Source: Lamellibrachia satsuma (lineage: Eukaryota > Annelida > Polychaeta > Sabellida > Siboglinidae). From it: a stretch of DNA of 64,000 nucleotides. Location: positions 7,879,411 to 7,943,410 of the forward strand of contig BSQZ01000028.1 of NCBI GenBank assembly GCA_033239005.1, given 5' to 3'. The notes under the pieces are model-generated. The model worked only from the letters and a program-made list of their open reading frames with translations. It ran no database searches and was not told the origin of the DNA. Shown one piece after another: positions 1-64,000 of the stretch; the first letter of the stretch is position 1, and each line of letters starts with the position of its first letter. The position numbers and the translations under genes are program-made.

Positions 1-71
1 AGTAAACTATACTTAACTGTGGGCACTTAACAATTTGACCATTGATTGTCCATTCGGCTATTTAACAAGAT

Positions 72-155
72 TGCTAAACAAAGCATGCAGCAGGTTGAGT
101 GCTAAACAAAGCATGCAGCAGGTTGAGTGCTAAACAAAGCATGCAGCAGGTTGAG
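72..155. repeat. 28-bp tandem repeat, 3 copies
   Basis: Three perfect copies of a 28-bp unit beginning tgctaaacaaagcatgcagc lie just beyond the 3' end of the CR1 copy. The sequence before them (61-71) again contains tttaacaagat, the simple-repeat tail typical of this CR1 family. The triplet may therefore have grown inside or beside the LINE tail. Confidence 0.9.
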
Positions 156-419
156 ATAGAAAGTGGAGAAGGGAGCCATTGATTTAACAAGATTTGCCAT
201 CCAAGCCAAAGGCCCAGGCAAGTGGACAAGGAAGCCATTGGCTTATCGAGAGTCCATCTATGTGTAACCCACCCCCCTGAGATGTGTCAACCTTGTTTTT
301 AAACATATTCACGCTGCTAGCAGTTATACAATCCGTAGACAATTTGTTCCATTCATTTATTGTCCTCTGTGCGAACGAGTACTTCCTGATATCTAATCTA
401 CACTGATCCTTTACTAATT

Positions 420-2296
420 TTACCTCACGTCCTCTAGTTCTGATATCCTGAGTAAAAAAAATATATTTCTATCAATATTTTCATAACTATTCAATATCTT
501 AAAAACTTCAATGTGATCTCCTCTTAACCTCCTTGTCTCTAGAGTTGTTAAACCACATTCTTGCAGGTGTTCTTCATAACTAAGGTCTCTCAGTTTTGGA
601 ATAATTTTAGTTGCTCTCCTCTGTATGCGTTCAGGCATATTTATATCCTTCTTACGATATGGTCTCCACGCTTGTATACAGTATTCTAAATGAGGTCTAA
701 CTATTGCTTTATACAGAGGTATAATTAGCTTTTTTCTTGTATGCTATGTTTCTTCTAATCAACCCAAGAATTTGATTACCCTTTGAAGCTGCAATACCAC
801 ACTGCTCTGAAACTTTCATATCAGCGCTTATTGTAATCCCTAAGTCATTTTCTTTTACAGTAGTACCCAGAACAGTATCTCCCATTTTATAGTTTACATC
901 CACGTTCCCATGTCCTGTCTGTAGGCATTTACATTTCCCAAAATTTAACAACATCTGCCATTCCTCAGACCATTTCACTAATCTGTCTAGATCGTTTTGT
1001 AAATGTTGTTTATCACCATCAGTATTAACCTTTCTAAACAGTTTTGTGTCATCCGCAAATTTCAGTACGTTACTTGTTATACTGTCGTCCAAGTCATTGA
1101 TATAAATTAAGAATAATATAGGTCCTAATACTGATCCTTGAGGTATCCCACTCAAAACCGATTTCCAATTTGAAACTTCTCCATCTACTACAACACGTTG
1201 TCTTCTGTCAGTCAGCCATTGTTCTATCCAGTCAATTATGCTATCCCCAATACCATGGGCTTTTACTTTAAGTAGTAATCTTTGATATGGCACTTTGTCA
1301 AAAGCTTTCTAAAAATCTAAGTAGATAATATCTAGTGGCGATCCCTTGTCTATCCACTTAGTGATTTCTTCCGAAACACATAACATATTTGTTAAGCATG
1401 ACCTCGCTTTTAGGAATCCATGTTGAGATGAACTTAATAATTTATGCTTAACAAGGAAGTCCACCACATGGTCTTTAATTAACCTTTCTAATAATTTACA
1501 AATCACTGACGTTAAACTCACTGGTCTGTAATTCACTGACTTATTTCTCGAACCCTTTTTAAATAATCGTATGATGTTTGCTTCTTTCCATTCAAACGGA
1601 ACCACTCCCTCTTTTAATGACAAGTTGAATACTCTTGCAAGTGGTATACTAATTTGTTCTACTGTTTCCATTAGTAGTTTTAGAGTAATTCCATCCATTC
1701 CCGGTGATTTATTATCCTTCATTGCCTTTATTTTCTTAGCTACCATTTCTGGAGTTACAATTAATGGTCCTAAATAGTCAGATTTAGCCTCCTGAAATTT
1801 AGCATCTGGAACTGGTAATGAACTAATATCCTCTCTGAACTGAAGTAACCATTTAGGTCTTCCGCCATTAAAAACCCCTGTGATATTATATTTCCAGCAC
1901 TGTCTTCTAGAGGTCCAACCTTGTCTTGTGTATGTTTTGTTTACTCCTGACATATACATAAAAACTCTTGCCATCATTATTTATGTTACATGCTAGTTTT
2001 TGCTCATAGCTTCTTTTAGACTGTCTGATTTCAGTTGTAGCTACATTAAGTGCCTCTTTGTAATTTGCATAGTCTTCATCCTTTCTGGTACACCTATAAA
2101 CCCTCCACATAGTTTGCTTAAACACTATTTTTCTAATAGCTTCTTTTGACAAGTGTTTCTTCCTAGACAGTTTTCCTTGGTTTTTCAAGAGAACAAATTT
2201 ATCGATGATACTCTCAATTTCATATTTTAGAATATTCCAACATTCAGTTGTGGTCTTATTCATCAGCATTTTATTCCAATCTAGCTTTGCTCTCAT
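420..2296 (-). pseudogene. CR1 ORF2 reverse transcriptase domain, broken
   Basis: The RT is read in order on the minus strand as 2296-1907, 1977-1309, 1293-709 and 638-420, which are pieces of one ORF separated by frameshifts or stops. Recognisable RT motifs are NKSPGMDGI, NYRPVSLTS, YLDF (motif A), GIPQGSVLGPILFLIYINDL (motif B) and FADDTKLF (motif C with both catalytic aspartates). At about 1310 the glutamine codon expected after YLDF has become TAG, which splits the enzyme beside motif A. The thumb segment ends with the conserved VNMFK-type tail near 300. The RT active site itself is intact, so the element was disabled by stops and frameshifts rather than by active-site change. Confidence 0.85.
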
Positions 2297-2299
2297 ATC

Positions 2300-3091
2300 T
2301 TTATAGTTACCTTTGTGGAAGTTTCTCCTGTATGTTTTTTATTTTTACTTTTTGATTTTACATTGATGTCAAAATGTATTTGATTATGGTCACTGTTACA
2401 AGTATTTTTACATTGTCCACTAATTCATTTTGTGAAGACAAAACTACATCTAATACATTTTCTCCCCTGGTTGGTTCTAGCACATGCTGAGTAAGGAAGC
2501 TATCCTGAATTAAAAATAGAAATTGTTGGTCCTCACCCCCTGTACTCTCTAGAGATTTCTATTGTATGTGTCCATGGTTAAAATCTTCCATTCTGATACA
2601 TTCCACTTTACTAACTTCCTTTATAGAGTTTTGTATTTTTGTGTTATTCTCTTCATTTATGTTTGGACTTCGGTAAACTAATCCAATAGTTAAATTTGAA
2701 TTTCCTGAAACTATTTTGCACCAAATTCCCTTTCTAGTTTTATTTCATAAGCCTGAATAGATTCTTTAACATATAAAATAACTCCCCCTCCCCTTCTTCC
2801 TATTCGATCTCTCCTAAACATTATGTATCCTGTCAGTCCTAATTCAGCATCTGTTATGTCTGTGTTGGCCCTTGATTTGGTTATACCAATTATATGAGGG
2901 TCAATATCTTCTACCAAAATGTTTAATTCGTTTTTCTTATTTACTATACTCCTTGCATTTAAACACATGCACCTATAACCTGTTACAGAGATGTTTTCCG
3001 GACGTTTTATTATTGGTTTGTCTGTACTAGTGGCCTCTTGTTCTGCATGAGGCACCTCTAAGTAACCCCATTGCACTTCTAGTTTAAACAA
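2300..3091 (-). pseudogene. CR1 ORF2 APE-like endonuclease domain, frameshifted
   Basis: The frame 3091-2714 contains LNARSIVNKK, DPHIIGITKS and GRRGGGVILYVK, the usual start of an apurinic-endonuclease-type nuclease in CR1/L2/Jockey ORF2. The E of the usual ITET/ITES motif reads K here, so a metal-binding residue appears changed. Near 2713 the frame shifts. Downstream pieces in other frames still resemble the rest of the nuclease, with an EDFNHGHIQ-like segment near 2570 and an SDHNQ-like region near 2385, then lead into the RT. It is decayed and would not be functional. Confidence 0.75.
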
Positions 3092-3639
3092 AACAGAGGT
3101 ATAATTAGCTTTTTTCTATAAAAAAAATATTTGTTATGGTACCCATGCCACTATCTACTGCTGCTGAGAGATCGTCTGCAAATACTGCTGCCCCCTTTCC
3201 ACTTAGACGAAGCCCATCCTTCATGTACATATCAGCCTACCCAACAAAACTTCCCCACAAATTCCTCTTCCCTACATAGCTTCTGGATTAACATGTTAAT
3301 TGCCATCCCCTGACAATTTCGATATCTATGACCCCTCCTTCCTATTACTGGTAAAATCCCTGACAGTATTACCTGCTCAACTATGCTTTAGTGTTCTGAC
3401 CAATTGTTGCACCCTCCCTCTCTACATTATTTGTCCCTACATGTACTAAAACAGATCCATCCTTGCCCGAAACCACGATGTTTTCCCTCCAGTATCCCTC
3501 ACTCTCATCGGCTTCATTTTCGTCTCCTTCGCTCCTGTCTCCCCCACTCCCCTCACCTTTGCTCCAGTTGTCTTCCCTCCTGTTTCTTTCCCGTCTCCTT
3601 TCATCCCATCTCCTTACGTACTTCTCTTCTCAGCCTCCT

Positions 3640-4025
3640 CCCAGGATGAGGTGAGCTCTCCCTAGCATCTCTTTCATCGTCTTCCCCCACTTTATTATCT
3701 ACTGTCCCCAACCAGAACCACTGGCACAACCCACCTGTTCCCTTCCCACCATTGCGAGCACCACAACGAGCAGCCGCAGCTGATCTAACTCCACCTCAAG
3801 TTCCTTCATCCTCGTACATCCCCTACACTCAAAACTAAAACTATCCACTTGAACCTCGGTCCAGGATTTCTCACACCCGGACTTGACGAAGTCCACCCAG
3901 TTGCTACAATTGCCGCATATTAAAGGCCTGGTGGCCTTTACCTGCCGTTTGCCCGTTGCCATCACAGAAGTTAGTCTTAATTTGATTGCTACGTTAGGCT
4001 TGAATAAGGCTGTTTTTGTGTTCAA
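3640..4025 (-). pseudogene. CR1 ORF1-like zinc-finger/coiled-coil fragment
   Basis: A short minus-strand frame begins near 3963 (MATGKRQVK) and contains CGNCSNWVDF, then a cysteine, then FECRGC, then the leucine-rich stretch MKELEVELDQLRLLV. A paired-cysteine finger followed by a short coiled coil is the usual start of ORF1 in several CR1/L2 lineages, where it is described as PHD-like. A second copy lies on the plus strand at 42860-43260. The purine-rich stretch that follows (3470-3660 on this strand) is low complexity. ORF1 assignment rests on position and cysteine spacing. Confidence 0.6.
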
Positions 4026-4029
4026 AAGA

Positions 4030-4744
4030 ACACTTTAAGCTGGGTTAATTAGGATTTAATTTAATATTGAGAATAATATACAGTACTTGCTAACTATGTC
4101 TTTTTTGCTAAGCTCGTCTGCCACCAGCGAATACAGAGAACACTGTAAACAAAACAATGAACTCTTACGCTAAAATCTGTTAGTTCCTTTTTATCAAGAA
4201 CGTTTACTCCAACTGTCAGATATTGCCTTATGTATGTAATTTATTTAAATTTATCACTTTATCTCATATATATTCAACAATGTAAACGATAGTTTGATAC
4301 ACCAGTTCAAAAACAGTTTCTTAATATATGTCTATAAGAAGTTTGTGTTTAATATATATGTAATAGGAATACGTATTCTAACCAATATTCCACTCTTTCT
4401 GACTATTCAGTATGCTATCTCAATTTTCGAATAGTAAACAACCCTATTATATCACTTGCTGACTTCCTTGTCGGAGTCCAGAACTAACTTATGCTAAAAT
4501 ACTGCCTCTGATTAATAATTAACAAAAACTGTTTCCTAATATATGTCTATAATATGTTTATGTATAATATATATGTAACAGTAATAATTATTCTAGTCAA
4601 TATTCCATGCTTTTCTGTCAAATCAAATGCACCAAAATCAAACCACTGCTGCTTCAAGGTTCTCCCGCCGCATAAACAGCCCATGAAAGTCCACCAATGT
4701 TTCATCTTTGTTTGGCCTTTTTATCAGATATGTCCCAATTTATT
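4030..4744. other. AT-rich sequence with a diverged direct repeat
   Basis: I see no gene. Segments at about 4310-4400 and 4527-4610 are diverged direct copies of about 90 bp, both carrying taatatatgtctataa and later caatattcca. Confidence 0.5.
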
Positions 4745-4807
4745 TTCTTTTTAAACATATTGACACTGATAGCATAAATTACACAATCAGCAGACAATTT
4801 ATCCATG
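4745..4807 (-). mobile_element. CR1 ORF2 C-terminal remnant
   Basis: This 60-bp stretch matches the region coding for the VNMFK tail of the CR1 copy at about 293-350, with several substitutions. It is an isolated older fragment abutting the 29-bp minisatellite. Confidence 0.55.
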
Positions 4808-5552
4808 GCTGTAATGTGAGGTCACCACCCTACATGATTGTAATGTGAGGTCACCACCACCCTCCATGACTGTAATATGAGGTTACCATCCTCCATGACT
4901 AACGTGAGGTCACCACCCTCAATGACTGTAATGTAAGGTCACCACCCTCCATGGTTGTAATGTGAGGTCACCACCCTCCATGGTTCTAATGTGAGGTCAT
5001 TACCCTCCATGATTGTATGTGAGGTCACCACCCTCCATGACTGTAATATGAGGTTACCACCCTCCATGACTAATGTGAGGTCATCACCCTCAATGACTGT
5101 AATGTAAGGTCACCAACCCCCAGATTGTAATGTAAGGTCACCACCCTCCATGACTGTAATGTATGGTTGCCACCCTCCATGACTGTAATGTATGGTTGCC
5201 ACCCTCCATGACTTTAATGTGAGGTCACCACCCTCAACGACTGTAATGTGAGGTCAACAACCTCCAGATTGTAATGTGTGGTTGCCACCCTCCATGACTG
5301 TAATGTGAGGCCACCACCCTCCATGACTGTAATGTGAGGTTGACACCCTCCATGACTGTAATGTGAGGTTGCCACCCTCTAATATGCTCTATGACTGTAA
5401 TGTGAGGTTACCACCCTCTATGACTGTAATGTGAGGTTGCCAACCTCTATGACTGTAATGTGATGTTACCACCCTCCATGACTGTAATGTGAGGTTACCA
5501 CCCCCATGACTGTAATGTGAAACCACCACCCTCAATGACTGTTATGTGAGGT
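4803..5552. repeat. 29-bp minisatellite, about 25 copies
   Basis: Diverged units read tgactgtaatgtgaggtcac followed by caccctcca. Units vary in length by 1-3 bp and in several bases, so the array is fairly old. It ends about 50 bp downstream (minus strand) of the probable donor of the last visible exon of the Shroom-like gene. Confidence 0.9.
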
Positions 5553-5601
5553 CTATAATCTCTGAGAGTAGTTTTAGGGGCAGACATTTCAGTAGACACA
5601 C

Positions 5602-5755
5602 CTTCTGGTCATGCAGCGACGTGTCGGCATCACCAACATCCTTCAGAAGGTCATCGATCTTGTGACCTTCCTCCCGAATTTTGTTCTGCAGATGAGCGAC
5701 ACTAGGGGGCGACCAGTAGGGTGAGGACGCTGGCAGAGGTGACTGGGATGTGTTC
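5602..5755 (-). CDS. shroom: Shroom-like gene, exon with ASD2 coiled-coil segment
   Basis: The minus-strand exon starts after an acceptor ending TTCACTGCAG and is most likely closed by AAG|GTGTGT. Its 154 bases complete the codon split at the end of the 7637-6474 exon and finish in phase 0. It encodes SPYWSPPSVAHLQNKIREEG, then a charged helical stretch ending LHDQK. In vertebrate Shroom ASD2, the domain that binds Rho kinase, a YYSVSAPKAELLNKIKE-type segment lies at the same place, just after the TTMDLMEGLF motif matched in the previous exon. Open frame continues to a TAA at 5542 inside the minisatellite, but the donor and the premature end argue that splicing continues beyond the window. 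The distal ASD2 coiled coil is not visible here. Confidence 0.75.
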
Positions 5756-6473
5756 CTGCAGTGAACCACATAGGTCAGGTACATTGAACAATATATTATT
5801 CCGTGTACTCAGTTGTTGTAAATTAGAATCATCATAGTTCATAGAATAGGTCTTCAGAATCCAATTGTTGAGTTTCTTTTTGGGTCTGACCATACCACAG
5901 GTGTAACTGGTATATTTCAGTTGCAGGGTTATATTAAAAACAAATGTATACAATGAATGCCAATAAAAAAGATACATTAGGAAGGAGTCATGTAAAACAG
6001 TGTGGGTACTTTAGGAGTCATGTCAATGATAAAACAGTATGGGTACTTTAGGAGTCATGTCAATGATAAAACAGTGTGGATACATTAGGAGTCATGTCAA
6101 TGATAAAACAGTGTGGATACATTAGGAGTCATGTCAATGATAAACAGTGTGGATACATTAGGAGTCATGTTAATGATAAAACAGTGTGGATACATTAAAA
6201 GTCATGTCAATTATAAAACAGTGTGGATACATTAGGAGTCATGTCAATCTAATTACACATCTGTAATGAACTAATCATTCTATATTGATAGAAGAGTATA
6301 ACTTTGATGATACTTCCAAGTTCAGTAAGAAAATCAAAAGGCTTTCTAAACGAAATGAACAATGTGACAGTAGGAAGCAAGAGACATTTTCCATATATAT
6401 ATACCCTGCCTCAAATAAAAACAATTATTAAAGAAGCCGAATTGTAAATATCGACCAAGTGCTGAAGTCTCAC
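5756..6473. other. Intron between the two ASD2 exons
   Basis: A 718-bp intron (minus strand) with donor G|GTGAGA at 6473 and an acceptor ending at 5756. It contains the 37-bp minisatellite at 5981-6245 and a short (AT)n tract near 6396. I see nothing else. Confidence 0.7.
5981..6245. repeat. 37-bp minisatellite, about 7 copies
   Basis: Units read ggagtcatgtcaatgataaa followed by acagtgtggatacatta. Adjacent copies differ by a few substitutions; early units have gggtacttt instead of ggatacatt. The array is intronic. Confidence 0.9.
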
Positions 6474-7637
6474 CATATGTCCTGCACGTCACTTGACTGT
6501 TCACTTGACTGCTGCCTTAGTTCAGGTCGCGTGTTATTCCTCATGAGGATGCTAGGCCTCCGTGTCACGTCAACGGATGTGTCAAAGATGCCTGTCATGT
6601 AGTCAGTGGTCATTTTGAGCTCTGGTGATGGCAGAATGATGTCACACAGGTGTTTGTCGAGTTGTGACAGTTGCTGTACGAGGACAGCAGCCTGTTTCTC
6701 ACACTCCTGCTCCTCCTGGGACTTGTGGCGGCGGTGGTGGGGGACAATGGGTGGTGACCTGTCACCTGACAGTGTCTGGGAGTTAGTGTGTTCGCTGATG
6801 CTGGTGACGTCGATGTCAGGACTTCGACCCAGGGCGTCACTGTCTCCTAAGGATGAGTTCAGAGATTCATTACTTTTCTGTGCAACAACATTTTTGAGGC
6901 CAGCTGTTGTAGCACTATTTTTGGAACTGGTTGTTGCCATGGTGACCTCTGACAAAGTGTCTGCTGACCCTATGGGCTTGTAAGTGTGTGTGAATGCGCG
7001 CACATCTGACACACCGGTCTCATGCCAAGGCTTGGGAGTGGAGCGAGGGGAATGCTGTCTGTGAGGCATGGATGCCATGGCAAGATTGCCCGTACTTTCC
7101 CTTCGCTGTTGTGGGGGTGTTCCTGGTGATATTCGCAGTGAATTGTCTTGATATTCCAACTGCAAAAGGTTTTCATTTGATTTTCTTACAAGTGTCTCTC
7201 GTATTTGTGACACTTTTGGGTGCATGACAGGCGAGAGATTCTCCGCTGACAATGTCATCCTTGGTAACGTGTCAGGCACGTCTGTTGACACAGTGCCACG
7301 TAGGGATGATGACGCTGAGGATTTCTTCTCAAAGTTTGACAGCAATGCATGCACTGACAGTCTCTCCTCCATATCTCTCTCTGACTCAGACAGAGCGCTG
7401 CGTTCAGGAGACATGCTACGCACTCTGTGACTGGGGTTGACGACCTTGTGGCCGGACATCCACGGTGGTTCTGCATGCGAGTCTGGCCGGATCAGTGAAT
7501 GGTCAACATCGTCTTGCGTCAACATTGTGGCACTCACAACACAGACATTGCTTGTGTCATCACTGAGGTCGTGTTTGACCTGACCTGGCTGACTTCCACT
7601 GCTGCTTGTACGGAACTGAAATGACTCCCTGTGGTAA
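6474..7637 (-). CDS. shroom: Shroom-like gene, large exon with start of ASD2
   Basis: This 1164-base exon is bounded by TTCTGTTTCAG|T and ATATG|GTGAGA, and its phases match both neighbours. It encodes about 388 residues. Most are Ser/Thr-rich and probably disordered, with candidate phosphorylation sites such as RRHKSQEEQ. The last 80 carry KQAAVLVQQLSQLDKHLCDI, then ILPSPELK, then MTTDYMTGIFDTSVDV. From memory of the family, vertebrate Shroom ASD2 begins LVREIVHKDKSLADILDPDS, KMKTTMDLMEGLF at the same spacing, a clear match. The exon therefore holds the N-terminal edge of the Rho-kinase-binding ASD2. The first codon of the frame on the exon is not a start; the gene continues upstream. Confidence 0.85.
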
Positions 7638-7639
7638 CT

Positions 7640-8288
7640 GAAACAGAACAAACATGACTAGAACACAACTGACTGGAACAGAACACACATGACTAGATCA
7701 CAACTGACTGGAACAGAACACACATGACTAGATCACAACTGACTGTAACAGAACAAACATGACTAGATCACAACTGACTGAAACAGAACAAACATGACTG
7801 TAATAGAACAAACATGACTAGATCACAACTAACTGTAACAGAACAAACATGACTAGAACACAACTGACTGAAACAGAACAAACATGACTAGATCACAACT
7901 AACTGTAACAGAACAAACATGACTAGATCACAACTGACTGGAACAGAACAAACATGACTAGAACACAACTGACTGAAACAGAACAAACATGACTAGATCA
8001 CAACTGACTGGAACAGAACAAACATGACTACAACACAAATGACCGGAATAGAACAAACATGACTAGAACACAACTGACTGAAACAGAACAAACATGACTA
8101 GATCACAACTAACTGTAACAGAACAAACATGACTAGATCACAACTAACTGTAACAGAACAAACATGACTAGATCACAACTGACTGGAACAGAACAAACAT
8201 GACTAGAACACAACTGACTGAAACAGAACAAACATGACTACAACACAAATGACCGGAATAGAACAAACATGACTAGATCACAACAGAG
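7640..8288. repeat. 35-bp minisatellite carrying copies of a splice acceptor, about 18 copies
   Basis: The unit is catgactagatcacaactga followed by ctg(a/g/t)aacagaacaaa. The array starts directly at the acceptor of the 7637-6474 exon. On the minus strand each unit repeats TTTGTTCTGTTTCAG or a one-base variant (GTTCCAG, GTTACAG), which is the tract and AG of that exon's own 3' splice site. The array is intronic. Confidence 0.93.
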
Positions 8289-9654
8289 TTGAACAGATCT
8301 TTCCACCCATCGCCACACAATGGTACAATCCAACAGCTGTAGCCTCTCCTCAATACTGTTGTGATACTGGAAGGACAAACCTTCCACCAAATATTCTGAT
8401 GAGTTCTCAATCTTGCACCAATTAACAGAGATATTAGCAAGACAAGAAGAGCCTTACATAGGACAACACCTGAGAAACAACATTCTAGTGAAACTGCCAG
8501 CCAACGACTGATTCACTGTGGAACACAGGTATATTTCAAGACGGTGCCACACCCTGAATAATCAATGATAAAATCAATTATTTTAATGACCAGAACATAA
8601 CAGTCGACTCCACCCTATCACTACACGCAGGATTACGACCACATAGTCAAGACGTTGTCAGGTAACTGACTACCTGCTTGGCACAGATAACTACACACGT
8701 CCACCAAAAAACTGTGACTGTCACTACAAAAATAATGATCACTAATCTACCCAAAGAGGGTGTGGGTAAGAGACATTTGTGAACTGGTAACATGGCACTC
8801 TTTGAAAGGACAAAAGTGAAACAGAAGACCCTCAAGACAAGCATATAATTTGTAGTTTGATCTGGTGCTATGAATACTTACTGATGTGACTAACACACAT
8901 CTTCCTAGTGACTGCTACATGGCAATAATGATGCCTTTATTGATGAAATGTGGCTGAACGTTTGCTAAACTAGTTTGGTTTAATAATGTCATGTTCAGCC
9001 CCGGCTAAGACACATTAGAGTATTGATACCTACCCTAAGTCAACCTTATTTACCATTTATAACTCGGGAGTAATTAACAATTTGTCACAGTAAATCAAGA
9101 TGAAATAATTAGCTGATTCAGGAACTGTCGCGCTCCAAAAATTGTTTTATTTAACATTTATGGGAACTTGCTTTCACCTACTGATGTTTATACAGTGTTG
9201 TCTTAAATTATTTATTCATATATTTAAATTTGTTTTATTTGTCCTATTTATGTATTAGTCTTATGTACAGTGCTGCAAACTTTTATGGATATGGCACTAT
9301 ATAAAATAAATATTATTATTATATGGCCTTTTTAGGGTGTGTTGTTGAAGTAAATTTTGTCTTGCAAATATCACCTGTGAATTGTTTGCAAGGCCACAAC
9401 ACCAAACTGTGAACTAATACATAACCTTGAAATTATGCAGTTTAGTATGCGATGCCCTGAAATGGCTAATTAGTCATATCAATAGTTACTTGGATTACAG
9501 CTAAAACAGTGATGGGAATAACTGCAGCTTCTCAAAGGGTTCATTTCACATAGAGTGAGTTAATATTTCAGAATAAACAGAGTTTATGGAATTACATATT
9601 ATAGGTTAATATTAACACAGTTGCCAGTAAAAGGTAATTATTTGGTTTACTTAC
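8289..9654. other. Intron sequence, mostly featureless
   Basis: The 2-kb intron between the exons at 10377-9655 and 7637-6474 has donor TC|GTAAGT at 9654. Apart from the 35-bp array and a probable repeat tail near 9265-9325, I see no gene or repeat here. Confidence 0.6.
9265..9325 (+). mobile_element. Retroelement 3'-tail-like motif
   Basis: The motif cagtgctgcaaacttttatg, then ggcactatataaaataaata and (tat)n resembles the core found at the 3' end of many LINE- and SINE-type elements: a short GCGCT stem, TATATAAA, then TTA repeats. The body upstream is not recognisable. Confidence 0.4.
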
Positions 9655-10377
9655 GAGTTGCCTGGTTGAACAGGTTGTTCCTCAGTATCCAATTGTCTTG
9701 CATCCGTTCGATCAAAACACCCAGAAGGTAGCAGTGGTAGCAGCGGCTTATCGTCAATGAATACAGACCCACTTGAAGAAGGCACTGGTGACATCCGACT
9801 GGCGCCATCTGGTGTACTGATTGTTGCACTACTGTAACTGGCAGCAGCCGCAATGTTCATTTCTAATCTGAATGAGTCGGAGTAGCTGTCACTTTGGCAC
9901 ACGGACGGTTCCGTCTCTGCACGAGACCGAGGCTGCGGGGCAAGAGCCTCTTGCACTGTTGGAGGTTTGTCAACTGGCCGCGAGGTGGAGACACCAGTCT
10001 TGACATCAGGTGACAGTTTCAATGGATGTCGTCCAGGGCCAAGGAGACTGGCGTGTGACTGAGACAGACGGTAGGCCTGTTGACGCACCTGATTGGCATA
10101 TGAGTCTGCCTTGGGTGTGGAATCGTAGTCTCCACTCCAGCCACTACGCTCATTCTTTACAGCATCGCCCCCTGGTGGTGGTGGTGGTAAACTGTGACGA
10201 GGATCACCACGACAACTGGTGTCATGTTTCTGTCGGTAGTTCCTAGGTGGCAGTGTAGGTGGAGGCGATTCCTCAGCATCCTCCTCCGCCGAGTACGACT
10301 GTCTGATGGTCATGTGATAAGTAAACTTCTGACTCAGTTCGTTGGCCGACTTGACAGGTGATGAATTACTGCCGGAG
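9655..10377 (-). CDS. shroom: Shroom-like gene, proline/serine-rich exon
   Basis: The exon runs from CTGTTGCAG|C to AACTC|GTAAGT on the minus strand and is 723 bases. It joins the upstream exon (ending GG) and the downstream exon (starting T) without breaking the frame. It encodes about 241 residues starting SGSNSSPVKSANELSQKF. It includes the polyproline runs EESPPPTLPPRNYRQ and HSLPPPPPGG, possible EVH1- or SH3-type ligands, and a Ser/Thr-rich remainder. I recognise no folded domain. An internal ATG at 10313 is not needed, because the frame is open back to the acceptor. The first 29 bases of this exon and its acceptor have been copied about 29 times in the array next to it. Confidence 0.75.
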
Positions 10378-12288
10378 CTGCAACAGAAGTATTATCATAA
10401 ATGACTACAGTATCACTTGACAGGTGACGAATTACTGTCTGAGCTGCAACAGAAGTATCATCATAAATGACTACAGTATCACTTGACAGGTGACGAATTA
10501 CTGTCTGAGCTGCAACAGAAGTATCATCATAAATGACTACAGTATCACTTGACAGGTGACGAATTACTGTCTGAGCTGCAACAGAAGTATCGTCATAAAT
10601 GACTACAGTATCACTTGACAGGTGACGAATTACTGTCTGAGCTGCAACAGAAGTATCGTCATAAATGACTACAGTATCACTTGACAGGTGACGAATTACT
10701 GTGTGAGCTGCAACAGAAGTATCGTCATAAATGACTACAGTATCACTTGACAGGTGACGAATTACTGTGTGAGCTGCAACAGAAGTATCGTCATAAATGA
10801 CTACAGTATCACTTGACAGGTGACGAATTACTGTGTGAGCTGCAACAGAAGTATCGTCATAAATGACTACAGTATCACTTGACAGGTGACGAATTACTGT
10901 GTGAGCTGCAACAGAAGTATCGTCATAAATGACTACAGTATCACTTGACAGGTGACGAATTACTGTCTGAGCTGCAACAGAAGTATCGTCATAAATGACT
11001 ACAGTATCACTTGACAGGTGACGAATTACTGTCTGAGCTGCAACAGAAGTATCGTCATAAATGACTACAGTATCACTTGACAGGTGACGAATTACTGTCT
11101 GAGCTGCAACAGAAGTATCGTCATAAATGACTACAGTATCACTTGACAGGTGACGAATTACTGTCTGAGCTGCAACAGAAGTATCGTCATAAATGACTAC
11201 AGTATCACTTGACAGGTGACGAATTACTGTCTGAGCTGCAACAGAAGTATCGTCATAAATGACTACAGTATCACTTGACAGGTGACGAATTACTGTCTGA
11301 GCTGCAACAGAAGTATCATCATAAATGACTACAGTATCACTTGACAGGTGACGAATTACTGTCTGAGCTGCAACAGAAGTATCATCATAAATGACTACAG
11401 TATCACTTGACAGGTGACGAATTACTGTCTGAGCTGCAACAGAAGTATCATCATAAATGACTACAGTATCACTTGACAGGTGACGAATTACTGTCTGAGC
11501 TGCAACAGAAGTATCATCATAAATGACTACAGTATCACTTGACAGGTGACGAATTACTGTCTGAGCTGCAACAGAAGTATCATCATAAATGACTACAGTA
11601 TCACTTGACAGGTGACGAATTACTGTCTGAGCTGCAACAGAAGTATCATCATAAATGACTACAGTATCACTTGACAGGTGACGAATTACTGTCTGAGCTG
11701 CAACAGAAGTATCATCATAAATGACTACAGTATCACTTGACAGGTGACGAATTACTGCCGGAGCTGCAACAGAAGTATCATCATAAATGACTACAGTATC
11801 ACTTGACAGGTGACGAATTACTGTCTGAGCTGCAACAGAAGTATCATCATAAATGACTACAGTATCACTTGACAGGTGACGAATTACTGTCTGAGCTGCA
11901 ACAGAAGTATCATCATAACTGACTACAGTATCACTTGACAGGTGACGAATTACTGCCGGAGCTGCAACAGAAGTATCATCATAAATGACTACAGTATCAC
12001 TTGACAGGTGACGAATTACTGTCTGAGCTGCAACAGAAGTATCATCATAAATGACTACAGTATCACTTGACAGGTGACGAATTACTGTCTGAGCTGCAAC
12101 AGAAGTATCATCATAAATGACTACAGTATCACTTGACAGGTGACGAATTACTGTCTGAGCTGCAACAGAAGTATCATCATAAATGACTACAGTATCACTT
12201 GACAGGTGACGAATTACTGTCTGAGCTGCAACAGAAGTATCATCATAAATGACTACAGTATCACTTGACAGGTGACGAATTACGCAAC
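10378..12288. repeat. 66-bp minisatellite built from a 3' splice site and exon start, about 29 copies
   Basis: The unit is 66 bp. On the minus strand it reads gatactgtagtcatttatga, then tgatacttctgttgcag (intron-like part ending in a splice acceptor), then ctcagacagtaattcgtcac, ctgtcaagt (exon-like part). The exon at 10377-9655 begins ctccggcagtaattcatcac, ctgtcaagt directly after the same acceptor, so the unit spans the intron/exon border. Two internal units (near 11757 and 11955) carry the exon's own ccggca variant. Other variants run in blocks: catcat/cgtcat, and four successive units with ctgtgtgag. Because 66 is divisible by 3, the array is open over 676 codons, but that frame is not the exon frame and is not a gene. 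Confidence 0.97.
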
Positions 12289-12705
12289 AGTGTAAATAGA
12301 GCACCAGTGTACAGGGAGTGCCAGTGTAAGGAGGCACCAGTGTACAGAAAGCATCACAGTACACTGAAGCTTCTGAATAAAATGAGATTGGGACCGTGAC
12401 CCAGACAAATGGTGCACAACAACAAGCTCATAATGGGGAATGGTGCCACCGAGTATCAGCCAGAAACTAAGCAGAAACCATCAGATTTAAATACCTCCAC
12501 TTAGTGGTCCAGTGCAACCATGTAGCCTGGAGCCTTGGGAAGATAAGCTAAGTCTGACTCTCACAGTGCACATGACTTAGATGTATGTTGAGTCAATGAA
12601 ATCATAGCTTCAAACACAGGAACAAGCTCCAGTTTCTGTTGAATGTTTGTCTTCAAACCTCATAATTATACTGGCTGCATACTTTCCACATGTGCAGCCT
12701 GTCCC
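12289..12705. other. Intron sequence without recognisable features
   Basis: A short degenerate repeat (caccagtgtacag and variants, 12302-12360) abuts the 66-bp array. Otherwise I see nothing. Confidence 0.5.
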
Positions 12706-12900
12706 CAGGGTTGGCATGTAACGAAGTAAAAGTACTTCGTTACAATACTTGAGTAGTTATTTCAAGTAATTGGCATGTAACGAAGTAGAATTTTGACTAA
12801 ATACTTTTTACTTGTAACGAAGTAGTTTTATGTAAAGTAACGCGACTTTTTACTCCGTTACTTTTATTTACTTCGCAATATATTTTCGTTACATTTTTTG
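12706..12900. mobile_element. hAT-like transposon end (one end only)
   Basis: The sequence starts CAGGGTTGG and continues with the palindrome gtaacgaagta(aaa)gtacttcgttac and several further taacgaagta/cgttac motifs. hAT elements of fish and invertebrates often begin CAGGG and have such subterminal inverted motifs. No matching second end or 8-bp duplication is evident before the arrays at 13066, so this is probably a truncated copy. Confidence 0.5.
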
Positions 12901-13065
12901 CGAAACCGCTGCTGCTGGTGCCGGTGGCGATCCACCGTCAACGACATTTAAAAAACCGTTCATAATCGCCAGGCCAATAGCTATTAATATCATTCAATAG
13001 CATGCCAGTTCGCGATCACATTTGCATGCGTACCTCTCTTCGGGAAATCGACGCAACCCCTGTTT

Positions 13066-13425
13066 TATTGCATCGTCTCTTGGGACAACTCTTCTCTACC
13101 CCCTTGTCTCCTGGGACAACCCTTCCCTACCCATAGTGCCCCCTGTCTCCTGGGACAACCCTTCTCTACCCCCTGGTGCCCCTGTCTCTTGGGACAACCC
13201 TTCTCTACCCCGTTGTCTCCTGGGACAACCCTTCCCTACCCATAGAGAGGGGTAGAGAAGGGTTGTCCCAGGAGACAGGGGGCACTATGGGTAGGGAAGG
13301 GTTGTCCCAGGAGACAAGGGGGTAGAGAAGAGTTGTCCCAAGAGACAGGGGCACCAGGGGGTAGAGAAGGGTTGTCCCAAGAGACTGGTGCACTAGGGGG
13401 GTAGAGAAGGGTTGTCCCAAGATAT
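13066..13425. repeat. Minisatellite folded into a perfect 98-bp inverted repeat
   Basis: The unit contains tgggacaacccttctctacc in the left half and its complement in the right half. Bases 13075-13172 are an exact reverse complement of 13249-13346 (98 of 98 by eye), with a 76-bp spacer made of the same unit. The whole can fold as a long hairpin. Confidence 0.92.
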
Positions 13426-13446
13426 ATATATATATATATATATATC
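13423..13446. repeat. (TA)n microsatellite
   Basis: A run of alternating AT joins the inverted repeat to the 45-bp array. Confidence 0.9.
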
Positions 13447-13457
13447 TCTGATATATA

Positions 13458-13881
13458 TTTATAGTAGCGGTCTCACGGATACGAACCGAAGTGACTGTAC
13501 CATTTATAGTAGCGGTCTCACGGATACGAACCGAAGTGACTGTACCATTTATAGTAGCGGTCTCAGGGATACGAACCGAAGTGACTGTACCATTTATAGT
13601 AGCGGTCTCACGGATACGAACTGAAGTGACTGTACCATTTATAGTAGCGGTCTCAGGGATACGAACTGAAGTGACTGTACCATTTATAGTAGCGGTCTCA
13701 GGGATACGAACTGAAGTGACTGTACCATTTATAGTAGCGGTCTCAGGGATACGAACTGAACTGACTGTACCATTTATAGTAGCGGTCTCACGGATACGAA
13801 CTGAAGTGACTGTACCATTTATAGCAGCGGTCTCAGGGATACGAACTGAAGTGACTGTACCATTTATAGTAGTGGTCTCAG
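13458..13881. repeat. 45-bp minisatellite, about 9.5 copies
   Basis: The unit is tagtagcggtctcacggata, cgaaccgaagtgactgtacc, attta. Variable sites are cac/cag, accgaa/actgaa and one gaactgac. The 45-bp length keeps long frames open on both strands, but these are not genes. Confidence 0.95.
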
Positions 13882-14699
13882 GCCAAAGTTTTTTATTTTT
13901 AGGTTTATGAATTTTTACAGTCATGTGTAACAGGACAGGAGGGAAAAATGTGTCACTATCATATAAAACACACATAAAACACCAGTGCCCTGGGGTGAAA
14001 AAGAGAGCAGAGAGATGAAGGGGGAAAGGGTTAATGAAGGTCAGTTGTTTTTAAAAGTTTTTGTATGGAGTTTTTAAGATAATTTAACCATCTCTTCACA
14101 TATTGTATTCCATATTAATAACATTTACAGTGTTTAATTTATTTGGTTGTTACAAGGTTTAAAAAAAAAATGTTATGTAAAAAATAGCCACAACATGGGA
14201 AATTATTTCATTTTGACAAAATCGCCAAATAAATAAATGACATACATATAAGTATGACGGTGTCACTGATAACGTTAAGATAGATTTTGGTTAACATAAA
14301 CGAATTACCTCTGCTACACAACTGTGAATAAATTACCTCTGCTACACCACTGTGAATGAATTACCTCTGCTACACCACTGTGAATGAATTTGTGTACTTT
14401 TGTCATTATATATTGTTCCAATGTTAATTGTGAATTAAATAAATAAACAAAATGAATAAATGGATGCTATATGTTTGTAAATGGCAACATTTTGCTAATA
14501 ATTTATGTCCCCAAGACAATAACCCTCCCCCTACAGTTTGGTGTTCTCTGATTTGATGGACAGGTAATGGATGACCCAACCATTCTCCAACTAAGAATGC
14601 TAATTGCCTAACAATGGTGACTCTCTCAATTGGCTATTGTGGATTGCCTTTCCCTATAAAAAGAACACAATCAGTAGGTGTTAATCACTTGCATCTTAG
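13882..14699. other. AT-rich intronic sequence with a small tandem repeat
   Basis: Three copies of a 28-bp unit (aattacctctgctacaccac, tgtgaatg) lie at 14303-14390. I see no other gene or repeat apart from the promoter-like stretch listed separately. Confidence 0.5.
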
Positions 14700-14700
14700 C
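14629..14700 (+). promoter_or_regulatory. Promoter-like CCAAT/TATA arrangement (weak)
   Basis: An inverted CCAAT box (attgg at 14629), a TATAAAA at 14655 and a pyrimidine-rich possible start about 30 bp downstream precede the open frame at 14700-14906. It could be the promoter of an unidentified mobile element. It is judged from motifs alone, which occur often by chance in AT-rich DNA. Confidence 0.2.
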
Positions 14701-14906
14701 ATAGCTATCACAATGGCACAGTACAATTCAAGGAAGAACTCTACAAATGGTTTCAAATATGTCAAAAACATCTAATTCCAAAAGTAGAATATTTCAGTGC
14801 TATAGAACAACTCAAGCTTGTGACAACTGACGAATCTCCGAAGTCACACCATAGATACTACAATACTCAGCAAGTACCAATTTTTATTTGTAGTTTCTTA
14901 TGCTGA
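14700..14906 (+). other. Unidentified 68-codon open frame lacking a fitting ATG
   Basis: The frame reads NGTVQFKEELYKWFQICQKH, then LIPKVEYFSAIEQLKLV and HHRYYNTQQV. Composition is protein-like (alternating hydrophobic and charged residues) and unlike the surrounding AT-rich DNA. It could be an exon (acceptor-like ggcacag at 14716-14722, donor-like CAA|GTACCA near 14875) or a decayed transposon fragment. I do not recognise the family. Confidence 0.25.
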
Positions 14907-15639
14907 ACATTGTTTCTTGGTTTTAAGTGTGAGAAATTTACCAGACATTTCTAAATTTGAGGGGTAAATAGTAGTCCATTTAATCAATTCAAATATTCCA
15001 ACCTACAATAAATGAGGTATGGGTGGAAATATAATTGAATTCTCTTCCAAATGCGCCATTGCTAACATGTAATTATGCAGTAATGACATCATCACCAAAA
15101 TTATGTCATACAAAATGATTCCACAGCCCCAGGCCAGCCAGGTGAAAACCCCCCACCTTGGGAATTTCTACCACAAAATTTTTGAAGAAGCTTAATATCA
15201 GACACATGCAATTTTGGTGGCTTGCACAACATGATGTGGTTTCATTTTGGTTTGGTAATGGTGACATTTCACACCTTCATTCATTAATCTGCACATTGAA
15301 GCCACATACGTAATTCCCTTCAAAGATTTTCTCAGTTAGAAGTCCCAAGTTAATCTCCACCACAGTTGTATTGAATACCAATTCAAGCCTTAATTCTATA
15401 TTTTTAGAATAAAAATATGTATTTACGAATAACATGGGCTATGCCAAAGTTGCTCGACAAAAAAAAAACAAACGTTGACCTATCAATGCACTGTCCCACC
15501 ACCCCTACTGATCTCACTGCTGGTAATCCGAGATGCACCCTCTTCCTACTTGGCTATGAGGATTTTCCTGTTATAGGTTATCTCTTTCTAGCAGGGCAGG
15601 AAGGAGGGTAATATGGACGAAGCACCAGAGCAAGGTAAG
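14907..15639. other. AT-rich intronic sequence
   Basis: No gene recognised. A short stretch at 15612-15634 has ATG, MDEAPEQ and then a consensus donor CAAG|GTAAGT on the plus strand, preceded by an acceptor-like tttctag. It could be a small exon but nothing else supports it. Confidence 0.35.
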
Positions 15640-16034
15640 TATGTTACCATAACAAATTCTGAAACTTCTTTCCTGCCGTTGTCATCATCTCATTGACATG
15701 CTGGTCGAGTTTTGTCAAAATCACATATTTCTAACTCTTAAAACGGCTGAACATGCCATACCCATCAATATTTACCAATTTCTGCATAAATTACTACGCA
15801 CAAGTGCCTTGTGGCGAAAAAATTGCCAAAAATCCTTCCACCTATTTAAATCATCTAAAAATCTACGGTTACACTGCTAACAATAATAAACATGTTCTAT
15901 CAGCAAACTTGCCAATGTGTCTGCTAAAATGCAGTTATGTCAGATGATATGATTTTTTTAAATTACACATCTAAAATTACTGTGCCCTACATTCATCTGT
16001 AACACACCAGGAAGCCTAACTGAGGCATGATCCC
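15640..16034. repeat. Direct repeat, copy 1 (about 390 bp)
   Basis: This is homologous in the same orientation to 17783-18133, about 90% identical by eye. The two copies share ctgaacatgccatacc, ttctgcataaattactacgc and gttatgtcagatgatatgat. Copy 1 has 36 extra bases near 15693-15728. The copies lie just downstream (minus strand) of the DIRS tyrosine-recombinase remnant and may be its terminal repeats. Overlapping small frames are not genes. Confidence 0.85.
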
Positions 16035-17782
16035 AAATAGGGAAGCTTTTTTCTGCGAAAGTGTCAAATTTTATATCATGTTGCAGCACAATGTATATGT
16101 AAACCCATTATAGAATACTCCTGCTTGTCACGTCATTATTATTTGTTTCACAGCCAAATCAAAACAATGCCCTGCCCATAATAATAGCTGAAAACCAGTC
16201 ACATAATTTAATTATAGGTAAATTTTTACACTTGATAAATCACAGACCATGTACACTAGATTTCTAGAGCATTGTGAACCAATGAAACCTACTTACTGTT
16301 TCTTTAAATATACCAACTACTTATTTTCAAATTAATATTTATATATTTGCTTGATTTGCAAATATGGCGCAACTTTGTCCGAAAAGTGACAATTTGTTAC
16401 ATTTAATAGGATTTTTAGTGAATTCCAATGTGTCAGACTTGTTAAATTTTATTGTTTATGTGACTGCTTTCATGCTTCTACTTGATCGGGTACATAGTGG
16501 ACTGCTTGATTTGGATACACCACCATAAAGGGGTGTCACATGACCAGATACCCGTTGCGGCCACGTTTGAAAATTCTGATCTACGCGATGCTTCCAATGG
16601 CTGTGACACAACCAACATACAACTATTCTGTCCAAATTTGTTACACAATATTACCAATGCACTGGGCCACAGAACACTTATCACCAATGACTATTCTGTT
16701 GCAAAATAGCTACCTGCTCCCTCACAAACTGGTGCCATAATCCCCTAATTTTGAGCAAATATCCATTTTGGTATCCGGTTTATACCATGCTATTCATGAT
16801 CGGTACTGCTGTCTGCATTTTCAAAGCAAACTATTCACTTTTCCTATCAACATGTGTCTTTGGGAATGGTTATATCTTCTGTAAACCACTTCGTAGTTAG
16901 GGTTAGCTAGGGAAGGGGTTAGCTAGAGATGGGGTTAGCTAGAGATGGGGTTAGCTACAGTTAGGCTTGCATACCGTCAACTCCATGTGTCTGTTCACTT
17001 ACAGAGAATTGCACACAACTTGACATCGGTATTGAGATGTGGTGAATAGACATTTATGAAAATGAATGTTGATTTCCCATGCAAAAATGTGCTTATTTTA
17101 TGCTTTTAGCTTACCATAAACTCTTTTGGGCAATTTTAGCAGACGAAAAAAAAAGGTGTTTATTAACAACTAAATATCTTATTAACCATCAAATAGCTTA
17201 ACATGTCAGCTGATGCACATCAAACTTTATAGCGCATCATTAAAATGTACATTTATTTGAATTTTTTTATATATAGTAGATAAGTTATAGGATACCTCCT
17301 AAAGGAGACGGTTACATAATTTAAACAATAGCGGTGCTTAACAAGTAATGCTCTTGTTGACTATATGGAATTAATAAAATTTATATAATAATATAATATT
17401 AACTATCCTGACATAGACAATGTTCTAAGTCAAACGCACGCAACATAAGGCAAGTTAGCAGCCGTTTTGATTTATTTGTGTGATTCTATGCTGGAGCATA
17501 TAACTGAGCCTATACACTGTCACTACACGACTGTATCCACATCTGAGTTGGCAATTAATGGCTCCATATTTAACAATTCTTCCTTTTGTGCAGCTTGTCC
17601 ACAATACACACTCATTGTTTGGTGACATACACACATTTTTATCAGTATATTTGTGATAAAAAACACTCCTCCATGACTGTTAGATGGCTACCGCATTTCC
17701 GTTGCAAGGGTGCCTATTTGGTTTCAGCCTACTGTTACGTTTCCCATTGGTGACCATGTTAACGTTTTGCACGATTATAAGA
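16035..17782. other. Sequence between the two direct repeats
   Basis: This is AT-rich with no convincing coding frame. A 16-bp unit (gttagctagagatggg) is repeated 4 times at 16902-16965. Short frames on both strands near 16480-16740 overlap each other and look fortuitous. Confidence 0.5.
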
Positions 17783-18133
17783 AAACGTGACCATCAAAAA
17801 TTCTGAAACTTCCTTCCTACCGTTGTCATCACATATTTCTAACTCTTTTAAAACAGCTGAACATGCCATACCCGTCAATATTTATAAATTTCTGCATAAA
17901 TTACTACGCACACATGCCTTGTGGCAAAAAACTGCCAAAAATCCTTCCGCCTATTTAAATCATCTAAAAATCCATGGTTACACTGCTAACATGTTCTACC
18001 AGCAAACTTGCCAATGTGTCTGCTCAAATGCAGTTATGTCAGATGATATGATTTTTTAAAAATTACACATATCTAAAATTACTGTGCTCTACATTCGTCT
18101 ATAACACACCAGGAAGTCTACCTGAGGCACGAT
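17783..18133. repeat. Direct repeat, copy 2 (about 350 bp)
   Basis: This is the second copy of the repeat at 15640-16034. It lacks the 36-bp segment of copy 1; the deletion sits at a short atca homology. Its right edge (gaggcacgatccc) runs into a 33-bp triplet at 18110-18212 with unit ctctacctctaacgtctaac, tgaggcatgatcc. Confidence 0.85.
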
Positions 18134-18179
18134 CCCTCTACCTCTAAAGTCTAACTGAGGCATGATCCCTCTACCTCTA

Positions 18180-18425
18180 ACGTCTAACTGAGGCATGATC
18201 CCTCTACCTCTAATGGTCTGTTGGCAGCAGAATTGTCTCCACAGCCACTATTGGTCCCAGGTGAATGAGATATGAGGAGTAGAGGGTCTTTAAGAAAAAA
18301 ATCTGTGAAAGTGTTATGACACCAGATACCAGCCCTCAGGATCTGGTCTGTGGAATGCTAGGGAAGCACCCATAGACTGCACCTGGTGTGCCTTAAACTG
18401 ATGGAACTGCAGGAGTGTAGAAACA
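18180..18425 (-). pseudogene. DIRS/Ngaro-type tyrosine recombinase, C-terminal part, dead
   Basis: Minus-strand frames read FKAHQVQSMGASLAFH, then, after a frameshift, DQILRAGIWCHNTFTDFFLK, then YLIHLGPIVAVET. In DIRS-type recombinases the corresponding segments are KAHQVRA, (V)L.AG.W....TFT.FYLRD and LGPVVAAQ. The catalytic Arg of HxxR is Gln here and the nucleophilic Tyr is Phe, so this copy cannot recombine. The rest of the gene continues at 20384, on the other side of an inserted CR1 element. Confidence 0.75.
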
Positions 18426-18439
18426 CACTGGAAATGTAG

Positions 18440-20276
18440 AAGACTACACCAACTACAAAGAGGCACTTAACCTAGCTACAACTGAAATTAGAAAATCTAA
18501 AAGAACCTTTGAAAAAAAATTGGCAGGTAATATAAAAAATGACAGCAAGAGTTTCTATGCTTATGTAAGGAGTAAACAGAAAGTTCGAGATAAGGTCGGA
18601 CCACTGGAAAGCAACAGTGAAAACATAATTTCAGATGGGTTCCAAATGGCAGAGGTCCTGAATGAGTATTTCAGCTCAGTTTTTACCACAGAAGATATCA
18701 GCTCACTTCCAGTTCCATTGACTAAATTTGAGGGCAATACATCAGAATATTTAGGGCAGTTATTTGTAACTCCTGAAATGATAGCAAAGAAAATTAAGAA
18801 GATGAAAGATAATAAATCACCTGGAGTTGATGGGATACCACCAAAACTGCTAAAGGAAATTGTTGATCAAATTAGTACACCACTTGCAAACTTATTTAAC
18901 TTGTCACTAGAAGAAGGAATAGTTCCATCAGAATGGAAAGAAGCAAACATCACGCCGTTGTTTAAGAAGGGATCGAGGAAGAAGCCAGAAAATTACAGAC
19001 CAGTGAGTTTAACATCAGTTGTATGTAAATTACTTGAAACATTAATTAGAGACCACATGGTGGAATTCCTCATAAAACATAAATTAATAAATACATCTCA
19101 ACATGGATTCCTAAAAGCAAGGTCATGTCTAACCAATCTCTTATGTTTTTTAGAAGAAATTACAAATTGGGTAGATCACGGGTCACCAGTGGATGTTGTC
19201 TACTTAGATTTTCAGAAAGCTTTCGATAAAGTGCCACATCAAAGATTGTTACTTAAACTAACAGCCCATGGTATAGGCAATGATGTAATCAACTGGATAG
19301 AAAAGTGGCTTACACACAGAAGACAGAGAGTAATAGTAGATGGTAAGATTTCAAACTGGAAATCTGTTTCGAGTGGGGTACCACAGGGATCAGTGTTAGG
19401 CCCTATACTGTTTTTAATATATATATAAATGATTTGGAGGATGACATATCTAGCAAAGTACTCAAATTTGCAGATTACACAAAAGTATTCAGAAAGGTTA
19501 CTAATGATACAGATAAACAAAGTTTACAGGATGATGTAGAAAAATTAGTTAAATGGTCAGAAAAATGGCAAATGTTATTCAATTTTGGGAAGTGTAAATG
19601 TATACACATAGGACATGGAAATATGGACGAGGAATATAAAATGGGGGATGCTGTACTAGGTAGAACCACACAAGAAAAGGATTTAGGAGTAACATTTAAT
19701 GCTGACATGAAAGTTTCAGAGCAATGTGGGATTGCTGCTTCGAAAGGAAATGAAATTCTAGGCCTAATTAGGAGAACTATCACGTATAAGGAGAAACATC
19801 TAATTGTACCCCTGTACAAAGCAATAGTTAGACCACATTTGGAATATTGTATTTAAGCATGGAGGCCATATCGTAAAAAAGACATAGATAAGTTAGAAAG
19901 AATACAACGAAGAGCAACTAAGATGATTCCAGAATAAAGAGACCTTAGTTACGAAAGTCGCTTATTACAATGTGGTTTGACAACACTAGAGACCAGGAGA
20001 CTAAGAGGAGACCAAATAGAAGTGTTTAAAATAGTGAATGGTTATGAGGATGTTGATAGGAATATGTTCTTCAAACTTAAAGAAGGCAGTAGAACCAGAG
20101 GACACAAAGCAGCATTAGTTAAGGAGCAGTGTAGGTTGGACATGAGAAAGTACTCATTCTCACAGAGGGTGATAAATGAATGGAACAAACTGCCAAACGA
20201 TTGTGTTAATGCTAGTAGTGTGAATATGTTTAAAAATAGAATTGACAGATATCTGATAAGGGCGGGCTACACATAG
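18440..20276 (+). pseudogene. CR1 ORF2 reverse transcriptase, broken
   Basis: An open frame (18440-19428) covers the RT fingers and palm with NKSPGVDGI, NYRPVSLTS, YLDFQKAFDKVPH (motif A) and GVPQGSVLGPILFLIYI (motif B). At about 19425 two extra bases in an atatata run shift the frame and create TAA. The following frame (19434-19856) has FADYTKVF where copy 1 has FADDTKLF, so the second catalytic aspartate of motif C is Tyr. A further TAA at 19854 and a stop near 19935 separate the thumb segment (19977-20276), which ends NMFKNRIDRYLIRAGYT. It is closely related to the copy at 180-4025. Confidence 0.9.
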
Positions 20277-20384
20277 GTGAGAAAATTGTTGGACTCTCGA
20301 TAAGCCAATGGCTTCCTTGTCCACTTGCCATCTGGAACTTGTTCGAGATGGCAATCTTGTTAAATCTTGTTAAATCTTGTTAAA
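18440..20384 (+). mobile_element. CR1-type LINE, 5'-truncated copy inserted in the DIRS recombinase gene
   Basis: The copy begins mid-ORF2 (homology with copy 1 starts near 18440) and ends with the 3' UTR ttggactctcgataagccaa, then about three cttgttaaat tail repeats. Both flanks are parts of one DIRS recombinase gene on the other strand. No clear target-site duplication is seen. 5' truncation is typical of LINE insertion. Confidence 0.88.
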
Positions 20385-21140
20385 GGTGACTATGCATAAC
20401 ATTCCATAATGGTTTTGCGGATCCAACTGGAGATTGTTGATGGAACAATATCTGATCTATGTCCTGGTTTGAAAGAGACAAAGAGAAGGCGTTTGTTCTC
20501 CCTCCATCACATCTTTCCAGGTAGAATCGCAAAGCTCGGACAGGGCACAGGAGACTGTCTTCGGCCGTCGCTCAAATGACTGTCCAGTGCTGGTTTAGTG
20601 CATGAAAGAACACATCTGGGGCCTTTGGCCACCACTTGTGTCTTTGACACTCATAGCGTAACCTGTGTCCAGCCAGCAGTCCACAGGAGACGGACATGTT
20701 CAAAAGCATGAATTTCACATCTCCGTTTGCCTGAGGCAAGGGCGATTAGAAAAACTGTCTTCCATGTTATCAGTTTGTCCTAAGGTTTGCTCAATGGCTC
20801 AAATGGAGGCTTCGTTAAAGCTGATAAAGCCAAGGCCAGATTCCACTCTGGGAGAAGACGTTGATATCTTCCTTATTCCAGTTCGATGTTTCGTAGCAAA
20901 GATTTTAATGATGGATTTTGCCCTACCTCAACATCAAAAGTGGCACAAAGGGTGCTGGCAATTGCCATTTTATACCCTTCAATGGTTGAAATTGCCAACT
21001 GCTACTCTGTGTGAAGGTGAAGGAGAAAACAGCCGAGAGTGGATTAACCTGTTGTGTGATGCACCAAGTAGAGAGTATGCTCCACTTGGACTCGTAGATT
21101 GCCAGAGTAGACTGAGGTCTAGAGGCATGTGAAGCAACAT
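20384..21140 (-). pseudogene. DIRS/Ngaro-type tyrosine recombinase, N-terminal and core part
   Basis: Minus-strand frames in order contain GFSVDVASHASRPQSTLAIY, ESKW (core-binding start, about 21140-21070), LLPEWNLALALSALTKPPFE (about 20860-20795), WKTVFLIALASGKRRCEIHA (catalytic domain with the first Arg, about 20760-20705), CPVRALRFYLERCDGG (about 20550) and STISSWIRKT (about 20440). This is the order in DIRS-type recombinases. Internal stops and frameshifts show decay. The gene stops abruptly at the CR1 tail and resumes at 18425. Confidence 0.8.
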
Positions 21141-21545
21141 CAACTGAAAAGCCTCTGCTGCAGAGTGTGTCCCAGATACTTTCCACGCGTGTAGCTGTAG
21201 ATTGGAGGGATCTCGATGGATTAGTCCTCGTGGTTGCGACAGTAACTGATGGATGTTGGGGGTCTGTAAAGGGGAATCCACCAACATCCCTAGAAGTGGA
21301 AACCAGATTGCATGTGGTCAGCGTGGAGCAATGAGGATCAGTTCGCATCGGTCTCATTGGACCTTCTCTAGAAGTTGTGGTAACAGAGCGGCAGGTGGTT
21401 AAGCATGTGCCCACATTGCCTTCCAGCTCATTGACAGTGCATCCACTGCCACAGCTGATGCATCCGGGCCAGGGGACACAAATACTGGAAGTTTGTGGTT
21501 CCACCTCATTGCGAATAAATCCAGCAATGGGATTCCCCACTCCTG
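21140..21545 (-). pseudogene. DIRS/Ngaro-type RT polyprotein, region after RNase H
   Basis: The minus strand encodes EWGIPLLDLFATRWNHKLPV, then SPGPDASAVAVDALSMSWKA, then MWAHAYPP and LILIAPRWP. This LFATR...WAYAFPP...LIAP.WP signature is typical of the segment between RNase H and the recombinase in DIRS and Ngaro elements. Frameshifts are present. Its 5' edge continues directly into the 42-bp array. Confidence 0.78.
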
Positions 21546-22755
21546 TATGACTGCTTGGAAGACAGAATGATGTAGGGACCACTATGTATGACTGCTTGGA
21601 AGACAGAATGATGTAGGGACCACTCCTGTATGACTGCTTGGAAGACAGAATGATGTAGGGACCACTATGTATGACTGCTTGGAAGACGGAATGATGTAGG
21701 GACCACTCCTGTATGACTGCTTGGAAGATGGAATGATGTAGGGACCACTCCTGTATGACTGCTTGGAAGATGGAATGATGTAGGGACCACTCCTGTATGA
21801 CTGCTTGGAAGATGGAATGATGTAGGGACCACTCCTGTATGACTGCTTGGAAGATGGAATGATGTAGGGACCACTCCTGTATGACTGCTTGGAAGACAGA
21901 ATGATGTAGGGACCACTATGTATGACTGCTTGGAAGACAGAATGATGTAGGGACCACTCCTGTATGACTGTTTAGAAGACAGAATGATGTAGGGACCACT
22001 CCTGTATGACTGCTTGGAAGACACAATGATGTAGGGACCACTATGTATGACTGCTTGGAAGACAGAATGATGTAGGGACCACTCCTGTGTGACTGCTTGG
22101 AAGACAGAATGATGTAGGGACTACTCCTGTGTGACTGCTTGGAAGACAGAATGATGTAGGGACCACTCCTGTATGACTGCTTAGAAGACAGAATGATGTA
22201 GGGACCACTCCTGTATGACTGTTTGGAAGACAGAATGATGTAGGGACCACTCCTGTATGACTGCTTGGAAGACAGAATGATGTAGGGACCACTCCTGTAT
22301 GACTGCTTGGAAGACAGAATGATGTAGGGACCACTCCTGTATGACTGCTTGGAAGCCAGAATGATGTAGGGACCACTCTGTATGACTGTTTGGAAGACAG
22401 AATGATGTAGGGACCACTCCTGTATGACTGCTTGGAAGCCATAATGATGTAGGGACCACTCTGTATGACTGCTTGGAAGACAGAATGATGTAGGGACCAC
22501 TCTGTATGACTGTTTGGAAGACAGAATGATGTAGGGACCACTCCTGTATGACTGCTTGGAAGACAGAATGATGTAGGGACCACTCCTGTATGACTGCTTG
22601 GAAGACAGAATGATGTAGGGACCACTCCTGTATGACTGCTTGGAAGAAAGAATGATGTAAGGACCACTCCTGTATGACTGCTTGGAAGACAGAATGATGT
22701 AGGGACCACTCTGAATGACTGCTTGGAAGAAAGAATGATGTAGGGACCACTCTGT
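21545..22755. repeat. 42-bp minisatellite expanded from DIRS coding sequence, about 29 copies
   Basis: The unit is cctgtatgactgcttggaag, acagaatgatgtagggacca, ct. On the minus strand each unit encodes EWSLHHSVFQAVIQ. DIRS elements have an EW.L....FQ.I.. segment just before the LFATR region, so the first and last units are native element sequence and the rest is tandem expansion. The 42-bp length keeps the element's frame. Variants include gaagatgg, gaagccag and a ctctgtatg deletion form. Confidence 0.95.
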
Positions 22756-22915
22756 ACCTGACATCTGAGTTGGGCGAGATAGGACATCCATGAGAACATT
22801 CATTCTTCTTGGAATGTGACATGCTCTTAGCACTATCTTGCTGTTCTGGCACATGAGGAGTAACCTCTTGGTCTGTCTGCACAGCGATATTGATATATGA
22901 CATGCTAATAACTAA
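22755..22915 (-). pseudogene. DIRS/Ngaro-type RNase H C-terminal fragment
   Basis: The minus strand reads IVLRACHIPRRMNVLMDVLS, then RPTQMSGTEWSLHH and into the array. L.A.HIPG..N..AD.LSR followed by EW.L is the end of the RNase H of DIRS-type elements. The D of AD.LSR survives (MDVLSR). No RT domain is found further right, so the element is 5'-truncated. Confidence 0.75.
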
Positions 22916-23690
22916 TCATCAAGTTGTTATTAAAGTACATTCTCCCTTTAAGACCAGACATGATTTGATTTGTCATCTTTTATAAATATCTTTTGGGTAA
23001 TATGTGTGATTTCTCTCAGTGGCAAGTATACCTACTAGTAATAGTAATACCTACTAGTAATAGTAATATCTACTAGTAATATCCAAGAGTGGATTAGTAT
23101 GCTTCACGTGTATCATGATAACTAGTGAGTATAACAATTAATTAGTAACATTTGTTGAATACAGTATTAGCTTTCACATATATTGTGATGTAAAATATTA
23201 TGAATTTAACATTCTTGGCTTAGAAACGACTACCCCGGGGTATACGCTCTCATCCATATAATTATGAGAATATGGCATATTGTATAACTTGGTTGACACA
23301 TATTGTGGAAATGTAGCACATTGATATAATTACTAATGAAGCAGTAGACTATAGCAAGTTGTAGAATCATAATAAAGTTATATGTTGCTCAATAAGACAG
23401 TGTTGTTGTGTCTTAAGTATGTATGTAACATGTCCAACATTTAATTTAAGATACACACTAGAAGACAAATTGTAATTGATACTTCACAGTGTTTGCTCTG
23501 GGTATAATGACACAAAGCACACCTAGGGGGACTGGGGCATTGCACCTCGTAAATAATTTGATAAGTGGTTTCGACCATGTGGACTAACTTCAATTCCTGG
23601 TGTTCTATGCAATCCAAAGTGAACCCGAACAATAATTTTAAATCATGATTTCATCACAATATAAGAAATAATGGAGGAACTGAGGGAGGA
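22916..23690. other. AT-rich sequence
   Basis: A short tandem of ctactagtaatagtaata (about 3 copies, 23026-23085) is present. I see no gene. Confidence 0.5.
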
Positions 23691-23694
23691 AGCG

Positions 23695-25915
23695 GGTGTG
23701 AGAGTCTCACGAGGAAGTTGCTGTGAGAGTCTCACGAGGAAGTTGGTGTGAAAGTCTCACAAGGAAGTTGGTGTGAAAGTCTCACAAGGAAGTTGGTGTG
23801 AAAGTCTCACGAGGAAGTTGGTGTGAGAGTCTCACAAGGAAGTTGGTGTGAAAGTCTCACAAGGAAGTTGGTGTGAAAGTCTCACAAGGAAGTTGTTGTG
23901 AAAGTCTCACAAGGAAGTTGGTGTGAGAGTCTCACAAGGAAGTTGGTGTGAAAGTCTCACAAGGAAGTTGGTGTGAAAGTCTCACAAGGAAGTTGCTGTG
24001 AAAGTCTCACGAGGAAGTTGGTGTGAGAGTCACACAAGGAAGTTGGTGTGAAAGTCTCACAAGGAAGTTGGTGTGAAAGTCTCACAAGGAAGTTGCTGTG
24101 AGAGTCACACAAGGAAGTTGGTGTGAGAGTCTCACAAGGAAGTTGGTGTGAAAGTCTCACAAGGAAGTTGGTGTGAAAGTCTCACAAGGAAGTTGGTGTG
24201 AAAGTCTCACAAGGAAGTTGGTGTGAAAGTCTCACAAGGAAGTTGGTGTGAAAGTCTCACAAGGAAGTTGGTGTGAGAGTCACACAAGGAAGTTGCTGTG
24301 AAAGTCTCACAAGGAAGTTGGTGTGAAAGTCTCACAAGGAAGTTGCTGTGAGAGTCACACAAGGAAGTTGGTGTGAAAGTCTCACAAGGAAGTTGGTGTG
24401 AAAGTCTCACAAGGAAGTTGGTGTGAGAGTCACACAAGGAAGTTGCTGTGAAAGTCTCACAAGGAAGTTGGTGTGAAAGTCTCACAAGGAAGTTGCTGTG
24501 AGAGTCACACAAGGAAGTTGCTGTGAGAGTCACACAAGGAAGTTGGTGTGAAAGTCACAAAAGGAAGTTGGTGTGAAAGTCTCACAAGGAAGTTGGTGTG
24601 AAAATCTCACAAGGAAGTTGGTGTGAAAGTCTCACAAGGAAGTTGGTGTGAAAGTCTCACAAGGAAGTTGGTGTGAAAGTCTCACAAGGAAGTTGGTGTG
24701 AGAGTCTCACAAGGAAGTTGGTGTGAGAGTCTCACAAGGAAGTTGGTGTGAAAGTCTCACAAGGAAGTTGGTGCGAAAGTCTCACAAGGAAGTTGGTGTG
24801 AAAGCCTCACGAGGAAGTTGTTGTGAAAGTCTCACAAGGAAGTTGGTGTGAAAGTCTCACAAGGAAGTTGGTGTGAAAGTCTCACAAGGAAGTTGGTGTG
24901 AGAGTCTCACAAGGAAGTTGGTGTGAAAGTCTCACAAGGAAGTTGGTGTGAAAGCCTCACGAGGAAGTTGTTGTGAAAGTCTCACAAGGAAGTTGGTGTG
25001 AAAGTCTCACAAGGAAGTTGGTGTGAAAGCCTCACGAGGAAGTTGTTGTGAAAGTCTCACAAGGAAGTTGGTGTGAAAGTCTCACAAGGAAGTTGCTGTG
25101 AGAGTCACACAAGGAAGTTGCTGTGAGAGTCACACAAGGAAGTTGGTGTGAAAGTCACACAAGGAAGTTGGTGTGAAAGTCACACAAGGAAGTTGGTGTG
25201 AAAGTCACACAAGGAAGTTGCTGTGAAAGTCTCACAAGGAAGTTGGTGTGAAAATCTCACAAGGAAGTTGGTGTGAAAGTCTCACAAGGAAGTTGCTGTG
25301 AGAGTCACACAAGGAAGTTGGTGTGAGAGTCTCACAAGGAAGTTGCTGTGAAAGTCTCACAAGGAAGTTGGTATGAAAGTCTCACAAGGAAGTTGGTGTG
25401 AAAGTCTCACAAGGAAGTTGGTGTGAAAGTCTCACAAGGAAGTTGGTGTGAAAGTCTCACAAGGAAGTTGGTGTGAGAGTCTCACAAGGAAGTTGGTGTG
25501 AGAGTCTCACAAGGAAGTTGGTGTGAAAGTCTCACAAGGAAGTTGGTGTGAAAGTCTCACAAGGAAGTTGATGTGAAAGCCTCACGAGGAAGTTGTTGTG
25601 AAAGTCTCACAAGGAAGTTGGTGTGAGAGTCTCACAAGGAAGTTGTTGTGAGAATCTCACAAGGAAGTTGGTGTGACAGTCTCACAAGGAAGTTGGTGTG
25701 AGAGTCTCACAAGGAAGTTGGTGTGAGAGTCTCACAAGGAAGCTGGTGTGAAAGTCTCACAAGGAAGCTGGTGTGAAAGTCTCACAAGGAAGCTATGTGT
25801 GAAAGTCTCACAAGGAAGCTGGTGTGGAAGTCTCACAAGGAAGCTGGTGTGAAAGTCTCACAAGGAAGCTGGTGTGAGAGTCTCACAAGGAAGCTGGTGT
25901 GAGAGTCTCACAAGG
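23695..25915. repeat. 25-bp minisatellite, about 88 copies
   Basis: The unit is gtgtgaaagtctcacaagga, agttg. Each unit contains an imperfect inverted repeat, gtga(a/g)a(g)tctcac. Variant forms (gagagtctcac, gagagtcacac, gctgtg, aagctgg) occur in blocks. From 25738 the last units carry aagctgg. The array abuts the 51-bp array without a gap. Confidence 0.97.
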
Positions 25916-27020
25916 ATGTGGTACAACGCTATAGTGAAAGGAAAACAGTGAGTTGTCTGTGTAGTAATGTGGTACAACGCTATAGTGAAAGGAGAACAGT
26001 GAGTTGTCTGTGTAGTAATGTGGTACAACGCTATAGTGAAAGGAGAACAGTGAGTTGTCTGTGTAGTAATGTGGTACAACGCTATAGTGAAAGGAGAACA
26101 GTGAGTTGTCTGTGTAGTAATGTGGTACAACGCTACCGTGAAAGGAGAACAGTGAGTTGTCTGTGTAGTAATGTGGTACAACGCTACAGTGAAAGGAGAA
26201 CAGTGTGTTGCCTGTGTAGTATTGTGGTACAACGCTACCGTAAAAGGAGAACAGTGAGTTGTCTGTGTAGTAATGTGGTACAACGCTACAGTGAAAGGAG
26301 AACAGTGTGTTGTCTGTGTAGCAATGTGGTACAACGCTACCGTGAAGGGAGAACAGTGAGTTGTCTGTGTAGTAATGTGGTACAATGCTACCGTGAAGGG
26401 AGAACAGTGAGTTGTCTGTGTAGTAATGTGGTACAACGCTACCGTGAAAGGAGAACAGTGAGTTGTCTGTGTAGTAATGTGGTACAACGCTACCATGAAA
26501 AGAGAACAGTGAGTTGTCTGTGTAGTAATGTGGTACAACGCTACAGTGAAAGGAGAACAGTGAGTTGTCTGTGTAGTAATGTGGTACAACGCTACAGTGA
26601 AAGGAGAACAGTGAGTTGTCTGTGTAGTAATGTGGTACAACGCTACAGTGAATGGAGAACAGTGAGTTGTCTGTGTAGTAATGTGGTACAACGCTACAGT
26701 GAACGGAGAACAGTGAGTTGTCTGTGTAGTAATGTGGTACAACGCTACAGTGAAAGGAGAACCGTGAGTTGTCTGTGTAGTAATGTGGTACAACGCTACA
26801 GTGAAAGGAGAACAGTGAGTTGTCTGTGTAGTAATCTGGTACAACGCTACCGTGAAAGGAGAACAGTGTGTTGTCTGTGTAGTAATCTGGTACAACGCTA
26901 CAGTGAAAGGAGGACAGTGAGTTGTCTGTGTAGTAATCTGGTACAACGCTACAGTGAAAGGAGAACAGTGAGTTGTCTGTGTAGTAATCTGGTACAACGC
27001 TACCGTGAAAGGCATTCCCC
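25915..27020. repeat. 51-bp minisatellite, about 22 copies
   Basis: The unit is atgtggtacaacgctatagt, gaaaggagaacagtgagttg, tctgtgtagta. The first units have tatagt, later ones taccgt or tacagt, and the last ones aatctgg. Being divisible by 3, the array is open in one plus and two minus frames; these have no start context or domain and are not genes. Confidence 0.97.
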
Positions 27021-27674
27021 GGTGTTGTGAATATATTTTTGGTGTCACAATGCTTCTCTGCCTCTGCCATTCGATGTTTGCGAACATTTAATTTTTCCAA
27101 AATTAGACTTTTTTAAATAGCTTATTTGTAAAAAAATTGTCAGGTGAGCATGTCTGCGGGATAAGAAACGCTTTTTCATTTTTTTATTCCCAAAATGTGG
27201 TCAGCGGATCCGTAAACCAAAAACAAATAACAAATTGCCTCACCAGGAAACAAAATTAAATGCATTTATATGAGGAAATGTGCTTATCAATGATTCAACC
27301 ACTCTTGCAAATGATGTGGGTGTGTGAGGCTTTCCTTATAGACAAGTGTTTTCTCAAGTATGTGGCTCTACTTGGGGATGACAGTGGAAAAGAAACCGCT
27401 GGCTCGGCACCCATCACACTGATTACTTTATTCTTCCTCAACATCAACAGGATCAATGTGATCTGCTTCTATTTCTGGAACTGTTGCAGATTCATTGTTG
27501 CCAATAAGTGCTCTCTTACTCTCTCTCATTTTCTGTCAGCTCGTACCATTTGCCTTGATTTTCTCTTGCGACTCTTGGCCATCTTTGCCTTGAAATACTG
27601 CTTCTGTTTTTTTGCTGACAAATCTTTGAAAACTCTTCTGGTGGATCACGTGTCATCTTCACTTTTTTGATATT
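27021..27674. other. Spacer between arrays with possible decayed coding sequence
   Basis: On the minus strand, frames with interruptions read ATVPEIEADHIDPVDVEEE, NQCDGCRASGFFS and FKAKMAKSRKRKSRQM. The acidic and basic runs look like a decayed protein-coding element, but I cannot name it. A plus-strand frame at 27260-27670 is its hydrophobic shadow. Confidence 0.3.
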
Positions 27675-29185
27675 TTGGAACCCTCCTGTTTGTTTGGTGT
27701 TAGGAGCCCCTCTGCTTGTTTGTTGTTTGGAACCCCTCTACTTGTTTGTTGTTTGGAACCCCTCTGCTTGTTTGTTGTTTGGAACCCCTCTACTTGTTTG
27801 TTGTTTGGAACCCCTCTGCTTGTTTGTTGTTTGGAACCCCTCTACTTGTTTGTTGTTTGGAACCCCTCTACTTGTTTGTTGTTTGGAACCCCTCTACTTG
27901 TTTGTTGTTTGGAACCCCTCTACTTGTTTGTTGTTTGGAACCCCTCTACTTGTTTGTTATTTGGAACCCCTCTGCCTGTTTGTTGTTTGGAACCCCTCTA
28001 CTTGTTTGTTGTTTGGAGCCCCTCTACTTGTTTGTTGTTTGGAACCCCTCTGCTTGTTTGTTGTTTGGAACCCCTCTACTTGTTTGTTGTTTGGAGCCCC
28101 TCTGCTTGTTTGTTTTTTGGAACCCCTCTACTTGTTTGTTGTTTGGAACCCCTCTACTTGTTTGTTGTTTGGAACCCCTCTGCTTTTTTGTTGTTTGGAG
28201 CGCCTCTGCTTGTTTGTTGTTTGGAACCCCTCTACCTGTTTGTTGTTTGGAACCCCTCTGCCTGTTTGTTGTTTAGAACCCCTCTGCTTGTTTGTTGTTT
28301 GGAGTGCCTCTGCTTGTTTGTTGTTTGGAACCCCTCTACTTGTTTGTTGTTTGGAACCCCTCTACCTGTTTGTTGTTTGGAACCCCTCTGCCTGTTTGTT
28401 GTTTGGAACCCCTCTATTTGTTTGTTGTTTGGAACCCCTCTGCTTGTTTGGTGTTTGGAACCCCTCTACTGGTTTGGTATTTGGAGCCCTTCTGCTTGTT
28501 TGTTGTTTGGAACCCCTCTACTTTTTTGTTGTTTGGAACCCCTCTGCTTGTTTGTTGTTTGGAACCCCTCTACTTGTTTGTTGTTTGGAACCCCTCTGCT
28601 TGTTTGTTGTTTGGAACCCCTCTGCTTGTTTGTTGTTTGGAACCCCTCTACTTGTTTGTTGTTTGGAACCCCTCTACTTGTTTGTTGTTTGGAACCCCTC
28701 TACTTGTTTGTTGTTTGGAACCCCTCTACTTGTTTGTTGTTTGGAACCCCTCTGCTTGTTTGTTGTTTGGAACCCTTCTACTTGTTTGTTGTTTGGAACC
28801 CCTCTACTTGTTTGTTGTTTGGAACCCCTCTGCTTGTTTGTTGTTTGGAACCCCTCTACTTGTTTGTTGTTTGGAGCCCCTCTGCTTGTTTGTTGTTTGG
28901 AACCCCTCTACCTGTTTGTTGTTTGGAACCCCTCTGCCTGTTTGTTGTTTAGAACCCCTCTGCTTGTTTGTTGTTTGGAGTGCCTCTGCTTGTTTGTTGT
29001 TTGGAACCCCTCTACTTGTTTGTTGTTTGGAACCCCTCTACCTGTTTGTTGTTTGGAACCCCTCTGCCTGTTTGTTGTTTGGAACCCCTCTATTTGTTTG
29101 TTGTTTGGAACCCCTCTGCTTGTTTGGTGTTTGGAACCCCTCTACTGGTTTGGTATTTGGAGCCCTTCTGCTTGTTTGGAACCCC
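27675..29185. repeat. 26-bp minisatellite, about 58 copies
   Basis: The unit is ctgcttgtttgttgtttgga, acccct, with cta/ctg, ctt/cct and gga/gag variants. Because 26 is not divisible by 3, every frame cycles through the same 26-residue peptide and all three plus frames stay open. A block of about 275 bp near 28229-28503 recurs near 28905-29179, offset by 676 bp (26 units). Confidence 0.97.
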
Positions 29186-29364
29186 TCCGGTTTTTCCTTT
29201 TTGGCCTTCCACTACACTAGCTCCTCTGTGCGTGTCTTCCTTGTTTGCATATGGCCATAGTAAGTGTATTTTGCTAGATCGTATTGTTTTACATGGCCTG
29301 AAATTAATTGTGGAAGTTGAAGACTGATTTCTTAGGGTCCAGTTGAAATAAACGTTGAGATAAC

Positions 29365-30170
29365 TCATCATGCTTTTCACTGTCCACTGTTCACTCCGTT
29401 CACTGTCCACTGCACACTGTTCACTCTGTTCACTGTCCACTGTTCAATGTGTTCACTGCACACTGTTCACTGTTCAATGTGTTCACTGTCCACTGTTCAA
29501 TGTGTTCACTGTCCACTGTTCACTCTGTTCACTGTCCACTGTTCATTCTGTTCACTGCACACTGTCCACTGTTCACTGCACACTGTTCACTCTTCAATCT
29601 GTTCACTCTGTCCACTGTTCACTCTGTCCATTGTTCACTGTCCACTGTTCACTATGTCCACTGTTCACTCTGTCCACTGTTCACTGTTCACTCTGTCCAC
29701 TGTTCACTGTTCACTCTCCACTGCACACTGTTCACTCTGTCCACTGTTTACTGTTCACTCTCCACTGCACACTGTTCACTCTGTTCACTCTGTCCACTGT
29801 TCACTGTCCACTGTTCACTATGTCCACTGTTCACTCTGTCCACTGTTCACTCTGTTCACTGTTCACTCTCCACTGCACACTGTTCACTCTGTCCACTGTT
29901 CACTCTGTCCACTGTTCACTCTGTTCACTGTCCACTGCACACTGTTCACTCTGTTCACTGTTCACTCTGTCCACTGTCCACTGCACACTGTCCACTGAAC
30001 ACTGTTCACTGTTCACTCTGTTCACTGTTCACTCTGTCCACTGTCCACTGCACACTGTCCACTGAACACTGTTCACTGCCCACTGTTCACTGTCCACTGC
30101 ACACTGTTCACTGCACACTGTTCACTGTCCACTGCACACTGCACACTGTTCACACTGTTCACTGAAGCAG
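29365..30170. repeat. Degenerate cactgttcactctgtc low-complexity array
   Basis: About 800 bp is built from cactgttcact, ctgtc and gcacactg words in irregular order, with no fixed long period. The long plus-strand frames (MCSLHTVHC-like) are artefacts of the composition. Confidence 0.9.
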
Positions 30171-30292
30171 TGAGCACACTTTTAAACTGGTGTAGACCAG
30201 TTTGAACGTCTAAACAGTTTAAATTGCACTCAGTCATATTGTTATGAGCTCAACAGAGTACAACATTGAATAAATGTTAAACTGTGTTCAGT

Positions 30293-30484
30293 AAAGACAT
30301 TTGTATAAAAATTCTAGTACCATGTTAGCAAAGTAATAGTAGATACATATGTATAAACATTCTAATACCATGTTAGCAAAGTAATAGTAGATACATATGT
30401 ATAAACATTCTAGTACCATGTTAGCAAAGTAATAGTGAAGACATTTGTATAAAAATTCTAGTACCATGTTAGGAAAGTAATAGT
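30293..30484. repeat. 48-bp tandem repeat, 4 copies
   Basis: The unit contains gtataaacattctagtacca, tgttagcaaagtaatagtag. Two inner copies carry atacatat where the outer ones carry gaagacattt. Confidence 0.93.
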
Positions 30485-32383
30485 CCAAGAACAACACTTC
30501 CATAAACTAGTTTTTGCCAGTCTATGCATGCATACTTATAATTCTATGCCAAAGAATCCTTCACACCAGCCACCATTAACAACATATGTGCTTGTTCAGG
30601 AAAGGACACTTTTTAATGGAATTTTTATAACTAAACCTGGTGTTCGCTCAACTAATACAGTTCAGGTTGCTGAATGCTGAACCTTCTAACACTTTATACA
30701 GATACATGAAGCAATATTTTAATGCATAATATGTCACCTCTCTTGCCTCTTAAATCAGTTAGAAATGTCAATGTTCAGGAAACTACAACACATTTATTTA
30801 TTTAATGGAAAGTCATTCAATTAATTCAAACCAACATAAAAAATATATTGAATTGATCTTGACCAACCTTGGGTCATTGATGAGGGTACGGTGAAGTGTT
30901 GTTGCATCTTACATGCTTCTCATAACATTTGCTAACTAATTATCATAAGGTTTAGTTTCATAAAAATATAAATGAGACTAAAAAATTCATAACTGTAACA
31001 GCAAATGCTCTGAAATGTTTGGTGAAGGTTGCTGTGCATATACTTATGTAGCAGGCACAAAGTAGCAACACTAAACCATATAATATTATCATCTAAGTAT
31101 ATGGGGCAAGTTAGACATGACAGTCATTTTGCAACCTTTCCTGTGATATTGCCCTATAACCCTGTTTAACAAACACTTATCTCATAGACCAAGAATGACG
31201 GGTCATCCTCTATTTGACTGGTGCACTCTAGTTCATGTAAACAGCTGGACACAGGAATAGAGTATATCTCTTTGTGACACACACAAATACAAGCACATTG
31301 TAAACACAGTCAGATATGTATGTTTAATGTATGTTAACAGGGTCTTTATCTCTGACTCCTGTCTGTCTTCACAACTCACTGTTCAATTATTCATGTAGAA
31401 GTAAAGCCACAACCGAGATATTGAACTTTCAATTTAAAGATTTGTGGAATTACTACTTCGGTATAGATGCACATGTCCCAGCATGCACTGCACACATGCA
31501 CTGCAATACCCTGCTACATGCTACAATGTATTTACATTTGTTGTATAGTACCTAGTACATAATTATACAAGTTGCAGCATATACTATTGTTCCTGTTAAA
31601 CCCATTAATGTGTTCTGGGAATGCTAGGTGTTTTCATGCTGTGTTCAAATGGAGGACAAATCACCAAAATAAGTGACAGGGACTCTGGGAGTGTCACATC
31701 ACACAGGTGGCACCCAGTGAGTGAACTGTAACACAACACAAGGCCCATATGACCTGAAGCAGCTGACCACTGACCCCACTATCACTCTCACTGGCCATTC
31801 CACTACTGACCAACACTTCATTAGCTGACCACCACTCCACCACACTGTCACCTCCACTGGCAACAGTATCACATGTCCCTTGGTAGGCTCAATGACAACA
31901 TGTCTAGTATTGGGAGGACATCTCATTACCCATTGCCAGGGAGGGTATTTCCATATTTTGGATGGTATTTCAATATTGGGAGGATATGTCATTATTGGGA
32001 GCATATTTCAACATTTGGGTAGTATAGGATATCTCATTACTGGAAGAATATCTTACTATTAAGATGTTCCCTCAATATGGAGAGCATATTGCAACAACAC
32101 TTCTAAGACACAAATCATTTACAGATACAATTAATGATGACTTATCTTGGTAAGTTCAGAAATAACATATCATGCAAACATAGTAACCATGTTGACATTG
32201 TATTGCCAATTGATTGAGGTGACATTGCTACTTTGATGCTTCTACTTTCTACTGTCAACAGAGGACACATGGCAAACTGTTAGCACAACATCACAACAAC
32301 ATTTGCCAACATTCACAACCTGGACAAGCTCCCAGCTGCTGAGGCAGAGTCCACTGGAAATCAACTGGTGTCAGACAAAATTT
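30485..32383. other. AT-rich intronic sequence without recognised features
   Basis: No gene or clear repeat, apart from loosely repeated ttgggaggatat(c/g)tcatta words at 31905-32050. Confidence 0.5.
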
Positions 32384-33393
32384 GGACCCCATGGAAAATG
32401 GATCCGTGGGTCCATATTTTATTATATAATTTGGATCCCATATAGAATTTGGATCCCCATTGAAACAAGTACAAACTTTATCGGATAATATGATGCAGTT
32501 TGTATATTGTAACTTGAATGTCATAAGCATCATTTCTAAGAATTTTTTAATATAAAATATACATTTTTACTGTATATTTTCCATTTTCTATGGAGATCCA
32601 TTTTCTGTCATATAAAAAATAGACCCCCATTGAAAATGCAGAGAGGATCCATATTATAGAATATCTACCCCTTTATGGGATTTGGACCACCCCATTAAAA
32701 AGGTGAACATTTATCAGATAATATAAAGCAGTTTGTACATTGTAACTTGAATTTCGTAACCATGATTTCTGATTTTTGAAAGATTATATATAAACTGTTT
32801 ATTTATTTTTATCATCTTTTACATTAAAATGCCAGTTGTAATTAACTTTGTATGCTTATAAGTTTTTACATGTGTTAATATTAATGTAATTCCAATATTA
32901 ATCTAGCGTATGTCCCTTTTGTTTTGATGGTTTAATAAGCATATATTTTTAAAAATTAATTATTAATTAAACAGAACAAGAGCAACATTTCTAAGTTTCA
33001 TATTGATATTCATATTAAATAAATTGCATAATAAATTTGCACACTGTCAATGAAAATAAATTTAAAGTTCTCTTCTCAGCTAAATTAATGTTTGCCAAAC
33101 CCCCAGGATGTCCATATTCCAAAATGGAATATGGACCCCTGGGTCCATTTTCTATGGTGGTCCATTTTCCAGAGATATTCAATAAAAATATACCTTGTAA
33201 ATTTTAATGGGGAGGTACACATTCTATGAGGGGGGTCTATATTCTATGTTGTATAGAAAATGGACCCCACCATAGAATATGGACCCCCTGTGTCCAAATT
33301 CTATATGGGGGTCCATTTCTATGATAAAAAATGGACTCGATGGGTCTTAATTTTATAGGGAAAATGGACCAGGGTCCATTTTCCATGGGGTCC
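32384..33393. mobile_element. 1.0-kb non-autonomous TIR element, family unknown
   Basis: Both ends carry GGACCCCATGGAAAATGGA in inverted orientation (19 identical, 21 of 22 overall). Weaker inverted similarity extends about 100 bp inward: atatagaatttgga at 32440 matches tccaaattctatat near 33295. The interior is AT-rich with no long frame. It contains a direct duplication (about 32462-32540 and 32694-32780, sharing gtaacttgaat). No clear target-site duplication is visible, so the superfamily is not assigned. Confidence 0.7.
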
Positions 33394-33945
33394 TTATTTG
33401 ATATATATTGATTTGATACCAGTCCTGTCACAGTCGATGTCATCAGAGTGAGCTACCAGGAGCTAACTATGTTACCTTACAGCACATTATATATGTTTGT
33501 TGAGCATGGTAGCCATGGTAGCGAGCAGTTAGAAGGTGAGGCTCTCAATCAAGAGAACCTCGGATTTTGGTGCCATTTCGAAGCTTTGGTCATTTCATTC
33601 ATCCCACGTTGCCACAGTTCACTCAGCTGTATAAATGAGTACCTGGTTACAGAGATGGATATCGGAATAAATAGTCTTCGCACAGTAATTGTAGCATGGC
33701 TGAATGCACCAAACAAATGGACCAAGAACACAGGTAGCTGCTGGTAGTTTCATTAACTTCAAAATCTGATTTCACAAAACAGAATTAAAAAAATTGCTTT
33801 TATACACACTTAGGAATGCATAGATACAAGCATTGTTGTCTTTCAATTATGAATATGCCATTGAAGTAGTGGCTAAACTAGAGTCAGATGAAATGTTGGC
33901 TGAACTAGTGAGTCAGAGGAAGTAATGGCTAAACTAGATCTCATT
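33394..33945. other. Intronic sequence without recognised features
   Basis: A 99-codon plus frame (33448-33747) has no recognisable domain and overlaps an antisense frame; I do not call it a gene. Confidence 0.45.
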
Positions 33946-35218
33946 ATTAACAATAGTTCTCCCCTTATCACCCAGGAACACTGCCAGTGGAAAGACCCAC
34001 TGTTCCTCACAAGCTTCAGTTAACAATAGTTCTCCCCTTTTCACTCAGGAACACTGCCAGTGGAAAGACCCACTGTTCCTCACAAGCTTCAGTTAACAAT
34101 AGTTCTCCCCTTATCACCCAGGAACACTGCCAGTGGAAAGACCCACTGTTCCTCACAAGCTTCAGTTAACAATAATTCTCCCCTTATCACCCAGGAACAC
34201 TGCCAGTAGAAAGACCCACTGTTCCCCACAAGCTTCAGTTAACAATAGTTCTCCCCTTATCACCCAGGAACACTGCCAGTGGAAAGACCCACTGTTCCTC
34301 ACAAGCTTCAGTTAACAATAGTTCTCCCCTTATCACCCAGGAACACTGCCAGTGGAAAGACCCACTGTTCCTCACAAGCTTCAGTTAACAATAGTTCTCC
34401 CATTTTCACTCAGGAACACTGCCAGTGGAAAGACCCACTGTTCCTCACAAGCTTCAGTTAACAATAGTTCTCCCCTTTTCACTCAGGAACACTGCCAGTG
34501 GAAAGACCCACTGTTCCTCACAAGCTTCAGTTAACAATAGTTCTCCCCTTATCACCCAGGAACACTGCCAGTGGAAAGACCCACTGTTCCTCACAAGCTT
34601 CAGTTAACAATAATTCTCCCCTTATCACCCAGGAACACTGCCAGTGGAAAGACCCACTGTTCCCCACAAGCTTCAGTTAACAACAGTTCTCCCCTTATCA
34701 CCCAGGAACACTGCCAGTGGAAAGACCCACTGTTCCTCACAAGCTTCAGTTAACAACAGTTCTCCCCTTATCACCCAGGAACACTGCCAGTGGAAAGACC
34801 CACTGTTCCTCACAAGCTTCAGTTAACAACAGTTCTCCCCTTATCACCCAGGAACACTGCCAGTGGAAAGACCCACTGTTCCTCACAAGCTTCAGTTAAC
34901 AATAGTTCTCCCCTTATCACTCAGGAACACTGCCAGTGGAAAGACCCACTGTTCCTCACAAGCTTCAGTTAACAATAGTTCTCCCCTTATCACCCAGGAA
35001 CACTGCCAGTGGAAAGACCCACTGTTCCTCACAAGCTTCAGTTAACAATAATTCTCCCCTTATCACCCAGGAACACTGCCAGTGGAAAGACCCACTGTTC
35101 CTCACAAGCTTCAGTTAACAATAATTCTCCCCTTAACACCCAGGAACACTGCCAGTGGAAAGACCCACTGTTCCCCACGAGCTTCAGTTAACAACAGTTC
35201 TCCCCTTATCACCCAGGA
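33946..35218. repeat. 73-bp minisatellite, about 17 copies
   Basis: The unit is taacaatagttctccccttatcacccaggaacactgccagtggaaagacccactgttcctcacaagcttcagt in essence: key words ctccccttatcacccagg, ggaaagacccactgttcc and cacaagcttcagt. Variants (ttttcactcagg, taacaacag, ttccccac) occur in blocks. Repeated 60-codon frames arise from the 73-bp period. Confidence 0.96.
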
Positions 35219-35424
35219 AGTGTTTGTGTGGCAGTTGCACCAAGAGCAGGCCAGATACCAGAGTGTACATGGGGGGGGGGGGGCATGGCCTCTCCATCTG
35301 TGCCTGCCTATACTGACACACAAAGCCTGCCACTGATAACAAAGAACCTATTAGAGCTGACCTTGTTGGCACAAAAACTTGTCACAGGGATATGTTTCCA
35401 GCTAATAGCCATGTTTAATAAATC

Positions 35425-38400
35425 AGTCAGTTCAAATTCTGTCTGCCTCAATGTGGCTCAAAAACTATGACTCTACAGTTTAGGTTCTGTCTGCCTCAAC
35501 GTGGCTCAACAACTATAACTCTACAGTTTAGGTTCTGTCTGCCTCAATGTGGCACAACAACTATGACTCTACAGTTTAAGTTCTGTCTGCCTCAATGTGG
35601 CTCAACAACTATAACTCTACAGTTTAGGTTCTGTCTGCTTCAATGTGGCACAACAACTATGACTCTACAGTTTAGGTTCTGTCTGCCTCAATGTGGCTCA
35701 ACAACTATGACTCTACAGTTTAGGTTCTGTCTGCCTCAATGTGGCTCAACAACTATAACTCTACAGTTTAGGTTCTGTCTGCCTCAATGTGGCACAACAA
35801 CTATGACTCTACAGTTTAGGTTCTGTCTGCCTCAATGTGGCTCAACAACTATGACTCTACAGTTTAGGTTCTGTCTGCCTCAATGTGGCTCAACAACTAT
35901 AACTCTACAGTTTAGGTTCTGTCTGCTTCAATGTGGCACAACAACTATGACTCTACAGTTTAGGTTCTGTCTGCCTCAACGTGGCTCAACAACTATGACT
36001 CTACAATTTAGGTTCTGTCCGCCTCAACGTGGCTCAACAACTATGACTCTACAGTTTAGGTTCTGTCCGCCTCAACGTGGCTCAACAACTATAACTCTAC
36101 AGTTTAGGTTCTGTCTGCCTCAATGTGGCACAACAACTGTGGCACAACAACTATGACTCTACAGTTTAGGTTCTGTCTGCCTCAATGTGGCTCAACAACT
36201 ATAACTCTACAGTTTAGGTTCTGTCTGCCTCAATGTGGCTCAACAACTATGACTCTACAGTTTAGGTTCTGTCTGCCTCAATGTGGCACAACAACTATGA
36301 CTCTACAGTTTAGGTTCTGTCTGCCTCAATGTGGCTCAACAACTATGACTCAACAGTTTAGGGTCTGTCTGCCTCAATGTGGCTCAACAACTATGACTCT
36401 ACAGTTTAGGTTCTGTCTGCCTCAATGTAGCTCAACAACTATGACTCTACAGTTTAGATTCTGTCTGCCTCAATGTGGCACAACAACTATGACTCTACAG
36501 TTTAGGTTCTGTCTGCCTCAATGTGGCTCAACAACTATGACTCTACAGTTTAGGTTCTGTCTGCCTCAACGTGGTTCAACAACTATGACTCTACAGTTTA
36601 GGGTCTGTCTGCCTCAACGTGGCTCAACAACTATGACTCTACAGTTTAGATTCTGTCTGCCTCAATGTGGCTCAACAACTATGACTCTACAGTTTAGGTT
36701 CTGTCTGCCTCAATGTGGCTCAACAACTATGACTCTACAGTTTAGATTCTGTCTGCCTCAATGTGGCTCAACAACTATGACTCTACAGTTTAGGTTCTGT
36801 CTGCCTCAATGTGGCTCAACAACTATGACTCTACAGTTTAGATTCTGTCTGCCTCAATGTGGCACAACAACTATGACTCTACAGTTTAGGTTCTGTCTGC
36901 CTCAATGTGGCTCAACAACTATGACTCTACAGTTTAGATTCTGTCTGCCTCAATGTGGCACAACAACTATGACTCTACAGTTTAGGTTCTGTCTGCCTCA
37001 ATGTGGCACAACAACTATGACTCTACAGTTTAGGTTCTGTCTGCCTCAACGTGGTTCAACAACTATGACTCTACAGTTTAGGTTCTGTCTGCCTCAACGT
37101 GGCACAACAACTATGACTCTACAGTTTAGGTTCTGTCTGCCTCAACGTGGCTCAACAACTATGACTCTACAGTTTAGGTTCTGTCTGCCTCAATGTGGCA
37201 CAACAACTGTGGCACAACAACTATGACTCTACAGTTTAGGTTCTGTCTGCCTCAATGTGGCTCAACAACTATGACTCTACAGTTTAGATTCTGTCTGCCT
37301 CAATGTAGCTCAACAACTATGACTCTACAGTTTAGGTTCTGTCTGCCTCAATGTGGCTCAACAACTATGACTCTACAGTTTAGGTTCTGTCTGCCTCAAC
37401 GTGGTTCAACAACTATGACTCTACAGTTTAGGGTCTGTCTGCCTCAACGTGGCTCAACAAATATGACTCTACAGTTTAGATTCTGTCTGCCTCAATGTGG
37501 CTCAACAACTATGACTCTACAGTTTAGGTTCTGTCTGCCTCAATGTGGCTCAACAACTATGACTCTACAGTTTAGATTCTGTCTGCCTCAATGTGGCTCA
37601 ACAACTATGACTCTACAGTTTAGGTTCTGTCTGCCTCAATGTGGCTCAACAACTATGACTCTACAGTTTAGATTCTGTCTGCCTCAATGTGGCACAACAA
37701 CTATGACTCTACAGTTTAGGTTCTGTCTGCCTCAATGTGGCTCAACAACTATGACTCTACAGTTTAGATTCTGTCTGCCTCAATGTGGCACAACAACTAT
37801 GACTCTACAGTTTAGGTTCTGTCTGCCTCAATGTGGCTCAACAACTATGACTCTACAGTTTAGGTTCTGTCTGCTTCAACGTGGTTCAACAACTATGACT
37901 CTACAGTTTAGGTTCTGTCTGCCTCAACGTGGCACAACAACTATGACTCTACAGTTTAGGTTCTGTCTGCCTCAACGTGGCTCAACAACTATGACTGTAC
38001 AGTTTAGGTTCTGTCTGCCTCAACGTGGCTCAACAACTATGACTGTACAGTTTAGGTTCTGTCTGCCTCAACGTGGCTCAACAACTATGACTCTACAGTT
38101 TAGGTTCTGTCTGCCTCAATGTGGCTCAACAACTATGACTCTACAATTTAGGTTCTGTCTGCCTCAATGTGGCTCAACAACTATGACTCTACAGTTTAGG
38201 GTCTGTCTGCCTCAATGTGGCTCAACAACTATGACTCTACAGTTTAGGTTCTGTCTGCCTCAATGTGGCTCAACAACTATGACTCTACAGTTTAGGTTCT
38301 GTCTGCCTCAATGTGGCACAACAACTATGACTCTACAGTTTAGGTTCTGTCTGCCTCAATGTGGCTCAACAACTATGACTCTACAGTTTAGGTTCTGTCT

Positions 38401-40593
38401 GCCTCAATGTGGCTCAACAACTATGACTCTACAGTTTAGGTTCTGTCTGCCTCAATGTGGCTCAACAAGTACGACTCTACAGTTTAGGTTCTGTCTGCCT
38501 CAATGTGGCACAACAACTGTGGCACAACAACTATGACTCTACAGTTTAGGTTCTGTCTGCCTCAATGTGGCTCAACAACTATAACTCTACAGTTTAGGTT
38601 CTGTCTGCCTCAATGTGGCACAACAACTATGACTCTACAGTTTAGGTTCTGTCTGCCTCAATGTGGCTCAACAACTATGACTCTACAGTTTAGGTTCTGT
38701 CTGCCTCAATGTGGCTCAACAACTATAACTCTACAGTTTAGGTTCTGTCTGCTTCAATGTGGCACAACAACTATGACTCTACAGTTTAGGTTCTGTCTGC
38801 CTCAACGTGGCTCAACAACTATGACTCTACAATTTAGGTTCTGTCCGCCTCAACGTGGCTCAACAACTATGACTCTACAGTTTAGGTTCTGTCCGCCTCA
38901 ACGTGGCTCAACAACTATAACTCTACAGTTTAGGTTCTGTCTGCCTCAATGTGGCACAACAACTGTGGCACAACAACTATGACTCTACAGTTTAGGTTCT
39001 GTCTGCCTCAATGTGGCTCAACAACTATAACTCTACAGTTTAGGTTCTGTCTGCCTCAATGTGGCTCAACAACTATGACTCTACAGTTTAGGTTCTGTCT
39101 GCCTCAATGTGGCTCAACAACTATGACTCTACAGTTTAGGTTCTGTCTGCCTCAATGTGGCTCAACAACTATGACTCAACAGTTTAGGGTCTGTCTGCCT
39201 CAATGTGGCTCAACAACTATGACTCTACAGTTTAGGTTCTGTCTGCCTCAATGTAGCTCAACAACTATGACTCTACAGTTTAGATTCTGTCTGCCTCAAT
39301 GTGGCACAACAACTATGACTCTACAGTTTAGGTTCTGTCTGCCTCAATGTGGCTCAACAACTATGACTCTACAGTTTAGGTTCTGTCTGCCTCAACGTGG
39401 TTCAACAACTATGACTCTACAGTTTAGGGTCTGTCTGCCTCAACGTGGCTCAACAACTATGACTCTACAGTTTAGATTCTGTCTGCCTCAACGTGGCTCA
39501 ACAACTATGACTCTACAGTTTAAGTTCTGTCTGCCTCAATGTGGCTCAACAACTATGACTCTACAGTTTAGATTCTGTCTGCCTCAATGTGGCTCAACAA
39601 CTATGACTCTACAGTTTAGGTTCTGTCTGCCTCAATGTGGCTCAACAACTATGACTCTACAGTTTAGATTCTGTCTGCCTCAATGTGGCACAACAACTAT
39701 GACTCTACAGTTTAGGTTCTGTCTGCCTCAATGTGGCTCAACAACTATGACTCTACAGTTTAGATTCTGTCTGCCTCAATGTGGCACAACAACTATGACT
39801 CTACAGTTTAGGTTCTGTCTGCCTCAATGTGGCTCAACAACTATGACTCTACAGTTTAGGTTCTGTCTGCCTCAACGTGGTTCAACAACTATGACTCTAC
39901 AGTTTAGGTTCTGTCTGCCTCAACGTGGCACAACAACTATGACTCTACAGTTTAGGTTCTGTCTGCCTCAACGTGGCTCAACAACTATGACTCTACAGTT
40001 TAGGTTCTGTCTGCCTCAATGTGGCTCAACAACTATGACTCTACAGTTTAGGTTCTGTCTGCCTCAATGTGGCTCAACAACTATGACTCTACAATTTAGG
40101 TTCTGTCTGCCTCAATGTGGCTCAACAACTATGACTCTACAGTTTAGGGTCTGTCTGCCTCAATGTGGCTCAACAACTATGACTCTACAGTTTAGGTTCT
40201 GTCTGCCTCAATGTGGCTCAACAACTATGACTCTACAGTTTAGGTTCTGTCTGCCTCAATGTGGCACAACAACTATGACTCTACAGTTTAGGTTCTGTCT
40301 GCCTCAATGTGGCACAACAACTATGACTCTACAGTTTAGGTTCTGTCTGCCTCAATGTGGCTCAACAACTATGACTCTACAGTTTAGGTTCTGTCTGCCT
40401 CAATGTGGCTCAACAAGTACGACTCTACAGTTTAGGTTCTGTCTGCCTCAATGTGGCTCAACAACTGTGGCACAACAACTATGACTCTACAGTTTAGGTT
40501 CTGTCTGCCTCAACGTGGTTCAACAACTATGACTCTACAGTTTAGGTTCTGTCTGCCTCAACGTGGCTCAACAACTATGACTCTACAGTTTAC
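35425..40593. repeat. 48-bp minisatellite with higher-order structure, about 106 copies
   Basis: The unit is tttaggttctgtctgcctca, atgtggctcaacaactatga, ctctacag. Five units (ending near 36156, 37226, 38536, 38982 and 40484) carry a 14-bp tandem duplication of gtggcacaacaact. Spacings of 1070, 1310, 446 and 1502 bp equal 22, 27, 9 and 31 units plus 14 bp. The same ordered variants recur after the first and fourth landmarks, so blocks of about 2.8 kb have been duplicated. Long frames (up to 511 codons) follow from 48 being divisible by 3; each 14-bp event resets them. Confidence 0.97.
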
Positions 40594-40839
40594 ATGCTGC
40601 GGATAATTACTACCAAATAATTATGTTTGAAAACAGCAGAAATACTGCACCACAGTACAATATGGAACAATAAACCAATTATGAAAATGAATATTAGGAT
40701 TGTTTATGTATTGTGAAGATGTGTAGAGCTGTTGTAATCCATTGAACATTGTCTGGATTTTATTCCATCATCATAATTGCTCATGTAATATTTCTATCTT
40801 TATTATTTATAGTACCATATAATATAATTGTCTAGATTA

Positions 40840-40895
<56 letters not shown>

Positions 40896-41144
40896 TGTTC
40901 TGTGTATGCTGATGATATACATCTAGTAGTTCCATCAATATATGCACTGAACAAAATGTGTGCTATATGTCTAGAATTTGCCCACTACCAGGAGGGGCTA
41001 GATGAGCAACTAATACACAGTGTCATTTACAAAAGATGTGTTGGCAGGGCATCACGTTTCGAGGCGAGGGATCGCTCTCGCTCCCTATCGCTCGCACAAA
41101 TCAGTAATCTAGTGTCAATTGCTAAAATTGTTCGCTGCCTGTAA
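40594..41144. other. Spacer with a GT/GCGT microsatellite
   Basis: Contains (gt)n(gcgt)n at 40840-40898. A palindrome-rich stretch (gcgagggatcgctctcgctc near 41062) follows. I see no gene. Confidence 0.6.
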
Positions 41145-41300
41145 GTGTTCTTCTTGACCAGTAGTGTGACTAGTGTCCTGAGTATTGTATCCACTAGTAT
41201 AGTCTACACTCTTTACAATGCAGTGTTCTTCTTGACAAGTAGTGTGACTAGTGTCCTGAGTATTGTATCCACTAGTATAGTCTACACTCTTTATAATGCA
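41145..41300. repeat. 78-bp tandem duplication
   Basis: Two copies of a 78-bp unit starting gtgttcttcttgac(c/a)agtag differ at only about two bases. A small frame crossing it is fortuitous. Confidence 0.93.
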
Positions 41301-41409
41301 GTGTTTCGGCTCCAATATTCGGAATTCACATATCACTCGTCACCGGGGGTGGCGATCACAGCCCCGCTGCACCAAGATTGCAAAAACGCTATCGAAGCCA
41401 CGATGTGCT

Positions 41410-42150
41410 GGTTTATGCCGTCGGTTTTTCCAGCATTTTTGTACATGAATGCGTTCCTTACATCATTCCGCATATGTTCCAGTAAAAAAGTTCATGTATT
41501 CTTTAAAAATATTGTGTTTTAGGCCACTTTTAATCAGTTTTACACCTCAAAACAGCGGAACCGATTGCATAAAAAACATGGCGCATGTGTGATTTGCGCA
41601 TTAGTCACGCCTCGGTGCCATCAGAACCACGAAGGCAATCTTTGTGCGTATTGGGCATACAATTACGCAACGTAAAAAAATGAAGAGAAAATATTTAGAA
41701 AATAGGCTCCCAAAATATTTCAAACGAAGAAATTCTAGAAAAAAATTAAAACATTCTCCATGTACAGTTTTCATATTAAACGCAACATTTGTAGAGCACA
41801 TACAGTCACTTCTAACATAATATTTCATATTTTTTTAAATGAAATATTTGATGTTGCAAATATTATTTGTATGAAAATTATGTGGTCGATATTAGATGTT
41901 ATATGCATGCGCAACTACAAGGGGACATCTCATTGCATGTCATTGTTAATATAATTAAATTAAAAAGAATGCATGGGTTAAATTTATCTGTCATTTGGTG
42001 AACAAAGATTAGTGTTTTTGTAATTAAAAATGATACTGATGATATTGCATGTCATGTGCATCTTTAAAGGGAAAATTCACTGCATGACATTGTTAATATA
42101 ATTAAATTTAAAAGAATGCAGGGATTAAATTATCTGTCGTTTGGTGAACA
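41410..42150 (+). repeat. Left arm of large inverted duplication
   Basis: The reverse complement of 43722-44555 matches this arm over about 740 bp at perhaps 85% identity. Shared landmarks are tttatgccg(t/a)cggtttt, attagtcacgcctcggtgcc, caacatttgtagagcacata and caactacaaggggacatctc. The inner part contains 110-140-bp subrepeats (gtttggtgaacaaag at about 41994, 42139 and 42270). Confidence 0.85.
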
Positions 42151-42859
42151 AAGTTTTTTTTGGTTAAATTATGCTGATATTGCATGTCTGGCTTCCTTCT
42201 GATGGGGAGGGGTATTGTTAATATAATTAAATTTAAAAGAATGTAGGGTTACATGGTCTGTAGTTTGGTGAACAAAGGTTGTTTTAAAATTATGCTGATA
42301 TTGCATGTCTGGTTTCCTTCTGATGGGGAGGGAGGGAGGGGGAGAGGGGGGGAGGGAGGGAGGTATTCTGTGTTGTCCGTTTTTGCAGTAATATCCTGCG
42401 GAGAAATTGTGATGTAGTACCGCCTTGCCAGTGATTAATGGGAAGAAGAAGATATAGCTAAGAAATAATTGTAATTGTTCATATTAAATAGCATTAATTA
42501 GTTTCTCATAATACATGTGAATTAAAAGCATCCTGTCATTGTGCATACACACATTCAACAAAATATATAACATTAATTAACATATTAGTAATTAATTAAT
42601 CCACGTGCTACACTATTGTAACTGCTAGTGTGATTTTGACGTATAATAAATAAAACGCAAAAAATTACAGTTATTTAGCTTTCTTAAAGGGATGGAGTCG
42701 TCATAGAGTATTCAGTATCCTTGCCACAATAATTATGTATAAACAGAAATGTATTATTATCATTATGGGACTACATAACTTTTCATTATCATTACAAGCC
42801 ATCATTGTCAGTTTCGTTATCATTACCATCAATGGCGAGTTATATGTAAAGAACTAAAG
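42151..42859. other. Inner spacer of the inverted duplication, left part
   Basis: Further diverged subrepeats (attgcatgtctgg, ccttctgatggggagg), a G-rich run at 42325-42363 (ggagggaggg words, G-quadruplex-like) and AT-rich sequence. No gene seen. Confidence 0.5.
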
Positions 42860-43260
42860 GCCACTAGGCATTTAATATGCAGTAGTTGTTGCAACTGGGT
42901 GGACTTCGTCAAGTCCAGGTGTGAGAAGTCCTTGGCTGAGGTTCAGATGGATAGTTTTAGTTTTGAGTGTAGGGGATGTACGAGGATGAAGGAACTTGAA
43001 TTGGAGTTAGAACAGCTGAGGCTGCTCGTTGTGGCTGTGGTGGGAAGGTGGTTTGTGCCAGTGGTTCTGGTGAGGGGACAGTGGATAAAGTGGGGGAAGA
43101 CGACGAGAGAGATGCTAGGGTGAACTCACCTCAGCCTGGGAGGAGGTTGAGAGGAGGTAAGGTGACAGGTCGTAGGGAGACGGGACGGAAGGAGACGGGA
43201 CATAGGGAGACAGGATGAAAGGAATAAGGTAAATTGCTGTAGGAAATCCTTGCCCAAGCC
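42860..43260 (+). mobile_element. CR1 ORF1 fragment
   Basis: This is homologous to the ORF1 region of the CR1 copy at 3640-4000 in the opposite orientation. It reads CNWVDFVKSRCEKS, then FECRGCTRMKELELELEQLR, followed by the same purine-rich linker (gggagacgggacggaaggag). It is only the 5' part of the LINE, so it is not a standard 5'-truncated insertion. It lies in the spacer of the inverted duplication. Confidence 0.75.
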
Positions 43261-43721
43261 TAAATAATAACACTATTTTAGTAAGTATTTATATCGTGTG
43301 GCTTTCTTTCGCGCACCGAGGGCCTCGGTCCGAGGCAGCTGCACAAAAGAAATTGTGTAGCATTTGCACGAACTGCCGTGACGAGCGCATAACCATCGAA
43401 TACACATTGAATGCACAGGATTATGTATCCGCTGGATGTGAGCTGTTTTAATGTGTTATGAGTCATTCGATCTAGAAATGTGTATTCAGACAAATCGGTG
43501 ATACTACAACTGCACATAGACACAGCATATACTTGAAAAGCAATACATATATGGTTTGGTTACTCACCAGTTTAAAATTATTGAAAAAACTAAATATGTA
43601 TTTGGTGTACCCCAAAAATATGAATATGCATATAATTTAATTATTATTTGTAAATTATTTAAATGAACATGTTAATGTAAAGAGATTATATTAAATTGTA
43701 AATTAATATAAATTGACTTAA

Positions 43722-44555
43722 TTAAATTAAAGTTCTCCTTCACTCCCTCCTTAAAGTTGCACATGCGCATGACATGCAATATCATCAGTATAATTTTTTT
43801 ATTACAAAAACAATAACCTTTGTTCACCAAACGACAGATAATTAACCCATGCATTCTTTTCAATTTAGTTATGTTAACAATGACATGCAATGAGTTGTCC
43901 CTTTAAAGTTGCACATGCGCATGACATGCAATATCAACAGTATAATTTTTAATTACAAAAACAATAGTCTTTGTTCACCAAACGACAGATAATATGAATT
44001 AAATGAAATAAAATTGTATTATATTAACAATGAAATGCAATGAGATGTCCCCTTGTAGTTGCGCATGCGCATACCATCTAATATCAACCAAATAATTTAT
44101 AAAAAACAATATTTGCAACATCAAATATTTAATTAAATAAAAGATGAAATATTATGTTACAAGTGACTGTATGTGCTCTACAAATGTTGCGTTTAATATA
44201 AAAACTGGGGAGAATTTTTAATTTTTTGTAGAATTCTTTCGTTTAAAACATTTTTTGAGCTTACTTTCTCTTTTTTTATCTTAATTTTTACGATGCATAA
44301 TTGTACGCGCGATAAACACAAAGATCGCCTTCGCGGTTCTGATGGCACCGAGGCGTGACTAATGCGCAAATCGCACACGCGCCATGTTTATCATGCAATT
44401 GGTTCCGCTGTTTTGATGTGTAAAACTGATTAAAAGTGGCTTAAAACACAATATTTTAAAAGAATACATGAACTTTTTACTGGAACATATGCGGAATGAT
44501 GTAAGGAACGCATTCAGGTACAAAAATGCTGTAAAAACCGTCGGCATAAACCTCT
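43722..44555 (-). repeat. Right arm of large inverted duplication
   Basis: Inverted copy of 41410-42150, with subrepeats of about 150 bp (tttgttcaccaaacgacagataa at about 43822 and 43973). Overlapping small frames on the minus strand mirror those of the left arm and are interrupted. Confidence 0.85.
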
Positions 44556-44849
44556 AATAATTTAGGCCAGCTAAGTAAACGATTACCAAAATTAGATAAT
44601 AAGATATCATGATAGAACATTGACTGTCATTGGCAATTGATTTAAATAAAAGTTGAAATGTAAAGAACACAAAACTGCTTATTTTATTAATATATCTTTA
44701 TTAGATCCAAAGATATTGCGATTTTAATATGGTAAAAATTTTGTGTATCGTATACAAGAAAGACTAATTTTTGTGTTTTCTTTCAATCAATGTAAGATTA
44801 AAATTGCATAACTTTTTTTTTATTTTTGCACATATTTTAATAATTTTTT

Positions 44850-45540
44850 CAGGAGTTGCAAGCACATTAAGTAGGGTCATAAATATGCATAATCCAGTCA
44901 TGTATCATTAAGAATAACTCAGTTAATGCAATTAATTAGTCAATATTGGCTAATTAGTGTGTGAAGTCAACTGATCAACACATGTCCATAACTTACATGA
45001 TTATGAAGATACTTGTATAATTTGTTCAGGGTTTACAAACTAATTAACCAGGGTTATAAATATACATCACACACTCATGTCATAACTCAATTGATGCAAT
45101 TAATAAGTCAATATTGGCTAATTAATGCTTAAACTCAACAGGCTGACACCTTTTGATAAAAGGCTATAACTTCCACGATTATGAAGACATCTGTATAATT
45201 TGTTCAGGGTTTACAAATTCATTAAACAGGGTCATAAAATATACATCACACAGTCATTTCATAACCCTATTGATGTAATTAATAAGTAAATATTGGCTAA
45301 TTAATGTGCAAATGCAACAGGTCAACACCTTTTTATGCCAAACCTCCATCATTATGAAGATATTTATATAATTTCAAAACACATTAAGTAGGGTCATAAA
45401 TATACATTAGTAATTTATCATTAATAGTAACTCAATTAATAAATCAACAGTGGCTAATCAGCATGCTATCTCAACAGACCAATACATTTCAATAAAAAGC
45501 CAAAACTTCCATGATTATGAAGATTTTTGTAATTTTGGCA
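44850..45540. repeat. Decayed satellite, about 178-bp period, about 4 copies
   Basis: Successive units share tcagggtttacaaa (45028 and 45206, 178 bp apart), agggtcataaatatacat, caatattggctaatta and atgattatgaagat. Divergence is much higher than in the minisatellites, so it is older. Confidence 0.75.
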
Positions 45541-46668
45541 GAACCTGGGTTTTCTTTCCCTGCCAAAGAACACGAAAATAGTCTTGCATGGTGACTATGG
45601 TAAAATTATTGGAGAATTTTGGAGAAATTGAAAAATTTTTAGAAATATATACTAGTTGGGGTTCCATATAGAGTGCTAAATGTTTTTTTGTGGAAAAAAA
45701 ACAATGTCATTGCATAAATATAACACAATTTATTATATATTCTGACATTTTGTAATGCATTACGTAAATATACTACTTGATATTATAGTAGTATAGATAT
45801 ACAAAATTAAAAAGTATATATATATAAATGTACCATTACTAATAATCATTAATAAAATTTGTTTTGCAAAACAAATATCAAACAAATATTGGCTTTGTAT
45901 TATTTGGAATGAATTAAAATCATAGAAATGTAAATAAGTCATGATTTTGGTTAAATCAATCTCGCTCTCCAATTCCAAGAATCAAAATCGGGTGTAATTT
46001 CACAAACCAGGGAAGCTCAAAAACACCCATATGCATTTGCATAGCAAGAAAATATTTCGTACACAGACTAACTAAGACCTCTAGAGGAAGTCACGAACAT
46101 ATGGATGGAATCATAAATAGCTTTGTCTGCTAAACTTACACCAGAAATACACCTATGTCGTCTAATTGATGTATTTCACATTAATTTGGGTTAAATTTTA
46201 ATCAAAAACAGACGATCATGAAATGGAACTTACTTCTGTCCAATCGCTGTAAGTCACGGAAAGGAATAGAAACAAAAGACAATACATTATGTAAAACAAA
46301 AGGAGAACCCGGGTGTCGAGAATCGACACAGATAAACTGACATGATTTTTCGGCACGCCACGCAAGCCACTCAGCGGATTTTGTTGAAGTGCTGACCTAT
46401 GGTGATCGATGACATGTTGCAATTCAAAACCGTTTCACTAATTGTAGTGTATAGGGTTTACTAAAAATTTATTTAATTATACAAAAGTCATAGCGCCAAC
46501 AAGTACCAATTAAAATTTCATGGCAACAAGACAGAATCTGAATGGGAAATGGGGGCGCCACCACACGGTAAAAAAACAACAACTAACAAATCGCTCGCCT
46601 AAATTAATTTGGTATATTTAGACGAGCGATTTATCATTCGCCTGTTGTTTTCAAACGTGAAGCCCTGT
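45541..46668. other. AT-rich sequence without recognised features
   Basis: No gene or clear repeat seen. Confidence 0.5.
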
Positions 46669-46871
46669 GTTGGAGAGTGTAGATAATGTTGGAGAGTATA
46701 GATAATGTTGGAGAGTATAGATAATGCGTACACCACTTCTTTTTTATTCATGGACAAGTTGCGCCCAATGCTTGCTGTTTTATGTACACAGTAGCTTATA
46801 TACACTGTTTTATGTACACAGTAGCTTATATACACTGTTTTATGTACACAGTAGCTTATATACACTGTTTT
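46669..46871. repeat. Two short tandem repeats
   Basis: gttggagagtatagataat is repeated 3 times (46669-46727). A 30-bp unit tgttttatgtacacagtagc, ttatatacac is repeated 3 times (46775-46864). Confidence 0.92.
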
Positions 46872-46972
46872 AATTTAATTGTACAATTTTTAGTACAAAT
46901 ATAATATCCCTATTAAGCATTGTCATGTTATTGTTTAGTAATTATGTGACTAAATGTTTACAACTACAACAC

Positions 46973-47011
46973 CACGCACGCACGCACGCACGCAAGCACG
47001 CACGCACGCAC
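46973..47011. repeat. (ACGC)n microsatellite
   Basis: About nine cacg units with one substitution (caag). Confidence 0.95.
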
Positions 47012-47350
47012 TATGTAAAAGTACTGCCATGCACAAGGGGATAGTACTCATCAATTCATTCAAACCTGAAACACGAGTTTTGTAGAAGTAGTAGTAGCTA
47101 AACTTATTATACGTCCACCTAACTTAAAACCAATCACTGATCACTTAACAACAGGTCAACCCACACCTAGGTCAGAGTTCACAGTTCTATTATTATACAC
47201 ACTGCCTGGAGGTAAGTGCTACAAAAAGCTAACAAATAAGTTGTCATTACTTGATGCTGTCATTGTGTACACTTTGAGATAATCACACGCCTGCTTTGTG
47301 GAACAGAATAAAAAAAATGCTAAAAATTACATTGCTGCTATCATCAGCGG

Positions 47351-47592
47351 CCTCACCACTGACCACCCACCCTCACCACTGACCACCCACCCTCACCACT
47401 GACCACCCACCCTCACCACTGACCACCCACCTCCACCACTGACCACCCACCCTCACCACTGACCACCCACCCTCACCACTGACCACCCACCCTCACCACT
47501 GACCACCCACCCCCACCACTGACCACCGACCTCCACCACTGGCCACCCACCTCACCACTAACCAACCACCCCCACCACTGACCACCCACCCT
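47351..47592. repeat. 20-bp minisatellite, about 12 copies
   Basis: The unit is cctcaccactgaccacccac, with late units reading ccccaccactgacc or cctccaccactggcc. Intronic. Confidence 0.95.
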
Positions 47593-47807
47593 GAGTCCTC
47601 TGAAGGAGGACTCAGGAACACATATCAACAACCTCAACGACACTGCTAACCATTCCCTTTCCCAGCAAGTATGTTTAATAATCAACCAGCAATATTCTTG
47701 ACACCATCCGATTTTAATAAAATTTAGCATGTATGTTGGACCTGTTGAGAAATTTAACTTTGCCAAATTTAAGATTTGTGAGTGAAATAGTTTTTTGAGT
47801 TATTACA

Positions 47808-48030
47808 TATTAATGATAAGAAATGGCAACAATGTATATTAATGATAAGAAATGGCAACAATGTATATTAATGATAAGAAATGGCAACAATGTATACGTA
47901 CAGAAGCTACATGGAACCAGTGCAATGAAAACTTATCTAGCATCAGTAATAAAATATTAATGCCATATAATATGATATGATATAAACCACACAGTAGTAA
48001 TGTGATATGATATAAACCACACAGTAGAAA
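47808..48030. repeat. 29-bp triplet and 32-bp doublet
   Basis: tattaatgataagaaatggc, aacaatgta is repeated 3 times (47808-47894). A unit with tgatatgatataaaccacac, agtag occurs twice (47966-48030). Confidence 0.88.
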
Positions 48031-48150
48031 CAAGAAATGGGATGTCCCCCTCAGTGGAATCAGTCCGAATCACCCAACTATCCCCCTCAGTAGCGGACTC
48101 CGCTTATTGTTGACAACTACAGAGAGTTGGTTTGAGCATCACCAGAGCCA

Positions 48151-48211
48151 CTCTGTCCTGTGTCCACTCTGTCCTGTGTCCACTCTGTCCTGTGTCCACT
48201 CTGTCCTGTGC
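48151..48211. repeat. 16-bp tandem repeat, 4 copies
   Basis: The unit is ctctgtcctgtgtcca. A 14-bp gaggggaagaaggg repeat (3 copies) follows at 48374-48415. Confidence 0.9.
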
Positions 48212-48569
48212 TTTGTTTTCACTTGTAAGTCCAGTTGTAAACAGGTGCATAAAATGAGTGATGTGTGTCATGTGAAGGTCATGAAGCAACTCGTGTGAAG
48301 CAGTGCAGTTGACAACAGGACACTGTCACATGACATGTGACCAGCAACCAGAAGGTAGAGGGAGAAGGAGCAGGGAGGGGAAGAAGGGAGGGGAAGAAGG
48401 GAGGGGACAATAGAATATCTAGGTATCATGCAGTGGTGCAACAGGTTACATAAAAACTATATAAGCCAAAGGGAGGCACAGACCAATGCCCCCCAAATAT
48501 GTAATTGCAGTTCGCATGTAATATCTCAGTGATTATAATTTTGTAAGAATGACCTGCGTTCAGTCTAAT

Positions 48570-49400
48570 GGCATGCATTGGCCAGGCTTTGGACCCAAGC
48601 CCAACCTGCTGGCCGGGCCTCTACTAAATTACTTGGGCCAGGCCTGGGCCTATGTTTTGCAGGCCTGGGCTAAAAAAATATTAAACACATTGGGCTTGGG
48701 CCGGGCTTAGTGTGAGTGGGCTGGGCCTGGACCTAATAAAATATTAATACAAAACCCATACATATTACTACTACATAGTACATACAGAATACAGATGTTA
48801 CAGATACATATTTTGGGCATGAATGCAGCCTTTTGCATAGATCTAATGGCCCCATAACTTCACTTGGCTGGAAGTAGCCAGTCCCAAATGTTTACTTTAG
48901 ACATATTTGCAGAGGCAATCAAGCCATGATTAACCATCAACTTATCACCCTTTGACCCTACCAGTGGACATTCTATTGTCTAGGTCTTCCCTGGAAATCT
49001 TGCCTTAATGTTCTGTCTACTGCCCACCCTAATTGGAAGTTGGTATTTTTCAATTGTGTTAACTAGTGTCTACTGTTTAACGTCTACAATTTCCCCAGTA
49101 CTGATTCATTCACACTTGTACTAATTCACACATCACTGCTGGCTAGTAATCACAGGCCTGCTGGAAATGCCACTGGGTTTCAGTGCCAGTGGACATGGGA
49201 TTGAAATATCAATGTTTTTTAATAAAACAATATGTTTAATTTTTACCTGTCCTTGGCCTGTGGGTATGGGCCGGGTCGAGCCTGGACCACAAATTCTAGT
49301 TTGCCGGGCCTGAACATTTTTTGCGGGCCTGGATTCTAACTGCTAATTGCAGGCCGGGCTTGGGCTCAAATTATAGGCCCATGCTGGGCACTAGTACAGT
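48570..49400. mobile_element. hAT-like non-autonomous element with GGCCCGGGC-rich ends (tentative)
   Basis: Both ends are rich in ggcctgggc/gcccggcc words: ggccaggctttggacccaag at the left, and gcccatgctgggcac at the right, in inverted orientation. The middle is AT-rich. Such subterminal GGCC motifs occur in some animal hAT families. A candidate duplication is imperfect (cagtctaa left, cagtccta right), so the borders are uncertain. Confidence 0.45.
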
Positions 49401-49420
49401 ACAGTCCTAAGTGATGTGTC

Positions 49421-50203
49421 CAGGGTTGAAAAAATCATGATTTTTTTTAATAAGAAAAGTCTGATTTATTTGATTTAAATTGGATTTTTTTTATTTTTTG
49501 AAATCTGGTATATAGACATTTATATAGATGTTTATATTTATAAACTCTTTCAAACGTGTTCTATTCAAATTGATTTGGGTACTTGTTTTAACAGATTGTG
49601 CATGATTTTTGCTTATATAAAGACATTAGACAATGTCCACAAGGCCTCACCCCCTGTAGTTGCATAATCTGTCTTGGAAAGGAAAGCATGCTTTGTGTCT
49701 GTGGCTGTAGCAGTGGTCATTATTGTTTGCTGAGAGGGTGGATTAGCACCTGTCCAGGTCTCCAACTAGACTGCAAACTGGTACAGTATTAAACAATTGA
49801 AGCCCAGACTGTCTTACTTGAATCAACATATTGAATTGGTAACAACTAGCACATGCTCTAGGTGCACTTTAACTCAGGGCTTCTGTGTTGAAAAGATACT
49901 TGCTCTGGAAGACAAGTTTGTGTGGCTTCAATGCATTCAGAAAGGGAATAGCTCAAACACACACAATGTCGTAAAATATTTGACTGTCAGGCTATCTGGT
50001 GTCAATACAGCTACACAGGTGCACACTCTGTGCTTTTGTATAAAAAAACATACAAAACTTTGTTGTTCTCGATGCTTGTAAACAATTATTTGTGTTAAAT
50101 TCATATAAATCAGCGATTAAAAAATCGGAAGTCAAAAAAAATAAAATCATAAATCAATGACTTTTGGAGTGATTTAAATCATGATTTAAATCAAACAACC
50201 CTG
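49421..50203. mobile_element. hAT-type MITE with perfect 8-bp target duplication
   Basis: The 783-bp element begins CAGGGTTG and ends CAACCCTG, with inner terminal motifs tgatttaaatcatgattta. It is flanked on both sides by gatgtgtc (49413-49420 and 50204-50211), an exact 8-bp duplication as expected for hAT transposition. Internal frames of 64 and 94 codons show no transposase features, so it is non-autonomous. It lies in the 40-kb intron, 440 bp from a coding exon. Confidence 0.92.
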
Positions 50204-50211
50204 GATGTGTC

Positions 50212-50647
50212 AGTGATTCAGTCATAATAGCAAACAATCAAATTATATCAGTTGTTTTCTTGGATTATCCAAATATTATTTTACTGAAACACAAACACCC
50301 ACATGTATCTAATGAGGCAATCATAGCCATAGGAGATGAATGAAATCTCCATAACAAAAGGTACCTCAACAACTTCTCAGAAATGGTTAATGTTATGTAT
50401 GGAACATGAATTTGTAAAGAAAACATGACCAAATTATCCTTTGTTGTTGCCATGGTATTTATACAGAACCAAGGCTAAATATGTGGATGTAACTGGAGAA
50501 ATTCTTAAATGAATAAGTGAGAAACCAGAAAGCATGAAATGAAGGCAGCCATCATTGGCAACTGTATCTGGGCTGTGTTAGCCCAGACATTCATTCATGT
50601 AGTGCCAGTGGAAGATAAGGGAGGCTGACAGGGACTGCATGACTTAC
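50212..50647. other. Intron sequence next to the exon donor
   Basis: No feature seen apart from the 5' splice site (GG|GTAAGT at 50647). Confidence 0.6.
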
Positions 50648-50758
50648 CCCACTAACAGGCCCCGGATCTCCTGTCTGTACAGGTTCCTGCCGTAGATCAC
50701 TGGCATTCCGTCGTCCTTACACTTCCCTCGGATCCTCTTTGTTGCCAGTATATTCCTC
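50648..50758 (-). CDS. shroom: Shroom-like gene, small basic exon
   Basis: A 111-base exon bounded by ACTAGTAGCAG|G and TTAGTGGG|GTAAGT. Phases fit the exons on either side (AG+G upstream, GG+C downstream), which means it can splice directly over the 40-kb intron to 10377. It encodes RNILATKRIRGKCKDDGMPV, then IYGRNLYRQEIRGLLVG, a compact conserved-looking segment unlike the disordered sequence around it. I do not recognise this motif with certainty. It lies between the long disordered region and ASD2. Confidence 0.7.
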
Positions 50759-51038
50759 CTGCTACTAGTATAATGACCACTAGTGGACAATGAAGCCACT
50801 GACCAAGTCTAAACACACCTTCTCTATTCAGCATTGATTCTATTTTGTGCTCACATCAATTACAGCCTACCAATGACTCACTTCCTGTCCATCAGCCAAT
50901 CACAGCACATCTTGATACTGCACAGCATTGTGGGACATCACATGGTAAACACTGCCATGTGCTTGTGATAAATCAATACAAGCTTGGAGCTGTTGCAGGT
51001 AGTGAGGGTTCAAGAGACCAACAAAGGAGTAGCATGCA

Positions 51039-51376
51039 GGGCTGGTGCAGTGAACTGTGGCTGCTTGGCTGGGCACTCACTACTGGGCAGTGACTGAGGG
51101 AGAGGGCTGGTGCAGTGAACAGTGCAGGGCTGGTGCAGTGAACTGTGGCTGCTTGGCTGGGCACTCACTACTGGGCAGTGACTGAGGGAGAGGGCTGGTG
51201 CAGTGAACAGTGCAGGGCTGGTGCAGTGAACCGTGGCTGCTTGGCTGGGCACTCACTACTGGGCAGTGACTGAGGGAGAGGGCTGGTGCAGTGAACAGTG
51301 CAGGGCTGGTGCACTGAATTGTGGCTGCTTGGCTGGGCACTCACTACTGGGCAGTGACTGAGGGAGAGGGCTGGCT
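51039..51376. repeat. 88-bp minisatellite, about 3.8 copies
   Basis: The unit contains gctggtgcagtgaac twice, plus ctgcttggctgggcactcac and ctgggcagtgactgaggg. Minus-strand frames of 60-86 codons across it are artefacts. Confidence 0.95.
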
Positions 51377-51863
51377 ATCAAATGATGACATTCCTTAAGC
51401 ACAGCCCAGACAAAGGCTGGGGAACCACAGGGACTGATCTAGATAAGTACTGGGAGATTAATAACATTCCAAGTTGACTACTGAAGACTGGATCACATGA
51501 TCAGTCACTGACCACTGAGTGATTTCCCATGAGTAGAGTCTTTGACCACAGTAACTTTCTAAATGAGCACATACCTCCTCCACACACCCTCCAACCTCAG
51601 TGCTTGTTTCAAATCCTATTACAACCCCATAGTTATAATACTAAGTAACTATATTAAATTTAATATAAAATAGCCAAATAAAAAGGTAATATTGCATGAT
51701 ATGTTAATGGCATATTGTGTTAATCTCAGTAATTTTCTCTTATTCTCCAAACAACTAATTTGTAATTTAATATACTGTTTTATTGGCACATGCAATTTAC
51801 TCAGTCTGCCCCCTAACACTTTTTTTTTAAATAAATATCTCAGAGTAGGTTTTAGTGGGTTAT

Positions 51864-51976
51864 AGTTGTTGGACTCTCAATAAGCCAATGTCCTTGTCTG
51901 TTTGTCATGATCTGTTTGTCATGATCTGGGGTTTTAACTTTGGATTAGGATAAAAATTTTTAAAAATCTTGTTAAC
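51864..51976 (+). mobile_element. CR1 3'-end fragment
   Basis: Matches the 3' UTR of the CR1 copies (gttggactctcaataagcca) and ends in aaatcttgttaa, the family's tail motif. Only the last 110 bp were inserted, so this is an extreme 5' truncation, with an internal duplication of gtttgtcatgatct. Confidence 0.75.
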
Positions 51977-52091
51977 CACTGTCAGTCTGCTCTCGCGCTA
52001 CGTACGCACTCATACATACAACATGGCAGGTTATCTTTAGGTCACGTCCAACAACAGTATAGTAAGTGAATAGAACAACCTCAGTACCCAC

Positions 52092-52249
52092 CTAGAGCTG
52101 TACTCGTATGTGGTCTTGTGTTGGGTTTCTGGGTCGAGTCTAGTCTTGGGGTGGGTTTCTGGGTCGAGTCTAGTCTTGGGGTGGGTTTCTGGGTCCGTTC
52201 TCTCAGTCAAGTTGTCGCTGAAGTCATCGGGGTTCCTGTCTGCCTCACT
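52092..52249 (-). CDS. shroom: Shroom-like gene, exon containing a 30-bp coding repeat
   Basis: A 158-base exon between TTTCACAG|AGT and TCTAG|GTGGGT, starting in phase 0 after the giant exon. It encodes SEADRNPDDFSDNLTERT, then DPETHPKTRL twice, then DPETQHKTTYEYSS. The internal repeat is a 30-bp unit (gacccagaaacccaccccaa, gactagactc), perfect over the first two copies, so a small minisatellite lies inside coding sequence without breaking the frame. Confidence 0.72.
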
Positions 52250-52805
52250 CTGTGAAACACATTCATTTTGTATAATTTAAACACAATTCTAACATTTTGA
52301 TACACTCACCTCTGCTGATGAAGACTAACTGTCAATGAAACTACACAATCTCAATATAATAAACATATAATCTATGACAATTCACAAATTATTATATATA
52401 CAAGGCGACTGAAACAAACCCAAATCTAAGCAGTGTTTAGATGATACTACTACAGAATAATCAACTATCAGGCATTTCATTCTAATATAAATTAGTCATT
52501 TATATTAGGATAAATTGCCGGACAGTTGAACTAAATTTACTCATTTGCAAAGACCACTAATCTCCACTTCATTAAGCCATGGACTCAACAATCTGCTGAA
52601 TTGTTCCCAATCCAGCTATAACATAATTCTATGACATCACTGTCCAACCACAGCAACATTTCAACTGTTTACTTCGATATACATTTGCACATGAAAATTT
52701 ATGCAACACAGGAAAATACATATTATTACTAACATGCATACTTTACGTTCACTAAATATAAGAGTAATATTTTTATTTATGAAGATTCATTAAAACAAAA
52801 TTCAA
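52250..52805. other. AT-rich intron sequence
   Basis: No feature seen. Confidence 0.5.
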
Positions 52806-53890
52806 GCAAAACAACGTCCACTACCATGCAATGTCTTCTACCATGCAATGTCCATTACCATGCAATGTCCACTACCATGCAATGTCCTCTACCATGCAAT
52901 GTCCACTACCACGCAATGTCCACTACCCCGCAATGTCCTCTACCACACAATGTCCTCTACCATGCAATGTCCACTACCATGCAATGTCCACTACCACGCA
53001 ATGTCCACTACCACGCAATGTCCACTACCACGCAATATCCACTACCACGCAATGTCCACTACCATGCAATGTCCACTACCACGCAATGTCTACTACCACG
53101 CAATGTCCACTACCACGCAATGTCCACTACCATGCAATGTCCACCACCACGCAATGTCCACTACCACGCAATGTCCTCTACCACACAATGTCCTCTACCA
53201 TGCAATGTCCATTACCATGGCATGCAATGTCCATTACCATGCAATGTCCATTACCATGCAATGTCCACTACCATGGCATGCAATGTCCACTACCATGGCA
53301 TGCAATGTCCACTACCATGGCATGCAATGTCCATTACCATGGCATGCAATGTCCATTACCATGCAATGTCCATTACCATGCAATGTCCACTACCATGCAA
53401 TGTCCACTACCATGGCATGCAATGTCCATTACCATGGCATGCAATGTCCATTACCATGCAATGTCCACTACCATGGCATGCAATGTCCATTACCATGGCA
53501 TGCAATGTCCATTACCATGGCATGCAATGTCCATTACCATGCAATGTCCACTACCATGCAATGTCCACTACCATGGCATGCAATGTCCATTACCATGGCA
53601 TGCAATGTCCATTACCATGCAATGTCCACTACCATGGCATGCAATGTCCATTACCATGGCATGCAATGTCCATTACCATGGCATGCAATGTCCATTACCA
53701 TGCAATGTCCACTACCATGGCATGCAATGTCCATTACCATGCAATGTCCATTACCATGCAATGTCCATTACCATGCAATGTCCACTACCATGGCATGCAA
53801 TGTCCATTACCATGCAATGTCCACTACCATGGCTTGCAATGTCCATTACCATGGCATGCAATGTCCACTACCATGGCATGCAACTACCAC
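52806..53890. repeat. 18-bp/23-bp minisatellite, about 55 copies
   Basis: The basic unit is accatgcaatgtccacta. The left part has substitution variants (accacgc, ctctacc). From 53215 many units carry an extra catgg (ccatggcatgcaatgtccat), giving a mixed 18/23-bp array. All three plus frames stay open over about 370 codons and are artefacts. Confidence 0.96.
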
Positions 53891-54247
53891 GCAGTGTCGA
53901 CTACCACGCAATGCATCAGGAATGCAATCAAACAAACATGACAATCGGGCCAGGTGAATGCGCACTGGTTGTAAACATTAAATGACCCCACAGGAAATAT
54001 TTATTTGATGAGGAAAAAGTGGAATTTGAGATGAGACTGGCATTTGAGTGACGTGCCACACCAGTCAGTTATTGCATCTAACAAGGATGGCCATTACTTG
54101 GTAATTAGTTAGGCACATGACACACCAGTTAGTTATTGCACCTAACAAGAAGGGCCATTCTTTGGTAACGAGTTAGGCTTGGAAAAATATGGAAATGTGA
54201 CAGCATATGCTGGTGTTCACTTGGTACTGAGCCAACTACACCTAAAG
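53891..54247. other. Intron sequence
   Basis: A diverged duplication of about 67 bp (cacaccagt(c/t)agttattgca near 54057 and 54120) is the only feature seen. Confidence 0.5.
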
Positions 54248-54775
54248 TAGATTGACAACTGACTGCCCACCCTTGACTGTCAGTACAACACCCTACCCTT
54301 GACTGTCAGTTCAACACCCCACCATTGACTGTCAGTTTAACACCCTACCATTGATTGTCCGTTCAACACCCCACCATTGACTGTCAGTTCAACATCCTAC
54401 CATTGATTGTCAGTTCAACACCCCACCGTTGACTGTCAGTTCAACACCCCACCATTGACTGCCAGTTCAACACCCCACCACTGACTGCCAGTTCAACACC
54501 CTATCATTGACTGCCAGTTCAACACCCCACCACTGACTGCCAGTTCAACACCCTACCATTGACTGCCAGTTCAACACCCCACCACTGACTGTCAGTTCAA
54601 CACCTTACCATTGACTGTCAGTTCAACACCCCACCATTGACTGCCAGTTCAACACCCCACCACTGACTGCCAGTTCAACACCCCACCATTGACTGCCAGT
54701 TCAACACCCCACCACTGACTGCCAGTTCAACACCCTACCATTGACTGTCAGTCAGTTCAACATCCCACCCTTGAC
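54248..54775. repeat. 26-bp minisatellite, about 20 copies
   Basis: The unit is tgactgccagttcaacaccc, caccat, with gtcag/gccag, ccac/ctac and cat/cac variants. Confidence 0.95.
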
Positions 54776-54829
54776 TCTGTGGTGGTGCTGCCCCCTGTTG
54801 CATAAAAAACAACTACCAAGTGTAGCCAC

Positions 54830-55322
54830 CACTGGCGGAACGATACACCACTTCATGTTACGATATGTATCACGATACAGAGGTCATGATACAATACGTA
54901 TCATGATACAGAGGTCATAATACGATACATATCGCGATACAGATTACACTGACTAGATACAACAGTACCACATGTTTATTTATCACGTGGACAACGCTAC
55001 AGCAGATTTCACATTGTCAATAACATCAGGTCCAAATTGCACGTGCACATTAAAAAAAATAATAGTGTAAAGATTTTCATAGATTATAGTTAGATATACA
55101 TGTGGGAAATGTACTATCTGGTACATGTTATATTTCGCTATTTTATCGATACACAGGCAGGTGTGGTTTGCATTGAACGTTTATTGCTTCACAAAGGTGA
55201 CGTGAATAATGTTTTGCCTACCACTATCACATATCGTAGTGTACAGTGATATGGACATTGTATATCGTGTACCATACCGTGCGGTGTGTATTGCGAAACA
55301 CTGGTGCATCGTTCCAGCTCTA
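54830..55322. mobile_element. hAT-type MITE with perfect 8-bp target duplication
   Basis: The 493-bp element has ends that share GGAACGATRCACCA in inverted orientation (left ggaacgatacacca, right tggtgcatcgttcc). It is flanked by gtagccac at 54822-54829 and 55323-55330, an exact 8-bp duplication. Subterminal gtatcacgatac/cgatatg motifs are also repeated. No coding capacity. It lies in the intron after the giant exon. Confidence 0.88.
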
Positions 55323-55330
55323 GTAGCCAC

Positions 55331-55786
55331 ACCAGAGTTATATAATTAACCCCTACAGACTAACAGGTTGTATTTATGTCTGTGAGCCACATTAATGTGG
55401 CACTTTCCCCAAATGACATCTAAAAATTATTCTGTCAGCAAAATTAAACCTGCTTCAGCTGTCAACATGCAATGAGCCAGAAAGAGGTAACAGACACCTG
55501 TCAGCAACAGACACCTCTCTGTAACATAGACCTGCCTTTAATGGACACCTGTCTGTAATGGACACCTGTCTATACTGACTCTATAAAGAAAAAAAGATAT
55601 GTAAAATTTTATATATTTAAACAATTTGTTTGATCACACATAAACTTTTTTAAACTAGCAGCTGTTTTTGCTGTTTAATATTGTTTAAAAAATATATATT
55701 GTTTCTTGCCAATTGTGAAACTAAAAACAATTACTAAGAACATGTTAACAAAATGATGTGTTAAAGAACATGTAAAAGAAACTGAC
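55331..55786. other. Intron sequence after the giant exon
   Basis: Short repeats of gacacctgtct at 55493-55575. The donor AAG|GTCAGT is at 55786. Nothing else seen. Confidence 0.55.
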
Positions 55787-58700
55787 CTTTCGTTGTTGTA
55801 CTGTGGTTCTGTACTCAAGGTCATTACCCCAGGGGTGCAAGGGGGGACTGTACTCTTGTGTCGTGGGCGATGACACACTTGACACTGGTGACAGAGACAG
55901 GACACTACGGTCACCAGCAGGAATGTCAAGCAATGGTGGAGACAGTGAATCGTCACCAAAGGATGTGTCAGCCGCGGGGAACATCTTCTCAGCATCACGG
56001 AGTACCTGGTAGGAGCCAGATGACGCCCGGCCATGTCTGTGACATACTTGGAGGACGTCATGAGGCAGTGACTTCTTCATCGCCTCCTTGCGACTCTCGT
56101 CATCCACATTTGGTGCCACCTGCCAAGGCTCAACACTACCGCCACCGGTGCTGTCGATGCTGCTGTTACTTGTGCGTTTGCCAGTCTTCACTTCAAAGAA
56201 GCTGAGAACAGCTCGTTGCTGGAACTTCTTGAGCTGTGGGTCGGAGCTGCTGTGACGGTCCTCCATGCTTCCACTGCTGGTTGTGGAACGCGTTGACCCC
56301 GGACGCAGCAACACTTGTTGTTCTGGGCTGTCTACGAACACATCGGAATCTGCCGAAATATGCTTCAGTGTATCGTTATTGTGTGGTGGTGCAGTCTCCA
56401 TTGGGTCAGAGGAGCGATGGGTGTGCTTTGTGGCGGCAGAGTGGAAGTGATGTTGATCAGATGTCTTACGATAGGAACTGCTGGCTGGATCACACTCCCC
56501 GCTCCTTCCTGAATATATATCCTTCATCCTAGGTCGCTCCTTAGTTTGATCCTTCATTGGTCGGATCTGTTCTGATGTTGTACGTTTAAGTTTGCTCGGA
56601 GCGCCCACCTTCCGGGGCATGCCTCGCTGCTCCCAATCCCGACGAGCTTCCTCTGCAATCTTCTGTGTGTCCACGCTCGACTTTGTTCCACCCCAGAGGG
56701 AGCCAACAAAGTCTTTGACGCGTCGTGTGATTTTAGATGATGAGTCTAGTGATGACTGCCCCTTGTGTCCTGTTGTTGGTGGTGGTGATGTCTTCTGTTT
56801 CAGCATGTGGGACGTTGACACAGACCGACCGTGCATTGCTTTGTGGAACCTTTCCGAAACAGGACGATTATGATCATCACATGTACCATAGGCTTTCCGC
56901 AAGGACATATTCTGCATCCTCTCCCAACTCTTGGGTTCTGGCTCTGTCCACTCCGAGCTGCGGGGCTCAGCCTCTGTTGCTGAGCTGTCATTACGCACAG
57001 TGCTGGAAGCATCAGGTACCTCATTCATGAAAGACTGACTCGTCGGAGCGAGGACTTCGTGGGTGTCGGGCAGTGATGACAGTGACTCCATCTTGCGGGG
57101 CTGAGCAAAGCTGAAGTTGCTGTGCTGTTGTAGACGCACCCCGTAGAACTCCTGCGACAGCTTGCGTAGCATTTGAGTTTGACTTGGTGAATGCTCGTGT
57201 ATCTGGGCGAGAAGGTCATCGTGCAGTGGTGATAGCTGTTGTGTAGTGTCTATCTGCGGGGACACTTGTGACCACTGCAATGTCACACCACCACTGTCCT
57301 TGGATGTTGGATTTTTCACAGCATGTATAGAGGGTTGAAAGGTATCACCGAGTGAAGATGACGGCAATGAGGTGTGTTCCATTGACGTGTTGTGTGTCCC
57401 AGTGGCACCGCTCAGTGAGGGTGAATGTGTGTGGAGAAATGTGGTCCTTGCAGTCGCACCGATGGCAGATGGTGCTGTATAGTGCATTGGTGTTGTGAGT
57501 GTTGTGTTTCTAGCATTGACGTCTAGTGGGGTGTGTGCGATTACCGTCTGTTGCCCACTGTCTTTCAAACTATGCATTTGTCTCGTAGGATCATCTGTGA
57601 TTGGTGCATTGTCACAGAATGACTCAACCCTGCCCTTTGGTGAGGGACTGGTAGACGCCTCTTTCATGCCTTTCTTCGGAGGTATGTCACTGGTTGACCT
57701 TGGTGACTGAATGGCAACAGTCTGTGACATGGATGACTTCAGATCATGTGACACGACGTCACCTGTGTCAGTGTCTTCGGTCTGTGTACCAGTGTTGTAA
57801 TACGGCTTGCTTGATCGCACAACGTATGTCACACTAACATTACGGCTGCTGAGTATCTCCGGCGGAAGAGATGTGGGTGATGTAAGTGATGCCACCTGGT
57901 TGAATGTGTCTGTGGCTGAACGCAGACGCGTTGTCACTCTGTGAGGGGGGGTTGAGTCAGGCGGGATGGTGGCCCTATCATCTTCACACGACTGAACACT
58001 TGCGCTGTAGTTAGGATGACAACTGCTATCCCATGATGCACTGGTGTGAGTGTCTCTGCTCCACTGACACGGGAGGTGACAACTAGTTGCAGTGAAGACT
58101 GTGACGTCTCGCTCAGGTGGAGATGGTACTGTGTAGTCCTTGTTGTCACGCAGTATACCTTCGTGGTCATAGCGAGGGAATGACCTCTCCGTGTGGAAGT
58201 TCTTCAGCTGACTATCAGAGGTCATGTGAGCAGCAACAGCCTCCAGCACCTGACCCGTTGCTAACTGCTTATGCGACTTAACGCCATTCTCTTCTAGATG
58301 ACGCCTCAGGGAGTCAGATGTCACCTTCTCGTCGATGTGCCTCAGACGTGGCTGGTAAACCATCTTGTTGGGCTTCATTGGAAACTCTCCACTAGAGGTC
58401 GTGGTTGTAGGTTCTGACCATGAGTTGGTGCGACTGCTTGAGCAGACACTCGTAGTGTCGTCCTGTGCCTGGTTGGCTGCAGTCACCGGCCACGATGGAT
58501 ACTTCTCATGGGTCTGGCCAATACGGGTGTACTTGAGACTAGAACTGTCTCGGACAGGAGGCAATGGAGGTGAGGGCGCAGTGTCTGACGGGGCAAACTG
58601 TCCACTGTATGGAATGTCTCCAGTGTGCAGGGAAGCACCCAGTGTTTGGTGTGGTTGAGTCAGGATGCTCTGGTCATAGTTGGAGGAATGTTTCGAGTGA

Positions 58701-59249
58701 AGAGATGAGGTTGAATGTGTCATCATTGAATCTGTGCTAGTGTAACACTCGCTGTGTCTGGAATGTGGTGATCCGTCCAATCCAAGTGGCTCAAACGGCT
58801 GCTGTCGGAGGCTCCCTCTGGTGATTGGGGGGACAACACTCCAGTGTCTGTTCTTCCTTTGCAGTTCGTGGGGCCGCACAACCGCGATGGGACTAGACTT
58901 GGGAGTGCTGCCACCTTGTGTCCAGGGAGCAGCTGACCGAACCATCCCCTGGTAGCCAGAATGTGGCATGGCTGACTCTGATGAACATCTCAAGTCCATT
59001 GTCTCGTTGCCACATTGTTGGAAGTTTGGTGCAGAGTTTGAGCCCTGCATGTTGCTGCAGTTAATCAACCAAGACGACCTCGCAAGTACATGTTGACTGG
59101 GCAAAGCTGACGGCACCTGTCGGCCACACTTTAGCTGTGACGTGTAACCTTCACTCTGCTGCTGCCCTCTGGTGGCTGATGATGAAGGATCACAGGTGGC
59201 ACCACTGTCTGGTGGCCATGCTGACGTTCTGTTGGCCGTTGAATGTAAA
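55787..59249 (-). CDS. shroom: Shroom-like gene, giant 3.46-kb exon
   Basis: The exon runs from TTGCATTACAG|T to CGAAAG|GTCAGT on the minus strand and encodes about 1,154 residues in one open frame. It is Ser/Thr/Pro/His-rich and probably disordered. It has a Pro cluster (TAPSPPLPPVRDSSS, about residue 230), a compact basic segment with ITRRVKDFVGSLWGGTKS then AEEARRDWEQRG (about residues 835-870), a KLKRTTSEQIRP motif soon after, and FEVKTGKR near residue 1020. Shroom proteins carry an actin-binding ASD1 in this part; the basic RTTSEQ stretch is the best candidate but I cannot confirm it. The ATG at 59260 lies in the acceptor region, and the phase-1 start of the exon implies upstream coding exons. 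Identity as the same gene rests on matching splice phases through to the ASD2 exons. Confidence 0.75.
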
Positions 59250-59489
59250 CTGTAATGCAAAAATAAATAATTATGTACTGATCAATGGCTATTACAAATT
59301 ATATTGAGAAGTATGATTACTAAAGTGGGTTGCACATTCATCTTCAACTGTTGCTGTTTTTAGTTTTTGTAGGATGGAACATTCAATAAATCTATTTGTA
59401 TTAAACAGTTTCACATGAAAGATAGTTTAACATATATCATTCAGAATTTGTTATCCAGCTTGTGTTCAGCTAGCTAGCAAATATTAATG
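59250..59489. other. Intron upstream of the giant exon
   Basis: AT-rich; no feature besides the acceptor. Confidence 0.5.
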
Positions 59490-60530
59490 GTGTTATTTAG
59501 CTCCAGCTAAGCTCAGTCTGTGTCACCCTCAGCCTGTGTCACCCTCTGTCTGTGTCACCCTGGTGCATTTGTAATACTTTAGCGCCAGCAGTGACTAAGC
59601 TCAGTCTGTGTCACCCTCTGTCTGTGTCACCCTGGTGTATTTATAATACTTTAATGGTGTTACTTTAGCATCAGCAGTGAGTAAGCTCAGTCTGTGTCAC
59701 CCTATGCCTGTGTCACCCTGTCTGCGTCACCCTCTGCCTGTATCACCCTTGGTGTATTTGTAATACTGTAGTGGTGTTACTTTAGCACCAACAGTGAGTG
59801 AACTCAGTCTGTGTCACAATCTGCATGTGTCACCCTCTGTCTGTGTCACCCTGGTGCATTTGTAATACTTTAATGGTGTTACTTTAGCGCCAGCAGTGAG
59901 TAAGCTCTGTCTGTGTCACCCTATACCTGTGTCACCCTGGTGTATTTGTAATACTTTAATGGTATGTTACTTTAGCGCCAGCAGTGAGTAAGCTCTGTCT
60001 GTGTCACCATCTACCTGTGTCACCCTGGTGTATTTGTAATACTTTAATGGTATGTTACTTTAGCGCCAGCAGTGAGTAAGCTCTGTCTGTGTCACCATCT
60101 ACCTGTGTCACCCTGGTGTATTTGTAATACTTTAATGGTATGTTACTTTAGCGCCAGCTCAGTTTGTGTCACCTTCTGTCTGTGTCACCCTGGTGTATTT
60201 GTAATACTTTAATGGTATGTTACTTTAGCGCCAGCAGTGAGTAAGCTCAGTTTGTGTCACCCTCTGTCTGTGTCACCCTGGTGCATTTGTAATACTTTAA
60301 TGGTATGTTACTTTAGCGCCAGCAGTGAGTAAGCTCAATTTGTGTCACCCTCTGTCTGTGTCACCCTGGTGCATTTGTAATACTTTAATGGTGTTACTTT
60401 AATGGCAGCAGTGAGTAAGCTCTGTCTGTGTCACCATCTGTCTGTGTCACCCTCTGCCTGTGTCACCCTCTGTCTGTGTCACCATGATGTATTTGTAATA
60501 CTTTAATGGTATGTTACTTTGTGGAAATGC
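59490..60530. repeat. 88-bp minisatellite, about 10 copies
   Basis: The unit contains ttactttagcgccagcagtg, agtaagctc(t/a)gtctgtgtca and ggtgtatttgtaatacttta. Internal sub-repeats of tctgtgtcaccc vary in number, so unit length ranges around 88 bp. Confidence 0.92.
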
Positions 60531-60797
60531 CATCAGCAGCAGGAGCCAGCAGTGATCTCTTCCTCAAATTATGTTATGAATGTTTCACTTGACAATACAA
60601 AATGCAGTCTACCTCTAAGAAAGACACACTGGGGGGGGGGGAGGACTACTGGTGCAACTCCATAGCAAATCTACAACACAGTCTTAGTGCCAACTAAAAC
60701 ATTCCTGGCCACACCTTCACTATAAATAACACCAGCACTGTTCCAGCTGTCTTCCAGCATGACGTAGAGAGCAAGGTTAGTCATCACAATCACCACC
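60531..60797. other. Intron sequence
   Basis: A 42-codon minus frame (VIVMTNLALYVMLEDSWNSA) looks protein-like but has no clear splice borders or family. A G-run is at 60631-60640. Confidence 0.35.
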
Positions 60798-60990
60798 TTA
60801 CACCTGTACACGAGATTACACCTGTACACGAGATTACACCTGTACAAGAGATTACACATGTATACGAGATTACACATGTACACACGATTCCACATGTACA
60901 TAAGATTACATCTGTATATGAGATTACACCTGTACACCAGATTACACATGTACACCAGATTACACCTGTATACGTGTGTATGCCAGATTA
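60798..60990. repeat. 18-bp minisatellite, about 10 copies
   Basis: The unit is acctgtacacgagattac, with acatgta, ccagatt and tatacg variants. Confidence 0.92.
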
Positions 60991-61069
60991 CACATATACA
61001 CCAGTGTCAACATGTGCGATATTTATCATTTGACAGAATGAAGTTCTAAAAACTGACTGGATGATGACA

Positions 61070-61150
61070 GGAACCTGTGTCAGCACCCCTACCAACTGTG
61101 TCAGCACCCCTACCAGCTGTGTCAGCACCCCTACCAACTGTGTCAGCACC
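61070..61150. repeat. 21-bp tandem repeat, about 4 copies
   Basis: The unit is ctgtgtcagcacccctacca with one further base. Its 21-bp length gives a short open frame (CVSTPTN), not a gene. Confidence 0.92.
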
Positions 61151-61215
61151 CAGTACTGGTGCAGTCGGCACTGGTACAGGGCACTAGGTTCTGGTAATCA
61201 AGTCCACTGTACCAC

Positions 61216-61800
61216 TAACACACTACAAACACTGACTGCCACACTAAAACTCTACAAAAACTGACTAGGACACTACAAACACTGACTGCACACTAACACA
61301 CTACAAACACTGACTGCCACACTAACACACTACAAACACTGACTGCCACACTAACACATTACAAACACTGATTAGGACACTACAAACACTGACTGCACAC
61401 TAACACACTACAAATACTGACTGCACACTAACACACTACAAACACTGACTGCCACACTAACACACTACAAACACTGACTGCCACACTAACACACTACAAA
61501 CACTGACTGCCACACTAACACTCTACAAACACTGACTAGGACACTACAAACACTGACTGCACACTAACACACTACAAACACTGACTGCACACTAACACAC
61601 TACAAACACTTACTGCCACACTAACACACTACAAACACTGACTGCCACATTAACACACTACAAACACTGACTGCCACACTAACACTCTACAAAAAAACAC
61701 TGACTGCATACTAACACACTACAAACACTAACTAGCACACTAACACACTACAAACACTGACTGGACACTACAAACACTGACTAACACACTAACACACTAC
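61216..61800. repeat. 29-bp minisatellite, about 20 copies
   Basis: The unit is cactaacacactacaaacac, tgactgcca, with shortened forms lacking the cca or replaced by taggacactacaaacactgac. It ends directly at the LINE tail at 61801. Confidence 0.95.
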
Positions 61801-62023
61801 AAAAACAGTCATTCAGGCAAAATCTATAAATACTTTTAAAAACCGCCTGGATCATTTCTGGTCCAATCAGGAAATTCTATATAATTTCAAAGCACCTTTA
61901 AAAATAGGAACTGGAATTCTTAAATTATTAATAGACGACGATGAAGATCTGATCCACGAGGAGTCACAAGAAACCTGCGATCAGAACCATCTTAAGGTAA
62001 AAACACCCAACTTGTTAAAATAA
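61801..62023 (+). mobile_element. C-terminal fragment of a LINE reverse transcriptase
   Basis: The plus frame reads KTVIQAKSINTFKNRLDHFW, then SNQEILYNFKAPL, ending in a TAA at about 62021. The V..A.S.N.FKNRLD.(H/Y)W motif is the common C-terminus of CR1/L2/Jockey-type ORF2 proteins. It is a different family from the two larger copies (which end NRIDRYLIRAGYT), with a longer acidic tail (LIDDDEDLIHEES). Confidence 0.7.
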
Positions 62024-62679
62024 ACATGCCCTACATAACACTGGCTGTACAACTATGTGCCAAGTACAGCAAACATCAATAACTGTTGACGAGTATATTT
62101 AAGATACATTGAAATATACATGTATAAGGAAAAAGTTTGTCTATGTGTATTAATGAACAACATGAATTGATAAATATTGATGACATGAATGAACGAACTC
62201 AATTTATATATATTATATAATTAATTGAATAAATAATTAATTAAGATATATGTAATTTCCAAAGTAGTTGTATTATTACATGTTGCTGGTGTATTTGTAA
62301 TACTTTTTTATTTTATAATCTGTCTGTTTTACAGTCTCACAATTCATATCAAATGGGTATTGATCTAGATGTAAACAACACATGCTCTGTAATCATAATC
62401 TGTGTACAAATCCTCTGTACTGTAATGTATATACACAATACAAGTTATGTACATAATGTGCATAGTATCCACAATCCATGCCCTGTACATAATGTTAATA
62501 CAATATTGGGTACTACGTTAAGGTGTTATTTGATAATTTAGTGATAAATAATGAATGTATCAGAAAGCCCATTGAACGTTATGACCAGATTACCTTGAAA
62601 GGGTTTTGACACACTATTTTTTACCAGTCTTCTTGTAAGAACTCCTACAAAAAAATGTATACAATTAAACTTAACTCAC
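62024..62679. other. AT-rich intron or upstream sequence
   Basis: No feature seen. Confidence 0.5.
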
Positions 62680-62733
62680 CCTGTGTTTGTCTCTGGAAAC
62701 ATTGTAGCCTCCATCACTGACTGGGTGAACCAT
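62680..62733 (-). CDS. Candidate small upstream exon (weak)
   Basis: On the minus strand an ATG at 62733 opens MVHPVSDGGYNVSRDKHR, followed by a consensus donor AGG|GTGAGT. It would end in phase 0, whereas the giant exon needs two preceding bases, so at least one more exon would have to lie between. It could also be a chance ATG and donor. Confidence 0.22.
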
Positions 62734-64000
62734 GCTCTCAATAACACAGCCAAACTATGTGAATCTTGCACTTATCCAAACTCTCAATAACACACCCAAA
62801 TCAACGAAATACTGTCATCCAACCTGATCCCATTCAGCATGAGTGGAAGTTATGAAACTTGAATGTTAAATTGATCAAATATGTCACAAAATGAACACGC
62901 CTGTGAAATAAACACAGCAGCCTATCTATGTGCTGCCATGTCTACTACTACCACACTACTGCAGTCCACAGCCAAGTACTCATGTCTATGACTCAATGCT
63001 GGCTGCCTATTGACACAGCCAATTGCCCAGTATTGGCACTAGTAACCACACACTGGCAGTATGAGGCCACAATGAAAGGGTCTATGACACATGTCAACAT
63101 TGTTTGGTGGGAGCTCAAACAATGGGGTAACGGCTGACTGGACAATGGGGTCACAGCTGACTGGACAACCAGGTCAGACATGTCCCATTGGCTGACCATG
63201 GCCAGTAGTTGTGGGGGTAGACTTTAATCTCTCCACTGTTGTAACAACAGGAAATAAGCACAATAGCTTGAGAATATTTAGTCGTTATTATCTCAATACT
63301 TCATTATATAATATGTTAAAGCATAAGAAGTTACAGTTTTCAGCCTATGCATCTATAAGAGTTACTTAAACTAACCATTTGTAACTACAATTGAGAATAT
63401 CACGCCAGTGGTTTACTAGGAAAACCTTGTTAAACACACATCTTAAATTCATGGGTCGAGCCATGCTGTTAGAGAACACAGGTATTCTGGGAATATTGGC
63501 TCGCCAAATGAAAACATATTTGCATACACCTATTCCTATTTTTGCAAATAGGGTATGGCCATGTTATTTGCAAACTCAACTTTTGTAACATATTTTGGTC
63601 TTTGTTTACTGTATGCTTTTAATTCATGATGTTTGTACTTTCATACAAATATATTTTTTTTATCCTGACTTATCTTATATATATATTTTACTACACGTCA
63701 TGTATGTATATTTATATATATATTTTTCTCACTACATGTACCTCTATTGTTCATAATGTGTGTATATGTATGTTTTTTTTACCTGTATGTATTTATAATA
63801 TTATGGGCTCTTGCCTGAAATAAAACATTATTTTTGAGACTTTGCATTGGTTCTGTGTATGCCGGCCTCCCTTAATATGTCACCTGATTTTATAGAACTG
63901 TGCAAGTGCTTATCAGTCAAGCTGGATAACATGTCAGCCCTCAAGTCATTGGGAGAAATGACTGGATTTTCTAACTTTTAGAGCACATTCTGGATAAACC
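62734..64000. other. Sequence at the right edge without recognised features
   Basis: AT-rich, with a degenerate (TA)n tract at 63670-63730. Small frames on both strands (62928-63199, 63391-63588) show no domain. No PDZ-coding exon of Shroom is seen here. Confidence 0.45.

Follow-up and report, generated by a model that had tools for sequence, protein, structure and literature searches.

A 66-bp minisatellite of near-identical 3' splice sites beside an exon of a Shroom-like gene in Lamellibrachia satsuma

Tandem repeats that carry splice sites have been described in amphioxus, where so-called 'mirage' minisatellites consist of tandem copies of exon borders, many of whose units keep their splice signals, and where array length varies while splicing is reported to be undisturbed (PMC3087553, PMC3902484). 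The genes named in these reports, as far as their accessible text goes, are Adh3, the globins BflGb6 and BflGb9, troponin C and PGBD5, with one acceptor-side case included (PMC3087553, PMC3902484). Unit lengths of 10-160 bp are given (PMC3087553), unit numbers of 3-7 are given for the globin and PGBD5 arrays (PMC3087553, PMC3902484), and the published cases found in these sources all have cephalochordate hosts (PMC3087553, PMC3902484). In human ABCA7, an intronic VNTR adjoining the exon has a 25-bp unit that starts with a splice donor; the unit can be retained, and in-frame skipping of exon 19 increases with VNTR length (PMC5954066). Tandem duplication has also been described as a route to intron gain, in potato RdRp (PMC4974935) and as a general model (PMC3087553).

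We analysed a 64,000-bp stretch of contig BSQZ01000028.1 (the window, assembly GCA_033239005.1) of the annelid Lamellibrachia satsuma, in which a repeat of the same plan borders an exon. As in the amphioxus mirages, to the extent that these reports describe them, the unit spans an intron-exon border (37 + 29 bp, in 28 full units), its 66 bp falls within the reported 10-160 bp, and the splice signals are kept, here in 28 of 28 decoy sites. The row is longer, numbering 28 decoys here and 18 in a second array at the following exon, against the 3-7 units of the globin and PGBD5 cases. Length instability and normal splicing are reported for the amphioxus arrays, and a measured length effect on skipping for the ABCA7 VNTR, whereas the array described here is known from the sequence of one assembly alone. 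Like the ABCA7 VNTR it is a repeat of splice-site units beside an exon, but that VNTR lies on the donor side and has the shorter unit, whereas ours lies on the acceptor side. With the intron gain of potato RdRp it shares a tandem duplication carrying splice signals; there a new intron results, whereas here an existing border has been multiplied. The kind of feature is therefore already known, and the novelty lies in its frequency in this genome, together with the long row of decoys and the second array. A literature search covering open-licence papers gave no genome-wide count of mirages.

Structure of the arrays and their host gene

The features placed in the window are as follows, by window position.

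50648..50758, minus strand: probable upstream exon, read by eye, its phase fitting E1 (GG|C)
10378..12283, minus strand: 66-bp tandem array, 28 full units plus a partial 5' unit, 28 decoy acceptors
9655..10377, minus strand: exon E1 (723 nt), starting and ending in phase 2 and followed by the donor GTAAGT; bases 1-29 correspond to the exonic part of the unit
7638..8297, minus strand: second array, its units mostly 35 bp long, which runs up to the E2 acceptor at 7637
6474..7637, minus strand: exon E2 (1164 nt), likewise starting and ending in phase 2, in which the ASD2 domain begins
5602..5755, minus strand: exon E3, 154 nt, in which ASD2 continues

An earlier note, made by reading this DNA, had proposed a minisatellite made of a gene's own 3' splice site, and Tandem Repeats Finder bears this out, reporting 12283-10349 as a tandem repeat of period 66 with 29.3 copies and 99% matches. 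Phased on the exon start at 10377, the array resolves into 28 full units between 12225 and 10378, which differ from the consensus at 0-3 bases each. In the 5'-most unit (12283-12226) the first 8 bases are non-repeat, while the exon head forms the opposite end of the array. Of the 66 bp in a unit, 29 come from the head of the exon and 37 from the tail of the intron, which upholds the proposed origin of the unit in the 3' splice site and exon head of the gene itself. Acceptors fall at 10377+66n on the minus strand (n = 0-28); the row of decoys is there as proposed, although its count is slightly lower than the suggested 29 or so, namely 28 decoys (n = 1-28) plus the real site (n = 0). All 28 decoy acceptors end in ACTTCTGTTGCAG, and a 13-base acceptor core is common to the real and decoy sites (29/29). 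The exonic part of the unit had been described as matching the first 29 bases of the exon; the match to the array consensus is close but incomplete, with 26/29 bases identical and 3/29 different. Two internal units, starting at 11961 and 11763, do carry the CCGGCA of the exon, i.e. two of the three exon-specific bases, as had been remarked.

Within the array, sequence differences between the 28 full units are limited to 6 of the 66 positions. Resemblance between units falls with their distance (0.56 differences at lag 1 against 1.88 at lag 20), and the variant GAC, present in 11 units, and the variant CAC, present in 4, occupy uninterrupted runs; together, these runs and the closer likeness of neighbours are the trace of stepwise local duplication. 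The 5' edge begins within the exonic part and is preceded by a degenerate 17-bp repeat. A search of the whole assembly (735 Mb, 279 contigs, very common words being skipped) returned 29 matches to the unit, at this locus only. Twenty-eight near-identical units exclude chance, and an array edge at some exon border is not rare in this genome. A protein encoded by the array itself was considered and rejected: the 697-codon stop-free stretch at 10334-12427 (minus strand) is in a frame different from that of the exon and stops just inside it. This stretch is likely to mislead gene predictors.

When read from a decoy, the frame gives G-S-x-SNSSPVK followed by a stop (10 residues) in 28/28 cases, in agreement with the in-frame stop claimed before for every copy, whereas from the real acceptor at 10377 it stays open through the exon end (241 codons). 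The real acceptor scored 5.65 and the single decoy scored 5.78 with a simple home-made matrix. Since real and decoy sites score alike and share the same core, strength does not distinguish the real site. What distinguishes it is one upstream base (GATAAT versus GATGAT or GACGAT in the decoys), at most 3 exon-head bases, and the following exon with its donor. Selection on the decoys was entertained on account of the core, which is invariant in 28 units, yet as only the 6/66 positions vary overall, it is unsupported.

E1, E2 and E3 are all followed by GT donors. The ASD2 profile matches the end of E2 joined to E3 at 29.1 bits, above the Pfam cut-off of 26.4 (profile positions 2-95 of 289), whereas E2 alone reaches 21.8 bits, below the cut-off; a Shroom-type ASD2 downstream of the array, as recognized earlier, is therefore upheld with the two exons joined. 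A whole-assembly ASD2 search gave a single match, to E2, at 24.1 bits. The remainder of ASD2 was not located, a crude motif scan of the 264-kb region gave no PDZ domain, and the 5' end of the gene was not placed. Because ASD2 is partial and no PDZ was located, we call the gene Shroom-like only, a designation based on the predicted domain. Further upstream, a probable exon does lie at the place where a junction from 50758 to 10377 had been put forward, but 50758 is its first base, and its donor is near 50648/50647 (GG|GTAAGT). An exon-like ORF at 55748-59281 seems to end in phase 0 (AAG|GTCAGT); the exon at 50758 needs phase 2.

Predicted proteins of relatives match E1 (P0005 at 60% and P0006 at 59% in the alignment) and E2 (P0001-P0004 at 61-71%). 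P0003 and P0005 share the same longest contig, of 107,244 bases, which fits their being one gene of one relative, matched through E2 and E1, respectively. At the start of E1 the residues of P0005 read FCCSS, the same as at the intron-exon junction here, and this would fit conservation of the E1 acceptor in relatives.

The second array, a feature absent from the earlier note, carries 18 acceptor copies upstream of 7637, of which 16 have AG and 2 have GG. Each of these decoys reaches a stop within 1-46 residues, and the real E2 site opens 388 codons. By our own reading, P0001 and P0003, seen as protein only, contain no translated 35-bp repetition just upstream of E2, and the second array may thus be specific to this lineage. 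At the other three acceptors placed in the gene the border is free of arrays, and the closest array ends are 216 to 277 bp off. A 37-bp array (5971-6248, minus strand) lies in the intron before E3 and ends 216 bp from the acceptor, and a 29-bp array (4802-5553, minus strand), whose unit contains the acceptor-like TCACATTACAG, begins 49 bp past the E3 donor.

Choice among the acceptors

The reading that we favor, with a probability of about 0.78, is that the array is a mirage minisatellite that is near neutral, the exon-proximal acceptor being the one used. A stretch straddling the intron-exon border would have been tandemly duplicated, and the duplicated border would then have grown by unequal exchange or slippage, with the acceptor and exon of origin preserved at the end of the array that meets the exon. 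The spliceosome would most likely take the exon-proximal copy through exon definition, because this is the only copy joined to a real exon with a downstream donor, and the 28 decoys would probably be spliced out with the intron. Rare use of a decoy would give an early stop and mRNA decay; a message with so early a stop is usually degraded. Sequence shows the array and its units, the stops behind the decoys, the conservation of the exon and the Shroom-type domain; we infer the choice of acceptor, its cause and near neutrality, the predicted use of 10377 being based on frame and conservation, and neutrality being our assumption.

The decoys retain the full 13-base core and each of their frames stops after 10 residues, and they might therefore compete with the real acceptor, in which case more transcripts would enter decoys as the array grew longer, ending in decay or in a truncated protein that lacks ASD2, and array length would act as a brake on the gene. 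Amphioxus mirages of the same plan, however, are reported to be harmless to splicing, and stops turn up in nearly any intronic sequence, so that those behind the decoys are no evidence of function. We consider such competition unlikely, and the use of decoys and the truncated protein that the earlier note had envisaged are left unsupported. Slightly less probable again is that the array makes E1 harder to recognize, with skipping of this exon in longer alleles. E1 (723 nt) is in phase 2 at both ends, as is E2, and skipping would thus preserve the frame and bring about an isoform switch with the loss of 241 residues, ASD2 being kept. A precedent exists in human ABCA7, where skipping of exon 19 rises with the length of the donor-unit VNTR; by analogy, a splice-site VNTR able to change splicing with its length counts against the neutrality assumed here. 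Against skipping, what this locus displays is its precondition only, the symmetric phase, and the amphioxus cases are reported without a splicing effect. A misassembly that created the array, or set its copy number, appears very improbable: near-identical units are hard to assemble and one assembly was examined, but the variants inside the array occur in ordered runs, and the genome has further repeats built on this plan whose units have diverged.

Repeats at exon borders elsewhere in the genome

Tandem repeats make up about 33% of the 264-kb region and 39% of the 64-kb window. We surveyed all exon matches returned for two unrelated conserved families, MCM (27/27) and CCT/Cpn60 (49/49), with splice sites placed by eye from GT/AG and frame, aided by the human MCM and CCT proteins. 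Repeats that include exon bases together with the splice site were found at 7/76 of these matches, which is a rough rate because matches are not exactly exons and the true border of a partial match may fall outside the stretch checked.

L034: donor, 67-bp unit with 31 bp of exon
L037: donor, 23-bp unit with 16 bp of exon
L038: donor, 72-bp unit with 58 bp of exon
L061: donor, 67-bp unit with 40 bp of exon
L073: donor, 25-bp unit with 9-16 bp of exon
L058: acceptor, 55-bp duplication in 1.9 copies with about 43 bp of exon
L075: acceptor, 55-bp unit with 19 bp of exon

Arrays that merely abut a border, at the L031 donor and the L037 acceptor, are outside the seven. GT is kept in the decoy donors of L038 (an MCM gene, 415-1445) in 13/13 cases and in both of L061; it is lost in 2/7 of L034 and in 1/4 matched of L073, and kept in only 2/7 matched of L037. 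A stop takes the place of the GAG of the real exon in 9/13 of the L038 decoys (7 by pattern and 2 by eye).

Small as it is, the survey suggests that splice-site repeats are common in the genes of this animal. The recurrence of the same plan at E2 and at 7/76 MCM and CCT matches is as expected for a general by-product of a repeat-rich genome. As to whether arrays meet splice sites preferentially, acceptor-like motifs were not enriched in array units of the 264-kb region relative to shuffled ones (18/73 on the plus and 11/73 on the minus strand, 13.2 expected per strand). In the host gene, an array ends at 2/5 acceptors, and the chance of at least 2 of 5 is 0.004 (arrays of at least 200 bp) to 0.013 (all arrays), values computed post hoc with a script whose de-duplication lost the decoy row at the E2 border, for which it gave 158 bp. 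Array edges in the MCM fragments fall at the border for 4 donors and 1 acceptor (in two of the five cases the array just abuts it), whereas the expectation is about 1 donor and 1 acceptor (P = 0.019 for donors, 0.63 for the acceptor and 0.052 together). The CCT loci display no excess: by a by-eye count of 13 arrays, 4 cross a border, 1 ends 30 bp from a match and 7 have an end 72-128 bp from one. The post hoc count and the MCM donors hint that array ends meet splice sites above chance, which counts against plain chance overlap, but with no motif enrichment and no CCT excess, special targeting of splice sites is unproven and was set aside. The simplest account is that chance overlap in a minisatellite-rich genome largely suffices and is tolerated while the exon-proximal site is used.

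More tentatively, and with rather more doubt than confidence, the pattern could be a genome-wide property, in which roughly 1 exon in 10 would carry its donor or acceptor in multiple copies, in rows of as many as 28, the spliceosome would routinely prefer the exon-proximal copy, and length alleles could tune inclusion. Rows of equal splice sites make the choice among equals answerable directly by RNA sequencing, and, should about 1/10 of exons be affected as our limited survey suggests, a single RNA data set from this species would provide many comparisons at fixed site strength. Were this true genome-wide, the genome itself would supply thousands of natural contests between splice sites of equal strength that differ only in position and exon context. 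Such a frequency would also mean that minisatellites can occupy many exon borders without visibly destroying genes.

Other elements in and around the window

Rfam returned no matches at gathering scores in the window, L010 or L011. Neither COX1 nor a GFP-family protein was matched in the assembly, the GFP-family search being silent in the control genomes as well. Broken stretches resembling LINE-type retrotransposons lie at 184-3115 (minus strand) and 18421-20276 (plus strand) of the window, a reverse transcriptase domain being confirmed for the second only. About 28-70 kb below the window, L010-L014 and L028 make up a long tandem array whose unit measures roughly 1.6 kb and in which open frames recur, and L025-L026 contain open frames that, judged by eye, resemble a polinton- or adintovirus-like element. 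The CCT exon matches at L066 and L067 have identical score and extent and lie 6.8 kb apart on the same contig, which suggests a local duplication.
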